Source: SAR202 cluster bacterium bin90 (GTDB lineage Bacteria; Chloroflexota; Dehalococcoidia; Lucifugimonadales; JADFKI01). From it: a DNA stretch of 64,000 nt. Below the pieces are notes generated by a model. That model was not told where the DNA came from, searched no databases, and saw only the letters and a program-made list of their open reading frames with translations. The translations under genes and the position numbers were made by a program. Where the stretch lies: the NCBI GenBank assembly GCA_002238855.1, contig MPND01000007.1, positions 1 to 64,000 on the forward strand, written 5' to 3'. Positions within the stretch are counted from its first letter, which is position 1. Each line of letters starts with the position of its first letter. Of this stretch, positions 1-64,000 are shown one piece after another.

Positions 1-5
1 ACCCG

Positions 6-497
6 GTGAAGAGCATTCGGGAGAGCGTGGAGGAGCGGATCGCGCGCTCGGATGAGCACAAGGCGCGGGTTCACGCCAAGCTCGCTCGTGAGCGCGGAAG
101 GGAGATGCGCGAACTCATCGTGAGGGGGCGCATCTACGAGGCGGAGGTGGTGTCGTTTCGGCTTCACCGGCATCTGAACGAGTCGGCGAACCGGATGGGT
201 GTGGTGGTGTCAACGCACTTCATCGAGATGCCGAAGGTGTCCGCCCATCACAGCAGGAAGAAGAACGCGGCGGCTCTGCGGCAACGACTGAGCCACGACG
301 AGGCTTATGTGAAGGGGCAGTTGACCTCGGCGGTGGAGCAGGTGCCTGAGCCACACAAGAGGCGAGTGCTGCGGCTGATGCACAAGTCGGACCTGGGCTA
401 CAAGGTCGTCATTGTCGCGCTGGACTCTGATCGTCAGCCAACGGTGATGGGGTATTACGGCGTGATGATTGCCAACAGGGCGCCGGGGCGGAATTGA
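6..497 (+). CDS. Hypothetical basic protein, possibly 5'-truncated
   Basis: Open frame of 163 codons from a GTG five bases into the window, so the true start may lie further upstream. I do not recognise the protein. The first ~50 residues are rich in Arg, Lys and Glu and look helical (coiled-coil-like), the middle contains a His-Ser-Arg-Lys-Lys stretch, and the last ~50 residues look like a small alpha/beta segment (VVIVALDSDRQPTVMGYYGV). No signal peptide or membrane segment is visible. The codon usage matches the other coding regions, which supports a real gene. The next gene downstream is on the opposite strand, so there is no operon context on that side. Confidence 0.55.
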   Translation: MKSIRESVEERIARSDEHKARVHAKLARERGREMRELIVRGRIYEAEVVSFRLHRHLNESANRMGVVVSTHFIEMPKVSAHHSRKKNAAALRQRLSHDEAYVKGQLTSAVEQVPEPHKRRVLRLMHKSDLGYKVVIVALDSDRQPTVMGYYGVMIANRAPGRN

Positions 498-863
498 TCG
501 GGTTGAGCCGTTGCCGCTTGCGATTACGTCGCAGGCGGGAGCTTTCGACGAAGATACGCTAGTAATTCGATGTAGGCTGGGTTCTCCCGGCAGGTCTCGT
601 TTCCCGCTCTACTGATGCTCTCTCCACCTGTGCGCTGTCTGCTTTTCGTGCTCACCTCAAGGCTCATTAAGGCGATGTGGAGTGCCTGGCTTTGCCAGTT
701 TCGGCGGGAGTCCGCATGTTGCGGCTCGGGGTGTGTCCCTAGGGTGCGGCGTACTAGATACGAGTGTGCCAAGATCGGAACGTCCGGTGGTCACTGTCGA
801 CCTTGTTTGGGGGAGGGCATTAGAGATGCCTGAGGACTGAATTGCCGAGGGGCGGATAGTGAT
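498..863. other. Intergenic region with no recognised gene
   Basis: Open frames on both strands here (for example 615-833 plus and 524-772 minus) are short, mutually overlapping, rich in Cys, Arg and Trp, and lack ribosome binding sites or recognisable motifs, so I read them as chance. I see no tRNA or known riboswitch. Confidence 0.5.
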
Positions 864-894
864 GCGGGCGCAGGAGATTTCTTCCTGCGCCCGC
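864..894 (-). terminator. Strong hairpin after the Cache-domain gene
   Basis: A perfect 12-bp inverted repeat (gcgggcgcagga / tcctgcgcccgc) with a 7-base loop lies about 60 bases beyond the stop of the minus-strand gene ending at 958. There is no clear T-run on the minus side, so it may act as a terminator or an mRNA 3'-end stabiliser. Confidence 0.55.
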
Positions 895-900
895 ACTTGT

Positions 901-1562
901 TTCAGGGGCTGAGCGCCGGCTGTTGCCCGCGCCCAGCTTTTCGGTTATTTCGGCTACTTACGGAACATCGAAACTGCCCCAGCAGATGACGGCGCCGTCG
1001 TTGCGCAGGGCGCAGGTGTGGTTGTCTCCGCTGCTTATCTCCGTGAAGCTTCCGCTTGTGGGACGGTCAGAGACCTGCCCATAGTCGTTGTCGCCCCAGC
1101 ACATTATGGAGCCATCGGTCGCTATCGCGCACACATGGTTCGCTCCGCTGCTTATGGCTATAAAGGTCATGTCGGGCTCGGGCGTGGGCGGCTCATCTAC
1201 TTCTTCAATTTCCACGACGAGAGTGAAGTCACCTGCCCTTTCAGCGCTGTATGTCGTCGCTTCTATCGTGTAGGTGCCGGCGCTCAGTGCATGGCCCTCT
1301 ATTTGAGAGTTGCGGTTGTCTGTGGAGATGTCGTCGTTTTCCTCTTCAATATCTCCGTCCTTTTCTGAACCTTCCATGAGGTACAGGTATGTGTCCACAT
1401 CAGAGGTGAGGTCTATGGTTACGCTCGTGTCTTCGTCCACCGTGAAGGTGAAGAAGCGAGCGTAGTAGTCACTTCCGGGGTTTCCGCCAACGCCTTCGGG
1501 CCTGTTCTCGGATAGGCAAGTGGCGTCCCAACTTCCTGCGTAGGTGCCGCTGCCGTCAATCG
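901..1562 (-). repeat. Duplicated block, copy 1 (PPC-like + RCC1-like module)
   Basis: About 662 bases, including roughly 57 bases of non-coding 3' flank, are nearly identical to 3666-4327. The block codes for the C-terminal ~200 residues of the Cache-domain protein. Both copies have the same length and the same position relative to the stop codon. The match fades sharply on the upstream side of each gene, where the two proteins become unrelated. Confidence 0.9.
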
Positions 1563-3318
1563 CGGTGAAGCATGGGTCCTGCAGGCCGGGAGGCGGCGCG
1601 CCGCCGTAGTATCCAGAGCCGAATATCATGCCCTGGAACCTGGTTACATAGGTGTACTTTCGTTCTTCCTGGCCGGTTGCGGGATTCGGCCATAGGTGAC
1701 TAAGCCAGATTGATTCGCCTTCCTGCACTGCGGCTATTTTCTGGCCGAGCGCTGGATCGTCGCTTGACCGAAGGTTGCTGATGTTGGTCCGAACTAGATT
1801 CGGCATTGTCGCGTCCGCGGCGATGGTACCGTCGGGAGCCACGAGGAATACATAGCGTTCGCCATCTATGCTCGCTTGGGTGTTGTAATACACGATGATG
1901 CGGCCGACCGCAGAGAGGTCGCCGCCGAACGCGAGCAGGCGCGCGCCAGCCTTGTAAATGAAGGCGACGACATCCTCATAGGGTTCAAGGGTGGATTCGA
2001 CATCCTCCGTTCTGTCCCAGGATCCGGCGGCGAAGATGAGGCCGTCGGCCTTGATCGCCCAGGTATGCTTTCTATATATCGTGAAGTCATCGCGGGGATC
2101 AGGGATGAGGTAGTCAACGAAGGTACCGTTCTCGTCGGCAGCCGCGATTTCCCTGCCGTACTCTTTGCCGATGGCATCAATGCCGATACGGCTCGTGATG
2201 TCCTCCCCTACCGAACCGGCGAAGCCTCCGCTGACGATAATCTCGGTGCCGTCGATGATGAAGAGGTAGAGGTCGGAAGTTCTGTCGACGCTTGCTTCGG
2301 ACTGGTAGTATTCCTTAGCGGCATCGGGGTCTTCGCGATATGCTCTGATAGCCTCTTCGACATACGCCTGTGCCGCCGCCCTGGGACCGGCCACAGGAGG
2401 ATCTTCGCCATAGAATCCGGAGACGATGTAGAATCCGAAGAATCTGGTCACATATGAGTGCTTCTGCTCCACCTGACCTGTCGCCGGGTTCGGCCACATG
2501 TGGCTTATCCAGCGCGCGTTTAGTGTCTCTACCGCCAATATTTCCTCGCCCACTTCAGGGTAGGCGTCAGCTATATTTGTTCCTTCCAATTCGGGCATTG
2601 TGGCGTCGGCGGCAATTCGACCAGTTGGATATGCAAGCCAGACGTAGAACTCGCCGTCTATGCTATCGGTGCTCTTGTAATGGTTGAGGGTTGGAATCGC
2701 CGTTTCTGCCTGGACGCGTGCCCTGGCTTCAATAACGGCCCCGATGGCTTTCTGCGCATCAGTGAACGAGGATTCGACATCGCCTTGCAAGTCCAGCCAG
2801 CCCGCTGAAAATACGAGGCCGTCCGCCCGAATTGCCCAGGCGGTCTTCTTACGGTAAGTGTAGTCCTGGCTACCGACAGGAATGAGATAATCCACTACTG
2901 CGCCAGCTTCGTCTGCCGCGGCGAGCCTTGCCCCATACATATTGCCGAGAGGATCGTCGCGCCAGGAAATATCGGTTCCCTCAGCTGCAGGGAATGCACC
3001 ATTGACGACGATGTTGTTGCCGTCGAGCAACAGAAGATACAGACCCGGAGGATCGTTCACGTGGCTTTCGGGGGTTCGATAGTATTGCTTTGCAGCTTCG
3101 GGATCTTCGCGATAACTTCTTATGGCTTCATTTACATAGTCTTTTGTTGCTTCGAGTGGATCGGTGGTGGTCTGCTGGTTGGCTACGGATTGCTGTGAAT
3201 GGATTTGCGATTCGTAGCCGCTCGCAGGCGTTGTCCCGGGTGGCAATAGACCTGCGATTGCAGCGAATGTGATTGCGCCGAGCAGGGCCAATGCTATACT
3301 TATGACACTGAGTCTCAT
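958..3318 (-). CDS. Exported multi-Cache-domain protein with PPC-like and RCC1-like C-terminus
   Basis: About 786 residues. The N-terminus is a signal peptide or membrane anchor (MRLSVISIALALLG..., then a hydrophobic run to ~residue 25). It is followed by four Cache-like units (about 55-185, 185-315, 320-445, 445-575) arranged as two A-B repeats. Each A unit begins with a Y(V)xEAIRxYREDPxAAKxYY helix and contains LYLxxxDGxxIxV; each B unit contains IDGExYVxLxxPxGxIAADATMP and ends LWPNPATGQ. Then comes a PPC-like beta domain (~580-705, with DYYARFFTFTVDEDT) and two RCC1-type repeats (~715-786, HVCAIATDGSIMCWGDNDYGQV). Cache domains normally bind small ligands outside the cell, but there is no cytoplasmic kinase or chemotaxis module here, so it may be a soluble or surface binding protein. 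I chose the ATG at 3318 because GGAGGT lies 10 bases upstream; an in-frame ATG at 3336 would place that sequence inside the gene. It shares its C-terminus with the protease encoded next door. Confidence 0.85.
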   Translation of the reverse strand: MRLSVISIALALLGAITFAAIAGLLPPGTTPASGYESQIHSQQSVANQQTTTDPLEATKDYVNEAIRSYREDPEAAKQYYRTPESHVNDPPGLYLLLLDGNNIVVNGAFPAAEGTDISWRDDPLGNMYGARLAAADEAGAVVDYLIPVGSQDYTYRKKTAWAIRADGLVFSAGWLDLQGDVESSFTDAQKAIGAVIEARARVQAETAIPTLNHYKSTDSIDGEFYVWLAYPTGRIAADATMPELEGTNIADAYPEVGEEILAVETLNARWISHMWPNPATGQVEQKHSYVTRFFGFYIVSGFYGEDPPVAGPRAAAQAYVEEAIRAYREDPDAAKEYYQSEASVDRTSDLYLFIIDGTEIIVSGGFAGSVGEDITSRIGIDAIGKEYGREIAAADENGTFVDYLIPDPRDDFTIYRKHTWAIKADGLIFAAGSWDRTEDVESTLEPYEDVVAFIYKAGARLLAFGGDLSAVGRIIVYYNTQASIDGERYVFLVAPDGTIAADATMPNLVRTNISNLRSSDDPALGQKIAAVQEGESIWLSHLWPNPATGQEERKYTYVTRFQGMIFGSGYYGGAPPPGLQDPCFTAIDGSGTYAGSWDATCLSENRPEGVGGNPGSDYYARFFTFTVDEDTSVTIDLTSDVDTYLYLMEGSEKDGDIEEENDDISTDNRNSQIEGHALSAGTYTIEATTYSAERAGDFTLVVEIEEVDEPPTPEPDMTFIAISSGANHVCAIATDGSIMCWGDNDYGQVSDRPTSGSFTEISSGDNHTCALRNDGAVICWGSFDVP

Positions 3319-3374
3319 GTTCGGTTGTACCTCCATGTTGTTATGAAAGAATAAGGCATTATTGCCTGACCGTT

Positions 3375-3405
3375 ATATTACTAGCACAAAATATGTGATT
3401 GTCAA
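3375..3405 (-). promoter_or_regulatory. Candidate promoter of the Cache-domain gene
   Basis: On the minus strand a perfect TTGACA (3400-3405) is followed after 19 bases by TAATAT (3375-3380), about 55 bases upstream of the chosen start. The spacer is 1-2 bases longer than ideal. Confidence 0.45.
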
Positions 3406-3458
3406 AGATTATTGATACTGAACTATCAGTAATTCCTGAACTTCAGTATCAGTAAGAC
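3406..3458. promoter_or_regulatory. GATACTGA-type repeats, possible operator
   Basis: An inverted repeat (gatactgaa at 3414-3422, ttcagtatc at 3442-3450) with further copies of the half-sites lies directly upstream of the candidate promoter of the Cache-domain gene. The words attattgatact and agtatcagta recur upstream of the protease gene (5848-5940), on the opposite strand. Joint control of the two genes is an inference. Confidence 0.4.
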
Positions 3459-3626
3459 GTTCACATTCGGAATTCTTCATGTCTTTGTGACGAATTTGAT
3501 TCGGGAGAATCGGGGTACAGCCGATAGACACTAGAGAGCAGGGCAACCTATCTCACGAGGTCGTGAGGGGGACCGAATGGACTGCGCAGGTGCAGATGAA
3601 AGCGGCACTGGCTGTTGCAAGAACAG
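3459..3626. other. Non-coding spacer with small palindromes
   Basis: Contains a GATTC-GGGA-GAATC hairpin (3498-3511) and a perfect CTCACGA-GG-TCGTGAG palindrome (3552-3567). I could not match the segment to a known riboswitch or RNA family, and no gene is evident. Confidence 0.35.
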
Positions 3627-3660
3627 AAAAGGCGGAGGATTCTCGAACCCTCCGCCTTTT
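3627..3660 (-). terminator. Intrinsic terminator of the subtilase gene
   Basis: AAAAGGCGGAGG and CCTCCGCCTTTT form a perfect 12-bp stem with A and T tails on either side, so it could act in both directions. It lies about 60 bases past the stop of the minus-strand protease gene. Confidence 0.85.
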
Positions 3661-3665
3661 GGCTT

Positions 3666-4327
3666 TTCAGGGGCTGAGCGCCGGCGGTTGCCCGCGCCCA
3701 GCTTATCGGTTATTTCGGCTACTTACGGAACATCGATGCTGCCCCAGCAGATTACCGCGCCGTCGCTGCGCAGAGCGCAGGTGTGGTTGTCTCCACTGCT
3801 TATCTGGGTGAAGCTACCGCTTGTGGGACGGTCTGAGACCTGTCCATAATCGTTGTCGCCCCAGCACATTATGGAGCCATCTTCAGCTATCGCGCATACA
3901 TGGTTCGCTCCGCTGCTTATGGCTGTGAATCGCATGCCGGGCTCAGGCTCAGTTGGCTCATCAACTTCCTCTATTTCCACGACGAGCGTGAACTCCCCTG
4001 CCGTCTCAGCGTTATAAGTCGCCGCCTCTATCGTGTAGGTGCCAGCGCTCAGTGCGAGGCCCTCTATGCGAGAGCTGCGATTGTCTGACGATATGTCGTC
4101 GTTCTCCGCCTCTATCGCACCGTCCTTGTCAGAACCTTCCATGAGGTACAGGAATGTATCCGCATCTGAGGTGAGGTCTATGGTCATATTCGTGTCTTCG
4201 TCCACCGTGAATGTGAAGAATCGCGCGTAGTAGTCGCTGCCGGGGTTGCCGCCATCGCCTTCGGGCCTGTTCTCGGATAGGCAAGTGTCGTCCCAACTTC
4301 CTGAGTAGGTGCCGCTGCCGTCGATCG
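3666..4327 (-). repeat. Duplicated block, copy 2 (PPC-like + RCC1-like module)
   Basis: Second copy of the ~662-base block at 901-1562, covering the C-terminal PPC-like and RCC1-like part of the subtilase plus its 3' flank. Most differences are single substitutions and the reading frame is preserved, which suggests duplication or gene conversion with both products still under selection. Confidence 0.9.
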
Positions 4328-5831
4328 TCTGGAGGCAGGTGTCCACCATCGGGGGCATAGCGCCTTCCACATCGTCGGGTAGCATTGCGAAGCCGTGTCC
4401 CCAGGTGTTGTTGGGGTCGGCGTTCGGTCCGAAGAATCGATCCTCAATTGGCCGGGACTCGGCGTTCGCCTTGAGATACTCGGCGACTTCCTGGGGGGTG
4501 TAGTCGGGATAGCGCTGCTTTACAAGAGCCGCCAAACCAGTTACATGCGCCGCTGCAAGGCTAGTGCCTTCCCATACATTTCCGAGAATCGCAGAGTGTG
4601 TGTCGTCAACACCCACAATGTCGGGCTTGATGTCTCCGGAGTTCATTGGCCCACGCCCGCTGAATGGCTGAATCTGGCCGGTGGTGCCCACCGCCGCAGC
4701 TCCGACCGTGAGCGCTCCAGGATTACGGGTCTCGCCCGGACTGGTGATGCTGCCGTACCGTGAGGGGTAGGAGAGGCCATGTCTGCCGTAGGACTGCAGG
4801 TTCACGACAATCAGGTCATCGGTCGGAGTCATGAGTTGCAGACGCAAGCAGTATGACGCCTGCCTGTCGGGGGTAGTAAAATCGAGCAATTCATTCGGGT
4901 CACCGGGCGCGAACGCGTTCTTCTGGCTTGTCGCCACGACCTGTCCGTTGCCTTTATCAACAAGTGATAGCTCGAAATCGCTAGTCGCCGCTCTCCATGT
5001 GTCGGCCCACCTAAGCTGGACTCTATACGGATGATCCGTTTCTGAGAGGTCAACGTCGTTGCACTCGATTCCTGAATCGAATTCGTGAATGTTGTCACTG
5101 TCGGCGTCTGTGAAGAAGCCCGACCAAGTGTCCTGCGCGCGGTCTCCCGCAGGGCTGATCCATGTGATGCCGTTTTCGACTGCATTGTTCAATGTATTGA
5201 GTTCGCTGGTGGGGTAAACTGAGGTACCGTCCCCGGGACCCGACCACCCGCCGGCGTGCGAGAAAGTTATGATGTCCACGTCTTCATCGATCATCCAGTC
5301 CACGGCGTCTTTCAGGTCGGTGTGATAGAAACTGAAATGCGAGACTGCGGCGATGTAGTATTCGGCCTCGGGGGCGATGTCATACACGGCTTCCAGCACG
5401 GATGAGCCGTGAAGGGAGCTGAAGTGCAGAGCGGTGTGGTCGCAGTCGGCGATATCGGTTGTATAACTTGGCGGCGCTGAGGGGTTAAGGTTAAAGCTGT
5501 AGCAGCGCACGCCTACTGGATCAGGCACTTCTGTCCCGATGTGACTTTCGATTCCGCCAAACCCGAAGTCGATGATACCGATTTTGACGCCCGCGCCTTT
5601 GAAGCCGGCTTCGTGCCACTTGTCGGCGCCGTGCGCGGCGATGGCGCCGGAGCCAGCCTGCTGGTTCGAGACCGAGTCCCCAGAATGGAGCTGTGGTTCG
5701 TGGATGCTTGCCTCGATGCCGGTTACGCCGGTCAACGGTGAGGTGCCTGCTGGGAGGATTCCCGCAAGGGCAGCCAGCGTGAGTGCACCAATTAGGGTTA
5801 GGGTAAAGACGCCTAGTTTTCTCTTCATCAT
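3723..5831 (-). CDS. Secreted subtilisin-family (S8) serine protease with PPC-like and RCC1-like C-terminus
   Basis: 702 residues. The N-terminus carries a signal peptide (KRK, then a hydrophobic run to ~25). The peptidase S8 fold spans about 65-470: catalytic Asp88 (GIIDFGFGG), His141 (LHGSSV) and Ser424 (GTSLAAAH). At the usual oxyanion-hole position, where AGN is expected, the sequence reads SPAGD (Asp230). A beta-rich insertion occupies ~235-350. A PPC-like domain (~495-625) and two RCC1-type repeats (~634-702) follow and are almost identical to those of the neighbouring Cache-domain protein. Likely role: extracellular or surface proteolysis. The start has AGGTGAGG a few bases upstream. 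The gene is monocistronic, with its own terminator and probably its own promoter. Confidence 0.9.
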   Translation of the reverse strand: MMKRKLGVFTLTLIGALTLAALAGILPAGTSPLTGVTGIEASIHEPQLHSGDSVSNQQAGSGAIAAHGADKWHEAGFKGAGVKIGIIDFGFGGIESHIGTEVPDPVGVRCYSFNLNPSAPPSYTTDIADCDHTALHFSSLHGSSVLEAVYDIAPEAEYYIAAVSHFSFYHTDLKDAVDWMIDEDVDIITFSHAGGWSGPGDGTSVYPTSELNTLNNAVENGITWISPAGDRAQDTWSGFFTDADSDNIHEFDSGIECNDVDLSETDHPYRVQLRWADTWRAATSDFELSLVDKGNGQVVATSQKNAFAPGDPNELLDFTTPDRQASYCLRLQLMTPTDDLIVVNLQSYGRHGLSYPSRYGSITSPGETRNPGALTVGAAAVGTTGQIQPFSGRGPMNSGDIKPDIVGVDDTHSAILGNVWEGTSLAAAHVTGLAALVKQRYPDYTPQEVAEYLKANAESRPIEDRFFGPNADPNNTWGHGFAMLPDDVEGAMPPMVDTCLQTIDGSGTYSGSWDDTCLSENRPEGDGGNPGSDYYARFFTFTVDEDTNMTIDLTSDADTFLYLMEGSDKDGAIEAENDDISSDNRSSRIEGLALSAGTYTIEAATYNAETAGEFTLVVEIEEVDEPTEPEPGMRFTAISSGANHVCAIAEDGSIMCWGDNDYGQVSDRPTSGSFTQISSGDNHTCALRSDGAVICWGSIDVP

Positions 5832-5847
5832 TAACAGACCTCACCTT

Positions 5848-5940
5848 AGTGATACTGATACTAGCATTTGGGGTTGCGGCGCGAATTGTAGCATGTGTTG
5901 GTCAAATTCCATGCATGACAATGATTGTTAGTATCAATAA
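5848..5940 (-). promoter_or_regulatory. Candidate promoter and operator of the subtilase gene
   Basis: On the minus strand an extended -10 (TGCTACAAT, 5885-5893) would start transcription about 45 bases before the ATG. Tandem GATACTGATACT (about 5851-5862) lies between it and the gene, and TTAGTATCAATAAT (about 5927-5940) lies upstream. The same words occur before the Cache-domain gene, suggesting a shared regulator (inference). Confidence 0.4.
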
Positions 5941-6099
5941 TGTGAGACTGAGTGCAAAATGACGGGGCATGCATTGAGATATGCAAGGAGATGGATCCCC
6001 TTACCAGAGGCACGAATTGGGGCAGGAACAGGCGGCGAGAGGCAAGATATTGACAGAGCCACCGGTTGCGTACATTATGGTTAGGACTTTTCGAACAGG

Positions 6100-6642
6100 A
6101 TGCGGAGCAGACAATTGATAGCGGAGTTGAGGGCTAGCCCCTTCAAGCAGTTCGTGTACATGTTCGTGGCGACTGTAGTGATACAAACGCTACACATGGT
6201 CGAGCATGTGGCGCAGGTATTCCAGAAATTCGTGCTGGACTATTCATACGCGCACGGGCTAGTAGGCTCATTTGACTTGGAGCAGGTGCATTTCACATTC
6301 AACCTGCTGTACCTCGGCGCTCTCATATATGTGACTCTGGGGTGGCTAAGCTTTGGGAGGCGGGTGTGCCGGCACGAGAAGATGCTGGGCGCGATGCTGA
6401 TTGCGACTGTCGCGGTGCAGGGCTATCACATGGTTGAGCACTCGGCGCGGCTGATTCAGTTTCTGAACACAGGATTGCAGGGCACGCCGGGGCTGCTGGG
6501 GGCTAACTTCGACGGCGTGGTATTCCACGCGGTCATGAACACTGCAGTGTACTTGCCGGCTGTTGTGGTGTTCGTGTGTTCCGGTATGCACAGGCAGATA
6601 TTCAAGCGGGACTATACCGTTTATTATAAAGGTGCAAGTTGA
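6100..6642 (+). CDS. Internally duplicated four-helix membrane protein with HxxxH motifs
   Basis: 180 residues with four predicted transmembrane segments (about 17-37, 64-84, 95-117, 138-161). The two halves are related: QTLHMVEH (residues 29-36) matches QGYHMVEH (107-114), and His64 (VHFTFN) lines up with His143 (VFHAVMN), an offset of about 79 residues. Histidines spaced HxxxH on membrane helices suggest metal or haem binding, but I do not recognise a characterised family. No partner gene is adjacent: the upstream gene is divergent and a bidirectional terminator follows. Confidence 0.75.
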   Translation: MRSRQLIAELRASPFKQFVYMFVATVVIQTLHMVEHVAQVFQKFVLDYSYAHGLVGSFDLEQVHFTFNLLYLGALIYVTLGWLSFGRRVCRHEKMLGAMLIATVAVQGYHMVEHSARLIQFLNTGLQGTPGLLGANFDGVVFHAVMNTAVYLPAVVVFVCSGMHRQIFKRDYTVYYKGAS

Positions 6643-6755
6643 CGGGAGTGATGCTTGCCGAGAGCACTGAGTAATATTAGACAGAGTATGAGACACAGTG
6701 TTGTTGCCTATCAGGATTTCTACTCAGGCAGTAGTAGCGGTAAACGCGGGATATG

Positions 6756-6795
6756 GAAAGCCCCTACCTTTCTATTTTATTAAGTAGGGGCTTTC
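6756..6795. terminator. Bidirectional-looking terminator
   Basis: GAAAGCCCCTAC and GTAGGGGCTTTC form a perfect 12-bp stem around an AT-rich 16-base loop, downstream of the membrane-protein gene and upstream of the ABC exporter operon. Confidence 0.85.
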
Positions 6796-6871
6796 TCGCG
6801 TCTACTGTTGATCTGTACTTTACATACGTAAGATGGAGGGCATAATTAGTTACCATAATTGATACGACTAG

Positions 6872-6880
6872 TGGTACAAT
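6872..6880 (+). promoter_or_regulatory. Extended -10 promoter of the ABC exporter operon
   Basis: TGGTACAAT matches the extended -10 form (TGn-TAnAAT) and lies about 90 bases before the chosen start. The -35 position is not well conserved, as is common for this promoter class. Confidence 0.5.
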
Positions 6881-6969
6881 GGCTAGTTGAAGGGCCGAAA
6901 ATGGGTGCGGGCGTGCTGTGACGCCGTGTGATGGAGGGCCTTCAAACCAGAGGAGGGACTGGATCGCGT

Positions 6970-8793
6970 ATGGAAGTTATATGGCGAATAATCAAGATGG
7001 CCTTCAGTCGCAGACGGGAGATGACCTTAGCGTATATCTCGATGATTGGCGCGACTACGGCGTACCTGTTCCTTCCGTATTTGTTCGGAAGGGCAATCGA
7101 CCAGATAGACTCGATGCTGAGGGTGGGAGGCATTCCCCTGCAGAGCCTATTGGTGATAGTCGGGGCCATAATCGGTCTGAGCATTGTGCGCGGTGGACTT
7201 TCGTACTTTCAGAACTACTTCGGCGAGGCGGTCTCACAGTATGTGTCATACGACCTGCGGAACAAGCTGTATGACCATGTGCAGCACCTGAGCTTCGGGT
7301 TTCACGACAAGAACCACACAGGACAGGTGATGTCGCGCGCGATCACGGATGTGGAGAACATCCGGATGTTCGTGAACATGGGCATCGTGAGGACGCCATA
7401 CTTCCTGTCTTTGTTCGTGGTCGTTTCGATCATCCTGGTCAGGATGGACTGGCAGCTAGGATTGGCGAGCATCGGGTTCGTGCCGCTGGTGATGGTGGTG
7501 TCGGGAATAGTGCGGCTGAGGCTGCGGGAGGCGTGGCTGAAGATACAGGACATGATGGCCGATCTTAACACCGTGCTGCAGGAGAACCTGACGGGGCAGC
7601 GGGTGGTGAAGGCATTCGCGTCCGAGGATTTCGAGAACCAGAAGTACAACGACAAGAGCATGGAAGTCTCCGAGTCGTTTATGAGCGCGGAGAAGCTGCG
7701 AGCGGCAAACAACGCGTTCACGCTGTTTTCGTTCCAGATGGGTCTTGCGATAATTCTGCTGTTCGGCGGCTGGCGCGTCTTGAACGGCGCTCTCAGCATC
7801 GGCGACCTGGCGGCGTTCGTATTCTACATGCAGATTCTGGCGATGCCGGTGCGGATGTCCGGCTTCCTGGTGAATGCTTACGCGAGGGCGGCGTCCGGTG
7901 GACAGCGGCTGTTCGAGATACTGGACACCGAGTCCGATGTGGCTGAGAAAGCTGACGCCAAGGAGCTTGGGCACGTCAAGGGGCATGTTCGGTTCGAAGA
8001 AGTGAGCTTCAGCTACGAGGAAGGCAAGCCCGTTCTCAAGAACATCAACTTCGAGGCTGAACCTGGCAAAGTAGTCGCGCTGCTTGGCCCTCCGGGGAGC
8101 GGCAAAAGCTCGGTGGCGAACCTGCTGCCGCGCTTCTATGATGTGGGGTCGGGGCGTATAACAATCGATGACGAAGATATACGCGATGCGTCGCTGAAGT
8201 CGTTGCGGCACAACATCGGAATAGTGCAGCAGGATGTGTTCCTGTTTGGCGCTGGACTGCGGGAGAATATCGCATACGGGCGTGAGGACGCGCCACTCGA
8301 GGATGTGATGCGAGCCGCGAAGATAGCGCAGCTGCACGATTTCATATCGGCGCTGGACGGCGCGTACGACACCGAGGTCGGGGAGCGAGGAGTAAACCTG
8401 TCGGGCGGACAGAGACAGCGAATGTCCATCGCCCGTGCGGTGCTGCTGGACCCGCCGATACTGGTGCTGGACGACTCTACTTCCAGCGTGGACGCGAATA
8501 CGGAGGACCTGATTCGCCGGGCGATGGAAGAGGTGATGAAGGGTCGGACGACGATCATCATAGCGCACAGGCTCAGCACGGTGCATAGAGCCGATGAGAT
8601 TATCGTGATGGACAGGGGCGAGATAGCGGAGCGTGGAACGCACCAGGAGCTTCTGGCGCTGGGCGGCAAGTACAGAGAGATATACGAGCTGCAACTAAGA
8701 CCGCAGGAGGATGTCATGCGAGACATCGATGTGGGCAACGAATTCAGCAGCACGGACCAGCCCGCGAGCGCAAAGGAGGCCGTAACAATATGA
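6970..8793 (+). CDS. ABC exporter half-transporter, subunit with degenerate Walker B
   Basis: About 607 residues from the ATG at 6970, which has AGGAGG 13 bases upstream; an in-frame GTG/ATG at 6928/6931 would add 13-14 residues without a good ribosome binding site. A six-helix type I exporter membrane domain (~1-310) is followed by a nucleotide-binding domain: Walker A GPPGSGKS (~373-380), intact signature LSGGQ (~477-481), Walker B LVLDD and H-loop His (~533). The residue after the Walker B Asp is Asp (~502) instead of the catalytic Glu. This is the pattern of the non-consensus half of heterodimeric exporters (TM287/288, BmrCD type). The stop overlaps the next start by four bases, consistent with coupled translation. 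The substrate cannot be told from sequence. Confidence 0.92.
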   Translation: MEVIWRIIKMAFSRRREMTLAYISMIGATTAYLFLPYLFGRAIDQIDSMLRVGGIPLQSLLVIVGAIIGLSIVRGGLSYFQNYFGEAVSQYVSYDLRNKLYDHVQHLSFGFHDKNHTGQVMSRAITDVENIRMFVNMGIVRTPYFLSLFVVVSIILVRMDWQLGLASIGFVPLVMVVSGIVRLRLREAWLKIQDMMADLNTVLQENLTGQRVVKAFASEDFENQKYNDKSMEVSESFMSAEKLRAANNAFTLFSFQMGLAIILLFGGWRVLNGALSIGDLAAFVFYMQILAMPVRMSGFLVNAYARAASGGQRLFEILDTESDVAEKADAKELGHVKGHVRFEEVSFSYEEGKPVLKNINFEAEPGKVVALLGPPGSGKSSVANLLPRFYDVGSGRITIDDEDIRDASLKSLRHNIGIVQQDVFLFGAGLRENIAYGREDAPLEDVMRAAKIAQLHDFISALDGAYDTEVGERGVNLSGGQRQRMSIARAVLLDPPILVLDDSTSSVDANTEDLIRRAMEEVMKGRTTIIIAHRLSTVHRADEIIVMDRGEIAERGTHQELLALGGKYREIYELQLRPQEDVMRDIDVGNEFSSTDQPASAKEAVTI

Positions 8794-10715
8794 TGATGAG
8801 CGGTGGCGCGTTCAGCGGACGAAGCAGCTCAAGGGAAGTCGATGGCGACACGTTCGGGCGCGTCTATGACAAAAGAGTGATAATGCGGCTGTTGCCGTAT
8901 GTACGCCCGTACAAGTTATTCGCGATACTGGCGTTCATATCGATGCTGGTCTATGTGGGGTCGCAGATCGCTATCCCCTTCCTGCTGAAGTACGGCATCG
9001 ACGGCCCCATAGATAAGGGCGACTTCCGGGGACTACTTATGGTGGGCGGCGTGTTCGTTGTGGTTGCGCTGGGAGGCATGGCGGCTAACTACTTCCAGCA
9101 GATGTTCATGGCGAAAGTCGGCCTGGGGATGCTGTACGACCTGCGGCGGGCGATGTTCGGCCATCTGCAGAAGCTGTCGCTTTCGTATTACGACAAGACG
9201 GAAGTGGGGCGGATAATGTCGCGCGTGCAGGGCGATGTATGGCAGTTGCAGGAGCTCATGACCGTGGTCATCATGACGGCGGCGGACCTTCTGAGCCTGG
9301 GCGGCATCATAGTGATGCTGCTCATTCTGAACCTGAAGCTCGGACTGATAACTTTGGCGGTACTGCCAATACTGGGGCTTACGATGGGAATCTGGCAGCC
9401 GTTCGCGGTGAAAGCATTCCTGCGAATCCGGACGGCGATTTCCATTGTTAACGGCGCGCTGAACGAGAACATAACAGGCGTGCGCGTGGTGCAGGCGCTT
9501 AACCGGCAGCCGCGCAACCTGAGAGAGTTCGACGAGAAGAACACTGAACACCTGCGGGCGAACCTGTGGGCGGGCAAGCTGTCTTCGAGCCTGCTGCCGG
9601 CAGTGGACATTCTGACCGCACTGGCGATTGTGCTGGCGATTTACTTCGGCTCCGGCATGGTGCAGGGCAACGAGATTGCGATCGGTGTGCTGATAGCGTT
9701 CATCATGTACATACAGCGGTTCTTCGACCCGATCCGCAACCTGACGATGCAGTACACGCAGTTGCAGCGGTCGATGGCGTCCGGGGCGCGGATATTCGAG
9801 CTACTGGATGTAGAGCCGGACCTGGTGGACAGGCCGAACGCGAACAACCTGCCGAAGCTGCGGGGCGGCCTCGAACTCAAGGACCTGAGCTTCAGCTACT
9901 CCGCGAGCGCTGACATCGTGGGTCTGGACAGGGAAGACGACTCGCGAAATGGCCGGAATGGCACCGCGAACGGCGCGAGCGAAGTGCCCGATGTGCTGAA
10001 GAACCTTTCACTGCACATAGACCCGGGCGAGACGGTGGCGGTCGTTGGTCCGACAGGCGCGGGCAAGACGACGTTGGTGTCGCTGATATCGAGATTCTAC
10101 GATGTGCCGCGCGAGAAGGGCGCGATACTGGTGGACGGCTACGACATCCGCGATGTAACGCGCAGCTCGCTGGCAGGGCAGATGAGCATGGTGCTGCAGG
10201 AGCCGTTCCTGTTCTCCGGCACGGTGCGAGATAACATCAAGTACAACCACCCCGGCGCGAGTGACAAGCACATGGTCGAGGCGTCGAAGGCGGTGGGCGT
10301 ACACGACATCATAATGCAGCTGGACGAGGGGTATGACACGTATCTCGCGGAGCGCGGCGTGAACCTGAGCCTCGGGCAGAGGCAGCTTCTGAGCTTTGCG
10401 CGGGCGATTGTCGCCGATCCGCGCATCCTGATACTGGACGAGGCGACGGCGAATATCGACAGCTACACGGAGATGCTGATCCAGCAGGCGTTGCAGCGGC
10501 TTCTGAGGGACCGTACTGCGATCGTGATAGCGCACAGGCTGTCCACGATACGCGGCGCTGACAAGATAGTTGTGCTGAACCAGGGCGAGATCGTGGAGGT
10601 TGGCACGCACGAATCGCTGATGGATCAGGACGGGCTTTACGCGCACCTGTACAGCATGAACTATGCTTCCATGGAAGAAGAGACGGCGGAGGCTGGGGAG
10701 GCTGCTGGGACTTAG
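8790..10715 (+). CDS. ABC exporter half-transporter, subunit with catalytic Glu
   Basis: 641 residues. The membrane domain covers ~30-320. The nucleotide-binding domain has Walker A GPTGAGKT (420-427), signature LSLGQ (526-530, deviating from LSGGQ), Walker B LILDE with the catalytic Glu551, and H-loop His582. A polar insertion of about 28 residues (~373-402) interrupts the domain between its first strand and Walker A. Together with the upstream subunit it makes one consensus ATP site (its own Glu with the partner's LSGGQ) and one degenerate site, the hallmark of an asymmetric heterodimer. The gene begins within an ATGA overlap and is followed by a terminator. Confidence 0.93.
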   Translation: MMMSGGAFSGRSSSREVDGDTFGRVYDKRVIMRLLPYVRPYKLFAILAFISMLVYVGSQIAIPFLLKYGIDGPIDKGDFRGLLMVGGVFVVVALGGMAANYFQQMFMAKVGLGMLYDLRRAMFGHLQKLSLSYYDKTEVGRIMSRVQGDVWQLQELMTVVIMTAADLLSLGGIIVMLLILNLKLGLITLAVLPILGLTMGIWQPFAVKAFLRIRTAISIVNGALNENITGVRVVQALNRQPRNLREFDEKNTEHLRANLWAGKLSSSLLPAVDILTALAIVLAIYFGSGMVQGNEIAIGVLIAFIMYIQRFFDPIRNLTMQYTQLQRSMASGARIFELLDVEPDLVDRPNANNLPKLRGGLELKDLSFSYSASADIVGLDREDDSRNGRNGTANGASEVPDVLKNLSLHIDPGETVAVVGPTGAGKTTLVSLISRFYDVPREKGAILVDGYDIRDVTRSSLAGQMSMVLQEPFLFSGTVRDNIKYNHPGASDKHMVEASKAVGVHDIIMQLDEGYDTYLAERGVNLSLGQRQLLSFARAIVADPRILILDEATANIDSYTEMLIQQALQRLLRDRTAIVIAHRLSTIRGADKIVVLNQGEIVEVGTHESLMDQDGLYAHLYSMNYASMEEETAEAGEAAGT

Positions 10716-10750
10716 ACGCGCGCGAGTGCGAAGATAGAACGAGACATTGA

Positions 10751-10778
10751 GGGGGCGGTTTTTGGACCGCCCCCTTTT
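10751..10778 (+). terminator. Terminator of the ABC exporter operon
   Basis: GGGGGCGGT / ACCGCCCCC stem followed by TTTT, about 35 bases after the stop codon of the second subunit. Confidence 0.85.
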
Positions 10779-10813
10779 CAACTCCCAACCAATAGAATGA
10801 TACTGAGGACATC

Positions 10814-11692
10814 TTGATACTCAATCGCCAGAAACTGATTCTATCTCTACTTCGAATGGCTGGAGGTGAGGCGTCAAAGTTACAGTTGATGAAGTGGTCT
10901 TTCTTGATTTCTGAAGTTTCGCCAAATGGAGGTGGCGATAGTTTCTATGAATTTATGCCATATCGCTTTGGGCCATACTCCTTTTGCCTAGAAAACGAAA
11001 TGATTCAATTGAGGCGACAAGCTCTTGTTCGTCTTCAAGGAGAAGAAATCTGGAGACTAACGCCGCATGGTGCGAGGGAAGCAAAGGGACTTCGGGATCG
11101 TCTCTCGCGAGACGTCGAGCATATTATGAGATCTTATGGGTCCCTGAGGACGGGTGACCTGATTGATCACGTTTATGCGGAGCACCCTTGGTTTACAGTA
11201 AATTGTGACGTTCTGGAGAAAAGAGCTCTAAAGCGTCATAAGGCGGATAAGAAGATTTATACAATCGGATACAGCGGATTCAGCATTGATGGTTTTCTCA
11301 ATCAGCTGATGCGCAGCGGGATCTCTCGACTTATTGATGTGCGTAACAACCCCTCTTCAAGAAAATATGGATTCAGTAAGACGCGCTTGTCCGGTCTATG
11401 CGCCTTGGTTGGTATTGAATATGAGAGCTTCCCTGAATTAGGAATTCCTCATGAACAACGACGCAATGCTAAAAGCGATTCGGAATACTGCAAACTATTC
11501 GATTCCTATAGGCGCGACATTCTCGCTAAGCAGGATGTGGCAATAACCAGTGTACTCTCCCTTCTACAGCAGGAACCCAGTGTACTGATGTGTGTGGAAT
11601 CGAGTCCGACCCAATGTCATCGCTCTCATCTCGCAGATGCTATATCAGGCAAAGGCTCTGAGGACATTTGCCACATTGGATCCTCCGTATGA
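10814..11692 (+). CDS. YwgA-like helical domain fused to DUF488
   Basis: 292 residues from a TTG start preceded by GAGGA. Residues ~1-125 resemble the helical, winged-helix-like YwgA/DUF4065-type domain (KLQLMKWSFLISE, FMPYRFGPYS). Residues ~147-285 are a DUF488 domain with its hallmark motifs: TIGYSG (150-154), IDVRNNPSSRKYGFSK (174-189) and a Cys-Glu/His-Arg signature (CVESSPTQCHRS, 260-271). The biochemical function of DUF488 is not established as far as I know. The gene and its downstream partner are distinctly more AT-rich than their neighbours, suggesting transfer. The stop shares an ATGA with the next start, so the two genes are likely translated together. Confidence 0.8.
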   Translation: MILNRQKLILSLLRMAGGEASKLQLMKWSFLISEVSPNGGGDSFYEFMPYRFGPYSFCLENEMIQLRRQALVRLQGEEIWRLTPHGAREAKGLRDRLSRDVEHIMRSYGSLRTGDLIDHVYAEHPWFTVNCDVLEKRALKRHKADKKIYTIGYSGFSIDGFLNQLMRSGISRLIDVRNNPSSRKYGFSKTRLSGLCALVGIEYESFPELGIPHEQRRNAKSDSEYCKLFDSYRRDILAKQDVAITSVLSLLQQEPSVLMCVESSPTQCHRSHLADAISGKGSEDICHIGSSV

Positions 11693-12519
11693 AAGAAGTC
11701 TACACGCCTACGCCAGTATTGATAACAGTCAAGACCTACCCTCACCCGTCACGCAGCTATGGAGAACTGGTCTGCACAGCGGGTATTACTAAAGACGGAG
11801 AGTGGGTTCGCCTTTATCCGATAGATTTCCGACACAGACGGCCGGAACAGCAATTCCAGAAATATCAGTGGGTAGAGTTAGGTCTATTACCGCACGGGAG
11901 CGGGAACGACAACAGGAAAGAAAGCCGCAAGCCGGATCTGGATTCGATACGACTTCTAGGGCCGCCACTCTCGTCAAGAAATTATTGGCGCGACCGGAGA
12001 AATGTAATCGATCACTTACCTGTGCACTCTCTCAATCAATTGAAGACTTTACACAAGGAAGACCGCACGTCTTTGGGTATTGTTCGCCCTTCCCAAATCC
12101 TAGATCTGAAAATAGAGCCAAATGCTGAAGAATGGAAACCAGGATGGCAAGCAACTTTAAATCAATTCAGAATGTTGGGCCCACAGCCTCTTCCCTTGAG
12201 GAAAATACCATTCAAGTTCAGCTATGTTTTCGAGTGCGAAGACAGCGACAAACCGCACAGCGCAATGATAGAGGATTGGGAGTTGGGAGTTCTCTGGCTG
12301 AGGGAATTTGAAAGGCTTGGAAATGAGCTAGACGCCGCAGAAAGCGTCCGTCAGAAGTTCTTCAATGAAATGTGCGGGTCAAGCAAAGAAACGAAATTCT
12401 TTGTCGGCACCGTTTTTCCATTCAACTCTTGGGTCGTAATTGGTGTTTTCTGGCCTCCGTTAAATAAACAGACAAATGAACAGAGTTCCCTGTTTGACTG
12501 GAAGAATCAGTTGACTTGA
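11689..12519 (+). CDS. Uncharacterised partner of the DUF488 protein
   Basis: 276 residues starting at the ATG within the ATGA overlap; an in-frame TTG at 11668 is less likely. I do not recognise the family. The N-terminus is beta-rich (VLITVKTYPHPSRSYGELVCTAGI, WVRLYPIDFR), the middle carries conserved-looking LGIVRPSQI and PLRKIPFKFSYVFEC, and the end has a FPFNSWVVIGVFWPP segment. The early Tyr-Gly-Glu-Leu-Val-Cys-Thr-Ala-Gly run could be a nucleic-acid or small-molecule binding strand, but this is a guess. It shares the AT-rich composition of the DUF488 gene, so the two probably moved as a unit. Confidence 0.7.
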   Translation: MKEVYTPTPVLITVKTYPHPSRSYGELVCTAGITKDGEWVRLYPIDFRHRRPEQQFQKYQWVELGLLPHGSGNDNRKESRKPDLDSIRLLGPPLSSRNYWRDRRNVIDHLPVHSLNQLKTLHKEDRTSLGIVRPSQILDLKIEPNAEEWKPGWQATLNQFRMLGPQPLPLRKIPFKFSYVFECEDSDKPHSAMIEDWELGVLWLREFERLGNELDAAESVRQKFFNEMCGSSKETKFFVGTVFPFNSWVVIGVFWPPLNKQTNEQSSLFDWKNQLT

Positions 12520-12692
12520 CCTATGCAGTGAGCAGGCTCTCTGAGGCATACCTACCAGAAACCGATGCCGCTTTAGGTGGGACAAACGAGGAGGAAGTCG
12601 GTGGCGGCGGTGAGGGAGAATCTGGCGCGGGTCGTAGTGGTTCGACTATGCGTTCGCCAGATCGGGAGTGCGTCTCTCATTAGCAAGTGACA

Positions 12693-12917
12693 TTATGTGA
12701 GACTTTGTGGCAGAGGCTTTTGTGGTTTGCGACCGAGGTCTGTGCAGAACTCAATATAGTCGTCCACCGCTTCTTCAAAGGCCGCCCGCAACTCTGGAAC
12801 AGAATCGGCGTGAAAGCCCACGATGTCGTCGATGCCCGTGATATGGCCTATAAAGCATTCATCATCATCGCTGTACTTAATGTCAGCGTCGTAGCCTTTG
12901 TGCTTCATCGTTGTCAT
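12693..12917 (-). CDS. Shortened HicB-like antitoxin, without HicA
   Basis: 74 residues. The start (MKHKGYDADIKYSDDDECFIGHITGI, then DSVPELRAAFEEAVDDYIEFC) matches the partial-RNase-H-like HicB N-terminal domain. HicB proteins usually continue with a ribbon-helix-helix DNA-binding domain; here the frame stops soon after RKPQKP, and I found no continuation in the other frames of the next 150 bases. No HicA toxin gene is adjacent. It sits 15 bases downstream of ruvB on the same strand. It may be a remnant or a solitary short-form HicB. Confidence 0.7.
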   Translation of the reverse strand: MTTMKHKGYDADIKYSDDDECFIGHITGIDDIVGFHADSVPELRAAFEEAVDDYIEFCTDLGRKPQKPLPQSLT

Positions 12918-12932
12918 GTTCGGCGCCTTAAG

Positions 12933-13964
12933 TCAGAATAGGTTTGCCTGCGGTGAGTTAGGGTTGTCCTTGGTGTAGTCGTAGCCGAGGTGGTCGTAGG
13001 CTCGGCGGGTGGCTACCCGGCCTCGAGGGGTCTTGTCGAGGAAACCGAGCTGCAGCAGAAATGGCTCGTACACGTCTTCGATGGTGTCGCTGTCTTCGCT
13101 GATGGACGCGGCGATGGTGTCCAAGCCGACGGGTCCGCCAGCGAACTTCTCGATAATGGAGAGCATCATGCGCCGGTCTGTGCCATCGAGGCCGCGCTCG
13201 TCAACTTCGAGCTGCTTCAACGCCTCCCGCGCGAGCTTTGCCGTGATGATGCCGTCTCCGATTACCTGCGCGTAGTCGCGGACGCGGCGGAGCAGGCGGT
13301 TGGCTATGCGGGGCGTTCCGCGCGCGCGGCGGGCAATCTCGGTTACGCCTTCGGGTTCCGCTTCGATTTCGAGGATGCGCGCTGAACGCTCCACGATGGT
13401 CGCCATTGCGTCTTCGTCGTAGAAGTCGAGGCGGTGGATGTTGCCGAAGCGGTCGCGCAGGGGCGGACTGAGCATGCCGTAGCGGGTGGTCGCGCCGATG
13501 AGAGTGAACGGCTTGATGGAGAGGTTCATGCTGCGTGCCTTGAGGCCCTTGTCGATGACCCAGGATACGAAGTAGTCCTCCATAGCGGGATACAGCACTT
13601 CTTCCACGACGCGGCTGAGCCTGTGGATTTCGTCAATGAAGAGGATGTCGCCTTCCTGCATCTGCGTGAGTGTGGCTACCATGTCGCCTGGGCGCTCGAT
13701 GGCGGGGCCGGAGGTGGTCTTGATGTTGACGCCCATCTCGAATGCCATGATGTTGGCGAGCGTGGTCTTGCCGAGACCCGGGGGACCGTAAAGCAGGACA
13801 TGGTCAAGTGGCTCGCTGCGCTGCTGTGCCGCCTGGATGCTGATGGCGAGCAAGTTCTTGATGGCGTTCTGCCCGATGTAGTCAACAATGCGACGCGGGC
13901 GCAGGCTGGTGTCCAGCGAGTGGTCGAATTCGTGGGGCGCGCCTGAGACGATGCGTTGGGTCAT
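12933..13964 (-). CDS. ruvB: Holliday junction branch migration helicase RuvB
   Basis: 343 residues, normal length. RuvB is the AAA+ motor that, with RuvA, drives branch migration of Holliday junctions for RuvC. Walker A GPPGLGKT (60-67), Walker B FIDEIHRL (Asp111-Glu112), sensor GATTR (~157-161) and arginine finger in LRDRFG (Arg170) are all intact, followed by the winged-helix C-terminus ([13 protein letters not shown]). ruvA and ruvC are not in this window. Confidence 0.97.
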
Positions 13965-14035
13965 GGTCTAACTAACAGGATATACAGGATGGAAAGGATA
14001 GAGTAGTAGCTAATCTACCATGTGAGGCTATCATG

Positions 14036-14746
14036 TCAGGCGAGTTGGCGCAGGCGAGTTTCTGCCGCTTCTACATAGGATTGGTCTATGTCGCAGCCGG
14101 CGAATGCCCTGCCCTCCTGGATTGCGGCTACTGCGGTTGTGCCGCTGCCGAGGAAGGGATCGATAACTAGATCGTCAGGGTTGCTGTGCTTGCAGACAAG
14201 TTCCCGGAATAGGTCGAGCGGTTTCTGCGTGGGATGGATGCGTTTGCCGCCGTGTCGCGGGATGGGGTATGAGTAGTCGCCGCTGTCGTATCTGCTGTTG
14301 AAGGTGGGACTGCCGCCCTTGACGCCGACAACTGCCATTTCGCGGCTGTTGGACAGGTAGATGCACTTGCTGTTCAGAGGCACGGGGTTGGTCTTGTTCC
14401 AGACGATGAGCCGCAGCATCTTGAAACCCGCCTCTGCGAGCGCGTTATACAGATCGCTGATTTTCCAGAAGTCGTACCAGACTATCGCGGTTCCGCCGCG
14501 CCGAAGCACTCGATAGGCTTCACGGGCGAATGCGGTGAGGTCTATCTGCTGGTGGTCCCACTCGCCGAAGTCCATGGATACGGCGAAGCGCTGCACGCCG
14601 TTTTTTACGCTGGAGAAGCCGGTCTTTTTGCTTACGGCGTATGGCGGATCGGTAAGCACGAGATCAACGGAGTTTTTGCCGAGCGACTGCAGGAAGTCAC
14701 GGTAGTCACTGCACTCAATTTGAGAAAGTGTTGAAACAACCATCAA
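14036..14746 (-). CDS. Orphan DNA methyltransferase (N6-adenine or N4-cytosine type)
   Basis: 236 residues. The catalytic DPPY motif (33-36) precedes the AdoMet-binding FxGxG-type motif DPFLGSGTT (196-204), the beta-class order, and HPTQKP (171-176) matches the YhdJ/MboII-like family. There is no recognisable target-recognition insertion or restriction endonuclease gene next to it, so it is probably a solitary modifier (regulation, replication timing, or protection from incoming restriction systems). The target sequence cannot be predicted. Confidence 0.9.
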   Translation of the reverse strand: MMVVSTLSQIECSDYRDFLQSLGKNSVDLVLTDPPYAVSKKTGFSSVKNGVQRFAVSMDFGEWDHQQIDLTAFAREAYRVLRRGGTAIVWYDFWKISDLYNALAEAGFKMLRLIVWNKTNPVPLNSKCIYLSNSREMAVVGVKGGSPTFNSRYDSGDYSYPIPRHGGKRIHPTQKPLDLFRELVCKHSNPDDLVIDPFLGSGTTAVAAIQEGRAFAGCDIDQSYVEAAETRLRQLA

Positions 14747-14872
14747 TACACTGGATAGATACTAGCCGATTACTTTCACAGAACTTGTGTTCATTGTAGT
14801 GAGGGGCGGCATGATATGTCAACAAGCCTTGCAACTGGGCGTTGCAGTATAATTTGGCGATGGAGGTTGCCG

Positions 14873-15685
14873 ATGGTTGACTTTGCGGCGCTGAGCCAGG
14901 AGACGGTGGATATTTGGGACAGGAATGCCGATTTCTGGGATGAACGGATGGGCGAAGGAAATGCCTTCCACAAGATCCTGATTGAGCCGACCCAGCTGAA
15001 GTTGCTGTCGCTGCAGGCGGGAGAGCGAGTGCTGGACATTGGCTGCGGGAACGGGCAATTCGCGCGCATGATGGCTTCGCTGGGCGCGGATGTAATGGCG
15101 GTAGATGCCGCGCCGCGGATGATCGAGAACGCGCGGGGCAGAACGCCTGCGAACGCCGACTATGCCGAGCGATTGCGCTACAAAGTGATTGACGCGAGCG
15201 ACGAGGGAGCAATGCTTGCGCTTGGAGAATCCGAGTTCGATGCGGCGGTTGCCACGATGATGCTGATGGATGTTGCGAGTATTGAGCCTATCGCGAGAGT
15301 GGTGAGGCGAATTCTGAAACCGACTGGGCGAATGGTGTTTTCGATTATGCACCCTTGCTTCAACTCGACGGAAGGGTTCGCGCAGATAATGGAGCGTGAC
15401 GAGACAGGCGGCGAATTGGTGGAGCGCCTGACGGTGCGAGTAACGCGATACATCGAGCCGCATACGCACAAGGGGCTGGCGATGGGCGGTCAGCCTGTGC
15501 CACAGAACTACTTCCACAGGCCTTTGAGCGCGCTGCTTGGCGTGTTCTTCAATGCTGGGTTTGTTGTGGATGCGATCGAGGAGCCGGTTTTTCCGAAGGG
15601 TGTTCCGGGTGATGACGGATTCGGATGGCTGAGGTACAAGGATATTCCGCCTGTGCTTTCGGTGCGGCTCAGGGTTGGGGGCTGA
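14873..15685 (+). CDS. Class I SAM-dependent methyltransferase
   Basis: About 270 residues from the ATG at 14873, which has GGAGG six bases upstream; an upstream in-frame ATG at 14816 has no good ribosome binding site. Motif I is VLDIGCGNGQFARM, followed by VMAVDAAPRMIENAR and an acidic motif II region, typical of Methyltransf_11/25 enzymes acting on small molecules. The substrate is unknown. It directly precedes another methyltransferase gene, with stop and start one base apart. Confidence 0.85.
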   Translation: MVDFAALSQETVDIWDRNADFWDERMGEGNAFHKILIEPTQLKLLSLQAGERVLDIGCGNGQFARMMASLGADVMAVDAAPRMIENARGRTPANADYAERLRYKVIDASDEGAMLALGESEFDAAVATMMLMDVASIEPIARVVRRILKPTGRMVFSIMHPCFNSTEGFAQIMERDETGGELVERLTVRVTRYIEPHTHKGLAMGGQPVPQNYFHRPLSALLGVFFNAGFVVDAIEEPVFPKGVPGDDGFGWLRYKDIPPVLSVRLRVGG

Positions 15686-15686
15686 C

Positions 15687-16514
15687 ATGGATTTGCTAGA
15701 CAGCCGGGACGAAGTGGTGGGCTGGGATGAAGGCACATCTGCGATATATCGGATGCTGGCGGAGGTCGCGGTGCCTCGACGGGAGGAGCAGCTTGCGACA
15801 TTGCTGTGCCTGCTGCCGTTCCGCAGGAATGATTCGTTTCGCATAGTGGACTTGGGTTGCGGCGAGGGAGTGCTGGAGTATGCGCTACTGAGCGCATTTC
15901 CGAATGCAAGGGTTACTGCGCTGGACGGGTCGGCTTCAATGCGGGAACACGCGTGCAAACTCGTGGCACGGTTCGGAGAGCGGGTGGAAGTACGACCATT
16001 CGCGCTCGAATCTGACGAGTGGCGGAATGAGCTTGATGGCGTGAACTGCGTGGTCTCTTCGCTCGTGGTGCATCACCTGACGGATGAGGGCAAGCGCAGG
16101 CTGTTTCTCGAAGCGCATCAACGGATGGGCGAATCAGGAGCGCTGATGCTGATAGACTGTGTTCAGCCGCAGCGCAACGAGGGAGTCAGGCTGTTTGAGG
16201 AGGCATACGACAGCATCAGCAGGCAGCAGTCTGTTGACCGAAGCGGCGATACTGCCTTGTATGACCGGTTCGTCGAGGAGAAGTGGAATATATTCAGGCA
16301 TCCGGAACCGAGTGAAATGCTATCGCCGCTGTCGCATCAGCTGGCGTGGCTTCAGGATGCGGGCTTCCAGGGTGTTGACTGCTTCTGGTTGCATGCGGGA
16401 TATGCCGTGTTCGGGGGATACAAGGGCGAGGGCACACCGGAGGACCGGCTGCCGCTGGAGGATGCGATGGCTGCGGTGGGTAAGGCAATCGGGGCCAACA
16501 GGGAAATCAACTAA
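15687..16514 (+). CDS. Class I SAM-dependent methyltransferase
   Basis: About 275 residues from the ATG immediately after the upstream stop; an in-frame TTG at 15675 would overlap that gene. Motif I is IVDLGCGEGVLEYAL, followed by VTALDGSASMREHA and a motif IV-like region CVVSSLVVHHLTDEGK. The Rossmann fold is complete. The two adjacent methyltransferases differ in sequence and may act in one pathway, but the substrate is not evident. Confidence 0.85.
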   Translation: MDLLDSRDEVVGWDEGTSAIYRMLAEVAVPRREEQLATLLCLLPFRRNDSFRIVDLGCGEGVLEYALLSAFPNARVTALDGSASMREHACKLVARFGERVEVRPFALESDEWRNELDGVNCVVSSLVVHHLTDEGKRRLFLEAHQRMGESGALMLIDCVQPQRNEGVRLFEEAYDSISRQQSVDRSGDTALYDRFVEEKWNIFRHPEPSEMLSPLSHQLAWLQDAGFQGVDCFWLHAGYAVFGGYKGEGTPEDRLPLEDAMAAVGKAIGANREIN

Positions 16515-16561
16515 CATCGATACACAGGATGAGCAGGATTGAAATTACAGGGGTGAGAGAA

Positions 16562-17716
16562 ATGTCAGGGTATTTTTTGAGCGAGGAAGAACTGCTGCTG
16601 AAGAATACGGTGCGGGATTTCGCGGACAACGAGATTGCGCCTCGCGCCGCCGGGTATGACGAGAGCGGCGATTTTCCGTATGACAACTTCAAGGGGCTGG
16701 GACAACTAGGACTGCTGGGGATGACGATTGACGAGGAGTATGGAGGGAGCGGCGGCACATTCCGGCAACTGGCGATTGCGGTGGAGGAGATTGCGCGGGC
16801 GTGTGCGGCTACCAGCACATCGTACATCGCGCACCTGTCGCTGTGCGCGCAGTTCATCAACATGTGGGGTACAGAAGGGCAGAAGCGGCAGTTCCTGCCT
16901 GCCCTGGCGAGCGGCGAGCATATTGGGGCTTTCGCGCTGACGGAGCCGGGGTCGGGGAGCGACGCGGGCGCGATGCGAACACTTGCGAAGCGGTCGAATG
17001 GAAGCTACTTGCTGAACGGCAGCAAGACTTTCATCACGAACGCGCCAGAGGCGTCTGTGTTCGTGGTGCTGGCATCTCACGATCTAAGCCTGAAGACGCG
17101 GGGGATCAATGCGCTCATCATGGAGGGGGACAGCGAGGGCCTGAGCGTGAATCCGCTGAAGGGCAAGATGGGAATGCGGGCGTCATCCATCGCGGAGGTG
17201 GTGTTCGAGGACTGCGCGGTATCGGAGGAAAACCGAATGGGCGCTGAGGGCGAGGGCTTCCGCGAGACGATGCATGTGCTGAACTCCAGCCGCATCTCAA
17301 TCGCGGCGCAGTGCGTGGGGATAGCGCAGGCGGCTTACGAGGCAGCGGTGAGCCATGTGAAGCAGCGCGAGGCTTTCGGAGGGAAGCTTGCGGAGTTGCA
17401 GGCGATTCAGTGGATGATCGCGGATATGGCGACGCAGATTGACGCGGCGCGTCTGCTGGTGATGCGAGTGGCTTCGATGCGCGACGAGGGGATGGAGTAT
17501 GTGAAGGAAGCTTCGATGGCGAAGCTGTTCGCCTCGCGTGTGGCGGTGGAGGCGGCGGACAAGTCGGTGCAGATGCACGGAGGCTCGGGTTATCTAGCGC
17601 CCACGCCTGCAGAGCGCTATTACAGGGATGCGAAGGTAACAGAGATATACGAAGGGACATCGGAGATACAGCGGCTGGTGATTGCGCGGAGTATATTGCG
17701 GGATGGATTGGTTTAG
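16562..17716 (+). CDS. Acyl-CoA dehydrogenase
   Basis: About 384 residues from the ATG at 16562 (MSGYFLSEEELLLKN), a typical family start; an in-frame ATG at 16529 adds an atypical leader. FAD-dependent alpha,beta-oxidation of acyl-CoA thioesters. Visible are the N-terminal helical domain, the flavin/substrate motif ALTEPGSGSDAGAM, the YEGTSEIQR segment bearing the usual catalytic Glu region near the C-terminus, and KREAFGG-type helix contacts. Chain-length preference cannot be assigned. It precedes a toxin-antitoxin-like pair and then methylcitrate-cycle-like genes, so a role in propionyl-CoA-yielding acyl degradation is plausible. Confidence 0.93.
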   Translation: MSGYFLSEEELLLKNTVRDFADNEIAPRAAGYDESGDFPYDNFKGLGQLGLLGMTIDEEYGGSGGTFRQLAIAVEEIARACAATSTSYIAHLSLCAQFINMWGTEGQKRQFLPALASGEHIGAFALTEPGSGSDAGAMRTLAKRSNGSYLLNGSKTFITNAPEASVFVVLASHDLSLKTRGINALIMEGDSEGLSVNPLKGKMGMRASSIAEVVFEDCAVSEENRMGAEGEGFRETMHVLNSSRISIAAQCVGIAQAAYEAAVSHVKQREAFGGKLAELQAIQWMIADMATQIDAARLLVMRVASMRDEGMEYVKEASMAKLFASRVAVEAADKSVQMHGGSGYLAPTPAERYYRDAKVTEIYEGTSEIQRLVIARSILRDGLV

Positions 17717-17786
17717 TCTGTCAGTTTTTCGGCAATTAAGTGCGTCAGTCGGTTTAACATCGATAGGGCAGGATGGAGGCATTGAA

Positions 17787-18014
17787 ATGACTAGATGGGC
17801 GTCTTGCGAAGCGGTGGAGAGCCATCCTGAGAAGTTGGGGGGAGCCTTGATATTTCGAGGCACGCGGGTGCCTGTATCCGCGTTGTTTGAGAACATCAAG
17901 GATGGCGCTTCGGTTAGCGAGTTCTTGGAGTGGTTTCCGGGGGTTGAGGATTGGCAGGTGCGTGCGGTTTTGGAGCATGAGGTTATGGATTTGGAGCGGT
18001 CGGGCAATTCATGA
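17787..18014 (+). CDS. DUF433 family antitoxin-like protein
   Basis: 75 residues from the ATG at 17787; the open frame extends upstream but without family similarity. The sequence HPEKLGGALIFRGTRVPVSALFENI, then FLEWFPGVEDWQVRAVLEHE, is the DUF433 signature (a winged/helix-turn-helix-like antitoxin). Its stop overlaps the next gene's ATG by four bases (ATGA). DUF433 proteins are commonly paired with DUF5615 PIN-like toxins, exactly as here. Confidence 0.9.
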   Translation: MTRWASCEAVESHPEKLGGALIFRGTRVPVSALFENIKDGASVSEFLEWFPGVEDWQVRAVLEHEVMDLERSGNS

Positions 18015-18382
18015 AGGTTTTGTTCGACCATTGCACTCCTGCGCCACTGCGCCGTCATCTAACAGGCCATTCAATTGATACAGCATACGAACTTGGTTGG
18101 GAGACGCGACGGAACGGTGTGCTTCTTGACCTTGCAGAACAGCACGGCTACGAGATACTGCTTACCACAGACCAGAGTATCCGATACCAGCAGAATATTT
18201 TGGGTAGGCAGATTGGCATTTTGTTATTGCTGTCAAATTCTTGGCCTCGCATCCAACTACGCGTTGAATCAGTCCAAGATGCGCTGGATAACATGCACTC
18301 CGGCGAGTTTCGGGAAGTACCGATTCCGAGTCTGGACCAAGAGCAAAGTTCCGGGTCAAACGGAAGCGGCGCAGCGTGTTGA
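18011..18382 (+). CDS. DUF5615 PIN-like toxin
   Basis: 123 residues. The N-terminus KVLFDHCTPAPLRRHL places the first acidic PIN residue at Asp6, and LLTTDQSIRYQQN carries a second (about Asp56). This is the DUF5615/Mut7-C-like PIN layout of predicted RNases partnered by DUF433 antitoxins. Translationally coupled to the upstream gene by ATGA. The last ~20 residues are Ser/Gly-rich and probably disordered. Confidence 0.88.
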   Translation: MKVLFDHCTPAPLRRHLTGHSIDTAYELGWETRRNGVLLDLAEQHGYEILLTTDQSIRYQQNILGRQIGILLLLSNSWPRIQLRVESVQDALDNMHSGEFREVPIPSLDQEQSSGSNGSGAAC

Positions 18383-18465
18383 ACTGAAACACGGTTGAAA
18401 CTGCGGTATGGCGTCTATATGATTGGGCTGCTTGGAAGCACCTAGATTCAGGTAAAGGACGAAAG

Positions 18466-19845
18466 ATGTCAGATAAGTTTAGTCGGATGTTTGCGGAGTA
18501 CTCGGAGGGGCTGCGGTATGAGGATGTGCCGCCGGAGTCGGCGCATGAGGTGAAGCGGCGGATTCTGGATAGCATCGGGGTCAGCATGGCGGCGTTCTCG
18601 GAGGATGCTCCGAAGGCGGCGCGCACGTATGCTTATGACTTCGAGCAGGCGGGCGGGGCTACGGTCTGGGGGGCGCCGGTGCGGGTTACTCCTGAGGCGG
18701 CGACATTCGCGAACGGGCTGATGACGCGCTATCTGGATTTTAATGACACTTACCTCTCCTTGGAGCCGCTGCATCCGAGCGACATGATCCCGGGGATTAT
18801 GGCGCTGTGCGAGTGGGGCAACAAGCCGGTGCGCGACATATTCACTGCGACGGCGGCCGCATACGAGGTGTCGGTGAATTTGTGCGATGCGGCGAGCGTG
18901 CGCGCTCACCAGTGGGACCACGTGGTATACACGGGAATCGGTGCGGCGTGCGGTGCAGGAAGACTGCTGGGACAGACGGTGGAGCAGATCGAGCACACGA
19001 TTTCGATTGCGAGCGTGCCGCATGCGTCCATGCGGCAGACGCGCGCGGGCGAGCTCTCCATGTGGAAGGGCGCTGCAGCGGCGAACTCGGTGCGGAACGC
19101 GGTGTTCGCGAGCCTTGTGGCTCAGCGTGGGCTGACGGGGCCCTTCCAGCCGTTCGCGGGGGAGATGGGCTTTTTCGCGCAGTTACTGGGCGGTGTGCCG
19201 TTCGCCGAGGACGCGCTGAAGTCTGTCGCGGATGGGGCTGCTCCAACGCGGATTCAGGATACCTATATCAAGAAGTGGCCGGTGGAGTATCACGCGCAGA
19301 GCGCGGTTGATGCTGCCGTGGAACTTCGGGACGAGCTGGGCGGTGACGTCAATCTGATTGAATCCATTCACCTCGACACATTCAAGGTATCATACGAGAT
19401 AATCGCGAAGGACCCGGAGAAGTGGGCGCCGAAGACGCGCGAGACTGCCGACCACTCCCTGATGTACATCGTGGCGGCGGCGCTGCTTGATGGGACGGTG
19501 ACGAAGCATTCGTTCTCGCAGCAGATGCTGGACAGCCCCGACATCAAGTCGCTGCTGGGCAAGACTACGCTGGAAGAGGACGATGCACTGACGGAAGGCT
19601 ATCCAGAGGGCATACCGAACCGTATCACGATCAAGACGAAGGACGGCGGCACGCTGTCGCGCGAGGTGAGCTTCCCGCGCGGGCATGCGATGAACAAGAT
19701 GAGCGATGCCGAGGTCGAGCAGAAGTTCCTGCTGAATGTGGAGGATGTGTGGACGGAGGAACAGGCGCGGCGGGTTATCGACCTTGTGTGGCATATCGAC
19801 GAGCAGCCTAGTCTTTCTGAGTTGATGTCTACAATGAGGATTTAG
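18466..19845 (+). CDS. MmgE/PrpD family protein (2-methylcitrate dehydratase-like)
   Basis: 459 residues. The MmgE/PrpD family dehydrates 2-methylcitrate or related tricarboxylates without an iron-sulfur cluster. Family motifs are present: KRRILDSIGVSMAA near the start, YLDFNDTYL (~90), HPSDMIPG, and the dimer-forming C-terminal domain with DHSLMYIVAAALLDG. PrpB-like and PrpC-like genes follow within 3 kb, supporting a methylcitrate-cycle role. The family is broad, so the exact substrate is not proven. An ATG with GGACGAAAG upstream supports the start. Confidence 0.88.
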   Translation: MSDKFSRMFAEYSEGLRYEDVPPESAHEVKRRILDSIGVSMAAFSEDAPKAARTYAYDFEQAGGATVWGAPVRVTPEAATFANGLMTRYLDFNDTYLSLEPLHPSDMIPGIMALCEWGNKPVRDIFTATAAAYEVSVNLCDAASVRAHQWDHVVYTGIGAACGAGRLLGQTVEQIEHTISIASVPHASMRQTRAGELSMWKGAAAANSVRNAVFASLVAQRGLTGPFQPFAGEMGFFAQLLGGVPFAEDALKSVADGAAPTRIQDTYIKKWPVEYHAQSAVDAAVELRDELGGDVNLIESIHLDTFKVSYEIIAKDPEKWAPKTRETADHSLMYIVAAALLDGTVTKHSFSQQMLDSPDIKSLLGKTTLEEDDALTEGYPEGIPNRITIKTKDGGTLSREVSFPRGHAMNKMSDAEVEQKFLLNVEDVWTEEQARRVIDLVWHIDEQPSLSELMSTMRI

Positions 19846-19889
19846 ATTGGCACGACAGAGTGGACTTTCGGATGTCCCAGAATCAACCG

Positions 19890-19920
19890 TGTGGATTCCT
19901 GCCTTCGTAGGAATGACAGG
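19890..19920. repeat. Interspersed palindromic repeat
   Basis: ATTCCTGCCTTCGTAGGAAT (19895-19914) forms a small hairpin between the PrpD-like and PrpB-like genes. A related copy lies at 30593-30615 in the ribosomal cluster. Confidence 0.5.
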
Positions 19921-19949
19921 TTGATGGAGTTGATGGAGGCGATGCGGAT

Positions 19950-20867
19950 ATGACCTGGATGCTTGAGCGTGCACCGGAGCAGAGCCACCCTCTGAGACTG
20001 CGCGAACTACTGGACTCGGGCGAGGCGCTGAGCGTGCCGGGCGTGTTCAATCCGTTGACGGCGCTTATCGCACGCAAGGTGGGCTTCGACGCGCTGTATT
20101 TTTCCGGCGCAGCGTTCTCGGCAAGTTTGGGGATACCGGACATAGGCCTCTTCACACTGGATGAGCTGACGGACGCGGTGCGCTGGATGGTGCGCGCTTC
20201 CGGGATGCCGTTTATCGTGGACGCCGATACAGGCTTCGGCGAAGCCATCAATGTGATTCGCACGGTGAGGGAGCTTGAGGCTGCGGGCGCGGCGGCGATA
20301 CAAATTGAAGATCAGGTGTTGCCTAAGCGCTGCGGACATCTGGACGGCAAGACCGTTATTTCTACGGATGCCTTTGTGGAGAAGATAGCTGCCGCTGCGC
20401 AAAGCCGGAAGGACATGCTGATTGTCGCGCGCACCGATGTACGCGCTATTGACGGAATGGAAGCGGCGATTGAGCGCGGGCGGCTGTGCAAAGAGGCGGG
20501 CGCCGACATCATATTCCCGGAGGCCATGCAATCGCTTGACGAGTTCAAGATGTACGCGGACGCGGTAGGTGGAGACCTGCTGGCAAATATGACGGAGTTC
20601 GGCAGGTCGCCCTATCTGAGCGTGGACGAGTTCGCGACACTGGGCTACAACATCGTGATATTCCCGGCGAGCGCCATGCGGGTAGCGACCAAGGCAACTG
20701 AAGAGTTGCTGACCGACCTGAAGCGGACCGGCACGCAAAAGGAATGGCTGCCGAAGATGCAAACGCGAGCCGAACTGTACGAACTGATTGAGTATGATGC
20801 CTACGCGGAGGTGGACGGGGCGCTTTCCCTGGGGAGCGATAGAGCGTATATGGATAGACGGGATTAA
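19950..20867 (+). CDS. Isocitrate lyase/PEP mutase family protein (methylisocitrate lyase-like)
   Basis: 305 residues with the alpha/beta-barrel motifs of the family: NPLTALIARKVGFDALYFSG, metal-binding VDADTGFGE (~90-97), and KRCGH (126-130) with the catalytic-loop Cys128. Methylisocitrate lyase (PrpB) cleaves 2-methylisocitrate to pyruvate and succinate. Being between PrpD-like and PrpC-like genes supports that assignment; oxaloacetate hydrolase or another carboxyPEP mutase-family activity remains possible. Confidence 0.9.
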   Translation: MTWMLERAPEQSHPLRLRELLDSGEALSVPGVFNPLTALIARKVGFDALYFSGAAFSASLGIPDIGLFTLDELTDAVRWMVRASGMPFIVDADTGFGEAINVIRTVRELEAAGAAAIQIEDQVLPKRCGHLDGKTVISTDAFVEKIAAAAQSRKDMLIVARTDVRAIDGMEAAIERGRLCKEAGADIIFPEAMQSLDEFKMYADAVGGDLLANMTEFGRSPYLSVDEFATLGYNIVIFPASAMRVATKATEELLTDLKRTGTQKEWLPKMQTRAELYELIEYDAYAEVDGALSLGSDRAYMDRRD

Positions 20868-20893
20868 CGGGGAGGCGACGAACTAATCCGTAG

Positions 20894-21133
20894 ATGGAAA
20901 CTACTGAATATTATGAAGATCAGGTCAGGGAAAAGCACCCTGATATCATGGATAAGTGGGTTGAGCGAGTTATAGCTAACCCATATCATACCGAGACTCA
21001 GTCCGATGGTAGAATACGGTACTATGGCTACATAGAAGAAGCGGGTAAGTGGGTTCGGGTCATAGTCGAAAATGGCAAGTTGCATAACCGCTTCTTCGAT
21101 AGGCAGGCTTTGAGGAGATGGGGAACGCCATGA
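20894..21133 (+). CDS. Small toxin-like protein paired with DUF2283
   Basis: 79 residues (starts METTEYYEDQVREK; later RIRYYGYIEEAGKWVRVIVENGKLHNRFFDR). The strand pattern resembles small BECR/DUF4258-like proteins that are often coded upstream of DUF2283 genes. I cannot assign an activity. Its stop overlaps the next ATG by four bases, indicating a coupled two-gene unit. The pair is more AT-rich than the metabolic genes on either side. Confidence 0.75.
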   Translation: METTEYYEDQVREKHPDIMDKWVERVIANPYHTETQSDGRIRYYGYIEEAGKWVRVIVENGKLHNRFFDRQALRRWGTP

Positions 21134-21588
21134 AGCTGAGGATCTCCTACTTTAACGATACTGACACTCTCTCGCTATGGAATGGGATGCCCGCAAGTGA
21201 GGGGGGCGATGTTACAAGAGACCTGATTGCAGACTATGATGTAGTAGGCAAGGTAGTTGGCTTCACTTTGGAGCATGCTGGTCATTTGCTTTTGAATCTT
21301 CTGTCTATGAGAGTCGATTATGGTTACACGGAAAGCGATTCATTCTCCGACCAATATCCGTACACTTTACAGATGAAGAATGGGACGCTGATTTTCAGCA
21401 ATGCTCAATCTGTGGAATATTCCGTGGAAGTTGCAGAGCATCTTGCGGCGCATTACGATGCGGATGGCGATGCGGCGGGCTTCACACTAGATAGTGCCGC
21501 AGAATTGCTGCTGCCTTACTTGAAGGGTGAGGTAATCTCTGAGCGACTTTCTACTGCCGCAGGATCGGCGGTCAATAATGAAGACTGA
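21130..21588 (+). CDS. Tandem DUF2283-like protein
   Basis: About 152 residues from the ATG in the ATGA overlap. Two DUF2283-like units can be seen: residues ~1-60 (LRISYFNDTDTLSLWNG... DLIADYDVVGKVVGFTLEHAGHLL) and ~80-140 (LIFSNAQSVEYSVEVAEHLAAHYDADGDAAGFTLDSAAELL). DUF2283 proteins are normally single small domains (~65 residues), so this is a duplicated form. It is probably the antitoxin or regulatory half of the pair. Confidence 0.8.
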   Translation: MKLRISYFNDTDTLSLWNGMPASEGGDVTRDLIADYDVVGKVVGFTLEHAGHLLLNLLSMRVDYGYTESDSFSDQYPYTLQMKNGTLIFSNAQSVEYSVEVAEHLAAHYDADGDAAGFTLDSAAELLLPYLKGEVISERLSTAAGSAVNNED

Positions 21589-21612
21589 ATCAACTTTTAG
21601 GGGAGAACAACA

Positions 21613-22767
21613 ATGACGACACCTGATTACAGCCCCGGACTTGAGGGCGTGATTGCCACGGAGACTTCGGTCTCATATCTCGATGTGGACATCGAGCAGA
21701 TTCTGGTGAGGGGCTATGACCTGATCGAGCTGGCGCAGAATCTGTGCTATACGGATGTGGCGTACCTGGTGATATACGGGGAGCTGCCGACGCCGGAGCA
21801 GGCGAAGGCGTTCTGCGACAGGCTTGTGGCAGAGGCGGAAGTGCCGGATGAGATATATCGCCTCTTCGAACTGATGCCGAAGTCCACGGTGGCGATGGAT
21901 GCGCTGCGGACAGGGCTGTCGTTCCTCGCCGGGTATGAGGACCCGGAGTTGCTGCACGACAACTCGCATGAGGCAAACCTGGAGAAGGGCATCAAGCTGC
22001 TGGCGCAGACACCGACACTGGTGGTCAATTCGTATCGCGCCCTGAACGACATGCCCATCGTGCGACCCAATCCCGACCTTCCATATATGGAGAACTTCCT
22101 GTATATGCTGCGCGGCGAGCGGCCGGATGCGGAGTCGCTGGATGCGTTCGACCGGATTCATATGTGCTACATCGAGCACGAGATGCCGAACTCGACATTC
22201 GCGGCGCGGGTTATTGCATCCACGCTGTCTGACATGTACGGGGCGATGGTTGGCGCGGTGGCGTCGCTGAAGGGGCCGCTGCACGGTGGCGCGAACGAGG
22301 CGGCGATCGAGTTCCTGATGGACATCAACGGCACGGGCGGACCCGATCATGCCGAGGACTACACGATGGGCAAGCTGGAGCGGCGCGAGCGAATTATGGG
22401 ATTCGGGCACCGCGTTTACATGCGGAAGTACGATCCGAGGGCGCGGTTCCTGATGGACTACATCCCGAAGCTTGCGGAGCGCATAACGGAGGGGCCAGAC
22501 CTGTCGTCGATTTACTCGACAGTGGAGAATGTGATGTACAGGGAGAAGGGGCTTTATCCGAATACGGACTATCCCATCGGTCTGCTGTACTACCTGCTGG
22601 GGATACCGATTCCGCTGTACACGCCGATATTCCTTGCTTCCAGAACGGCGGGGAATGTAGCGCATGTGCTAGAGCAGCACGACGACAACCGCCTGTTCAG
22701 GCCGCGCGTGATTTATGGCGGAGGTCGCGGGCTGAAGCCGCCTGCGAGTCCAATTTCGCCGCTGTAA
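21613..22767 (+). CDS. Citrate/2-methylcitrate synthase
   Basis: 384 residues, the usual length of short (type II-like/archaeal-type) citrate synthases. Condenses acetyl- or propionyl-CoA with oxaloacetate. The catalytic residues are His224 (GPLHGGANE), His266 (GFGHRVY) and Asp319 (NTDYPIG). With PrpD-like and PrpB-like genes upstream it may be the methylcitrate synthase (PrpC), but sequence alone cannot separate that from the housekeeping citrate synthase. AGGGGAGAA precedes the ATG. Confidence 0.93.
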   Translation: MTTPDYSPGLEGVIATETSVSYLDVDIEQILVRGYDLIELAQNLCYTDVAYLVIYGELPTPEQAKAFCDRLVAEAEVPDEIYRLFELMPKSTVAMDALRTGLSFLAGYEDPELLHDNSHEANLEKGIKLLAQTPTLVVNSYRALNDMPIVRPNPDLPYMENFLYMLRGERPDAESLDAFDRIHMCYIEHEMPNSTFAARVIASTLSDMYGAMVGAVASLKGPLHGGANEAAIEFLMDINGTGGPDHAEDYTMGKLERRERIMGFGHRVYMRKYDPRARFLMDYIPKLAERITEGPDLSSIYSTVENVMYREKGLYPNTDYPIGLLYYLLGIPIPLYTPIFLASRTAGNVAHVLEQHDDNRLFRPRVIYGGGRGLKPPASPISPL

Positions 22768-22796
22768 GTGGGGCTGACAGGATAGATATGACTTGT

Positions 22797-22820
22797 GGGG
22801 GCGGTCTTCGGACCGCTCCT
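22797..22820 (+). terminator. Terminator-like hairpin after the citrate synthase
   Basis: GGGGCGGTC-TTCG-GACCGCTCC forms a stable stem with a UUCG tetraloop and closing wobble pairs, 30 bases after the stop. The T-tract is weak. Confidence 0.6.
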
Positions 22821-22851
22821 CTATCGTTGATTCGCCTAACTTTAGCGCGCT

Positions 22852-23775
22852 CTAGGGTATAGGCGGCTCGATAACTATGGGCTGGTTGAAGTTGGAGAAG
22901 GTGATTGTCATGGTGAATTCGGCGTCGCCGCCGATGTCGGCTGCGCCGAGCGCGCCAGATGCTAAACCAGCCGTGTCCGCCTCGTCAACGGAGACCTCCC
23001 CTGCCATGGTCAGACGGTGCAGGAGGTTGTCTTCCTTGCCTATCCACATCTCGACGAAGAGGTTGTCGAAGGTGCTGCCGAGGAAGCTGGCGCGCAGGTC
23101 CGCCCTGATGTGACGAGTTTGCACTCCGTCAATAGTCTCCTCCTTGATGACCTCGAAGTTAGAGTATCGTAAGGGTTCGGAGGGCGGCAGCACTAGGTCA
23201 TAGGGATCGGGCAAGCCTGTCAGGAATAGAGGATATTGCTCCCAGGCTCCTGTTTCTGGGTTGGTTATGTATGCGATCTCGCCTATCTTGACGATATCCA
23301 GTTCCAGCAGCACCAGACCTAGCGCAAGCTGCAACTTGCCGGAGGCCCGGTCGGGCAACTGGAAGTCGCCGATAAAGCGGATGGGGAACTCTGTGCCAAA
23401 GGACTCCTCGTCCATCCTGAAGCTTGCCTCCGTCTGGATGACTGTGAAGGCGGCGTCAACTTCCGCGTGAAATGACTCGACCTTTCGCATAGCTTCGATC
23501 GACCTTTCGATGATGGCGGCCTCGCTATCATCCTGAGCGGCTGGCGTGGCGATGTTCGTCGTGGGCGTATTCAATGGAACAGGCGCAGCAGGCGTCGCCG
23601 TGGGCGCAGGGGTTGCGGTGGGCGGCTGAGGTGTCGCGGTCGGCTGAGGTGTGGGCGAGGGTAGAGGCGTGGCTGTGGGTGCCGGTGTTGCCGACGGAAG
23701 CTGCTCGACCTCGGAGCCGCATGCCGTGAGCGTCATCAACAGGATTGGGAGGATGGCGAATAGAGTTATACGCAT
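22852..23775 (-). CDS. LppX/LprG-like lipoprotein with T-P-rich linker
   Basis: 307 residues. The signal peptide ends in lipobox LTAC (Cys19), so the mature protein should be lipid-anchored outside the cytoplasmic membrane. A Thr-Pro-Ala-rich low-complexity linker (~28-78) is followed by a beta-rich domain in which SIEAMRKVESFHAEVDAAF and the antiparallel strands (IAYITNPETGAWEQYP, VEMWIGKEDNLLHRLTMAGEV) resemble the LppX/LprAFG fold, which binds lipids in a hydrophobic cavity. Function here is inferred only from fold-level similarity. It is convergent with the citrate synthase gene. Confidence 0.8.
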   Translation of the reverse strand: MRITLFAILPILLMTLTACGSEVEQLPSATPAPTATPLPSPTPQPTATPQPPTATPAPTATPAAPVPLNTPTTNIATPAAQDDSEAAIIERSIEAMRKVESFHAEVDAAFTVIQTEASFRMDEESFGTEFPIRFIGDFQLPDRASGKLQLALGLVLLELDIVKIGEIAYITNPETGAWEQYPLFLTGLPDPYDLVLPPSEPLRYSNFEVIKEETIDGVQTRHIRADLRASFLGSTFDNLFVEMWIGKEDNLLHRLTMAGEVSVDEADTAGLASGALGAADIGGDAEFTMTITFSNFNQPIVIEPPIP

Positions 23776-23945
23776 AGGACTATGATATAACGCCAGGGAC
23801 GGCGAGTGTGAGATTCAGCATTGTCGGGAGGAGACTTCGAAGGGGATTTTGGGCGTCTCCGGCGGTCGTCCAGAGCGTTCCCTGTCAACTCGGTATCCAA
23901 GCGCTGCGGGGCAGCCGAAACAGCGCGATTTCGGGGTAACAAAGG

Positions 23946-23975
23946 TTGACATTCATTCAATTGTGTATGTAAAAT
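23946..23975 (+). promoter_or_regulatory. Promoter of the ribosomal protein cluster
   Basis: TTGACA (23946-23951), 18 bases, then TAAAAT (23970-23975), about 80 bases before rpsL. This is the best sigma-70-like match in the 280-base gap and is consistent with a strongly expressed operon. Confidence 0.65.
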
Positions 23976-24055
23976 ACCCGTTTGTACGACCTTTTTGTTC
24001 GTGCCGATTTTGCGTTTGGCAATTCCACTAATCTAATTGTGAATGGGGTAAAAAC

Positions 24056-24466
24056 ATGCCTACTGTAAACCAGTTGGTCAGGAAGGGCCGAAAGCCCAAG
24101 CGAAAGAAGGACAAGGCTCCTGCGCTGCGGTTTTCGTTCAATTCACTGAAGAACAGGGGAAGGCGCGATTCGGGGTCGCCGCAGAAGCGCGGCGTATGCA
24201 CCCAGGTGCGAACACAGACGCCCAAGAAGCCGAATTCGGCGCTGCGCAAGGTGGCGAGAGTGCGACTGACAAACGGAATGGAAGTTACGGCATACATTCC
24301 GGGAGAAGGCCACAACCTGCAGGAGCACTCGGTTGTGCTGATCCGCGGCGGACGCGTGAAGGACCTGCCTGGCGTGCGCTATCACATCGTGCGGGGCGCG
24401 CTGGACACATCCGGCGTTGAGGATCGCAAGCGCGGGCGCAGCAAGTACGGCAGCAAGAGGAACTAG
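24056..24466 (+). CDS. rpsL: 30S ribosomal protein S12
   Basis: 136 residues. Decoding-centre protein: the conserved [16 protein letters not shown] and [30 protein letters not shown] stretches are intact. The lysines that change in streptomycin resistance look wild type (TPKKPNSA-like context and GGRVKD). First gene of the translation cluster, with a promoter about 80 bases upstream. Confidence 0.98.
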
Positions 24467-24548
24467 AAATTCGTTGCATCCATTATCACGGCGGATACCT
24501 GCTTAAACAGGTATCGCGAAGTGAGACTGAGATAAGAGAGATTTAGAT

Positions 24549-25019
24549 ATGGCGCGTCGAAGAAGGGCCGAGGTTCGCGTTCCACCGCCTGACATTAAAT
24601 ATGGCAGCGTGGAACTGAGCCAGTTCATCAACAGAGTTATGTGGAGTGGCAAGAAGACCACCGCACAGCGCATCGTGTATGGGGCGCTGGACCTTGTTGA
24701 ACAAGAGGCGAACCGCCCGGGGCTGGAGGTTTTCGAGCAGGCGCTTCGTAATACGATGCCGATGCTCGAGGTCAAGTCTCGTCGAGTCGGCGGCGCGACC
24801 TACCAGGTCCCGACAGAAGTACGACCATCACGGCGCATGGCACTTGCCATGCGCTGGATTATTACGGCAGCGCGCGCACGCGGCAGCAGGCCCATGCACG
24901 AGAGCCTCGCAGGGCAATTGCTGGAGGCGGCGCGCAATCAGGGGCCGGCTGTGCGGCGGCGTGAAGAGGCGCACAGGATGGCAGAGGCGAATCGCGCCTT
25001 TGCACATTACAGGTGGTAG
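24549..25019 (+). CDS. rpsG: 30S ribosomal protein S7
   Basis: 156 residues, normal length. Primary binder of the 16S rRNA 3' major domain. Starts [10 protein letters not shown] and carries the family motifs [22 protein letters not shown] and [24 protein letters not shown]. Lies between rpsL and fusA in the standard str order. Confidence 0.98.
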
Positions 25020-25063
25020 CAAAACAGGTTGTAACAGACCGTTCAACCTAATCACAAGCTTGG

Positions 25064-25111
25064 CAGTCGTCCTTCGACTAGCTCACGACGAACGGGTTCT
25101 CCGAGTGAGCT
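25064..25111. repeat. Stem-loop repeat in the rpsG-fusA spacer
   Basis: Contains CCTTCGACTAGCTCACGACG, resembling the widely dispersed CCTTCGACAAGCTCAGGACG bacterial repeat, and an AGCTCAC (25080-25086) / GTGAGCT (25105-25111) stem. It lies within the operon and may influence fusA mRNA. Confidence 0.45.
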
Positions 25112-25168
25112 GTCACAAGAGAAGCGCGATGTGCCTAGCCCAGTGGGGCGAATAGGAAAAGATAGAGA

Positions 25169-27226
25169 ATGCCTGCAACTATGCAGAGTCTGGAAAAGAC
25201 GAGAAACATAGGGTTCATCGCGCACATCGACGCCGGCAAGACGACGGTGACGGAGCGCGTGCTGTACTTCACCGGCCGAATCCGCAAGATCGGTGGCGTG
25301 GACGACGGCACGACTGCGATGGACTGGATGGCGCAAGAGCGCGAGCGCGGAATTACGATTACATCCGCGGCGACTACGGCAGAGTGGGACGACTACACAA
25401 TCAACATCATCGATACGCCGGGCCATGTCGATTTCACCGCAGAGGTGGAGCGCAGCCTGCGTATCCTGGACGGTGGTGTGGTTGTCTTCGATGCGGTCGC
25501 CGGCGTGCAGCCGCAGTCTGAGACAGTCTGGCGGCAAGCGGACAAGTACCATGTGCCGCGTATATGCTTCGTAAACAAGATGGACCGCGTCGGCGCGGAC
25601 TTCAACCGCACGATAGACTCAATATCTCACCGGCTACAGGCGAACCCCGTAGCGGTGCAGATTCCAATCGGGCAAGAGGATGCATTCCTGGGAGTCATTG
25701 ACCTCATCGAGGGCAAGTCGTGGACTTGGGCCGAAGAAGGCGTTGACATACCCAAAGAGGGACCGGTACCGGAAGAGTTCATCGAAGACTATATGAACTA
25801 TCGCAGCCTGATGATAGAGAAGATAGCCGAAACCGACGATGAGCTCCTACTCAAGTTCCTTGAAGACGAAGAGATAACGAACCAGGAAATCAAGGATGCG
25901 CTACGGAAGGCGACGATTGGATACAGTATCGTTCCCGTCTTTTGCGGCACAGCGTTGCGAACGAAGGGCATTCAACCCCTTGTAGATGCCATCTGCGAAT
26001 ACCTTCCCTCCCCTCTCGATGTTCCCCCCGTTACCGGCAAAGCTCCGACCTCCGATGATGAGCTTCTGCGCGCCCCCGACCCGGAAGAGCCGTTCTCCGC
26101 TCTGGCGTTCAAGACGGTTTCCGATCCCTACATTGGCCGTCTGGTGTATTTCAGGGTTTATTCTGGCACCGCGGCATCAGGGTCTTCCGTGTATAACTCC
26201 ACGAATCGCAGACGCGAGCGGCTGGGCCGCATCGTTCAGATGCACGCGCAGCACCGCGAAGACATGGAAGAGGTCCATGCCGGTCAGATTGCCGCAGCCG
26301 TAGGCTTGAAATTCACTGCAACGGGCGACACGATCTGCACCCAGGACGATCCCATTGTCCTGGAGACGATCAGCTTCCCTGAGCCGGTGATTTCGGTCGC
26401 CATCGAGCCTCGCTCGCGGGCAGACCAGGACAAGCTCTCAGACGCGCTGGTGAAATTGTCTGACGAGGACCCGACTTTCAAGATCAATTACGACAACGAG
26501 ACCGGGCAGACGATAATGTCCGGCATGGGTGAGCTTCACCTTGAGATACTTGTTGACAGGATGAAGCGCGAATTCAGCGTCGAGGGCAATGTCGGCCAAC
26601 CGCGCGTTGCCTACCGGGAGACGGTCAGAAAGGCCGCCCGCGGCGTGGGACGATTCGTGAGGCAGACGGGTGGACATGGTCAGTTCGGCCATGTAGTCCT
26701 GGAGATGGAGCCCGGCGAGAGTGGCTCCGGCATCGTCATCGAGGACAAAATTTCCGGTGGAGCCATCCCGCGTGAGTTCATTCCTTCAGCGCAGAACGGC
26801 ATACGCGAGGCGCTGAACACGGGGCCGCTTTCAGGCTTCCAGATGATCGACATTAAAGTGACGATGGTTGACGGCAGTTTCCACGAGGTTGACTCATCGC
26901 AGGTCGCCTTCCAGATTGCCGGTTCGATGGCTGCGAAAGATGCTGTCAGCAAGGCGCGGCCACTGCTGCTGGAACCCATTATGAGCCTGGAGGTAGTTAC
27001 TCCGGGCGAATTTTTGGGCGAAGTTCTTGGAGACCTGGGACGGCGGCGAGCCGCAATTCGCAATATCGAGGGCCAAGGCGAGATTCAGGTCGTCAAGGCG
27101 TCAATACCGCTGGGCGAGAGTTTCGGCTACGCGAGTGCGATAAGGTCGCTCACGCAGGGACGCGCCAGCTACAATATGGAATTCGACAATTACGAGGCCG
27201 CTCCGGAGGGAATGCTCACGGTCTAG
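25169..27226 (+). CDS. fusA: Elongation factor G
   Basis: 685 residues. Translocation GTPase. The G-motifs are complete: [15 protein letters not shown] (G1), RGITITSA (G2), DTPGHVDF (G3), NKMD (G4). Domains II-V follow, with the domain IV loop region [16 protein letters not shown]. Length and domain order are typical of bacterial EF-G. The ATG at 25169 is followed by a second in-frame ATG at 25181, either of which could be used. Confidence 0.98.
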
Positions 27227-27298
27227 TTTCACCGCAGCATTCCGAATATGTTCATAAGCAGACGCACTAGCCTAAACGGGAGTTGGTAGAAGCGAAAT

Positions 27299-27616
27299 AT
27301 GGTTACAGCCAACAGCCAAAAGATACGCATCATATTGAAAGCCTTCGACCACAGACTGCTAGACCAGTCTGCGGGACAGATAGTTGAGGCTGCCGAGCGC
27401 ACAGGCGCCCGCGTTACGGGTCCGGTGCCGCTACCGACTGCCATCAAACGCTTCTGCGTGATACGCGGGCCGCACATCGACAAGAACTCGCGAGAGCACT
27501 TTGAATTGCGGACGCACAACAGGCTCATAGACATTCTGGAGCCGACATCGAAGACGATTGACTCGCTGACCCGGCTAAATGTGCCGGCGGGTGTGGATAT
27601 TTCGATCAAGCTCTAG
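27299..27616 (+). CDS. rpsJ: 30S ribosomal protein S10
   Basis: 105 residues. Shows [11 protein letters not shown]-type N-terminus ([17 protein letters not shown]), the P-loop-like [39 protein letters not shown] stretch and [10 protein letters not shown] end. Component of the 30S head and, in other bacteria, of the NusB antitermination complex. Begins the S10 part of the cluster. Confidence 0.98.
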
Positions 27617-27700
27617 AAGTAACGCTATGTCGTCAGGTTGTAGCAGGCATCGCTGAACAAGATGGGAGAGATTTTCTACTCCCAGATAAAGAGTACGGTT

Positions 27701-28339
27701 ATGACGGTTCATGGACTAATTGGCAAAAAGATTGGTACCACCCAGGTCTTTCACGAGGATGGGCGCGCCGACTGTGTTACCGCTATCGAAGTGGGACCAT
27801 GCACGGTGACGCAGGTCAAGACCTCTGATAACGACGGCTACGAAAGCGTTCAGCTCGGCTTCGAGCCTGTAAAGAAGCTGAACAAGCCTCGTTCCGGACA
27901 TCTGAAGCGGAGCGGACAGCAGATGTTCCGCCACCTGCGCGAAGTGGGTGCAGACGATGTGAGCGAAATCGAGGTGGGGCAGACCCTGGACGCCAGCGTA
28001 TTCGAGGCCGGAGAGGCTATCGAAGTGACGGGCAAGTCCAAGGGGCGCGGCTTCGCGGGCGGCGTGCGGAGGTACAACTTCCGCGGCGGTCCCAAGACGC
28101 ACGGCCAGTCCGACAGGCACAGGGCGCCGGGTTCGGTTGGTGCGGGCAGCACGCCGGGGCGGGTCATCAAGGGCCTGCGGATGGCGGGACACATGGGCGA
28201 CGAGAGGGTTACCTCAAGGGGACTCGAAGTCGTGCTGGCAGATGCCGAGCGCAATCTGCTGCTCGTGAAGGGCACCGTTCCGGGTGCGAGCAACGGGCTT
28301 GTGATAGTGAGAAAAGCGGGCAAAAGGAAGAAGTCGTGA
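27701..28339 (+). CDS. rplC: 50S ribosomal protein L3
   Basis: About 212 residues from the ATG at 27701 (MTVHGLIGKKIGTTQVF), the normal L3 start; an in-frame ATG at 27662 would add 13 residues that are not part of the family. The extended loop contains GRGFAGGVRRYNFRGGPKTHGQSDRHRAPGS-type motifs that reach the peptidyl transferase centre. The stop overlaps the GTG of rplD by four bases. Confidence 0.97.
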   Translation: MTVHGLIGKKIGTTQVFHEDGRADCVTAIEVGPCTVTQVKTSDNDGYESVQLGFEPVKKLNKPRSGHLKRSGQQMFRHLREVGADDVSEIEVGQTLDASVFEAGEAIEVTGKSKGRGFAGGVRRYNFRGGPKTHGQSDRHRAPGSVGAGSTPGRVIKGLRMAGHMGDERVTSRGLEVVLADAERNLLLVKGTVPGASNGLVIVRKAGKRKKS

Positions 28340-29022
28340 AGCTAGACGTGAGGAACATGAGTGGCGCTGTTGTTGACAGCGTCGAGGTGCTGGACGATGT
28401 GTTCGACGCACCGATGAACTCTGCGCTCGTTCACCAGGTCATGGTGGGGCAGCTGGCGAATAAACGCCAGGGCACCGCCAAGGTGAAGACGCGCTCAGAA
28501 GTTGCGGGAGGCGGCGCAAAGCCACGACCGCAGAAGTACACCGGGCGCGCGCGGCAGGGTTCCATCCGGTCACCGCAGTGGCGCGGCGGCGGTGTAGTAT
28601 TCGGACCGACACCCCGAAGTTATAGGCAGAGGACGCCAAAGCGCATGAAGCGCGAGGCAATCAAGATGGTTCTCTCCGACAAGGCGAGGGAGCAGCAATT
28701 GGTTGTGGTTGACGCACTCCAGTTGTCAGATGCCAAGACTAAGCAGGTGGCTCAGGCGCTCAGGGCGCTGGAAGTTGATTCTTCCGCGCTGCTGGTTGCG
28801 GATGTAATAGGCGAGGATGTGGTGCGCGCGGCGCGAAACATTCCGAGGATTCGAACGCTGCCGGTGTCGCAGTTGAATGCGGTGGACATGCTCAACGCGA
28901 GGAAGGTCATAATGACTGTCGGCGCGGTGAGACAAGCCGAGGAGCTTTGGGGCGGCGAGTATGTTCGCATCAAGCGCCAGGCAGCAGCCGCGGTTTCGGC
29001 GGATGAAGGGGAGGAAGAGTAA
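28336..29022 (+). CDS. rplD: 50S ribosomal protein L4
   Basis: 228 residues from GTG. The exit-tunnel loop TRSEVAGGGAKPRPQKYTGRAR is present, followed by SIRSPQWRGGGVVFGPTPRSY. The C-terminus ends with an acidic, Ala-rich tail slightly longer than usual. The stop overlaps the rplW start by one base. L4 autoregulates S10 operons in Gammaproteobacteria; no equivalent is visible here. Confidence 0.97.
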   Translation: MKLDVRNMSGAVVDSVEVLDDVFDAPMNSALVHQVMVGQLANKRQGTAKVKTRSEVAGGGAKPRPQKYTGRARQGSIRSPQWRGGGVVFGPTPRSYRQRTPKRMKREAIKMVLSDKAREQQLVVVDALQLSDAKTKQVAQALRALEVDSSALLVADVIGEDVVRAARNIPRIRTLPVSQLNAVDMLNARKVIMTVGAVRQAEELWGGEYVRIKRQAAAAVSADEGEEE

Positions 29023-29312
29023 TGGACTTGCATCCCTTCGAGATATTGAGGAAGCCCATTATCACTGAGAAGAGCACCGACCTTCAGGAAGATGGTCGGT
29101 ATGTATTCGAGGTGGCGAAGTCTGCGACAAAGCACCAGATCAAATGGGCAGTGCAGGAAGCCTTCGGCGTAACCGTCACGAAGGTGAATACGATGAACAA
29201 AAAGGGCAAGACGAAGCGATACGGGCCACGCCTGGCACAGAAGAAGGCGATAAAAAAGGCGATCGTAACGCTCGCGCCCGGTGACACGATAACAATATTT
29301 GAAGGCGTATAG
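29022..29312 (+). CDS. rplW: 50S ribosomal protein L23
   Basis: 96 residues. Tunnel-exit protein that docks trigger factor and SRP. Motifs ILRKPIITEKST and FEVAKSATKHQIKWAVQEAFGVTVTKVNTMN are typical. Lies tightly between rplD and rplB. Confidence 0.97.
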   Translation: MDLHPFEILRKPIITEKSTDLQEDGRYVFEVAKSATKHQIKWAVQEAFGVTVTKVNTMNKKGKTKRYGPRLAQKKAIKKAIVTLAPGDTITIFEGV

Positions 29313-29327
29313 GCGGGGGCGTTTAAG

Positions 29328-30161
29328 ATGCCACTAAGAGCACTAAAGCCAGGAACTCCAGGGCAGCGCGGCGCGGTTCTGTCCACTTCGGACGACATAA
29401 CGACGCGCAAGCCCAAAAAGGCGCTGGTTCGCCCTATGAAGAAGAACGCCGGGCGCAACTCGTCGGGCCGGATTACGGTGCGGCACCGCGGAGGCGGACA
29501 CAAGCGGCGCTACCGGATCATCGACTTCAAGCGCGACAAGCACGGCATACCGGGCGAGGTCACATCGATTGAGTACGACCCGAACAGGTCTGCCCGAATC
29601 GCGCTCATCAAGTATCCGGACGGCGACTGGCGGTACATACTGGCGCCGGATGGCCTGACCGTGGGCGACAAGATCGAGTCGGGCGAGAATGCAGAACAGC
29701 GGGTGGGCAATGCGCTCCCGCTGCGCTCCATCCGTGAGGGCTCTCAGGTCCACAACATCGAGATGAAAGTGGGCAGAGGCGGCCAGATGGTGCGAAGCGC
29801 GGGTGGCTCGGCGCAGCTACTTGCGAAGGAAGGCAGGTATGCACTCCTGCGATTGCCGTCAGGCGAGATGCGGAATGTGCTGACCGCGTGCATGGCGACT
29901 ATCGGTCAGGTGAGCAACCTTGATCATAAGAATGTCAAGCTGGGCAAGGCAGGACGAAAGCGCAATATGGGCTGGCGTCCTGAGGTGCGCGGTTCAGTAA
30001 TGTCCCCGCGCGACCATCCGCACGGCGGCGGCGAAGGCCGCTCTCCCATCGGTATGCCGGGGCCGAAAACCCCCTGGGGCAAGCCCGCACTCGGATATCG
30101 AACGCGCAAGAGGAAGAAGCCGTCCGACAAGTTCATCGTTCGGCGCAGGGGTCAGCGATAG
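29328..30161 (+). CDS. rplB: 50S ribosomal protein L2
   Basis: 277 residues. Needed for subunit joining and peptidyl transfer. The conserved [22 protein letters not shown] and the C-terminal [14 protein letters not shown] with the functionally important His are intact, ending in a basic tail ([17 protein letters not shown]). Confidence 0.98.
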
Positions 30162-30268
30162 AGATTTAATTGTCAGTATTCCGATTCGGCGATTGATCAG
30201 CCCTAAAAGGGAATCCATCAGGGTCACATTAGTCGAGAATACTGGCGAGATTAGGCAAGGGAATAAAC

Positions 30269-30553
30269 ATGTCTAGGTCAACCAAAAAGGGACCGTATGT
30301 GGATCCGAAGCTTGCGAAGAAGGTGACTGCCGCTCAGAACAGCCGCAGCCGCACCGTAATTCGTACGTGGTCGCGGGCGTCCACAATAATGCCTGACATG
30401 CTCGGGCTGACGATAGCGATACATGACGGGAGACGTCATGTTCCGCTGTTCATAACAGAGAACATGGTCGGGCACAAACTTGGCGAATTCGCGCCCACGC
30501 GCACTTTCAGGGGACATATATCCCGGTCGGAGCGTGCCACGCGAGCGAGGTAA
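30269..30553 (+). CDS. rpsS: 30S ribosomal protein S19
   Basis: 94 residues. [18 protein letters not shown] at the start and [35 protein letters not shown] are diagnostic. Head protein that contacts S13 and the A-site region. Preceded by about 105 bases without a gene. Confidence 0.98.
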
Positions 30554-30592
30554 CGCCCTTTCTAACAGTACTTCTGCTGTATCACAGCACCG

Positions 30593-30615
30593 GACTCCTG
30601 CCTTTGCAGGAATCG
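30593..30615. repeat. Interspersed palindromic repeat in the rpsS-rplV spacer
   Basis: TCCTGC-CTTT-GCAGGA (30596-30611) forms a short hairpin. Its flanks resemble the copy at 19890-19920, so it is probably a dispersed repeat rather than a gene-specific signal. Confidence 0.5.
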
Positions 30616-30667
30616 CGGGACAAAACGGCAGAAGGTATAAATAAGCAAACGATAGCGAGTCTGAGAA

Positions 30668-31006
30668 ATGCCGGTCCGAGCAGTAGCGACAAATACGGGT
30701 TACTCCGTAAAAAAGATAAAGCCCATCATAGATATGATTCGGGGCATGAATGTGGAAGAGGCGTTGAATGCGCTGCGCTTCCTGCCCTCCCCTATCGCAG
30801 CAAGAGTTGCGAAGGTGGTGCAGTCTGCGGCGGCGAATGCGGAGAACGAGCTGACGGCTCGGACTTCCGACCTGCGTATCACAGAGATATACGCAAATGA
30901 AGGCCCGCGCACGAAGAGATTCAGGGCGCGCGCCAGAGGCCGAATAACCCGCATCATCCGGCGCAACAGTCACATCACCGTAATAGTTGACGAGGAGGTC
31001 TCCTAA
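30668..31006 (+). CDS. rplV: 50S ribosomal protein L22
   Basis: 112 residues. Lines the exit tunnel. Family features: YSVKKIKPIIDMIRGMNVEEALNALRF and the loop with NEGPRTKRFRARARGRITRIIRRNSHITVIV. The stop codon lies one base before the rpsC start. Confidence 0.97.
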   Translation: MPVRAVATNTGYSVKKIKPIIDMIRGMNVEEALNALRFLPSPIAARVAKVVQSAAANAENELTARTSDLRITEIYANEGPRTKRFRARARGRITRIIRRNSHITVIVDEEVS

Positions 31007-31007
31007 G

Positions 31008-31997
31008 TTGGGTCAAAAGACGCACCCCATAGGGTTCAGACTGGGCATCAGCAAGGACTGGCAGTCTCGCTGGTTCGCTTCGAAGCCCGAAGAGTACCGC
31101 GACCTCGTCAAGCAAGATGTAGAGGTGCGAGACATCATCTTGTCTCGATACCCGGACGCAGGCATCTCCAGAGTGGAGATCGAGCGCGGCAATGATGTTG
31201 TGATAACGATTCACACGGCACGGCCGGGAATCGTCATCGGCAGAGGCGGACAGCGCGTTGAGGAGCTTCGCAAGGAGCTCGAGCAGAAGTCATCGAGGCG
31301 CGCACGGCTGAATGTGCAGGAGATACGACAGCCTGAGCTTGACGCGTATCTCGTGGGCCGAAACATCGCAGAGCAGCTTGAGCGTCGCGTGGCGTTCCGG
31401 CGGGCAATACGACAGACGGTCATGCGAACCACCCAGGCCGGCGCACTCGGCATCAAGGTGCTGATTTCCGGCAGACTGGGCGGCGCGGACATAGCGCGGC
31501 GAGAGAAAGCCATGGAGGGACGCGTGCCGCTGCACACGCTGCGCGCGGACATCGACTATGCGATCGCCGAGGCTGCGACCGAATTTGGCGTTATCGGCAT
31601 CAAGGTGTGGATTTACAAGGGAGACATTATTCCCGAACCACGGCAGAGACCGCAGGAGGAACCTACTCCCGAGGATATCGCGCCGATCGAAGTAAGGGTC
31701 AGCGGGACTGGAGAGCCAGAGGCAGCCGCGCCGGCACCAGAAGCAACAGCGCCTGCAGTACCACCTGCGCCGGCAGCTCCTGCAGCACCCACGGCAGCAC
31801 CGCCCACACCTGCAGCTCCTGCAGTACCACCCGCGCCGGCATCCGATGCAGCACCGGCACCTGCGGCAGCTCCACCCGAGGCAACACCTGCGGCACCACC
31901 CGCACCGGCACCCGCAGCACCACCTGCGGAATCGCCCGAGGCACCAGTGGTCGAACCAACAGCAGAGGTACCAAATGCTCCAACCGAAGAGAGTTAA
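31008..31997 (+). CDS. rpsC: 30S ribosomal protein S3 with long Ala/Pro-rich C-terminal tail
   Basis: About 329 residues from TTG at 31008 ([13 protein letters not shown]), with AGGAGGT a few bases upstream inside the rplV end; an earlier in-frame TTG at 30987 is unlikely. The KH domain has [18 protein letters not shown], and [15 protein letters not shown] and [13 protein letters not shown] close the core at about residue 207. S3 usually ends near 210-240 residues; here residues ~235-329 are a low-complexity Ala/Pro tail. The 3' end of the tail codons overlaps the start of rplP by 23 bases. Confidence 0.96.
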
Positions 31998-32388
31998 ATA
32001 TCGCAATCACCACAGGGGAAGGCGCAAGGGCCTTGCCGTGACCGGAAGCACCATGAATTACGGTGAGTTCGGCATCAAGGCGACCGAGGCTGCCTGGGTT
32101 ACCTCACGCCAGATCGAAGCGGCGAGGCGCGCGATGACGCGCTACGCTCGAAGAGGCGGGAAGATCTGGATTCGCATATTCCCGGACAAGACGGTAACGG
32201 CGCGCGCTGCCGAGACTCGCATGGGAAGCGGCAAGGGCGCGGTTGACCACTGGGTAGCAGTGGTGAAGCCGGGCAGAGTCCTGTTCGAGATTGCGGGCGT
32301 GCCGGAAGATACGGCGAAGGAAGCGCTGCGACTGGCGTCTTCCAAGCTTCCGATGGGCACGACCATTGTTTCCAGGCAGAGCATTTAA
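31975..32388 (+). CDS. rplP: 50S ribosomal protein L16
   Basis: 137 residues from the ATG at 31975 ([21 protein letters not shown]), the standard L16 start, lying inside the last codons of rpsC in another frame. An open frame to 31846 upstream is only the shadow of the rpsC tail. [24 protein letters not shown] and [24 protein letters not shown] are diagnostic. L16 sits near the A-site and organises the peptidyl transferase centre. Confidence 0.97.
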
Positions 32389-32440
32389 GATTTCTAGAGT
32401 AGCCTGCTATCAGTAGATAGCGGCGAGTGGCAGGATTGAA

Positions 32441-32644
32441 ATGGAAATAGACGACATCAGGGCACTGTCCGATGACGAGCTTGATGAAGAACTCGAAGAG
32501 ACGCACAGGGCGCTCATGAATTTGAGATTTCGAGCCGCGACTATGCAGTTGGCGGATATGAACGAAGTCGGCAGGGCGCGCAAGCGTATCGCGCGCATCA
32601 AGACCGTGATACGAGAAAGGGAGCTCGCCGCAGGCATAGTATGA
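32441..32644 (+). CDS. rpmC: 50S ribosomal protein L29
   Basis: 67 residues, two helices: [34 protein letters not shown], then [17 protein letters not shown]. Located near the tunnel exit. The stop overlaps the rpsQ start by four bases. Confidence 0.96.
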
Positions 32645-33036
32645 GTTACGAGAGACGCAAGATCAGAATTGGCAGGGTAGTCAGCGACAAGATGGACAAG
32701 ACGGTCGTTGTAGCCGTGGAATGGCGACGCCCGCATCGTGTTTATAAGAAGCCGGTCAGGCGTGAGACGCGCTTCGTGGCTCATGACCCTGAGAACAATT
32801 GCAAGCTGGGCGACACCGTGAGAATTCGCGAGGGACGCCCGATGTCCAAGACGAAGCGCTGGCGGGTGATTGACATCCTGCAGCGCGAGGACATAGCGGA
32901 GGTGCTGCCCGACGAGCTTACCGCGTCTGATGAGAGCGATATCCTTGCGGAAGCGCAGCCAGCCGTCGATGTGAGCGCCAAGGTCGCATACGAGGACGAT
33001 TCCGCGAATGACGGAGCGGAGGCAGAGCAGGAATGA
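32641..33036 (+). CDS. rpsQ: 30S ribosomal protein S17 with acidic C-terminal extension
   Basis: 131 residues against about 85 in most bacteria. The OB-fold core ([57 protein letters not shown]) is complete by ~residue 83. The last ~45 residues are acidic and Ala-rich ([17 protein letters not shown]... [14 protein letters not shown]) and probably disordered. The stop overlaps rplN by four bases. Confidence 0.96.
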
Positions 33037-33401
33037 TTCAGCAATACTCGCGCCTGCGAGTTGCAGACAACTCGGGCGCAAAGACGATAAGCTGCATCGG
33101 CGTACCCGGTGGCAGCGGCAGAAAATATGCTTGGCTTGGCGACATCATCGTTGCTTCCGTCAAGGAAGCCGCGCCCGCGTCCAATGTGCGCAAGGGCGAG
33201 GTCGTCAGGGCGGTGATTGTTCGCACCACGAAGAGCCATCGCAGGCCGGACGGTTCGCATATTCGCTTCGACGATAACGCGGCTGTGCTGGTCAACGAAG
33301 ACCAGTTGCCCCGCGGGACGCGCATTTTCGGACCGGTGGCGCGTGAGCTGCGCGACAAGAACTTCATGCGCATCGTATCGCTCGCGCCGGAGGTGCTTTA
33401 A
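33033..33401 (+). CDS. rplN: 50S ribosomal protein L14
   Basis: 122 residues. [23 protein letters not shown] at the start and [46 protein letters not shown] are diagnostic. Starts in an overlap with rpsQ; rplX begins two bases after its stop. Confidence 0.98.
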
Positions 33402-33403
33402 CT

Positions 33404-33724
33404 ATGAATTCCGGAAGACTGCGACCCGACGACATGGTAATCGTTACCAAGGGGCGTGACCGCGGCAAGACCGGGCGCGTTCAGCAGGTATTCCCAGGTG
33501 ATGGCAAGGTACTGGTGGAGGGCGTCAATGTCGCCTTGCGCCACACAAAGCCGACGCAGGGAGTCAGGCAAGGGGGCATCATCCAGAAGGAGATGCCGGT
33601 GCGAATCAGCAATGTGATGCTGATATGCCCGTCCACGAACGAACCCACGCGAGTGGGATACACGCGACTTGCCGACGGAACGAAGGCTAGGGTCTCCAAG
33701 AAGAGCGGCGAGATTATTGAATAA
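33404..33724 (+). CDS. rplX: 50S ribosomal protein L24
   Basis: 106 residues with the KOW motif region DDMVIVTKGRDRGKTGRVQQVFPGDGKVLVEGVN, then the usual RHTKPTQGVRQGGI and C-terminal RVGYTRLADGTKARVSKKSGEII. Assembly initiator of the 50S subunit. Confidence 0.97.
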   Translation: MNSGRLRPDDMVIVTKGRDRGKTGRVQQVFPGDGKVLVEGVNVALRHTKPTQGVRQGGIIQKEMPVRISNVMLICPSTNEPTRVGYTRLADGTKARVSKKSGEIIE

Positions 33725-33736
33725 GAGGGACGGCGA

Positions 33737-34342
33737 GTGACTACGCAGAACGAAAACGGAGCGGCTGCACCCAAAGAAGCGCCGCGCATGCTGGACAAGA
33801 TACGCAACGAGATCGCACCCGTGATGATCCAGGAGTTCAGCTACACGAGCGCCATGCAGGTGCCGCGCCTGAGCAAGGTTAATTTGAACATCGGCTTGGG
33901 TGAGGCGCTGACGAACGCCCGCGCGCTGGAGAATGCCACGCGCGACCTGACCGCCATCAGCGGGCAGAAGCCGGTAACGACTCGCGCGAAGAAATCCATC
34001 GCGGGCTTTAAGATTCGAGAAGGAATGCCTATCGGTGTGACCGTGACGCTGCGCGGAAGGCGAATGTACGAATTCGTTGACCGCCTGCTGAGCTCGTCGC
34101 TGCCGAGAATTCGTGACTTTCAGGGAGTGTCGCGGAACGCATTCGACGGTAGAGGGAACTACTCTCTGGGCATACGGGAGCAGGTTATATTCCCTGAAAT
34201 CGATTACAACAACATTGACCGAATTCGCGGACTCCAGATAGTCATTGTGACCACGGCGCCCTCGGACCCCGAGGGTCTGCGATTGCTCGAATTGATGGGC
34301 ATGCCGTTCACGCGACCCGATTCGCAGCAGAGAGTAGCTTAA
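33737..34342 (+). CDS. rplE: 50S ribosomal protein L5
   Basis: 201 residues from GTG. The first ~20 residues are a variable leader; the core begins [19 protein letters not shown] and includes [45 protein letters not shown] and [21 protein letters not shown]. Binds 5S rRNA and contacts P-site tRNA. Confidence 0.97.
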
Positions 34343-34396
34343 GGCTGCGGCAGATGCCGCTTGACGAAGGATTTACGAGACGAAGGCAGGGGAAAA

Positions 34397-34702
34397 TTGG
34401 CTAAAGAATCCTCCAAAGCTAAGAATGAACGCCGCAAGCTGACCGTGGCACGATATGCCGCCAAACGCTCGGAGTTGCGCGCAATCGCGCGGGACCTGAG
34501 CAGGCCGCAGCAGGAACGGGCACAGGCGCGAGACGAACTTGCGCTGCTGCCGCGTGACGCCAATCCAAATCGCGTGCGGAATCGCGACCTGACGACCGGA
34601 AGGCCGCGCGGCTATATCAGGCACTTTGGACTGTCTCGCATTACATTCCGCGAGATGGCGCTGAAGGGTCTGCTGCCCGGAGTGCGAAAAGCTAGTTGGT
34701 AA
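34397..34702 (+). CDS. rpsN: 30S ribosomal protein S14 (zinc-free form)
   Basis: 101 residues from TTG at 34397 ([20 protein letters not shown]), with AGGCAGGGG upstream; an earlier TTG at 34361 gives a non-family leader. It lacks the CxxC zinc motif and is the long C-minus form, with [33 protein letters not shown] at the end. Confidence 0.96.
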
Positions 34703-34777
34703 AGATAACCGGCAGCATCAGCATAGAAACGCTGATGACTGACGGATGAATTCCAGGGAACTGACAAGGAAAATCAG

Positions 34778-35179
34778 ATGCCAGTAACAGATCCGATATC
34801 GGATATGCTGACCCGTATCCGAAATGCGATTATGGCGGGGCACGATTCAGTGCCGGTGCCGCTTTCCAAGATGAAGGAATCGCTCGCCGAAATCCTTAAG
34901 AATGAAGGATTCATCGAGGGGTACAGCATTCATCGAAGGGGCACGCCGCAAGCCAATATTCGCGTTTACCTGCACTACCGGGACAGGGAAGAGCCTGCCA
35001 TCAGCGGGCTGAAGCGCGTCAGCAAGCCCGGACTGCGAGTGTATGTGAAGAAGGGCGAGATTCCGCGTCCGTTCGGGGGTCTGGGCGTTGCCATTCTGTC
35101 CACTTCAAACGGAGTGATGACAGGGCGGCAGGCATGGAGAGAGAACATCGGCGGAGAGCTTCTCTGCTATGTGTGGTAA
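34778..35179 (+). CDS. rpsH: 30S ribosomal protein S8
   Basis: 133 residues. DPISDMLTRIRNAIMAGHDSVPVPLSKMKESLAEILKNEGFI and the C-terminal GVAILSTSNGVMTGRQAWRENIGGELLCYVW are diagnostic. Binds the central domain of 16S rRNA. In some bacteria it represses the spc operon; no matching mRNA site is claimed. Confidence 0.98.
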   Translation: MPVTDPISDMLTRIRNAIMAGHDSVPVPLSKMKESLAEILKNEGFIEGYSIHRRGTPQANIRVYLHYRDREEPAISGLKRVSKPGLRVYVKKGEIPRPFGGLGVAILSTSNGVMTGRQAWRENIGGELLCYVW

Positions 35180-35188
35180 GGAGCCGAT

Positions 35189-35731
35189 ATGTCCAGGATA
35201 GGCAACATGCCCGTCACTCTGCCATCCGGCGTTGACGTGGATATTAAAGGGACCGATGTTACGGTCAAGGGCGCGCAGGGCGTGCTGTCCTACACATTCC
35301 ATCCCGACATGGCGATAGAGCGCAACAACGGTGCAGTCGTGGTGAAACGTCCGTCGGACGAGGGGCACCATCGCGCGCTGCACGGTCTGACGCGCAGCCT
35401 GCTCGCCAATATGGTTACCGGTGTGAGCGAGGGTTTCGGCAAGAGCCTGGAACTGGTGGGAGTGGGATACAGGGTGCAGCAGAGCGGCAAGGGAATCACG
35501 CTAAGTGTGATGTACAGCCATCCGGTAGAAATTCAGCCACCGGACGGCATCACGATTGAAGTTGAAGGCAATAACCGCATTCATGTGCGGGGCATTGATA
35601 AGCAGAAAGTCGGACAGTTGGCGGCACAGATTCGCAAAGTGCGACCGCCGAATGTCTATACGGGCAAGGGCATTCGCTATCTTGGCGAACAGGTCCGCCT
35701 GAAGCCCGGCAAGAGCGCCAGGAGGGCGTAG
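35189..35731 (+). CDS. rplF: 50S ribosomal protein L6
   Basis: 180 residues. [32 protein letters not shown] and [29 protein letters not shown] are typical of the two L6 domains. Located near the factor-binding site. The next gene starts two bases after its stop. Confidence 0.98.
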
Positions 35732-35733
35732 GG

Positions 35734-36102
35734 ATGACGAAGATACGCACGAACAAGGCGAGAAGGGTGATGCGGCATGCCCGCGTGCGCCGCAAGATAA
35801 GCGGCACATCGGACCGACCAAGACTGTCGGTGTATCGCAGCCTGAACCATGTGTATGTACAGGTAATTGACGACAGCCAGGGCGTTACGCTTGCCTCGGC
35901 GTCAAGCCTGGAGAGCGCGGTCAAGACGCAGACCAACGGCAAGAGCAAGGTGGATGTCGCCGGGCTTGTCGGTGGACTGCTCAGCGAGCGCGCAACCGGG
36001 CAGGGTATCAGCCAGGTCGTATTCGACAGGGGCGGCTACAGGTATCACGGCCGCGTGAAGGCACTGGCGGACGCAGCCCGTAAGGGAGGACTGGTGTTTT
36101 AG
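35734..36102 (+). CDS. rplR: 50S ribosomal protein L18
   Basis: 122 residues. [36 protein letters not shown] and [24 protein letters not shown] are diagnostic. 5S rRNA-binding protein. Confidence 0.97.
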
Positions 36103-36828
36103 ATGGCGATGCAGCGAGACAGAAACAGGGACAGGGATAGAGACAGGAACCGCAACCGTGATCGTGACCGCGATAACGAAGACGACGAATTTCCATTGAC
36201 GGAAAGAGTGGTCAAGATTTCCCGAGTCGCCAAAGTGGTCAAGGGCGGACGGCACCTGAGCTTCAATGCAGTCGTGGTGGTTGGCGACATGGATGGGCAT
36301 GTGGGCATCGGCATGGGCAAGGCAGACGCCGTGCCCGACGCTGTCCGCAAAGGAGCGACTGCGGCCAGAAAGAATATTATAGAAGTGTCGCGCCAGGGCA
36401 GCACGATTCCGCACGAGGTGCTTTCAAAGTACATCGGCTCAGTCGTGATGCTAAAGCCTGCGCAGCCCGGCACGGGTGTTATCGCAGGTGCAGCAGTGCG
36501 CGCAGTCGTGGAGCTTGCGGGTATCCAGGACATTATGACAAAGGTACGGCGCAGCACCAACCCGGTGAATGTGGTCAAGGCTACGTTCAAGGGACTGCAG
36601 CAGCTGAAGAACCCGGAGCAGGAGTTTGCCAATCGCAGAAACCTCTACGATTATGGCAGGCAGCGCGAGCGCGAGCGCGCAGAACGACAGCGACAGCGCC
36701 AAGCCCGGCGCGCGGCACAGCAAGCCGCAGCCCTGGAGCGCCAAGCTGCTGCGGCCGCAGCAGCTCAGGCTGCACCGGAGGCTCCAGCGGCACCGGCAGC
36801 GCCCGCCGCTCCCCCGGCAACAGCATAA
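36103..36828 (+). CDS. rpsE: 30S ribosomal protein S5 with low-complexity ends
   Basis: 241 residues against about 165 normally. Residues ~4-24 are an Arg-Asp-Asn repeat (RDRDRDRN-type), the S5 core runs ~28-183 ([48 protein letters not shown]), and the last ~55 residues are Arg/Gln-rich then Ala/Pro-rich. The tails are probably disordered and surface exposed. S5 contributes to decoding fidelity. Confidence 0.96.
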
Positions 36829-36850
36829 CTCTTTCCGAAAGTGGATTATC

Positions 36851-37033
36851 ATGGCAAATAAACTATCGGTAACATGGAAGGTCAGCGGGATAGGCTATAA
36901 GAGGGACCAGCGCCGCACAATCGAGGCGCTGGGACTGCGCAAACTCAACCAGACGGTTGTGCATGACGATACGCCCTCGATCAGAGGGATGGTGTTCAAG
37001 GTGCGCCACCTCGTTGAAGTGAGCGAGCTTTAG
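36851..37033 (+). CDS. rpmD: 50S ribosomal protein L30
   Basis: 60 residues from the ATG at 36851 ([21 protein letters not shown]); the longer frame upstream is the shadow of the rpsE tail. [33 protein letters not shown] is the L30 signature. Confidence 0.95.
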
Positions 37034-37122
37034 GAGCCGTCGGCTGCGAGCCAGCCCACGAAGTTCCCGCTAGATTTCTCTACGATTCTTAACTGACGGA
37101 AATACCGTACTAGGACAGAAAG

Positions 37123-37569
37123 ATGCAACAACAAGACTTTAAGCCGCCTGCAGGCGCCAAGAAGGCGCGGCGACGGCGCGGCCGAGGCGACAGCAGCGGC
37201 TACGGCAGCTTCGCCGGAAGAGGCATGAAGGGCCAGAACTCCCGCAGCGGTGGCGGCGTGCGGCCGAACTTCGAGGGTGGTCAGCTTCCGCTCTCCAAGA
37301 AATTGCCGTTCATTCGCGGCTTCACGAACATTTTTCGCGTGGAATACAACGTGGTGAATGTCGATAAGCTCGCGGAGTTTGAGGCGAACAGCGAGATCAA
37401 CCCGCAGGTCCTGCGTGACACGGGTATCCTGCGAAGCCTCAACAAGCCCGTGAAGATTCTGGGACGCGGCGAAATCGACATTCCACTGACGGTAACGGCA
37501 GACAAGGTGTCAGCGTCGGCACGTCAGAAGATCGAAGCTGCCGGTGGAACTGTGACGGAGACACGCTGA
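37123..37569 (+). CDS. rplO: 50S ribosomal protein L15
   Basis: 148 residues. The basic GAKKARRRRGRGDSSGYGSFAGRGMKGQNSRSGGGVRPNFEGGQLPL region and the C-terminal VTADKVSASARQKIEAAGGTV are typical. The stop overlaps the secY start. Confidence 0.97.
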   Translation: MQQQDFKPPAGAKKARRRRGRGDSSGYGSFAGRGMKGQNSRSGGGVRPNFEGGQLPLSKKLPFIRGFTNIFRVEYNVVNVDKLAEFEANSEINPQVLRDTGILRSLNKPVKILGRGEIDIPLTVTADKVSASARQKIEAAGGTVTETR

Positions 37570-38909
37570 TGATGCGCCAGCCGGTTGGAGCGCGGCAGCA
37601 GGAGGTTTCCAGGCCGCAGCTTATCCAGTCGATGATAGACGCCATGCGGGTTCCGGACCTGCGTGGCAAGATTTTGTTCACACTTGCGATGCTCGTGATA
37701 TTTCGCTTTGTGGCGCATGTGCCGGTTCCGGGTGTGGACCCGCAGGCGCTGTCACAGGCGTTCGAGTCACAGGCACTGCTTGGCTTCCTGAACCTGTTCA
37801 GTGGAGGCGCACTCGCGAACCTCAGTGTCGCTGCACTGGGCGTTTATCCGTATATCACTGCGTCCATCGTGATGCAGATACTGGTGCCGGTCATTCCCAG
37901 CCTGAAGGCGCTTTCTCAGGAAGGCGAGTACGGGCGACAGAAGATCAACCAGTTTACTCATTACCTCGCGGTGCCGATCGCGGCGCTTCAGGCGTGGGGT
38001 CAGCTTACGCTGCTGCGACAGGCGGGCGTGCTGCCCTTTATAGACTTCGGATTCAACCTGCCGACAATGGCTATGGTCGTGTCGATGATTGCGGGCACGA
38101 TGTTCCTGGTGTGGCTGGGCGAGCTAATCACCGAGCGCGGACTGGGCAACGGCGTGTCGCTCATCATTTTCGGCGGCATTGTGGCGAGCTTCCCGCAGGT
38201 GGTAGGACAGGGACTGCTGGAGAGCCAGCAGGGTGCCGGTCTACTACTGCTGGCAGTGTTTACATTCATTGTCATATACTCCATCGTGCTATTCACCGAG
38301 GCGCAGAGGCGCGTTCCCGTTCAGTATGGTCGCAGCGTCTTCCGTGGCGGCAGGATGCAGCGACAGTCAGGCTCCACATTCCTGCCACTGCGCGTTAACT
38401 CCGCAGGCATGATCCCGCTGATTTTCGCGTTCTCCATCGTCATATTGCCGGGCACGATTGCAAGCTACTTCAGAAACCCGCTGAGCGACAATTTCGGGTC
38501 GAGGATCGCGCAATTCTTTGCGGATAGCCTTGATCCGTCTGCCTTCCCCTACTGGGCGCTCGTCTTCGTTTTGGTGGTGATATTCACCTTCTTCTATACG
38601 CTCGTTACTTTCCAGCAGCAGGACCTTGCGGGCAACCTGCAGCGCAACGGAGGCTTCATACCGGGCATACGGCCGGGGCAGCCAACGCAAAGCTACCTGA
38701 CGCGCGTGCTCGTGCGAATTACATGGGGTGGCGCGCTGTTCCTGGGTATAGTTGCGATACTGCCGTTCTTCGTGACCTACGCGACGGATGTGCGCTCGCT
38801 TACACTGAGCAGCACCAGCCTTCTCATTATGGTGGGTGTTGCCCTGGATACGATGCGGCAATTGGAAGCGCAGCTACTGATGCGCAACTACGAAGGATTT
38901 ATCAGGTAA
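37569..38909 (+). CDS. secY: Protein translocase subunit SecY
   Basis: 446 residues with about ten membrane segments. The channel of the Sec translocon. Recognisable are the plug/TM2 region (FLNLFSGGALANLSVAALGVYPYITASIVMQIL), the cytoplasmic loops QRRVPVQYG and GFIPGIRPGQPTQSYL (SecA/ribosome contacts), and the C-terminal LLMRNYEGFI. A second ATG at 37572 could also serve as start. Confidence 0.98.
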   Translation: MMRQPVGARQQEVSRPQLIQSMIDAMRVPDLRGKILFTLAMLVIFRFVAHVPVPGVDPQALSQAFESQALLGFLNLFSGGALANLSVAALGVYPYITASIVMQILVPVIPSLKALSQEGEYGRQKINQFTHYLAVPIAALQAWGQLTLLRQAGVLPFIDFGFNLPTMAMVVSMIAGTMFLVWLGELITERGLGNGVSLIIFGGIVASFPQVVGQGLLESQQGAGLLLLAVFTFIVIYSIVLFTEAQRRVPVQYGRSVFRGGRMQRQSGSTFLPLRVNSAGMIPLIFAFSIVILPGTIASYFRNPLSDNFGSRIAQFFADSLDPSAFPYWALVFVLVVIFTFFYTLVTFQQQDLAGNLQRNGGFIPGIRPGQPTQSYLTRVLVRITWGGALFLGIVAILPFFVTYATDVRSLTLSSTSLLIMVGVALDTMRQLEAQLLMRNYEGFIR

Positions 38910-39017
38910 GTTCCGCAAGTATTCGTAGGGTAGCTGCGGATTCTCGGACGCTTAACTAATTGGCCAGCAATAAGAAGACAGCGACATAGAATTACGGCAA
39001 TAAGGATTCGGGCATAG

Positions 39018-39656
39018 GTGAAAGTCATACTTCTCGGACCACCAGGTGCAGGAAAGGGAACGCAGGCTGCGCGCGTCGCCGACGAACTCGGCGTTACGCG
39101 GGCTGCGTCAGGCGACCTTTTCCGCGAGAACCTGCGGAACGAGACAGAATTGGGACTGCTCGCCAAGTCGTACATGGACAAGGGCGCGCTGGTACCCGAC
39201 GATGTCACGATCCGACTGGTGATGTCCTGGATTTCGGCGCCGGAGCAGGATGGCGGATTCGTGCTAGACGGCTTCCCTCGAACTCTGCCGCAAGCGGAAG
39301 CGCTCGACGGCGCGCTGGGACCGGACGGCGGACTCGACCGTGTGCTGTATGTGAATGTGCCTGAGGACGAACTGGTCCGGCGGCTCGCGGGGCGATTCAT
39401 CTGCAGAAACTGCCAGACGCCCTATCACCAGATTACATCGCCACCCAAGACAGAGGGCAAGTGCGACGAGTGCGACGGCGAGCTGTACCAACGCGACGAC
39501 GACAAGGCAGAAGTGGTCATGAACAGGCTAAAGGTCTATTTCGATGAGACCGAGCCGCTTGTGGGACACTACCGCAGTTCTGGTGTTCTGCGCGAGATTG
39601 ACGGCGAGGGTACGGTCGAGGCTGTTGGCGATCTGCTCGTAGAAGCGCTTCAGTGA
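39018..39656 (+). CDS. adk: Adenylate kinase (zinc LID form)
   Basis: 212 residues from GTG. P-loop LLGPPGAGKGTQA (~5-17), SGDLFRENL, and DGFPRTLPQAEAL are intact. The LID domain has CRNC and CDEC pairs, so it should bind a structural zinc, as in Gram-positive-type enzymes. Interconverts ATP + AMP and 2 ADP. Normal position after secY. Confidence 0.98.
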   Translation: MKVILLGPPGAGKGTQAARVADELGVTRAASGDLFRENLRNETELGLLAKSYMDKGALVPDDVTIRLVMSWISAPEQDGGFVLDGFPRTLPQAEALDGALGPDGGLDRVLYVNVPEDELVRRLAGRFICRNCQTPYHQITSPPKTEGKCDECDGELYQRDDDKAEVVMNRLKVYFDETEPLVGHYRSSGVLREIDGEGTVEAVGDLLVEALQ

Positions 39657-39726
39657 TTCAGAATTAGTTAATCGCATCAGCTTAATTTGTTATAATAAAA
39701 GTTCGGGTGCAACATCACGCAGGAAG

Positions 39727-40530
39727 ATGACAACTTTGCGACGAAGGACAGGCGGCATAACAATCAAGTCTGAGCGTGAGCTTGCGCTGATGCGTCAGGC
39801 GGGCAAGATCGTCGCTGAGGCAAAGTTTCATGTCATGGAGGCAGTCAAGCCCGGCGTAACAACCGGTGAGCTGGACAGCATAGCAGAAGATGTCATTAGA
39901 AAGATGGGAGCGGTCCCATCCTTCAAGGGCTACGCGGCAGGCGGACCAATTCCGTTTACAGGAACCATCTGCGCTTCCATTAACGAAGAGATAGTGCATG
40001 GCATTCCGGGTAGCAGAAAGCTGAATGACGGGGACATATTCAGTGTCGATGTGGGGGCAATCGTCAAGGGCTTTCATGGCGACAGCGCATTCACGGTAGG
40101 CGTAGGCGACATCTCAGACGAAGCTCAGCGACTGATAGACGCAACGCGGAAGTCGCTGAACTTTGGGATAGAGCAAGCGAACTCAGGAGCGCGCATCGGA
40201 GACATCGGGAACGCGGTGCAGCAATACGCGGAATCCCAGGGATACTCCGTAGTGCGAAAGTACGTGGGACACGGAATAGGACGCGCGCTGCATGAAGACC
40301 CGCAGGTGCCAAACTATGGCCGGCCCGGGCGCGGAGTGCTGATCAAGAAAGGCATGACGCTCGCGATAGAGCCGATGCTGAACATCGGCACACACGAGAC
40401 GGTGCAGCTTGACGACGGCTGGACCGTGGTAACCGCCGACAGCGAACTTTCGGCGCACTTCGAGGATACAATAGCGATAACTGCCGACGGAGCGGAGATT
40501 CTGACCACTCCGGACGGCTACTACTTTTAG
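39727..40530 (+). CDS. map: Methionine aminopeptidase, type I
   Basis: 267 residues. Removes the N-terminal Met from new proteins. Metal ligands are in the expected motifs: DIFSVDVGAIVKGFHGDSAFTVGVG (two Asp), YVGHGIGRALHEDPQVPNYG (His and neighbours) and EPMLNIG / EDTIAIT (two Glu). A 70-base gap separates it from adk, with a possible TATAAT-like sequence in it. Confidence 0.97.
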   Translation: MTTLRRRTGGITIKSERELALMRQAGKIVAEAKFHVMEAVKPGVTTGELDSIAEDVIRKMGAVPSFKGYAAGGPIPFTGTICASINEEIVHGIPGSRKLNDGDIFSVDVGAIVKGFHGDSAFTVGVGDISDEAQRLIDATRKSLNFGIEQANSGARIGDIGNAVQQYAESQGYSVVRKYVGHGIGRALHEDPQVPNYGRPGRGVLIKKGMTLAIEPMLNIGTHETVQLDDGWTVVTADSELSAHFEDTIAITADGAEILTTPDGYYF

Positions 40531-40615
40531 TTCGGCTCTTCTTCAAATGCGAAGAGAGCCGAAATCCGAGCATACGCAATAGCTTGGATTGAGATGAACA
40601 CTCGAGGGAGAGTGC

Positions 40616-40834
40616 ATGGCAAAAAGGGAAACCATCGAGGTTGAAGGCACAGTAACGGAGTCTCTGCCCAACGCCAGCTTCCGCGTGGAGTTGGCAAACG
40701 GGCACGAGGTTATGGCATACGTATCCGGCAAGATACGCATTAACTTCATTCGAGTGCTGCCGGGGGACAAGGTTCTCGTAGAACTGTCGCCCTACGATCT
40801 CGCAAGGGGCAGGATAACCTACCGCTTCAAATAG
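40616..40834 (+). CDS. infA: Translation initiation factor IF-1
   Basis: 72 residues, OB fold: [70 protein letters not shown]-type order with the usual length. Blocks the A-site during initiation. Followed by rpmJ and rpsM in the canonical order. Confidence 0.98.
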
Positions 40835-41021
40835 GCACTGTCGGACGTATGGAGATGCCGATCAGCCACGCGAATTGCATGGTAGGGCACCTCTCAGCGT
40901 TTCAACAGGCACCATTTCGGCAGGACAAGACAGCCGACTTTCGTGTAAAGCAGCCACCATTGGGTGAGTAGACTGAGCTACACGATGCAGCAGGGCGACG
41001 GCAGAAAGAAAGGCAATCACA

Positions 41022-41135
41022 ATGAAAGTATCCGCATCGGTCAAAGTCAGATGCGCCAAGTGCCGCGTCATCAGACGCCACGGTAGGGTCCTGATTATCT
41101 GCGAGAACCCGAAGCACAAGCAGAGGCAAGGCTAG
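41022..41135 (+). CDS. rpmJ: 50S ribosomal protein L36 (zinc form)
   Basis: 37 codons, easily missed because of its size. [20 protein letters not shown], then a Cys ([15 protein letters not shown]) and His give the C-x2-C-x12-C-x4-H zinc motif of the C-plus form. The ATG is preceded by a purine-rich stretch (AGAAAGAAAGG). Lies between infA and rpsM as in most bacteria. Confidence 0.97.
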
Positions 41136-41144
41136 GAGGGAAAC

Positions 41145-41528
41145 ATGGCGATCGTATCCGGCGTAAACATTCCCGACAACAAGCGTGTGGAGATTTCCCT
41201 GCGCAGCATATACGGCATAGGTCCTCATCAGGCGAAGGACATCGTGGATAAGGCCGGCATAATGGGCAATCCGCGCGTTCGAGAGCTTGACGAGACCGAC
41301 CTGACCCGCATCAGGGAGATCGTGGACCGAGAGAAGATGGTCGAGGGTGACCTGCGACGCGAGGTGGATATGAATATCCGCCGCCTCATGGATGTGGGCG
41401 CATACCGGGGTCTTCGCCACCGCAGAGGGCTTCCGTCGCGCGGACAGCGCACACGCACGAATGCCCGAACGAAGCGCGGCAGGCGCCAGACCGTCGCCGG
41501 ACGCGGCCAGAGATCCACTACCAAGTAG
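41145..41528 (+). CDS. rpsM: 30S ribosomal protein S13
   Basis: 127 residues. [25 protein letters not shown] at the start and [26 protein letters not shown] near the end are diagnostic. Contacts P-site tRNA with its basic tail. Confidence 0.98.
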
Positions 41529-41601
41529 CATATTTATACTTCCATCGAGAATGGGTCGCGTCTGACCCAGACTGAGCTAGAGAGGACGGAAAGGCGAAAG
41601 A

Positions 41602-41988
41602 ATGCCGCGAAGACCGCGAACAAGGCGCAGGGAGCGCAGGTCCATCCCAATTGGGAAGGCATACATACAGTCAACATTTAACAATACAATAATCACGCTG
41701 GTGGACCCGGAAGGCAATGTCATCTGCTGGGGAAGTTCAGGCACCGCAGGCTTCAGGGGGTCGCGCAAGTCAACGGCATTCGCCGCACAGCGCGCCGCCG
41801 AGGATGCCGCGCGCAAAGCCAGAGAGAACGGCCTGAGGCAGATCGAAGTCTTCGTCAGGGGTCCGGGAGCCGGCAGAGAGGCAGCAATTCGAACTCTGCA
41901 GGCGCAGGGTCTGTTGGTAACGAGCATTCGCGACGTTACGCCAATTCCGCACAACGGCGCACGACCACGCAAGCGACGCCGAGTCTAA
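41602..41988 (+). CDS. rpsK: 30S ribosomal protein S11
   Basis: 128 residues. [40 protein letters not shown] and [39 protein letters not shown] are diagnostic. Normally followed directly by rpsD; here a membrane-protein gene intervenes. Confidence 0.98.
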
Positions 41989-42013
41989 CTGCTGTGGCAC
42001 CACGGCTTGCGAG

Positions 42014-42973
42014 GTGATGCAGGTGGAGGAACAGCCAAAGCAGACCTTCAGACGCAGTCCCTTCGAGATTCTTGGGGAGTGCTTCAGTATCTACGGCAGG
42101 CACTTTCGGAAACTCATTCTGATTGCGCTGATTGTCCAGGTCCCCCTGGCGGTATTTGGATTTGCGTTAGGCGATAGACTGCCCGGGGCTGAGGATTTGC
42201 AGAGGCTGCAAGTCAGCATCATAGGCGACCCGCGAGCGTCGCTTCCGGAGAGCGCGGAGTATTCGATAGAGTCACCGGAACTGCCCGAAGCGCTGACAAG
42301 TGATGAGATTGTCGGATTTGGGATTTCGGTGGCGAGTTTGTTCATCGTAACGCTGATTCTGCATGCCTTCGCGAGCGGAGTGATAGCTGTGGCGGTTGCG
42401 ATGCAGTATGCAACCGGACAGATTGACGTAGGCGGGTGCTATGGCAGGGCTTGGTGGCGAGTGCTTTCACTCGTCATACTAGGGTTAGTGCTGTTTGGCT
42501 TATTCGTGCTGATGATTGCGGGCTTTGCCCTATTCATCGTGCCCGGCATAGTCATTATAGTGCTGATAATCTACTGGTCAGTGGATGTGCCGGCGGTAGT
42601 GATAGAAGGATACAAACCGATTTCGGCATTGAAGCGCAGTTTTGAACTGGTACGAGGCAACTGGTGGAGAACTTTCGCGGCGATTCTGCTGATGATTCTG
42701 ACATCGGTCGGAGTGACGATCATTCTAACGTTGCTGCTTTCAGCACCGCTGGCGCTACTGGGAGATGATGGCCTTTCGGAAACGATGATGCAGGTGGCAA
42801 ACTCGCTATTAGGAATGTTGACCAACGCAATAATTATGCCGATAGCCGCAACGGTCGGGACGCTCATATATCTCGATCTCAGGGCGCGCGACGAAGAATA
42901 TGACATTGAAATGCTGTCCCAGGAGCTGGGGTACGAACCTCGCTCCGATGAGCCTGGACTGAATACGCAATAG
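42014..42973 (+). CDS. Multi-pass membrane protein inserted between rpsK and rpsD
   Basis: 319 residues (GTG at 42014, ATG at 42017). The cytoplasmic start PFEILGECFSIYGRHFRKLILIALIVQVP, the later GYKPISALKRSFELVRGNWWRTFAAI, and about five to six membrane segments resemble the GPDPase-membrane-domain/DUF7544-like family, whose members often contain repeated amphipathic 'xALKRSxELVRGNWWR' entry helices. No enzymatic motif is seen. Its position inside the alpha operon implies co-transcription with ribosomal genes, but no functional link is known to me. Confidence 0.8.
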   Translation: MMQVEEQPKQTFRRSPFEILGECFSIYGRHFRKLILIALIVQVPLAVFGFALGDRLPGAEDLQRLQVSIIGDPRASLPESAEYSIESPELPEALTSDEIVGFGISVASLFIVTLILHAFASGVIAVAVAMQYATGQIDVGGCYGRAWWRVLSLVILGLVLFGLFVLMIAGFALFIVPGIVIIVLIIYWSVDVPAVVIEGYKPISALKRSFELVRGNWWRTFAAILLMILTSVGVTIILTLLLSAPLALLGDDGLSETMMQVANSLLGMLTNAIIMPIAATVGTLIYLDLRARDEEYDIEMLSQELGYEPRSDEPGLNTQ

Positions 42974-43028
42974 ACGAACGATACGCAATCGCAGACAAAC
43001 CACCTTTGGAGGGTGAAGAGTAGAAGAG

Positions 43029-43664
43029 ATGGCAAGATACACTGATGCAGTATGCCGACAGTGCCGCCGAATAGGGGAGAAACTATTCCTCAAGGGCGAG
43101 CGTTGCTACACGCCCCGATGCGCGGTGGAACGGCGCAGGAAGCCGCCCGGAAATAGTATTCCGCGGCGCAGGCGCTCTTCCGACTGGGCGCTTCAGCTCC
43201 GCGAGAAGCAGAAGGCGCGCTTCACCTACGGCGTTCTCGAGAAGCAGTTCAGGAAGTACTTTGTGATGGCGCGGGACATTCCCGGCGTTACAGGCGACAA
43301 CCTGCTCCAGCTCCTAGAGACGCGGCTGGACAATGTTGTGTTCCGCCTTTCATTCGCCGAGTCCCGGCAGCACGCGCGGCAGCTCGTGAACCACAGCCAC
43401 TTCACGGTGAACGGCAGGCGCATGGACATTCCATCGTACCTGGTGAAGCCGGGCGATGTCGTCGCCTGGAAGAGGGGCGGCAACAACGGAAGCGTGCCGC
43501 AGTTCATTCAGGACATTACGGAGGGACCGCCCAAGCGCACCGTGCCCATCTGGCTCAGGCTGGACTCAGGCAGGCGCGCCGGCGAGATGGTGGCGCTTCC
43601 GGACGCGACCGAGATTGATACCAATATCGATGTACGCCTGATTGTGGAGTTCTACTCGAAGTAG
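43029..43664 (+). CDS. rpsD: 30S ribosomal protein S4 (zinc form)
   Basis: 211 residues. The N-terminus has four Cys (C9, C12, C26, C31), the zinc-binding C-plus variant, followed by the S4 RNA-binding domain (ETRLDNVVFRLSFAESRQHARQLVNHSHFTVNGRRMDIPSYLVKPGD). Primary 16S rRNA binder and, in some bacteria, an operon regulator. Confidence 0.97.
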   Translation: MARYTDAVCRQCRRIGEKLFLKGERCYTPRCAVERRRKPPGNSIPRRRRSSDWALQLREKQKARFTYGVLEKQFRKYFVMARDIPGVTGDNLLQLLETRLDNVVFRLSFAESRQHARQLVNHSHFTVNGRRMDIPSYLVKPGDVVAWKRGGNNGSVPQFIQDITEGPPKRTVPIWLRLDSGRRAGEMVALPDATEIDTNIDVRLIVEFYSK

Positions 43665-43745
43665 CGCCGCTCTATCGCGGAATTACTTTAGGACGACGAG
43701 AGTTAAGACGACCACAGTCGGCGACGCCCCAAGTGCGGATAGGAG

Positions 43746-44786
43746 ATGCGCAATATGGTCTTGGATTACCCGGCATTCACACTTTCCGACATAGAAGAAG
43801 AAGAAGAGATTGTAGTCAATCCCGAAATCACGCAGCTTGAGTTCGCGGACCGGTACGGTAAGTTCGCCATCGAGCCTCTGGAGCCGGGTTATGGTATGAC
43901 GCTGGGCAATCCGCTGCGCCGCGTGCTTTATGGCTCGCTCACAGGCACCGCAGTTACCTGGATAAAGGTGGAAGGCGTGCTGCACGAGTACGGGACCATC
44001 CCGCACATGAAAGAAGAGGTGTCGGAGTTTCTGCTGAACGTCAAGGGCATACGCCTGCGCTCAGAGACGGACAGGCCCGGCAAGCTGCGGCTTGAAGTCG
44101 CAGGCGAGGGTGAGGTATGCGCCGCCGATATTATGGCGTCGTCCAACTTCGAGGTGGTCAACCCGGAGCTTCACCTTGCCACGCTCGACGCGGCGGAGGC
44201 GAAGCTTGCCGTCGAGTTCAATGTTGAACAGGGCGTCGGCTACAAGGAAGCCACCAGCGGGAATGACCAGGCAATCGGAACACTGCCCGTAGATGCGGTG
44301 TTCACGCCGATCCGCAAGGTCAACTACCGCGTGGAGCCTACGCGCGTTGGACAGCGAACAGACTATGAGCGGCTTGTCATCGAAGTATGGACGGACGGAT
44401 CGGTGGAGCCCATCGAGGCGCTCCGGCAGTCCGGCGAAATACTGATGAACAAGTTCTTCCTGTTTGCCAAGGTGCAGATGGACTCATCCGAGGCAGGCAG
44501 CCCGGTACTCATCCCGAGTATTTCTCCTGAGAAGTACAACATCGTTGTGGAGAAGCTTGACCTTTCGTCGAGAACGTTGAACTGCCTCAAGCGCGCCGGA
44601 ATCGACAAGGTGGGCGAGGTGCTGGAGAAGAGCAAGGATGAGCTGATCGCCATTCGCAATTTCGGCGAGAAGTCCTACACTGAGCTGTTCGACCAGTTGC
44701 GCGCTATGGACCTGCTGCCCGCAAATCTTGACCCCAAGAATATCGAAGCCGCGGAAAAAAGTGCCGTGGCAGCTATTGAAGAGTAA
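43746..44786 (+). CDS. rpoA: RNA polymerase alpha subunit
   Basis: 346 residues. The N-terminal assembly domain shows FAIEPLEPGYGMTLGNPLRRVLYGSLTGTAVTWIKVEGV, and the C-terminal domain has LSSRTLNCLKRAGIDKVGEVLEKSKDELIAIRNFGEKSYTEL (helix-hairpin-helix, UP-element and activator contacts). An in-frame ATG at 43755 is an alternative start. Confidence 0.98.
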   Translation: MRNMVLDYPAFTLSDIEEEEEIVVNPEITQLEFADRYGKFAIEPLEPGYGMTLGNPLRRVLYGSLTGTAVTWIKVEGVLHEYGTIPHMKEEVSEFLLNVKGIRLRSETDRPGKLRLEVAGEGEVCAADIMASSNFEVVNPELHLATLDAAEAKLAVEFNVEQGVGYKEATSGNDQAIGTLPVDAVFTPIRKVNYRVEPTRVGQRTDYERLVIEVWTDGSVEPIEALRQSGEILMNKFFLFAKVQMDSSEAGSPVLIPSISPEKYNIVVEKLDLSSRTLNCLKRAGIDKVGEVLEKSKDELIAIRNFGEKSYTELFDQLRAMDLLPANLDPKNIEAAEKSAVAAIEE

Positions 44787-44809
44787 TCAAGGAGTGAGAG
44801 AGGACGACC

Positions 44810-45160
44810 ATGAGACACCGCCTCTCGGGAAGAAAATTGAACCGGCCGACCGCGCACCGAATGCTGATGCTGCGCGGAATGGTTACAGACCTGCTCAGGT
44901 ACGAGAGCATCAGGACCACGGAAGCGAAGGCGCGTGAAGTGCGCCCGCTCGCCGAGAAGGTCATAACTCGCGGAAAGCACGGATCGCTGCATGACCGCAG
45001 GCAGGCAGCCGCGTTTCTGACGGACGGCGATGTGCTGCGAAAGGTCTTCGACGAGCTTGCCGACAGGTATGAGGGCAGGCCCGGCGGATACACCAGGCTC
45101 ACGAAGCTTGGACCGCGCAAGGGTGATGCCGCGCCTATGGCAGTGATCGAGCTTGTCTAA
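44810..45160 (+). CDS. rplQ: 50S ribosomal protein L17
   Basis: 116 residues. [52 protein letters not shown] is diagnostic. Directly after rpoA as usual. Confidence 0.98.
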
Positions 45161-45204
45161 TAGCCGAACAGAGTTGTAAATCAGAAACGGAAGCAGGCCG
45201 CTTG

Positions 45205-45963
45205 ATGCGACTTGCGTTAACAATCGAATATGAGGGTACGCGCTATCACGGCTTCCAGATTCAGGTGGATGCGCCATCGATTCAAGCCGAGCTAGAGAAG
45301 GCGATCGAACGCCTGACGGGCGAGCGAGTGCGTGTGAAGGGCGCGGGACGAACCGACGCCGGTGTGCATGCAGAGGCGCAGGTCGTGGCATTCGATACGG
45401 CATCGGCGCACTCAACGGATACTTTCGTGAGCGCGCTGAACCACTACCTTCCGTCGGACATCGCAGTCGGGGAGGCGTACATCGTCAAGCCGGACTTCGA
45501 TCCTCGGAGAGAGGCGCGAAGCCGCACTTACCGTTACAGCATCCTGAACAGGAGGACGCCGTCGCCAATGACGAGGCGGTTCACCTGCCACATTCGGGAG
45601 ACCTTGGATGTGGAGCGGATGCGAGAAGCGGCGAGTCTGTTCCTCGGTGCGCACGACTTTCGCAGGTTCGCGGCGCCGCTCCCGGCGAACAGCACGAGCA
45701 GCGTCAGAGCCGTCTATAATGCGTCCGTGGAGCAGTCTGGCAGCGCCATTGCCATCGGAGTTGTCGGCAATGCCTTCCTGCAGCACCAGGTGAGACGGAT
45801 GGCCGGAGCGCTCGTAGATGTCGGACGCGGCAAGTTGTCGGCGGATGACCTGCAAGCAATGATAGATAACGAACAGACTGACAAGGTGGCGCACTCGCTG
45901 CCGGCGCAAGGGCTGTGCCTAGTGCGAGTGGAATACGCGGACTATCCGCCGCGCACCCTATGA
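45205..45963 (+). CDS. truA: tRNA pseudouridine synthase A
   Basis: About 252 residues from the ATG at 45205 (an in-frame TTG sits at 45202). Makes pseudouridine at tRNA positions 38-40. The catalytic Asp is in GAGRTDAGVHA (~residue 51), with further motifs NHYLPSDIAV, SRTYRYSILN and FLQHQVRRMAGALVDVG. Its place between rplQ and rplM is common in Gram-positive-like ribosomal clusters. Confidence 0.97.
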   Translation: MRLALTIEYEGTRYHGFQIQVDAPSIQAELEKAIERLTGERVRVKGAGRTDAGVHAEAQVVAFDTASAHSTDTFVSALNHYLPSDIAVGEAYIVKPDFDPRREARSRTYRYSILNRRTPSPMTRRFTCHIRETLDVERMREAASLFLGAHDFRRFAAPLPANSTSSVRAVYNASVEQSGSAIAIGVVGNAFLQHQVRRMAGALVDVGRGKLSADDLQAMIDNEQTDKVAHSLPAQGLCLVRVEYADYPPRTL

Positions 45964-45990
45964 ACAGAATGACAGATATGGACAGGAACA

Positions 45991-46021
45991 GACGGGACTT
46001 TAAGAATTAGCGATTCCCGTC
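45991..46021 (+). promoter_or_regulatory. Hairpin in the truA-rplM spacer
   Basis: GACGGGA (45991-45997) and TCCCGTC (46015-46021) form a 7-bp stem 50 bases before rplM. It lacks a T-run, so it may be a leader structure acting on L13-S9 expression rather than a terminator. Confidence 0.4.
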
Positions 46022-46069
46022 CCAACCTTGGAATGATAGACAATACAATCGGAGAGTTGGTGAACTCAA

Positions 46070-46534
46070 ATGCCTAGAGGTAACAAGCCTTACCAGACGA
46101 CGGCAGCAGAGCTAAAGCCGGAATGGCACGTCATTGACGCTGCCGACAAGACGCTCGGCAGGCTGTCATCGGAGATTTCCGTGCTGCTTATGGGCAAGCA
46201 CAAGCCCATCTATGTGCCGCACCTGAACACCGGCGACTATGTGGTTGTCGTGAACGCAGAGAAGATTCGGGTTACCGGCAACAAGCTGGAACAGAAGATG
46301 TACTACCGGCACAGCGGCTATCATGGTGGTCTGACTGAGCGCACGCTCGGACAGATGCTGGACAAGACGCCGACGCGCGTGATTACGCAGGCGGTCAAGG
46401 GCATGCTGCCCAAGAACGCTCTGGGCAGGCATATGCTTGCTCGCATGAAGGTATATGCCGGACCGGACCACCCACACCAGGCGCAGCTAGCTTCCAGTGC
46501 AGCCGCTACTTCAACCCAAGGGGAGGATTCCTAA
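46070..46534 (+). CDS. rplM: 50S ribosomal protein L13
   Basis: 154 residues. [54 protein letters not shown] and [17 protein letters not shown] are diagnostic. The C-terminus is slightly extended (Ala/Ser-rich). Directly adjacent to rpsI. Confidence 0.98.
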
Positions 46535-46936
46535 GTGACCACGATACAGCAGCAGTATTACTACGCTACCGGTAGGCGCAAGTCGGCAATCGCGCAGGTC
46601 CGCTTGTACATGGAGACCGGGCCCGTCATTGTCAACGGCAAGCCTATCGAAGAGGCGTTCCCCTGGGACAACTGGCGGCGCGAGATAATGGAGCCATTCA
46701 GGATCACGCACTCCGGCGGTCAGTTCCGCGTGGTGGCGAAGGTCACCGGCGGCGGAATAACGGGACAGGCCGGCGCGCTAAGGCATGGCATATCGCGTGC
46801 GCTGATAGAGGCCGACCCGTCTCTAAGGACTCCCCTCAAGCGGGCTGGCATGCTTACCCGCGACTCTCGTGTCAAGGAACGCCGCAAGTACGGCCTGAAG
46901 AAGGCACGCAAGGCGCAGCAGTACACGAAGCGGTAG
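46535..46936 (+). CDS. rpsI: 30S ribosomal protein S9
   Basis: 133 residues from GTG right after the rplM stop. YYATGRRKSAIAQVRLY, GGGITGQAGALRHGISRAL and the basic C-terminal RDSRVKERRKYGLKKARKAQQYTKR that reaches the P-site tRNA are all present. Confidence 0.98.
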   Translation: MTTIQQQYYYATGRRKSAIAQVRLYMETGPVIVNGKPIEEAFPWDNWRREIMEPFRITHSGGQFRVVAKVTGGGITGQAGALRHGISRALIEADPSLRTPLKRAGMLTRDSRVKERRKYGLKKARKAQQYTKR

Positions 46937-47002
46937 GTCGGGCAGTCTAACTCCCGTCATATCAGATGCCCAAGATTTTGTGTGCCTAGAGGAGACAATC
47001 CA

Positions 47003-47236
47003 ATGCAGAAGGCGCTGCACATAAGGACGACGGTACTCCCCGGAGGCAAGATTGAAATCGTGGACGATGAACTTCCGGTGGGACAGACAGTCGATGTGGT
47101 AGTGCGCCATTCATCTTCCCCAGTGAGCCGCTCCATTATGGAGATACTCAACAGCGGGCCGGAACGACGGCTGTTCCGAACCGCAGATGAAGTGAAGGCG
47201 TATCTGGAGGATGAGAAGTCCTCATGGGACGGCTGA
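47003..47236 (+). CDS. Antitoxin-like partner of VapC-type toxin
   Basis: About 77 residues from the ATG at 47003, with AGAGGAGA upstream. The N-terminal beta strands (ALHIRTTVLPGGKIEIVDDELPVGQTVDVVV) look like an AbrB/VapB-type swapped hairpin, and SRSIMEILNSGPERRLFRTADEVKAYLEDEKSSWD is a typical C-terminal toxin-binding helix. It overlaps the downstream PIN gene by 13 bases, the usual arrangement of a VapBC module. Confidence 0.82.
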   Translation: MQKALHIRTTVLPGGKIEIVDDELPVGQTVDVVVRHSSSPVSRSIMEILNSGPERRLFRTADEVKAYLEDEKSSWDG

Positions 47237-47679
47237 CCCTCCCCCTATCCGGACTCATTTATATCGATGCCAGCAGCCTCATATACAGCGTTGAAAGAGT
47301 GGAGCCGTATCGCACGATATTGGAAGCGATGTGGCAGAAGGCGCAAGACGGAGACCTCACAATAGTCAGCAGTCCTCTCATTGCGCTGGAGGCCCTCGTA
47401 AAGCCGCTACGCGATGGCAATACAGAGATTGAATTGCAGTACCGGGAGTTGTTCGCGTCTGGCGCAGTGAAACTACTCGACGCCTCTTATCAGATGTTCG
47501 AAGATGCCGCCAACATTCGCGCAAGGACGAATTTGAAAACTCCTGACGCGCTCCACGCGGCAACGGCTCTGTACGCAGGATGCACGCTCTTCATTACAAA
47601 CGATAACGACTTCCGACGCGTTGAAGGGTTGCCAGTGATTGTCCTGGATGACCTTCTCGAAATAGATTCAAAGCAGTAA
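47224..47679 (+). CDS. PIN-domain ribonuclease (VapC-like toxin)
   Basis: 151 residues. The acidic PIN residues are in IYIDASSLIY (Asp15), SSPLIALEAL (Glu), KTPDALHAATA (Asp) and FITNDNDFRR (Asp). The fold and length are those of VapC toxins that cleave tRNA or rRNA. Paired with the overlapping upstream antitoxin-like gene and placed just after the ribosomal cluster. Confidence 0.9.
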   Translation: MGRLTLPLSGLIYIDASSLIYSVERVEPYRTILEAMWQKAQDGDLTIVSSPLIALEALVKPLRDGNTEIELQYRELFASGAVKLLDASYQMFEDAANIRARTNLKTPDALHAATALYAGCTLFITNDNDFRRVEGLPVIVLDDLLEIDSKQ

Positions 47680-47696
47680 CTTATAACCCAATTCGA

Positions 47697-47747
47697 CGCA
47701 CGGGAATGGAAGCAACAGGTTGCTCCTCGTCCTTCCCGTCCTGTGCG
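47697..47747. terminator. Hairpin between convergent genes
   Basis: CGCAC / GTGCG and CGGGAA / TTCCCG arms with an inner GCAAC-AG-GTTGC stem make a branched hairpin between the VapC-like gene and the convergent reductase gene. No long T-run, so a moderate call. Confidence 0.4.
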
Positions 47748-47760
47748 CTTAGTGCAATCC

Positions 47761-48792
47761 CTACACCATCGCCCGCAGCGGGTCTATGTTTGACTCCTCG
47801 TAGGGCATTTCGCCGCGCTCCACGCGCCTGACGATGTCCACGATGCCATCGCAGAATGGCGTATCCACGCCCACCAGGTCTCCCCGCGACGCCACAAAGC
47901 CGTTCAGGTAATCTATCTCCGTCTTGCGGCCCTTCATCACGTCCTGAAGCATCGAGGGACGTCCTGCGCCCAGATTGCTTGCGCCCTCGGCGAGCCGCGA
48001 CTTCAGGTCTTCCATCGCCTCGGCATTGTCCGTCGGCAGGTAGTCGTCCGCCGGGATGCCGCTGATTGGCTCGACCTGAATGCCGAGCGACTGCGCCACC
48101 GTAACGACCTCCGCCGCAATGTTTATGGAGACATCGTTGACGCCGGGAGTGCTCCTGACGGCGGCGGAACCTAGCCCCGTGGACGCCGCGATGGGATTCG
48201 CCATGCTGTTGACGGCCAGCTTCGCCCAGCGCTCGCCCCAGATATTGCGGCTGACCTTCGTGGGGCCGATGTCGTTCATGACTTCAGCGAGCGCACTAAC
48301 GCGGTCTGTGGGCAGGCCATTCAGCTCGCCAAGAGTGAATGACAGCTTCTGCGGGTCGCCGGTGTGTATCGCCTTCGCAGGCTCGTACAGTCCAGCTCCA
48401 AGCGTAATAACGCAGGCGATTTCGCGAGAGTATCCGATTATGGGGGCGATGACTTCGTCGTTGATGCCATTCTGCGCCGAGATGATGATTCCGGTCGGCT
48501 TCAGGTAGCGCATTGCGAAGTGCGTCGCCCAGACCGTGTCATAAGACTTCACGGCAAGGAAAATCGCATCGAACGGCTCCCCTACCCTGTTGGCATCACC
48601 GAGGTGCATCGCGTTGACGCTTGTGGTGAATTCGCCGTTCTCGGCTGTCACATGCAGACCGTCAGCGTTCATCGTATCTACGTGCTCTGCCCAGGTGTCA
48701 ATGAGCGTGATGTCGCGTCCCGCCCTCGACAGATAGCCGCCTATGACGCTGCCGATTGCTCCCGTGCCTACTATCGCAAGTCTCTCAAACAT
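47761..48792 (-). CDS. Ketopantoate reductase family protein
   Basis: 343 residues. NADP-binding GTGAIGS near the start (AIVGTGAIGSVIGGYL), then an ApbA/PanE-type domain with LAVKSYDT, SAQNGIND and the C-terminal helical substrate domain (NIWGERWAKLAVNSMANPIAA, GRPSMLQDVMKGRKTEIDYLNGFV). May make pantoate for coenzyme A, but the family has paralogues with other 2-oxo/2-hydroxy acid substrates and no panB/panC is nearby, so I do not assign panE. Confidence 0.88.
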   Translation of the reverse strand: MFERLAIVGTGAIGSVIGGYLSRAGRDITLIDTWAEHVDTMNADGLHVTAENGEFTTSVNAMHLGDANRVGEPFDAIFLAVKSYDTVWATHFAMRYLKPTGIIISAQNGINDEVIAPIIGYSREIACVITLGAGLYEPAKAIHTGDPQKLSFTLGELNGLPTDRVSALAEVMNDIGPTKVSRNIWGERWAKLAVNSMANPIAASTGLGSAAVRSTPGVNDVSINIAAEVVTVAQSLGIQVEPISGIPADDYLPTDNAEAMEDLKSRLAEGASNLGAGRPSMLQDVMKGRKTEIDYLNGFVASRGDLVGVDTPFCDGIVDIVRRVERGEMPYEESNIDPLRAMV

Positions 48793-48890
48793 TGTCGTCC
48801 TCCGTAGTCGTCAGTTTTCAGTGGTCAGTATATCAGCAAGCCTGAGCGCTTGTCGGTCATTCCCCTGGCGCAGTATTGCCATAGTTCGCC

Positions 48891-51152
48891 TCAGCCGGCA
48901 AAGGGCGTGAAGACTTCGACCGAAGTCTTTCCTGAGGGATTACTGAAGATACTGAACTCTCCCTGCGGGTATCGGGCAGCCAGGTCCTGCTTGAATGCCT
49001 GTATCTCCGCATCTTCCGGATTTAGGAAGATGACGCATCGCGCCGGATCTGCCGGCAGGGTGCCGTCTGATACGACGTCCGAGTGGTCAAGAAGGTGTGG
49101 AAGCGCGCCATCGGGGTGGTAGGACTCCAGCGCAGGCTTCAGCAAAGGGATTGTGCTTCTACCCACCATAATCAGGCTATCAGGCTCACCTTCGCACGCC
49201 TCAGAACGCATCGCGCCTATTGCTACGGCTTCCTGCGTGTGATGAAAGACCCGTGGCGTCGCGTACCAGAATTGCCAGGCGTTGAGCGCTAGCACCACCA
49301 CGCCAAGAAGAGAAAGGACAGTGACGGCTGGGAGGGCTGAGGGACTTTGCTTCTCACCGCCGAGAGATGGAATCCTTGCATTGATCAGAAGGACGGCGGC
49401 AATTCCGGCCATCAGCGCGAGCGGAATGAGCATGCTGGACATGCGGGTGATGGGCACATACGGATACGGCGACAGCAGCGCAGTGCCTGTGGCAATAACC
49501 GCGAATAGTATGAGCAGAAGCCTGGATGACGGCTTGTGCATCGTTCCCAAGCAGTATCCAAGCCCCAGCAATGCCAAAACTGCGCTGATTGGGTCTAATA
49601 GCGCTCCCGACACATAATGACTTGCTTGCGAGTTATAGTTGAACGCCAGAAGGTTCCGCACGGCATTGGATACTACCTGACTTAGTATGCCATCGTACTC
49701 GGAAGCGTGCTGTGAACCTGGACCCACAATCTTCACCAACGCTGTCGAGAGCACTTCATCGCCATTTGCGAATATCAGGGGCACCACCGTAAGCGATACT
49801 CCCAGCGCCCAGGGCCAGAGGCTGGCGAGGCGTCTGCGTACATCCTGATGGCTTAAGGCGTACAGAAGGATTATGGCGACCGCCGCACGGGCAACAATGT
49901 TGAAGAGCAGGCCGAATCCAGCCAGCAGCCCTGAGGCGTAGATAAGGAATGAGTTGCCGCGCCTGACACCCAGCACAAACAGGGCTATCGACCAGACGAT
50001 TAGCGGCATCACATCCGTGTTTGGATAGCCGGTGTGCATGAAGGCAAAGATGTAGTGGCTAAAGGCGAGAATCGAAGCCGAGACGACTGCGGCAATTCGA
50101 CCCGCGAGCACATACCCCAGTATGTACATAGCGGGAATAGTGATGGCGATGCTGATGATCAGACTGAACTTCCAGGCAAAGTTGCCAACGCCCAGCATCT
50201 TCATCACCATCGCCGGGTAGATCGATGCCATCACCGGGTTGATCTCGCTGTACACGCCGTCCAGGTCGAATGGACGCCGGAAACCGTCCTCGGCCAGCTC
50301 CCTTGCGTAATTGTAGTGCGCGTATTCATCGCCTATGGCAGAGTAGTACCAGTCCGTCAGGTCGTGTGTGTTGAGGGCGACGAATATCCCGACAAGCGCA
50401 AGCACAATCACGAAATCAGGAAAACGCTCTCTTGGGGGGACCAGATGCTTCGGCGAAAGATTCAGCTTGCGAATGAACGGGATCGCCAGAGCGCACACAG
50501 CTACGAGCCAAAGCAGCAAGTCCAACCCGGACTCCGATCCGGCGAGCAGGCGGAATAACAGCACGACTATCAGTAAGCCGCCGAGTCCTGCAACTATTGC
50601 TTTGGCAGCGCCAATCCCGCCAAGAACGGTGCGCAGCGGTGGTATGTTAAGCGCACCCAATGGGTCAGGGGTATTGTCATTGGCGGTTCTCCCGAATGCG
50701 CCAACGGTGAACAGCGCGACCCCCGCGATGAGCGCAAACACACCAAGTGAGGGCGCGGTCCTGCCGGGTTCATAGGCGAATGCCAGGTACGCCTGGGCAA
50801 GCGTGACGAGCAGCGCCCCTGCAACCAGCAGAGGAGTGGACATCGGCGCCACGCGACTCCTGAGTCGTACCGGAGCTGAAAACAGCGTCGTGGGTACAGA
50901 GATGATGGGAAGGCGCAGGCGTGGGAGGTCTGCCGGGACGGTATTGCGCTCGCCTACCGTTGCCGCATCGGATGCGTCGCCAACACGGTTGCCACAGATA
51001 CCGCAGAAATTGTGCGTCCCTTCAAGATTTGCGCCGCAATTCGGGCACAAGATTGCAGTCGCCAGTGATTCGCCGCAGTTGCCACAGAAATTCGCGCCCA
51101 CGCGGTTCTGAAAGCCGCAGGAGACGCATACATAGTCGCTCGTACTTGTCAT
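48891..51152 (-). CDS. Zinc-ribbon-fused GT-C membrane glycosyltransferase
   Basis: 753 residues. Two consecutive zinc ribbons open the protein (C9/C12/C23/C26 and C36/C39/C50/C53). After a linker, about ten to twelve membrane segments follow from ~105. The luminal loop with an acidic pair, IGDEYAHYNYARELAEDGF (~275-295), matches the catalytic first loop of GT-C enzymes (ArnT/PMT/GT39-like), which move sugars from lipid-phosphate donors. The C-terminal ~130 residues are a soluble domain (ESYHPDGALPHLLDHSD). The zinc-ribbon fusion is unusual for this family and may tether the enzyme to a partner. It lies convergent with nothing and is followed by its own spacer. Confidence 0.82.
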   Translation of the reverse strand: MTSTSDYVCVSCGFQNRVGANFCGNCGESLATAILCPNCGANLEGTHNFCGICGNRVGDASDAATVGERNTVPADLPRLRLPIISVPTTLFSAPVRLRSRVAPMSTPLLVAGALLVTLAQAYLAFAYEPGRTAPSLGVFALIAGVALFTVGAFGRTANDNTPDPLGALNIPPLRTVLGGIGAAKAIVAGLGGLLIVVLLFRLLAGSESGLDLLLWLVAVCALAIPFIRKLNLSPKHLVPPRERFPDFVIVLALVGIFVALNTHDLTDWYYSAIGDEYAHYNYARELAEDGFRRPFDLDGVYSEINPVMASIYPAMVMKMLGVGNFAWKFSLIISIAITIPAMYILGYVLAGRIAAVVSASILAFSHYIFAFMHTGYPNTDVMPLIVWSIALFVLGVRRGNSFLIYASGLLAGFGLLFNIVARAAVAIILLYALSHQDVRRRLASLWPWALGVSLTVVPLIFANGDEVLSTALVKIVGPGSQHASEYDGILSQVVSNAVRNLLAFNYNSQASHYVSGALLDPISAVLALLGLGYCLGTMHKPSSRLLLILFAVIATGTALLSPYPYVPITRMSSMLIPLALMAGIAAVLLINARIPSLGGEKQSPSALPAVTVLSLLGVVVLALNAWQFWYATPRVFHHTQEAVAIGAMRSEACEGEPDSLIMVGRSTIPLLKPALESYHPDGALPHLLDHSDVVSDGTLPADPARCVIFLNPEDAEIQAFKQDLAARYPQGEFSIFSNPSGKTSVEVFTPFAG

Positions 51153-51187
51153 GCTATAGATTCAACAGTAAAGATAGAATCCGGCCG

Positions 51188-52111
51188 CTAACCAAGCAGT
51201 TCGCGGCGCACTTCGTCCAGGCGGGCGCGCTGTTCTTCGTCAACATCCGGGTAGGGCTCGCCCTTCTGACGGATGCTGCCGGTGAATTCCGGCGGACGCT
51301 TTTCGATGAATGCCTGTCTTCCCTCATCGCCATCGGCGCTGAGCTGGGTGAGCAGAGTATTCATGAGTGTCTGCACTCGCCATGCCTCGGTTACGGGCGT
51401 GTCGCGGAATCTTATCACGAACTCCTTCATCATCCGCACGGCGAGCGGCGGCAAACCCGCTATGTGATTTGCAACTTCCACGGCACGGGTCATCAGCGAG
51501 TCGTGCGGAACGACCTCGTTGATGAGGTTCATGCGAAGCGCCTCCTGCGCGTCGAATGGTTCGTCGGTCAGCAGGATTCGCATTACATCAGCGTATGCGA
51601 TCTGCTTCATCAGGTAGGTAGCGCCGGGCCCGTTGCCCACCCAGCCTTGACTGAGCAGCGCGAACTTGAAGCGGGCGTTCTCCGCGCTAGCGATGCGGAT
51701 GTCCGTTGATGTAAGCATCAGATAGAAGCCTGCGCCTGCCGCCCAGCCGTTGATTGCGCCGACGACGGGCTTCCAGATCTGCGGGTAGTGATCGCCGAGC
51801 CTACCATCTGCGCCGATCTTGGCGGCGCCGTTCACCGTGCCGGACGGCGGCCAGAATATCGCCTCGGAGCGGATGCGCTCGCGCTCTTCGGGGGTAATGT
51901 CCGGACGCGTTGCGAGATTGTGTCCGGCGCAGAAGTGACGGTCGCCCTTGCCCGTCAGAATGGTTACTCGCACATCCCAGTCGTCCCAGATCTCCTTCCA
52001 GACCTCCGCAATCTCGTCCGAAGTCGGTCGGTCCAGGATGTTCGCCTTCTGCGGATTGTCGATGGTTACATAGGCGATATTGCCTCTCTTCTCGTATTGC
52101 ACTGCCATCAT
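51188..52111 (-). CDS. Enoyl-CoA hydratase/isomerase family protein
   Basis: 307 residues (crotonase fold). The oxyanion-hole segments are FCAGHNLATRPD (~60-70) and the second GINGWAAGAGFYLML. The C-terminus is typical. Crotonases hydrate or rearrange acyl-CoA. It is the last gene of a unit with two class III CoA-transferase genes, consistent with activation of an acid to its CoA ester followed by beta-oxidation-like steps. The substrate is unknown. Confidence 0.9.
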   Translation of the reverse strand: MMAVQYEKRGNIAYVTIDNPQKANILDRPTSDEIAEVWKEIWDDWDVRVTILTGKGDRHFCAGHNLATRPDITPEERERIRSEAIFWPPSGTVNGAAKIGADGRLGDHYPQIWKPVVGAINGWAAGAGFYLMLTSTDIRIASAENARFKFALLSQGWVGNGPGATYLMKQIAYADVMRILLTDEPFDAQEALRMNLINEVVPHDSLMTRAVEVANHIAGLPPLAVRMMKEFVIRFRDTPVTEAWRVQTLMNTLLTQLSADGDEGRQAFIEKRPPEFTGSIRQKGEPYPDVDEEQRARLDEVRRELLG

Positions 52112-52173
52112 TCCACCTCATATTTGTTACAGGATGTGCGATTTCAGGATGTGCGGGACGCTTATGATATTTC

Positions 52174-53358
52174 CTAGTAGATGATCTGGTCGTCCATGTA
52201 CTTAGCCACTTCTTCATTGGACAACCCCAGCAGTTCACCGTACACGTAGTCGTTGTGCTGCCCCAGCACGGGAGCGGCCGTATTGCGCGGCTCAGGCCCA
52301 CCTTCAAAGCGCCACCCCAGACCGGGCAGGTCGCGCTGCTTTCCGTCGCTCGCGGTGCGCGTGGTGAAATAGCCGCCCTCGCGCAGTTGCGGGTCTGTGA
52401 AGACGCGGTCTGGACTGAGATAAGGCGTGGCGGAAATGCCGGCGGCTTGTAGAACTCGCATCGCCTCGTAGTCCTCGTGCTGCTGCGTCCACTCGTTGAT
52501 TGCGGCATCAATCCTTTGCATCTGACTGCGCCTGCCATTCGGGTCGGCGAGGGACTCGTCGTCCGAGAGGTCTTGCCTGCCGATAGCAGCGCACAGAGAC
52601 TGCCACTCCTCGTTGCCGGTGACAGCGATGGCGAGCCAGCGGTCGCTACCCTTGCAACGATAGACATTGTGGGGTGCGTGGTGCCGGTCGGCGTTTCCCA
52701 TCGGTTCGGGCACGCGATCGTTCATCTGGTAGTCGAGAAGCGCTTCCGGGATGCTGGCGGTGAGCGCCTCAGCCATAGAGAAGTCCGCATAGTTGCCTTC
52801 GCCGCTTACAGCGCGGTGATTGAGGGCGGCAGCCGCGACCATCGCAAGTTCCATGCCGACCCAGGGGTCAGCCCACAGACCGCCCTTGATTGGCTCGGAG
52901 TCCGGGTTGCCCGATATGGCGTTCCAGCCGGTGTAGTACTGCAGCAGGCTGCCGTACGCAACATAGTCCTTGTCGGGGCCGGAGTGTCCTGTGCCGGACG
53001 ATGAGAGCATGATGATGTCGGGCTTCGCCTGCCTCAGTGCGTCGTAGCCGAGTCCAAGCCGCTCGATTACGCCCGCCGCGAAATTCTCGATCACTATGTC
53101 GGAGACCGATACGAGGCGCATCGCAAGCTCCAATCCTTCGGGACGGGAGATGTTGAGGGCAGCATAGAGCTTGGACTGATTGTACGTCTGAAAGGGAGCA
53201 CCGCGAGTGGACGGGTCAGGTCGGCGCGCGCTTCCCACCTTGATGACCTCCGCGCCCATCATTGCGAGAAAACGCGTTGCTGTCGGCCCCGCTATTATCC
53301 AACTGAGATCGAGGACGCGCACTCCTTCCAAGGGCAGGCCGGTTGAATCTTCACTCAT
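52174..53358 (-). CDS. CaiB/BaiF (class III) CoA-transferase, Asp-bearing subunit
   Basis: 394 residues. The nucleotide/CoA-binding start GVRVLDLSWIIAGPTATRFLAMMGAEVIKVG and the catalytic Asp in GGLWADPWVGMEL (Asp164, aligning with Asp169 of formyl-CoA transferase) are present. It overlaps the upstream paralogue by four bases. With that paralogue it probably forms a heteromeric CoA-transferase. Confidence 0.92.
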   Translation of the reverse strand: MSEDSTGLPLEGVRVLDLSWIIAGPTATRFLAMMGAEVIKVGSARRPDPSTRGAPFQTYNQSKLYAALNISRPEGLELAMRLVSVSDIVIENFAAGVIERLGLGYDALRQAKPDIIMLSSSGTGHSGPDKDYVAYGSLLQYYTGWNAISGNPDSEPIKGGLWADPWVGMELAMVAAAALNHRAVSGEGNYADFSMAEALTASIPEALLDYQMNDRVPEPMGNADRHHAPHNVYRCKGSDRWLAIAVTGNEEWQSLCAAIGRQDLSDDESLADPNGRRSQMQRIDAAINEWTQQHEDYEAMRVLQAAGISATPYLSPDRVFTDPQLREGGYFTTRTASDGKQRDLPGLGWRFEGGPEPRNTAAPVLGQHNDYVYGELLGLSNEEVAKYMDDQIIY

Positions 53359-54554
53359 AGCCGGGAGACCTCACGCAGGTAAATGTCGTTGTGCTGCCCG
53401 AGCATCGGCGCGGGGCGCTCCGTGAGAGGCAGCGGTGTGTTTGAGAAGCGATACGGGACGCCCGGATACTGGAGCGCGCCCGCTATCGGATGCTCAATCG
53501 TCGTGAAGAACTCGCGCTCCTTCAGGTGCGGGTCGTTGAAAAGGTCGTGAACGGTGTTGACCGGAAAGCATGGTATGCGCCTCTCCTGCCCCATTCTCGC
53601 AATGTCGTGCTTGGAGCGGCGTTTTGTCCACTCGCCTACGAGGTCCCACAGTTCGGTGAAGTTACTCTCTCTGCCATCGCGGGTCAGGAAGCGCTCTTCA
53701 CTCGCCCACTGTGGATTGTCCATAAGCTCAACCCAGCGCTGCCACTGGGCATCCTCACGCGGCGATATAGCCACATAGCCATCGTTGCAGGGCAGGATGC
53801 CGCCGACCGCGGAGACGACGCCTCCTGTCGCAGCTTCCTGGACTTCCGACAGGGAGCGCGATGGCGGCGGACGGTCGAAGGCGCAAGTCGCGAGCGCGCT
53901 TACAAGCTGAGTCGCCATCGCCTCGTAGGCCGACGCCTCTATGTGACAGCCCTTGCCGGTGATGCGAGTACGGAATAGAGCCATCAGGGTGGCGGTCGCG
54001 GCGGACATCCCCGCTACGAGTTCAGCCTGGTGACCACCGGCTCGTATGGGCGGCTGGCTGTCAGGATCGGAGACAGGACCTAGAAGGCTGTGCGCCTGGC
54101 CGCTCATGTGGAACAGCGTGAGGTCGGTAAGCTTGTAGCTTGCATATGGCCCCCATGTGCCGAATGGCGAAAGCGATGTCATTGTGAGCGAGGGATTGCC
54201 TTCGGTGAGGTTGGCGTATCCTAGTCGTCTTTCGTCAAGCCAGCCCACTGGCATGCTTTCGACGATGATGTCCGCTGTACGGGCAAGATTACGAAAGGCC
54301 TCCGCGCCTTCTTCAGTTTCGACGCCCAGCGTTACCCCGTACTTGTTGGCATTGAGAGCTAGGAAGACTCCACTCTTCTCCTGGTGGGGAACGTCGCCGG
54401 GAAAGGGCCCCATGGCGCGGGAGATGTCACCTTGCGGCGACTCTATCTTGATGACCTCGGCGCCGAGGTTAGCAAGGGTTTTGCCGCAATATGGCGCGGA
54501 AACGCCCTCGCCGAGTTCGAGCACTCTTACGCCTTGGAGCATTCCTTCTGTCAT
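53355..54554 (-). CDS. CaiB/BaiF CoA-transferase paralogue lacking the catalytic Asp
   Basis: 399 residues with the family start (GVRVLELGEGVSAPYCGKTLANLGAEVIKIESP). At the position of the catalytic Asp the sequence reads GGHQAELVAGM, with Glu178 in its place. This pattern (one Asp-containing and one Asp-lacking subunit coded side by side) resembles two-subunit class III enzymes such as benzylsuccinate CoA-transferase. First gene of the three-gene unit. Confidence 0.9.
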   Translation of the reverse strand: MTEGMLQGVRVLELGEGVSAPYCGKTLANLGAEVIKIESPQGDISRAMGPFPGDVPHQEKSGVFLALNANKYGVTLGVETEEGAEAFRNLARTADIIVESMPVGWLDERRLGYANLTEGNPSLTMTSLSPFGTWGPYASYKLTDLTLFHMSGQAHSLLGPVSDPDSQPPIRAGGHQAELVAGMSAATATLMALFRTRITGKGCHIEASAYEAMATQLVSALATCAFDRPPPSRSLSEVQEAATGGVVSAVGGILPCNDGYVAISPREDAQWQRWVELMDNPQWASEERFLTRDGRESNFTELWDLVGEWTKRRSKHDIARMGQERRIPCFPVNTVHDLFNDPHLKEREFFTTIEHPIAGALQYPGVPYRFSNTPLPLTERPAPMLGQHNDIYLREVSRL

Positions 54555-54698
54555 GCTATTCCTTAACGCGATTTAGACAGTTATTCCGCACAGACTATAA
54601 CACAGAGGACAATCACGGTATCGGACGAAGAGAGTAGATGATTCTGCTTCAACTTAGACCAGCCTAACCATGTTAAGATTTGCTGGTGGAGGTCAATC

Positions 54699-54986
54699 AT
54701 GGATGTGAAGCAAGCGGTCAAGACAGCCAAAGACTATGTCGTCAGCTTGTATGACGAAGAAGACGTAATGGACATCGGTCTTGAAGAAGTGGAATTCGAC
54801 GTCTGCTCAGACCAATGGCATGTTACCATCGGCTTCTCGCGGCCATGGGACAAAGAGAAATCGGTGTCGATTCCGTTTCCATATTCAGATGCTCGGCGTC
54901 CCCGCTCTTATAAGCAAGTTCGCATAAATGACCAAGATGGGCGAATTGTATCCCTCAAGGACCGAATTCTAGTCCGAGCGGACTGA
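54699..54986 (+). CDS. Uncharacterised small protein paired with a PIN protein
   Basis: 95 residues. MDVKQAVKTAKDYVVSLYDEEDVMDIGLEEVEFDVCSDQWHVTIGFSRPWD and YKQVRINDQDGRIVSLKDRI predict an alpha-beta-beta unit. I do not recognise a named family, but small proteins of this type occur next to PIN-like genes. It ends five bases before the PIN gene. More AT-rich than its neighbours. It could be a non-canonical antitoxin, or an immunity-like or regulatory partner. Confidence 0.7.
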   Translation: MDVKQAVKTAKDYVVSLYDEEDVMDIGLEEVEFDVCSDQWHVTIGFSRPWDKEKSVSIPFPYSDARRPRSYKQVRINDQDGRIVSLKDRILVRAD

Positions 54987-54990
54987 TGCG

Positions 54991-55455
54991 ATGCCCATAT
55001 TAGGATACTTAATCGATACGAACTTGCTAGTGTTACTTGTAGTGGGCAGAGTAGGTCGAGAGCATATAGCAAGGCACCGTAGGTTGCGAGCGTACACAGC
55101 GGAAGATTACGACGCGCTGGTTGACTTGATTGGAAGAATTGACTTGTTATTGACTCCAAACACGCTTACAGAAACCTCTAATATGCTCAGTCAGCACCGG
55201 GAGCCTGACCGTTCGCGCTTCTTAGAGATGCTACGTAGGCTAATACAAGGCTCTCGAGAAGTTGTGGTCTCCAGTGAAGTCGCGGCATCCAATTCAGAGT
55301 TTGTACGGCTTGGTCTCACTGATGCGACACTTATAGAGGCCGTAACGGAAGATACGCCCTTGCTCACTGTGGACTTGGACTTATACCTTTCCGCTATGCA
55401 GAAGAGCCGCAATGCTCCGACCGCCGTGAACTTCACAGCTTTCCGCAATTCGTAG
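54991..55455 (+). CDS. PIN-domain protein (putative ribonuclease)
   Basis: 154 residues. Acidic PIN-type residues: Asp9 (GYLIDTNLLVL), Glu in LTETSNML (~60), Asp in LGLTDATLIEA (~109) and Asp in LLTVDLDLYL (~127). The helical insert ARHRRLRAYTAEDYDALVDLIG is longer than in compact VapC proteins. The adjacent upstream gene is its likely partner. Low GC suggests acquisition. Confidence 0.78.
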   Translation: MPILGYLIDTNLLVLLVVGRVGREHIARHRRLRAYTAEDYDALVDLIGRIDLLLTPNTLTETSNMLSQHREPDRSRFLEMLRRLIQGSREVVVSSEVAASNSEFVRLGLTDATLIEAVTEDTPLLTVDLDLYLSAMQKSRNAPTAVNFTAFRNS

Positions 55456-55512
55456 CCTTCTCAATACAGCACAATACACGGCACTAGATTCTACACTTAA
55501 GCGAGGTCAGCC

Positions 55513-56583
55513 ATGGATCTTGGCCTATTCCTGATGCCGCTCCACTACCCTCACCGCCCGCATTATGAGACATACGAGGAAGACCTCCAGCTGATGGCGC
55601 ACGCCGACAGCCTGGGCTTCAGCGAGGCGTGGATTGGCGAGCATTTTACGCTGCCATGGGAGAACATGCCCTCGCCCGAGTTGTTCATCGCCAGGGCGCT
55701 CGGCGTTACGGATCAGATGAAGTTCGGCACAGGGGTATCGCTGCTGCACTACCATCACCCGGCGCATGTGGCGCACCGAATTGCGATGCTCGACCACATG
55801 GCGAAGGGCCGGATTTACCTGGGCATCGGTTCGGGAGGGCCCTCTACAGACACTGAGCTGTTCGGGTTGGACACCGAACTAGGCGAGCCCAGGGAGCGGC
55901 TGTACGAGGCTGTTGACCTCATCCTGAAGATATGGAAGGGCGAGCCGTTCGAGTACGACAGCAGGTTCTACGATGGCAGGCTCCCGGAGGATGTGCCTGA
56001 GCGCAGATTAGGCTTCCACATGTTGCCGTACCAGAAGCCGCACCCGCCCATTGCGGTCGCAGGGAGCAGTCCGTATTCTGGCACGTTGGAAATCGTAGGA
56101 GAGCGCGGCTGGATGCCGTTGAGCACATGCTTCCTCCACGACATATTCCTGCCGAGCCACTGGCAGGTGGTTACGAAGGGCGCCGCGAAGAGCAAAATCA
56201 AGGCTTCCCGTAAGGACTGGCGCATCTCGCGTGAGGTATTTGTAGCCGAGGACGGCGACAAGGCGCGGGAAGAGGCGATGAATACTTTCGGACGGTTTTT
56301 CGTGGACTACTGGATTCCCTTGCTGGGCAGCGGCAGAGGGTTGGCGGGTCTAAAGACGGACGAGAGCATGTCCGACGAGGAGCTGACTCCTGAGTATATG
56401 CTGGAGAACCTATGGGTTGTGGGCGACCCAGACGAAGTAACGCATCAGCTGAAGAAGTTGCACGACGATGTTGGCGGGTTCGGCACGCTGCTGATGCTGT
56501 GCCATGACTGGGAGGATGACCGGCAGAAGTGGCTGGACTGCTTGACGCTGATGAGTGAGGAAGTCCTACCAAATTTGCCGTAG
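55513..56583 (+). CDS. Luciferase-like (LLM class) flavin-dependent oxidoreductase
   Basis: 356 residues, a single TIM-barrel with bacterial-luciferase-like motifs: SLGFSEAWIGEHF (~35-47), LLHYHHPAHVAHRIAMLDHMAKGRIYLGIGSGG and PHPPIAVAGSSPYSG. Such enzymes use FMN or F420 in monooxygenase or reductase reactions on diverse organic substrates. These families are strongly expanded in SAR202-type Chloroflexota. Substrate not assigned. Confidence 0.92.
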   Translation: MDLGLFLMPLHYPHRPHYETYEEDLQLMAHADSLGFSEAWIGEHFTLPWENMPSPELFIARALGVTDQMKFGTGVSLLHYHHPAHVAHRIAMLDHMAKGRIYLGIGSGGPSTDTELFGLDTELGEPRERLYEAVDLILKIWKGEPFEYDSRFYDGRLPEDVPERRLGFHMLPYQKPHPPIAVAGSSPYSGTLEIVGERGWMPLSTCFLHDIFLPSHWQVVTKGAAKSKIKASRKDWRISREVFVAEDGDKAREEAMNTFGRFFVDYWIPLLGSGRGLAGLKTDESMSDEELTPEYMLENLWVVGDPDEVTHQLKKLHDDVGGFGTLLMLCHDWEDDRQKWLDCLTLMSEEVLPNLP

Positions 56584-56637
56584 CTGCGCCTAATCCCCTA
56601 CCCTCACCTGAGGTATAAGGGACAGAGCGCCCGTCTC

Positions 56638-57471
56638 TTAGTCCAAGCCGACCAGATTAGCCGGGTTGCTCTTCACGAGTTTCGTCACTTCTTCCGGCGT
56701 CATACCCGCGTCGAGGAGCATGGCGATTGCCATTCGCATGCCTTCGGCGGGCGGCGGATTCTGCCATTGACCGAAGTCAGTGGTCACGATGCAGTTATCG
56801 ACGCCGAGGCTGCGTATCATCTCCACGAACTGCTGCGGTGTTTTGCGGCCGCGTGACGGCATGCACGTTAGGAATGTGTACTCCGGGTAAGCGCCGAGCG
56901 CGACCATGCGGCGCTGCTCCTCCGGGGTCGCCACTCCGTCGGGATGCGTTGCGATCATTCGGCTCACGCCTTGCGCGCGCGCCGCCTCAAAGAGCGCGAT
57001 GGCTTCTGCGGGCGATATGTGCCCCGATGCGAGGGTCATATCGTTGTCGACGATGATTTCCAGAACCTCGAGGACGCCTTCGGTCAGAATGCCGTCGTGG
57101 TCTGCGACGCGTATGCCCTCGCCAGAGCCGTTGTCACGCATCCGAAAGTCGGCGGTGAAGGTGGGCATCCAGACTAACTGCGCGCCCAGGTCGGCGGCGA
57201 CCTGAACTGCGTCGGGATTGATGCCGCCGACGGATCGGTTCAGAGTTATCGCGCCGAGTATATTCAGGCCCGGATACATCTGGTTGAGCGCGTAGGTCAG
57301 CGGCGCAGTGTTATAGTCGTGCGACTTGAGCACAAAGCCGCCCATCTCCGCTTCGTAGGCGCATCGTGCCACTTCGAGCGCGTCCATTCGGCGCTGCTGG
57401 CTGCCGTCGGGCGCGGCATGGACATGTAGGTCATACGCGCCGCGCAGAATCTCTTCAATCTGCTCGTTCAT
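56638..57471 (-). CDS. DUF6282-like metal-dependent hydrolase
   Basis: About 277 residues from the ATG at 57471 (MNEQIEEILRGAYDLHVHAAPDG), preceded by GGAG; an in-frame ATG at 57501 is less likely. The metal-binding signature DLHVHAAPD and later LASGHISPAEAI, MIATHPDGVATPEEQ and VTTDFGQWQNPPPAEG are the usual beta-alpha barrel amidohydrolase/PHP-like His and Asp sites. Probably a cytoplasmic hydrolase or decarboxylase. It is divergent from the Moco protein gene, with a palindrome between them. Confidence 0.85.
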   Translation of the reverse strand: MNEQIEEILRGAYDLHVHAAPDGSQQRRMDALEVARCAYEAEMGGFVLKSHDYNTAPLTYALNQMYPGLNILGAITLNRSVGGINPDAVQVAADLGAQLVWMPTFTADFRMRDNGSGEGIRVADHDGILTEGVLEVLEIIVDNDMTLASGHISPAEAIALFEAARAQGVSRMIATHPDGVATPEEQRRMVALGAYPEYTFLTCMPSRGRKTPQQFVEMIRSLGVDNCIVTTDFGQWQNPPPAEGMRMAIAMLLDAGMTPEEVTKLVKSNPANLVGLD

Positions 57472-57528
57472 TGCTGCTCCGGAAGGCAATATTCTTAACA
57501 AGATGGCTCAGCGATTGAAGCCGGAAAT

Positions 57529-57540
57529 TAGTGTACACTA
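57529..57540. promoter_or_regulatory. Perfect 12-bp palindrome in a divergent intergenic region
   Basis: TAGTGTACACTA is a perfect palindrome between the DUF6282-like gene and the Moco protein gene. The TnGTnnACnA-like pattern resembles GntR/FadR-type operators. No regulator gene is adjacent. Confidence 0.4.
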
Positions 57541-57635
57541 TTACGAGTTGCGCATACGCATAAGCTGGATTACGCACCTTAAAGCCCGAAAAAGCATCTC
57601 ATACAGTGAATGAGATTTTATGTGGAGGAGAGAGC

Positions 57636-58250
57636 ATGCTGAAAAAGCTGGGACGAATCAACCGCAGGCGGATGCCCGCCTATGAGCAGGACGCACCCCC
57701 GGGACAGTTCGTCACCGAGAAGTTCCCCATACTGACATACGGGTCAACTCCTCGAATCAGTCTGGACACATGGCAGTTCAGGGTGTTCGGGCATGTCGAA
57801 GAGGAAGTTACGCTCAACTGGCAGGAGTTCACCGCGCTTCCAAAGCTGACGCTGGATGCGGAGTTTCACTGCGTAACACAATGGAGCAAGCTGCAGAACA
57901 CCTGGGAAGGCGTGGCATTCAACGATGTGATGAAGCTCGTAAAGCCAAGCTCTGAAGTCACACATGTCATGGCGCACTGCTACGGCGGCTACTCCACGAA
58001 TCTGGCACTGGATGTTATCATGGACGATGATGTGCTATTCGCCTGGGCGCATGACGGCGCTCCACTCGCAGAGGCGCACGGCGGACCGCTGCGCCTGGTT
58101 GTGCCGAAGCGCTACGGCTGGAAGAGCGCGAAGTGGGTGAACGGCCTGGAGTTCATGACGGAGGACCGCCCAGGTTTCTGGGAGGTCCGCGGCTATCACA
58201 TGGAAGGCGATCCGTGGAAGGAGCAGCGCTTCTGGGACGAGTTGATGTAA
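57636..58250 (+). CDS. Molybdopterin-binding sulfite-oxidase-fold protein
   Basis: About 204 residues from the ATG at 57636, with GGAGGAGA upstream; a GTG at 57606 is less likely. The sulfite oxidase (SUOX) Moco-binding domain is recognisable, with the Mo-coordinating Cys79 in LDAEFHCVTQWS, then HCYGGYSTNL, AHGGPLRLVVPKRYGWKSAKWV. It is a single domain without heme or dimerisation regions and has no signal peptide, so it may act in the cytoplasm as a YedY-like or other oxidoreductase. No partner gene is present. Confidence 0.9.
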   Translation: MLKKLGRINRRRMPAYEQDAPPGQFVTEKFPILTYGSTPRISLDTWQFRVFGHVEEEVTLNWQEFTALPKLTLDAEFHCVTQWSKLQNTWEGVAFNDVMKLVKPSSEVTHVMAHCYGGYSTNLALDVIMDDDVLFAWAHDGAPLAEAHGGPLRLVVPKRYGWKSAKWVNGLEFMTEDRPGFWEVRGYHMEGDPWKEQRFWDELM

Positions 58251-58339
58251 ATTGATAAGTGTGAGTCTGTTGGCTGGCGTTTCGATTGAGCGATCTAGGG
58301 AACGTGTTAGGTTGCATTGAGACTGTTCCTTCACTTATG

Positions 58340-58348
58340 TGGTATAAT
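58340..58348 (+). promoter_or_regulatory. Extended -10 promoter
   Basis: TGGTATAAT is a perfect extended -10 element, 13 bases before the ATG at 58362. The predicted transcript would have a very short leader beginning around the Shine-Dalgarno-like GAAGGAAG. Confidence 0.6.
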
Positions 58349-58361
58349 CCACGAAGGAAGT

Positions 58362-58592
58362 ATGATTATGCAGAATATACCAAGCGACGGCAACAGACTC
58401 CCTCTCGGAAGCGCCTTGAAGGTACGCCGTCTCGACACGCCCAATCGTCCCGTTGCCATAGCAAGATTTGTCGGTAACACTCTCAGGGAGGCAGTTCTGC
58501 ATCCCACTGTTACCAGCTACATCGATAAGCGAACCGGCAGACTCGTAGGCAGGGACGACAAGAAAGTCTCTGAAGATGGCAACCCCAGATAG
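58362..58592 (+). CDS. Small hypothetical protein
   Basis: 76 residues from the ATG at 58362 (another at 58368), with GAAGGAAG just upstream. No recognised family; no signal peptide. Starts MIMQNIPSDGNRLPLGS; contains REAVLHPTVTSYIDKRTGRLVG. It overlaps the next small gene by 17 bases, suggesting a two-gene unit. Confidence 0.55.
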   Translation: MIMQNIPSDGNRLPLGSALKVRRLDTPNRPVAIARFVGNTLREAVLHPTVTSYIDKRTGRLVGRDDKKVSEDGNPR

Positions 58593-58803
58593 CCGGTACA
58601 GAGAGGGATCCACCTACAAGTCAGCTCTAATCGTTTCCCTTTCGTTGTTCCTCATTGGCCTCGCAATTCTGGTATGGATGTCAATTGCGTTCACAGGCGA
58701 ACTCTCCGCCACTCAGGAAACTCTGAGGCATTCTTCAGATTGGCTGATTAAGTCGTCTATGGGACTCATAGTTGGCCTCATCAGTGGCCGCAGCATGTCA
58801 TAG
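58576..58803 (+). CDS. Small membrane protein with two predicted helices
   Basis: 75 residues. A hydrophobic stretch ALIVSLSLFLIGLAILVWMSIAF (~17-39) and a shorter one near the end (SSMGLIVGLISG) suggest one or two membrane helices. No known family. Downstream of an orphan 76-residue gene and followed by a strong terminator, which supports expression as one transcript. Confidence 0.55.
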   Translation: MATPDSRYREGSTYKSALIVSLSLFLIGLAILVWMSIAFTGELSATQETLRHSSDWLIKSSMGLIVGLISGRSMS

Positions 58804-58826
58804 GGAAAAGCCGGAAGAAGCAAAAA

Positions 58827-58858
58827 GAAAGCCCCTCTCGTATCTGAGAGGGGCTTTC
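58827..58858. terminator. Bidirectional terminator
   Basis: GAAAGCCCCTCTC / GAGAGGGGCTTTC is a perfect 13-bp stem flanked by A-rich and T-rich sequence, between the small membrane-protein gene and the convergent zinc-ribbon gene. Confidence 0.88.
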
Positions 58859-58890
58859 TTCTATATCGCCAGTTGCCGTCCGTGCAGCAG

Positions 58891-59070
58891 CTATGCAGCC
58901 CTCTTCCGGTCGGAATTGTCCGAGCTGGTCTGCAGCGAGAACAGATGCGGCTCCTTCGGGATGTCGATCATATTGCCGCACTGCATGCAAATTCGGTACT
59001 CCCCATAGATGTCACGGTTGGAGTTCATATCTCCGCCGCAACGGTTGCAAGACTTCAGGTACACAGTCAT
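58891..59070 (-). CDS. Small zinc-ribbon protein
   Basis: 59 residues from the ATG at 59070 with GGAGGT upstream (GTG at 59079 would overlap that signal). Two CxxC pairs (LKSCNRCGGD and RICMQCGNM) make a single zinc ribbon, followed by a short hydrophilic tail. Such mini-proteins can act as RNA or DNA adaptors; function unknown. Transcribed on the minus strand from a candidate promoter at about 59205-59239. Confidence 0.72.
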   Translation of the reverse strand: MTVYLKSCNRCGGDMNSNRDIYGEYRICMQCGNMIDIPKEPHLFSLQTSSDNSDRKRAA

Positions 59071-59079
59071 TTTATCCAC

Positions 59080-59220
59080 CTCCCCTGAGTTACAGCATCA
59101 ATTTGCTGCTTCCAAACTTCCTTGTCTCATTCAATTTGATGCGCGTGGGTCGGATTGGTTACCGCCGCGACTGCACATCTATAACCCCCACTTATTGCTA
59201 ACTGCATGCATCATAAACGA
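59080..59220. other. Leader of the zinc-ribbon gene
   Basis: About 140 bases without a gene separate the small zinc-ribbon gene from the divergent promoter region. No tRNA or recognised RNA structure was found. Confidence 0.35.
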
Positions 59221-59249
59221 TTGACACGCACCGTGTCAAGTATTAAAAT
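59205..59249. promoter_or_regulatory. Divergent promoters sharing a TTGACAC palindrome
   Basis: TTGACAC-N5-GTGTCAA (59221-59239) is a perfect inverted repeat. Rightward, its first arm begins TTGACA, followed after 17 bases by TAAAAT (59244-59249). Leftward, the other arm gives TTGACA, followed after 18 bases by TATGAT. Each arm is therefore the -35 of one promoter: one toward hspR-grpE-dnaK, one toward the zinc-ribbon gene. A TGAAT-TTAT-ATTCA palindrome (59263-59276) lies just downstream. HspR operators (HAIR: CTTGAGT-N7-ACTCAAG) are similar but not identical. Confidence 0.6.
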
Positions 59250-59327
59250 ATGAATTGAGTAGTGAATTTATATTCAGTAGTTTCTAAGCCCCTATAGCAG
59301 CAACGTCTCAGACATCCAAGAAAATAT

Positions 59328-59357
59328 CTGCAATTTGCAGCAAGCGTTGCGTATAAT
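59328..59357 (+). promoter_or_regulatory. Second candidate promoter of the heat-shock operon
   Basis: TATAAT (59352-59357) lies about 75 bases before hspR. A CTGCAA-T-TTGCAG palindrome (59328-59340) overlaps the place of the -35 element and could be an operator. Confidence 0.45.
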
Positions 59358-59432
59358 ATAACGAGTTGAATGGCGACAGGTTAGCGGATCAAGCGCGCCA
59401 ATACGCGCGGTTCCGGAGCGCCCGGAGGGACC

Positions 59433-59801
59433 ATGAACAGACACCGACAGGGCAGCGAACAACTGGAAGGCGTGTACATCATCAGCGTGGCAGCGCGCAT
59501 CCTGGAGATGCACCCGCAGACGCTGCGCAAGTACGAGCGGATTGGCCTTGTGCGCCCGTCCCGCACTGTCGGCATGCTGCGCCTTTACTCCGATGAGGAT
59601 GTAGCGCGGCTAAGGCTCATCAAGCACCTCGTAGGCGACATGGGACTGAACCTCGCCGGTGTGCAGCTCGCGCTGCGCCTCTTCAACAGGCTCCTGCAGA
59701 TGAAGAGCCAGATACGAAGTCTACAAGGTGATGAATTAAGGTCATCGCTGGACCAGAGTGTTGACGAGATGCTGGGCATATTGCATACGGCGCCCCGATA
59801 A
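59433..59801 (+). CDS. hspR: HspR-like MerR-family heat-shock repressor
   Basis: 122 residues. MerR-type winged helix: VYIISVAARILEMHPQTLRKYERIGLVRPSRT, then SDEDVARLRLIKHLVGDMGLNLAGVQLALRLF. The Met-His-Pro-Gln-Thr-Leu-Arg-x-Tyr-Glu motif is characteristic of HspR. HspR represses dnaK operons, usually with DnaK as corepressor. Position at the head of grpE-dnaK supports the role. Confidence 0.88.
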   Translation: MNRHRQGSEQLEGVYIISVAARILEMHPQTLRKYERIGLVRPSRTVGMLRLYSDEDVARLRLIKHLVGDMGLNLAGVQLALRLFNRLLQMKSQIRSLQGDELRSSLDQSVDEMLGILHTAPR

Positions 59802-59833
59802 ACGAGATAACACAGCATAGGTGGAGGACAAGA

Positions 59834-60409
59834 TTGACTAGTGAAGACAAGCAAGATGACGATGCTCCCGCTTCAAGTGAAGGTGACGAACTCTTGCGGC
59901 AGGCGCTCTCAGAGATAGAGCCACTGCCGGATCCGATGGAGGATCTTGAGCGAGAGCGGGACCAGTTCAAGGCTTTGGCGCAACGATCGCAGGCAGACCT
60001 GGTGAATTACAGGCGTCGCGTTGACGAGGAGCGCCAAGAACTACAGCGCAATGCGAACGCCAATCTGCTGACCAAGTTCTTGGGCGTCGTGGACGACTTC
60101 GAGCGCGCCATTGATATGCTGCCGGAAGATGCGGCAGCCGCCGGATGGCAGGAAGGGTTGATGCTAGTCAAGCGCAATCTGGACAACCTGCTGGGGTCCG
60201 AGGGCGTCAGCAAGATCGAAGCTACTGGCAAGCCCTTCGACCCATGGGAACACGAAGCGGTCCATTACATGGAGACAGAGGAAGCGGAAGACGGTGCCAT
60301 AATCCAGGTGTTCAGAGACGGATACCGTCTGCACGACAAGGTGTTGAGGGCGTCTCAGGTCATCGTGGCAAAGGCTCCGGAGGCCGGGCATACGGATTCA
60401 GACGCCTAA
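59834..60409 (+). CDS. grpE: Nucleotide exchange factor GrpE
   Basis: 191 residues from TTG with GTGGAGGA upstream. An acidic N-terminal tail, a long coiled coil (ERERDQFKALAQRSQADLVNYRRRVDEERQELQRNANANLLTKFLGVVDDFERAI) and the C-terminal beta domain (EAVHYMETEEAEDGAIIQVFRDGYRLHDKVLRASQVIVAK) are all present. Exchanges ADP on DnaK. Confidence 0.96.
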   Translation: MTSEDKQDDDAPASSEGDELLRQALSEIEPLPDPMEDLERERDQFKALAQRSQADLVNYRRRVDEERQELQRNANANLLTKFLGVVDDFERAIDMLPEDAAAAGWQEGLMLVKRNLDNLLGSEGVSKIEATGKPFDPWEHEAVHYMETEEAEDGAIIQVFRDGYRLHDKVLRASQVIVAKAPEAGHTDSDA

Positions 60410-60482
60410 CATACTCATAGATCATTTTTCAGACCATAGGCAGCTAAATCATTATCAGACATATATTTAACAGGAGACAGGA

Positions 60483-62384
60483 ATGGCAAACATACTCGGA
60501 ATCGACCTAGGGACCACAAACTCGTGCATGGCAGTGATTGAAGCGGGGGAGCCACGCGTTGTAGAGAACGCTGAGGGCGGTCGCACGACGCCATCAGTCG
60601 TGGGGCTCAATACTCGCTCCAATGAGCGATATGTAGGCACTACCGCGAAGCGACAGGCAGTTACGAATCCCGAAAATACAGTGTATTCGGTCAAGCGCCT
60701 GATGGGGCGCCGCTTCGAGGACGACAGCGTGCAGCGCGACCTGGAACTTCTGCCGTATAAGGTGGTGAAGAACACCAACAACGACGCCTATGTTGTCATG
60801 GGCGGCAAGAACCACGCGCCACCTGAGATCTCGGCTATGGTTCTGCAGAAGCTGAAGCAGGACGCCGAGGCGAAACTTGGCGAGACCATAAATCAAGCGG
60901 TCATAACCGTGCCGGCATATTTCAACGATAGCCAGCGCAATGCCACCAAGGACGCAGGACGAATAGCGGGGCTTGAGGTGCTGCGTATCATCAACGAGCC
61001 GACCGCCGCATCACTCGCCTATGGCCTGGACAAGAAGACCGACGAGACGATAGCCGTGTACGACCTCGGCGGCGGCACCTTCGACATTACTGTGCTGCAG
61101 ATCGGTGACGGCGTGTTCGAGGTCAAGGCGACAAATGGCGACACGCACCTTGGCGGCGATGACTTCGACGAGCGGATTGTGGACTGGATAGTGGACGAGT
61201 TCAGGCGCGAGCAGGGCATCGACCTGAAGCAAGACGCTATGGCGCTCCAGCGACTACGCGAGGCCGCGGAGCGCGCGAAGATCGAGCTTTCCACCCTCAT
61301 GCAGTCGGAAGTCAACCTGCCGTTCATTACGGCGGACGCATCGGGGCCGAAGCACCTTGTCATGAGCCTGTCCCGGTCCAAGCTGGAGCAGCTGGTCGCA
61401 GAGCTTGTGCAGCGGACCGTCGAACCGTGCAAGAAGGCGATCGCTGACGCTGGCGTGAATGTGAACGAGATTGACGAAGTAATTCTTGTGGGTGGAATGA
61501 CACGGATGCCCGCCGTACAAGAAATCGTAACCGATCTATTCGGCAAGGAGCCGCACCAGGGCGTCAACCCCGACGAAGTGGTAGCGATAGGCGCGGCGAT
61601 ACAGGCGGGCGTGCTTCAAGGAGAGGTGCAGGACATCCTCCTGCTGGATGTCACGCCGCTCAGCCTGGGCATAGAGACGCTCGGCGGCGTTGCCACCAAC
61701 CTTATCGCGCGCAACACCACGATCCCAACCGCCAAGAGCGAGACCTTCACCACGGCAGCGGACAACCAGCCCAGCGTCGAGGTGCATGTGGTCCAGGGCG
61801 AGCGGAGCATGGCACAGGAGAATAAGAGCATCGGCAGATTCATTCTTGACGGCATCCTACCCGCGCCAAGGGGCATTCCGCAGATTGAAGTCACCTTCGA
61901 CATCGACGCGAATGGCATCTTGAACGTGTCCGCACAGGACAAAGGCACGGGCAAGGAGCAGCGCATCACCATCACGGCGAGCAGCGGGCTTGCTCAGGAC
62001 GAAATCGACCGCATGGTGCGCGACGCCGAAATGCATGCCGATGAGGACGAGCGCAGGCGCGAAGAGACCACCACGCGCAACAACGCGGAGAATCTTGCGT
62101 ACAGCGCGGAGAAGCTGATACAGGACAACGCTGACAGTCTGCCCGACGAGCTGAAGTCGCAGGCCGAGGCTAAGATCGCGGCTGTGCGCTCGGCGCTTCA
62201 GGGCGGCGACATCACGGCGATCACAACGGCGACAAACGAGTTGCAGGAGGCCATGCAGCAGCTTGGGCAAGCAGTGTACGCACAAGCTGGAGCACCCGGG
62301 CAGCCGGATGCCGCTCCCGGCGACATGCCGCAGGACGATGCCACGGTCGAGGGCGAGTACCGCGAGGTGGACCCCAAGGAATAA
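60483..62384 (+). CDS. dnaK: Chaperone DnaK (Hsp70)
   Basis: 633 residues. ATPase domain with [15 protein letters not shown] at the start, [22 protein letters not shown] (~195-216) and [14 protein letters not shown] (~335-348). Substrate-binding domain from ~385 ([18 protein letters not shown]), then the helical lid and a disordered acidic tail. dnaJ is not in the window; the operon ends in a terminator. Confidence 0.98.
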
Positions 62385-62418
62385 GCATAACCTGGCAGGA
62401 TAAACCGATACGCAGATT

Positions 62419-62444
62419 AGGGGCGGCTCGAATGAGCCGCCCCT
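62419..62444 (+). terminator. Terminator after dnaK
   Basis: AGGGGCGGCTC-GAAT-GAGCCGCCCCT is a perfect 11-bp stem with a 4-base loop, followed by a short T-rich stretch. It also separates dnaK from the convergent glnS gene. Confidence 0.8.
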
Positions 62445-62473
62445 TGCTTGTACTACTTATGCCGAGGTGGGAG

Positions 62474-64000
62474 TCACCGGCCTCGCTGCTGCACGCGCGC
62501 CCAGGTGTCCCGCAAGGTCGTAGTGCGGTTGAAGACGATGCGTTCAGGCGTGGAGTCCCTGGTGTCCACGCAGAAGTATCCTTGCCGCTCGAACTGGAAG
62601 CGGCTGCCGGGAGTCGCCTCCGCAAGTCCCGGTTCCAGTTTGGCATCACTGACGGTAACAAGCGATTCAGGGTTCAGGAAGGACAGCCAGTCCGCCCCGT
62701 CCTCATCGTCTTCGTCAGGATTCCAGCGAGTGAAGAGATGGTCGTACAGCCGCACTTCAGCATCAAGCGCGTGCTGCGCCGACACCCAGTGAAGCGTTGC
62801 GCGCACGCGGCGGCCATCGGGTGCGCTGCCGCCGCGAGTCTCCGGGTCGTAGGTGCAGCGCAACTCCACCACCTCGCCACTTTCGTCTTTGATCACTTCC
62901 TCGCACTTGATGAAGTAGCCGTAGCGCAGGCGAACCTCGCGGCCCGGAGCAAGGCGATAGAACCTGCGCGGCGGGTCTTCCATGAAATCGTCGCGCTCGA
63001 TGTACAACTCACGCGAGAATGGCACCTTGCGCGTACCTGCTGATTCATCCTCCGGATTGTTCACGGCGTCTAGCCAGTCGGTCTCACCCTCCGGGAAGTT
63101 CGTGATGACAACCTTGAGCGGACGCATCACCGCCATCGCGCGCTGTGCTGTTTTGTTGAGGTGGTCGCGCAGGCTGTGTTCCAGCAGGGCTATGTCGATA
63201 ATGGCAGCGTTCTTTGCTACGCCGATCCTGTCGCAGAAGTTGCGGATTGCTTCCGGCGTGTAGCCCCGCCTGCGAAATCCCGCGATCGTTGGCATGCGGG
63301 GGTCGTCCCAGCCATTGACATATCCGCCTTCGACGAGGCGCAGCAACCTGCGCTTGCTGAGTACGGTGTGGCTGAGGTTCAGTCGAGCGAATTCGATCTG
63401 GCGCGGCTGGTACATTTCAAGTTCCTGCAGGAACCAGTCGTACAATGGGCGGTGGTCCTCATACTCCATCGTGCAGATTGAGTGCGTGATTCCTTCTACG
63501 GAGTCAGACTGCCCGTGCGCAAAGTCGTACATGGGGTAGATGCACCAGTCGTCGCCAGTGCGGTGGTGCTCGGTGTGCAGTATGCGGTACATCACGGGAT
63601 CACGCATGTTCAGGTTGGGCGACGACATGTCGATCTTCGCCCGAAGCACACGCGCGCCATCAGGAAATTCTCCGGCCTTCATGCGCTCCAGAAGTTCCAG
63701 GTTCTCTTCCGCCGAGCGCTCACGGTACGGGCTTTCCCTGCCCGGTTCGGTCAGCGTGCCGCGATACTCGCGAATCTCCTCCTGGCTGAGGTCATCCACA
63801 TACGCCTTGCCTTCAAGCACGAGCTGCCTGGCGAACTCGTACAGCTCTCCAAAGTAGTCGGACGCGTATAGTTCTCTGTCATGCCAGTCGAAACCGAGCC
63901 AGCGCACGTCCTCCTTCTGAGATTCGACATACTCCACGCTCTCCTTGGTAGGGTTGGTGTCGTCGAATCGAAGGTTGCACAGCCCGCCAAACTCCCGTGC
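62474..64000 (-). CDS. glnS: Glutaminyl-tRNA synthetase (N-terminus outside window)
   Basis: At least 508 residues; the frame stays open to the window end (it continues with [18 protein letters not shown]), so the start and the HIGH region are missing. Class I synthetase body with KxSK-like [32 protein letters not shown] and the C-terminal beta-barrel anticodon-binding domains ([19 protein letters not shown]... [10 protein letters not shown]). The GlnRS-type C-terminal barrels and the [16 protein letters not shown] motif distinguish it from GluRS. GlnRS is absent from many bacteria, which use Glu-tRNA amidation instead. Confidence 0.95.

Follow-up and report, generated by a model that had tools for sequence, protein, structure and literature searches.

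Sixteen exported proteins, counted from sequence-search matches in draft genomes, end in a pair of RCC1/BLIP-II-type repeats in four of the five genomes of the genus to which the DNA analysed here belongs. The pair occupies the C-terminus, follows cores that are unrelated to one another and is predicted to fold as two propeller blades; in the window (the whole stretch of DNA that was analysed, 64,000 nt) it is encoded by two genes, A and B (Table 1), the second of which is a mosaic. The tail may represent a portable C-terminal module for the non-covalent assembly or retention of exported proteins, a reading to which we give a probability of about 0.45. Export through the Sec pathway is suggested for the family by hydrophobic N-termini, as judged by eye.

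Table 1. Features of the gene A and gene B region, in window positions.
Feature	Position	Strand	Length	Basis or remark
Gene A, exported Cache-domain protein with PPC + RCC1-pair tail	958..3336	-	792 aa	
A leader (signal-peptide-like + linker)	3172..3336	-		homologous to B leader, z 20.7
A core, two tandem pairs of Cache domains	1579..3171	-		Pfam; orthologs L093 and L094 have one pair
A tail, PPC-like beta-sandwich	1195..1578	-		Pfam, structure
A tail, terminal RCC1 pair (two blades)	961..1182	-		Pfam, sequence alignment
A 3′ flank with GC hairpin	900..957	-		shared with B (56/58 nt)
Hairpin beyond A shared flank	863..895	-		13-bp stem without U-tract, sequence unlike that of B
Gene B, subtilisin (S8) with PPC + RCC1-pair tail	3723..5831	-	702 aa	
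B leader, A-type rather than S8-type; S8-family prodomain missing	5646..5831	-		leader z-scores, alignment
B core, Peptidase_S8 with Asp/His/Ser triad motifs	4344..5645	-		Pfam, alignment, core tree
B tail, PPC-like beta-sandwich	3960..4343	-		Pfam, AF2 model
B tail, terminal RCC1 pair (two three-stranded blades in model)	3726..3947	-		AF2, structure comparison
B 3′ flank with GC hairpin	3665..3722	-		shared with A
Intrinsic-terminator-like hairpin with T-tract beyond B shared flank	3627..3660	-		

A Pfam scan detects sCache_2/dCache_2 matches in two pairs in the product of gene A, whose likelier start is the ATG at 3318 with GGAGG directly upstream, and Peptidase_S8 in that of gene B. Both contain two RCC1_2 repeats that score far over the cut-off of 22 bits (72.9 bits in A, 75.7 in B), while their PPC (PF04151) scores of 25.7 and 24.4 lie slightly below the gathering cut-off of 25.9, with relatives reaching 47.5. 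By local alignment the shared block spans 900-1579 in A and 3665-4344 in B on the minus strand, in frame, and its edges are abrupt on both sides, with only 18/60 identities in the next 60 nt on the 3′ side and background similarity upstream of the module. The sequence-only reading, made earlier from this DNA, had described the blocks at 901-1562 and 3666-4327 as nearly identical and recently duplicated. The in-frame match is confirmed, but the degree of identity was overstated, as the 206-aa tails share 175 residues (85%) and differ at 25 of 80 four-fold sites (31% divergence). Differences at the nucleotide level (87/621) fall mostly at third codon positions (14, 19 and 54 at positions one, two and three), which indicates that the tails are under purifying selection. 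Tails in the sister genomes are 67-68% identical, so that, judged from these comparisons, the duplication is moderately old yet younger than the split from those genomes; the four-fold divergence rules out a very recent event. A tandem duplication with full-length homology is likewise ruled out, because the Cache and S8 cores are unrelated.

The N-terminal parts of the two proteins had also been considered unrelated, which holds for the cores but overlooked the homology of the leaders. The first 66 residues of B align with A at z = 20.7 and with its Cache orthologs from two sister genomes at 14.8 and 9.8, whereas the leaders of other S8 proteins in the genus reach background values only (z 2.5 or less); alignment with S8 proteins reveals that the S8-family prodomain region is absent from B. 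Furthermore, B is nested among Cache tails in the tail tree (support 95/97) and among S8 cores in the core tree. The leader scores and the conflict between the trees identify B as a mosaic of an A-type leader, a foreign S8 core and an A-type tail with its 3′ flank. It is proposed that B began as a tandem duplicate of a gene like A, in which an S8 core took the place of the Cache core while the leader, tail and 3′ flank were kept; the alternative order, in which both ends of an S8 gene were overwritten, would take more steps and is not preferred. The suggestion of an exchanged C-terminal module thus applies to the genus, across which the module is portable, but in the A/B pair it was the core that was swapped. 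Exchanging the core while leader and tail stay constant would allow new enzymes to be fitted out for one and the same extracellular location. The Cache region of A (1579-3171) is itself an internal duplication relative to its sister orthologs L093 and L094.

The inclusion of about 57 bases of 3′ flank in the shared block was correctly recognized: the flank is 58 nt long and contains two differences, both outside a perfect GC hairpin stem, making it better conserved than the four-fold sites (P = 1.3e-7 under the four-fold rate). Beyond it, A and B each run into a different hairpin. The flank is absent downstream of the sister Cache genes, and a repeated mobile element can be ruled out because no further copy was found in the genome within 3 mismatches and no Rfam family was matched. 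Its conservation points either to a constrained RNA element or to a short tract of conversion. The latter is the poorer fit, since four-fold sites in the last 30 codons (4/12 differing) show no drop in divergence.

The 4.6-Mb genome contains 76 matches to the A/B tail module, and the expectation that many unrelated exported N-termini would carry it was realized. In the genus the terminal pair follows Cache cores (A, L093 and L094), S8 cores (B, L061-L064, L076, L095, L096, L099 and L210), LRR repeats with or without cadherin (L060 with, L073 without) and Spondin_N (L106). It conforms to the consensus F..ISSG.NHVCAL..DGSI.CWG.N..GQ....P..G.F..ISSG..H.CALR.DGAV.CWGSF.V.P-stop at the extreme C-terminus, and the last CWG lies 5-8 aa before the stop in 15 of the 16 proteins, the sole exception being L099, which ends with an ordinary repeat. 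Repeat number in the family is either two or four, with no odd numbers, the pair being doubled as a unit in L061, L062 and L095, whose second pairs cluster together in the tree. A PPC domain precedes the pair in most members but gives way to linkers rich in Pro, Thr and Glu in L073, L076 and L106, and PPC domains lacking the pair occur on many other proteins of the same genome as a separate, commoner module. Of the joint PPC and RCC1 module that had been described, then, the recurrent C-terminal part is the RCC1 pair, which these alignments identify as the constant element, and the PPC is optional. The core of L076 resembles that of the S8 protein L071, which lacks the pair, and its own pair is close to that of the spondin protein in the trees, indicating a second reshuffle of core and pair.

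Several members of the family, or sequences near to it, are unusual in other respects. The S8 proteins with doubled pairs (L061:2797-5409, L062:3104-5728 and L095:3727-6294) resemble pseudoproteases, with degenerate Asp and His motifs in all three and a degenerate Ser motif also in L061 and L095. The Spondin_N protein (L106:1921-3246), from MAG SB0664_bin_29, has a long Thr/Pro-rich linker before the same terminal pair. Short ORFs consisting only of RCC1 repeats were detected at L069:6218-6448, L099:9263-9460 and L211:5263-5439 (77, 66 and 59 aa) and may be tails that a frameshift or decay has separated from the core; that of L099 overlaps the end of an ORF with three PPC domains.

In an AF2 model of the tail (pLDDT 88.6), a linker connects a PPC sandwich to two blades of three strands each (139-144, 148-153 and 158-162, then 178-183, 187-192 and 197-201). 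This confidence rests on a 34-row alignment made up in large part of propeller repeats, so that AF2 may simply be recalling propellers. Modelled alone with four rows from the genus, the pair yields the same six strands, but at low confidence (pLDDT 68.5). In a structural comparison with VIA-align, residues 131-206 overlay two neighbouring blades of BLIP-II (Z 10.9, rmsd 2.1 over 73 aa), and by the same method the PPC half matches PPC/collagen-binding domains over 93-100 aa (Z 12.2 to 5sv5 and 11.8 to 1nqj). Against a profile of array repeats the terminal repeats score 29 and 31 bits, as compared with 32.5 ± 10.7 for array blades; since they score like ordinary blades, the blade consensus of the pair shows no sign of decay despite the missing neighbours.

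Outside the family, RCC1 repeats are mostly found in longer arrays. In a search of 84,980 species genomes, the RCC1_2 ORFs at the best 80 loci mostly contain about 7, 14, 21 or 46 repeats, split or odd arrays occur, and no clean terminal pair was seen among these loci beyond the genus members L100 and L106, which belong to the sister genome SB0664_bin_29. When the pair profile was compared with 247 genomes of the order, the best matches, and the high-scoring matches that reach the C-terminal end of the model, fell within the genus among the matches listed; the out-of-genus loci that were read contain mainly internal repeats of 7- or 14-repeat arrays, together with one terminal pair in a GLUG-motif protein of G212 (L192:1375-3090). 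With two repeats the tail cannot form a seven-blade ring within one chain, and the earlier view that two are too few for a propeller is upheld by the prevalence of 7 or 14 repeats elsewhere in the order. A plasmid search returned partial RCC1 matches only, and no relative was found in viral contigs, which rules out a viral origin. Two closely similar proteins of the same genome (L081:1-3054 and L082:657-4196) have long RCC1 arrays, with 10 repeats detected in two blocks, that are probably ordinary full propellers, and giant RCC1_2 arrays of ∼46-47 repeats in ORFs of ∼2042 aa occur in several Chloroflexi MAGs (L105, L111, L116, L119, L127 and L131). Several related MAGs carry the sample labels RHO, COS and IRC, which look to us like those of sponge surveys. 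Since near relatives include sponge-associated MAGs, such tails could have a role in living within sponge tissue.

A propeller blade is usually packed between two neighbours, and because two blades cannot close a propeller, it is proposed that the pair is completed by other chains or by a partner. In such a tail, two RCC1/BLIP-II-type blades at the extreme C-terminus, preceded by a beta-sandwich of PPC type or by a linker rich in Pro and Thr, would either combine with those of other chains into a full propeller (4x2, 2x4 and 3x2 are examples) or attach to a partner. Through such oligomerization and surface or matrix retention, Cache sensors, subtilisins and LRR, cadherin and spondin proteins would be clustered and held on the cell surface or in the host matrix, with the PPC perhaps contributing protein or matrix binding. 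This reading is favoured by the maintained blade sequence, the fixed C-terminal position, the repeat numbers of two or four and the unrelated exported cores. RCC1-type propellers have seven blades, which is not a multiple of two and counts against a ring built from pairs, and no obvious 5-blade partner that would complete seven with a pair was seen among the RCC1 ORFs that were read. Natural oligomeric propellers are rare (PMC9218822). The BambL lectin is a six-bladed propeller closed by three protomers (PMC5478714), and engineered two-blade and four-blade WD40 fragments form 8-bladed tetramers and dimers, respectively (PMC6805158). The presence of the same two-blade fragment on unrelated exported proteins would permit a direct test of partial propellers as assembly tags. 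A bolder and distinctly doubtful extension is that unrelated exported proteins of one cell co-assemble into mixed hubs via their two-blade tails (for example 2+2+2+2 or 4+2+2, giving eight blades). If true, sensors, proteases and adhesive repeats would be joined at the cell surface, plug-and-socket fashion, by a propeller not encoded in full by any one gene.

The strongest competitor, unlikely in our estimation yet ahead of the others, is that the tail is a monomeric ligand-binding domain, adhesive or substrate-targeting, that brings its core to a target without oligomerization, with the PPC acting on protein or a collagen-like matrix and the two blades on glycan or protein. The resemblance of the PPC half to collagen-binding domains agrees with this, as do the cadherin, LRR and spondin cores, which suggest matrix contact, the binding of protein substrates by the PPC domains of protease E495 (PMC3327674) and the enrichment of cadherin and fibronectin-type adhesion genes in sponge symbiont genomes (PMC8163846). 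It accounts less readily for the proteins in which PPC is dispensable (L073, L076 and L106), and two blades are not normally a stable fold.

Somewhat less probable is ordinary domain shuffling, in which the tails are products of simple tandem duplication or recombination hitch-hiking with no common function beyond C-terminal folding or stability. PPC and RCC1 are promiscuous domains, A adjoins B and the block they share takes in non-coding flank; against this, A and B lack full-length homology, and the terminal pair, under purifying selection, has persisted behind several unrelated cores across four genomes and through at least two reshuffles.

That the tail is a surface-anchoring or sorting tag had been suggested from its sequence. 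A strictly C-terminal, lineage-specific element on unrelated cores could indeed be a signal that is recognized, then cleaved or attached, by a dedicated export or anchoring machine, but this is improbable, as the tails end in ...CWGSxxVP and contain no LPXTG or PEP-CTERM-type combination of motif, terminal hydrophobic helix and basic end. Moreover, the single sortase of each genome is present too in G003, a genome without tails, Por_Secre_tail (TIGR04183) matches were found in none of the five genomes of the genus, and no NCBIfam sorting-tail family was matched in seven proteins scanned. Sorting of the sortase or type IX kind is thus unsupported, and non-covalent retention or assembly fits better. 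Although the MAG is in 213 contigs, a false join of two genes across a repeat during assembly can be dismissed with little hesitation, as the two copies differ at 14% of bases and both architectures recur independently (Cache with tail in G001 and G002, S8 with tail in several other genes).

The terminal pair shares its repeat, with paired cysteines and CWG, with the RCC1/BLIP-II propellers (RCC1_2, PF13540; BLIP-II, UVR8 and plant CRINKLY4/ACR4), from which it differs in having only two (or 2+2) blades that are always C-terminal and form no closed propeller, and in a second repeat that passes into a short strand and stop rather than an N..GQ turn. The PPC half has the fold (Z about 12) of the PPC domains of secreted proteases, including clostridial collagen-binding domains, and in the tail-bearing S8 proteins likewise follows the catalytic domain; unlike known PPC domains, its scores straddle the Pfam cut-off, it also follows Cache and LRR cores and it is not always found with the RCC1 pair. 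Type IX secretion C-terminal domains are also short, beta-rich and attached to unrelated exported proteins, but their fold is different and TIGR04183 is unmatched in the genus. The two-repeat lectins RSL and BambL are similarly short two-blade chains, known from the literature to trimerize to close a propeller, although they are stand-alone lectins and the likeness drawn here is one of blade number. No earlier report of terminal RCC1 pairs as tails was found in the open-access literature.
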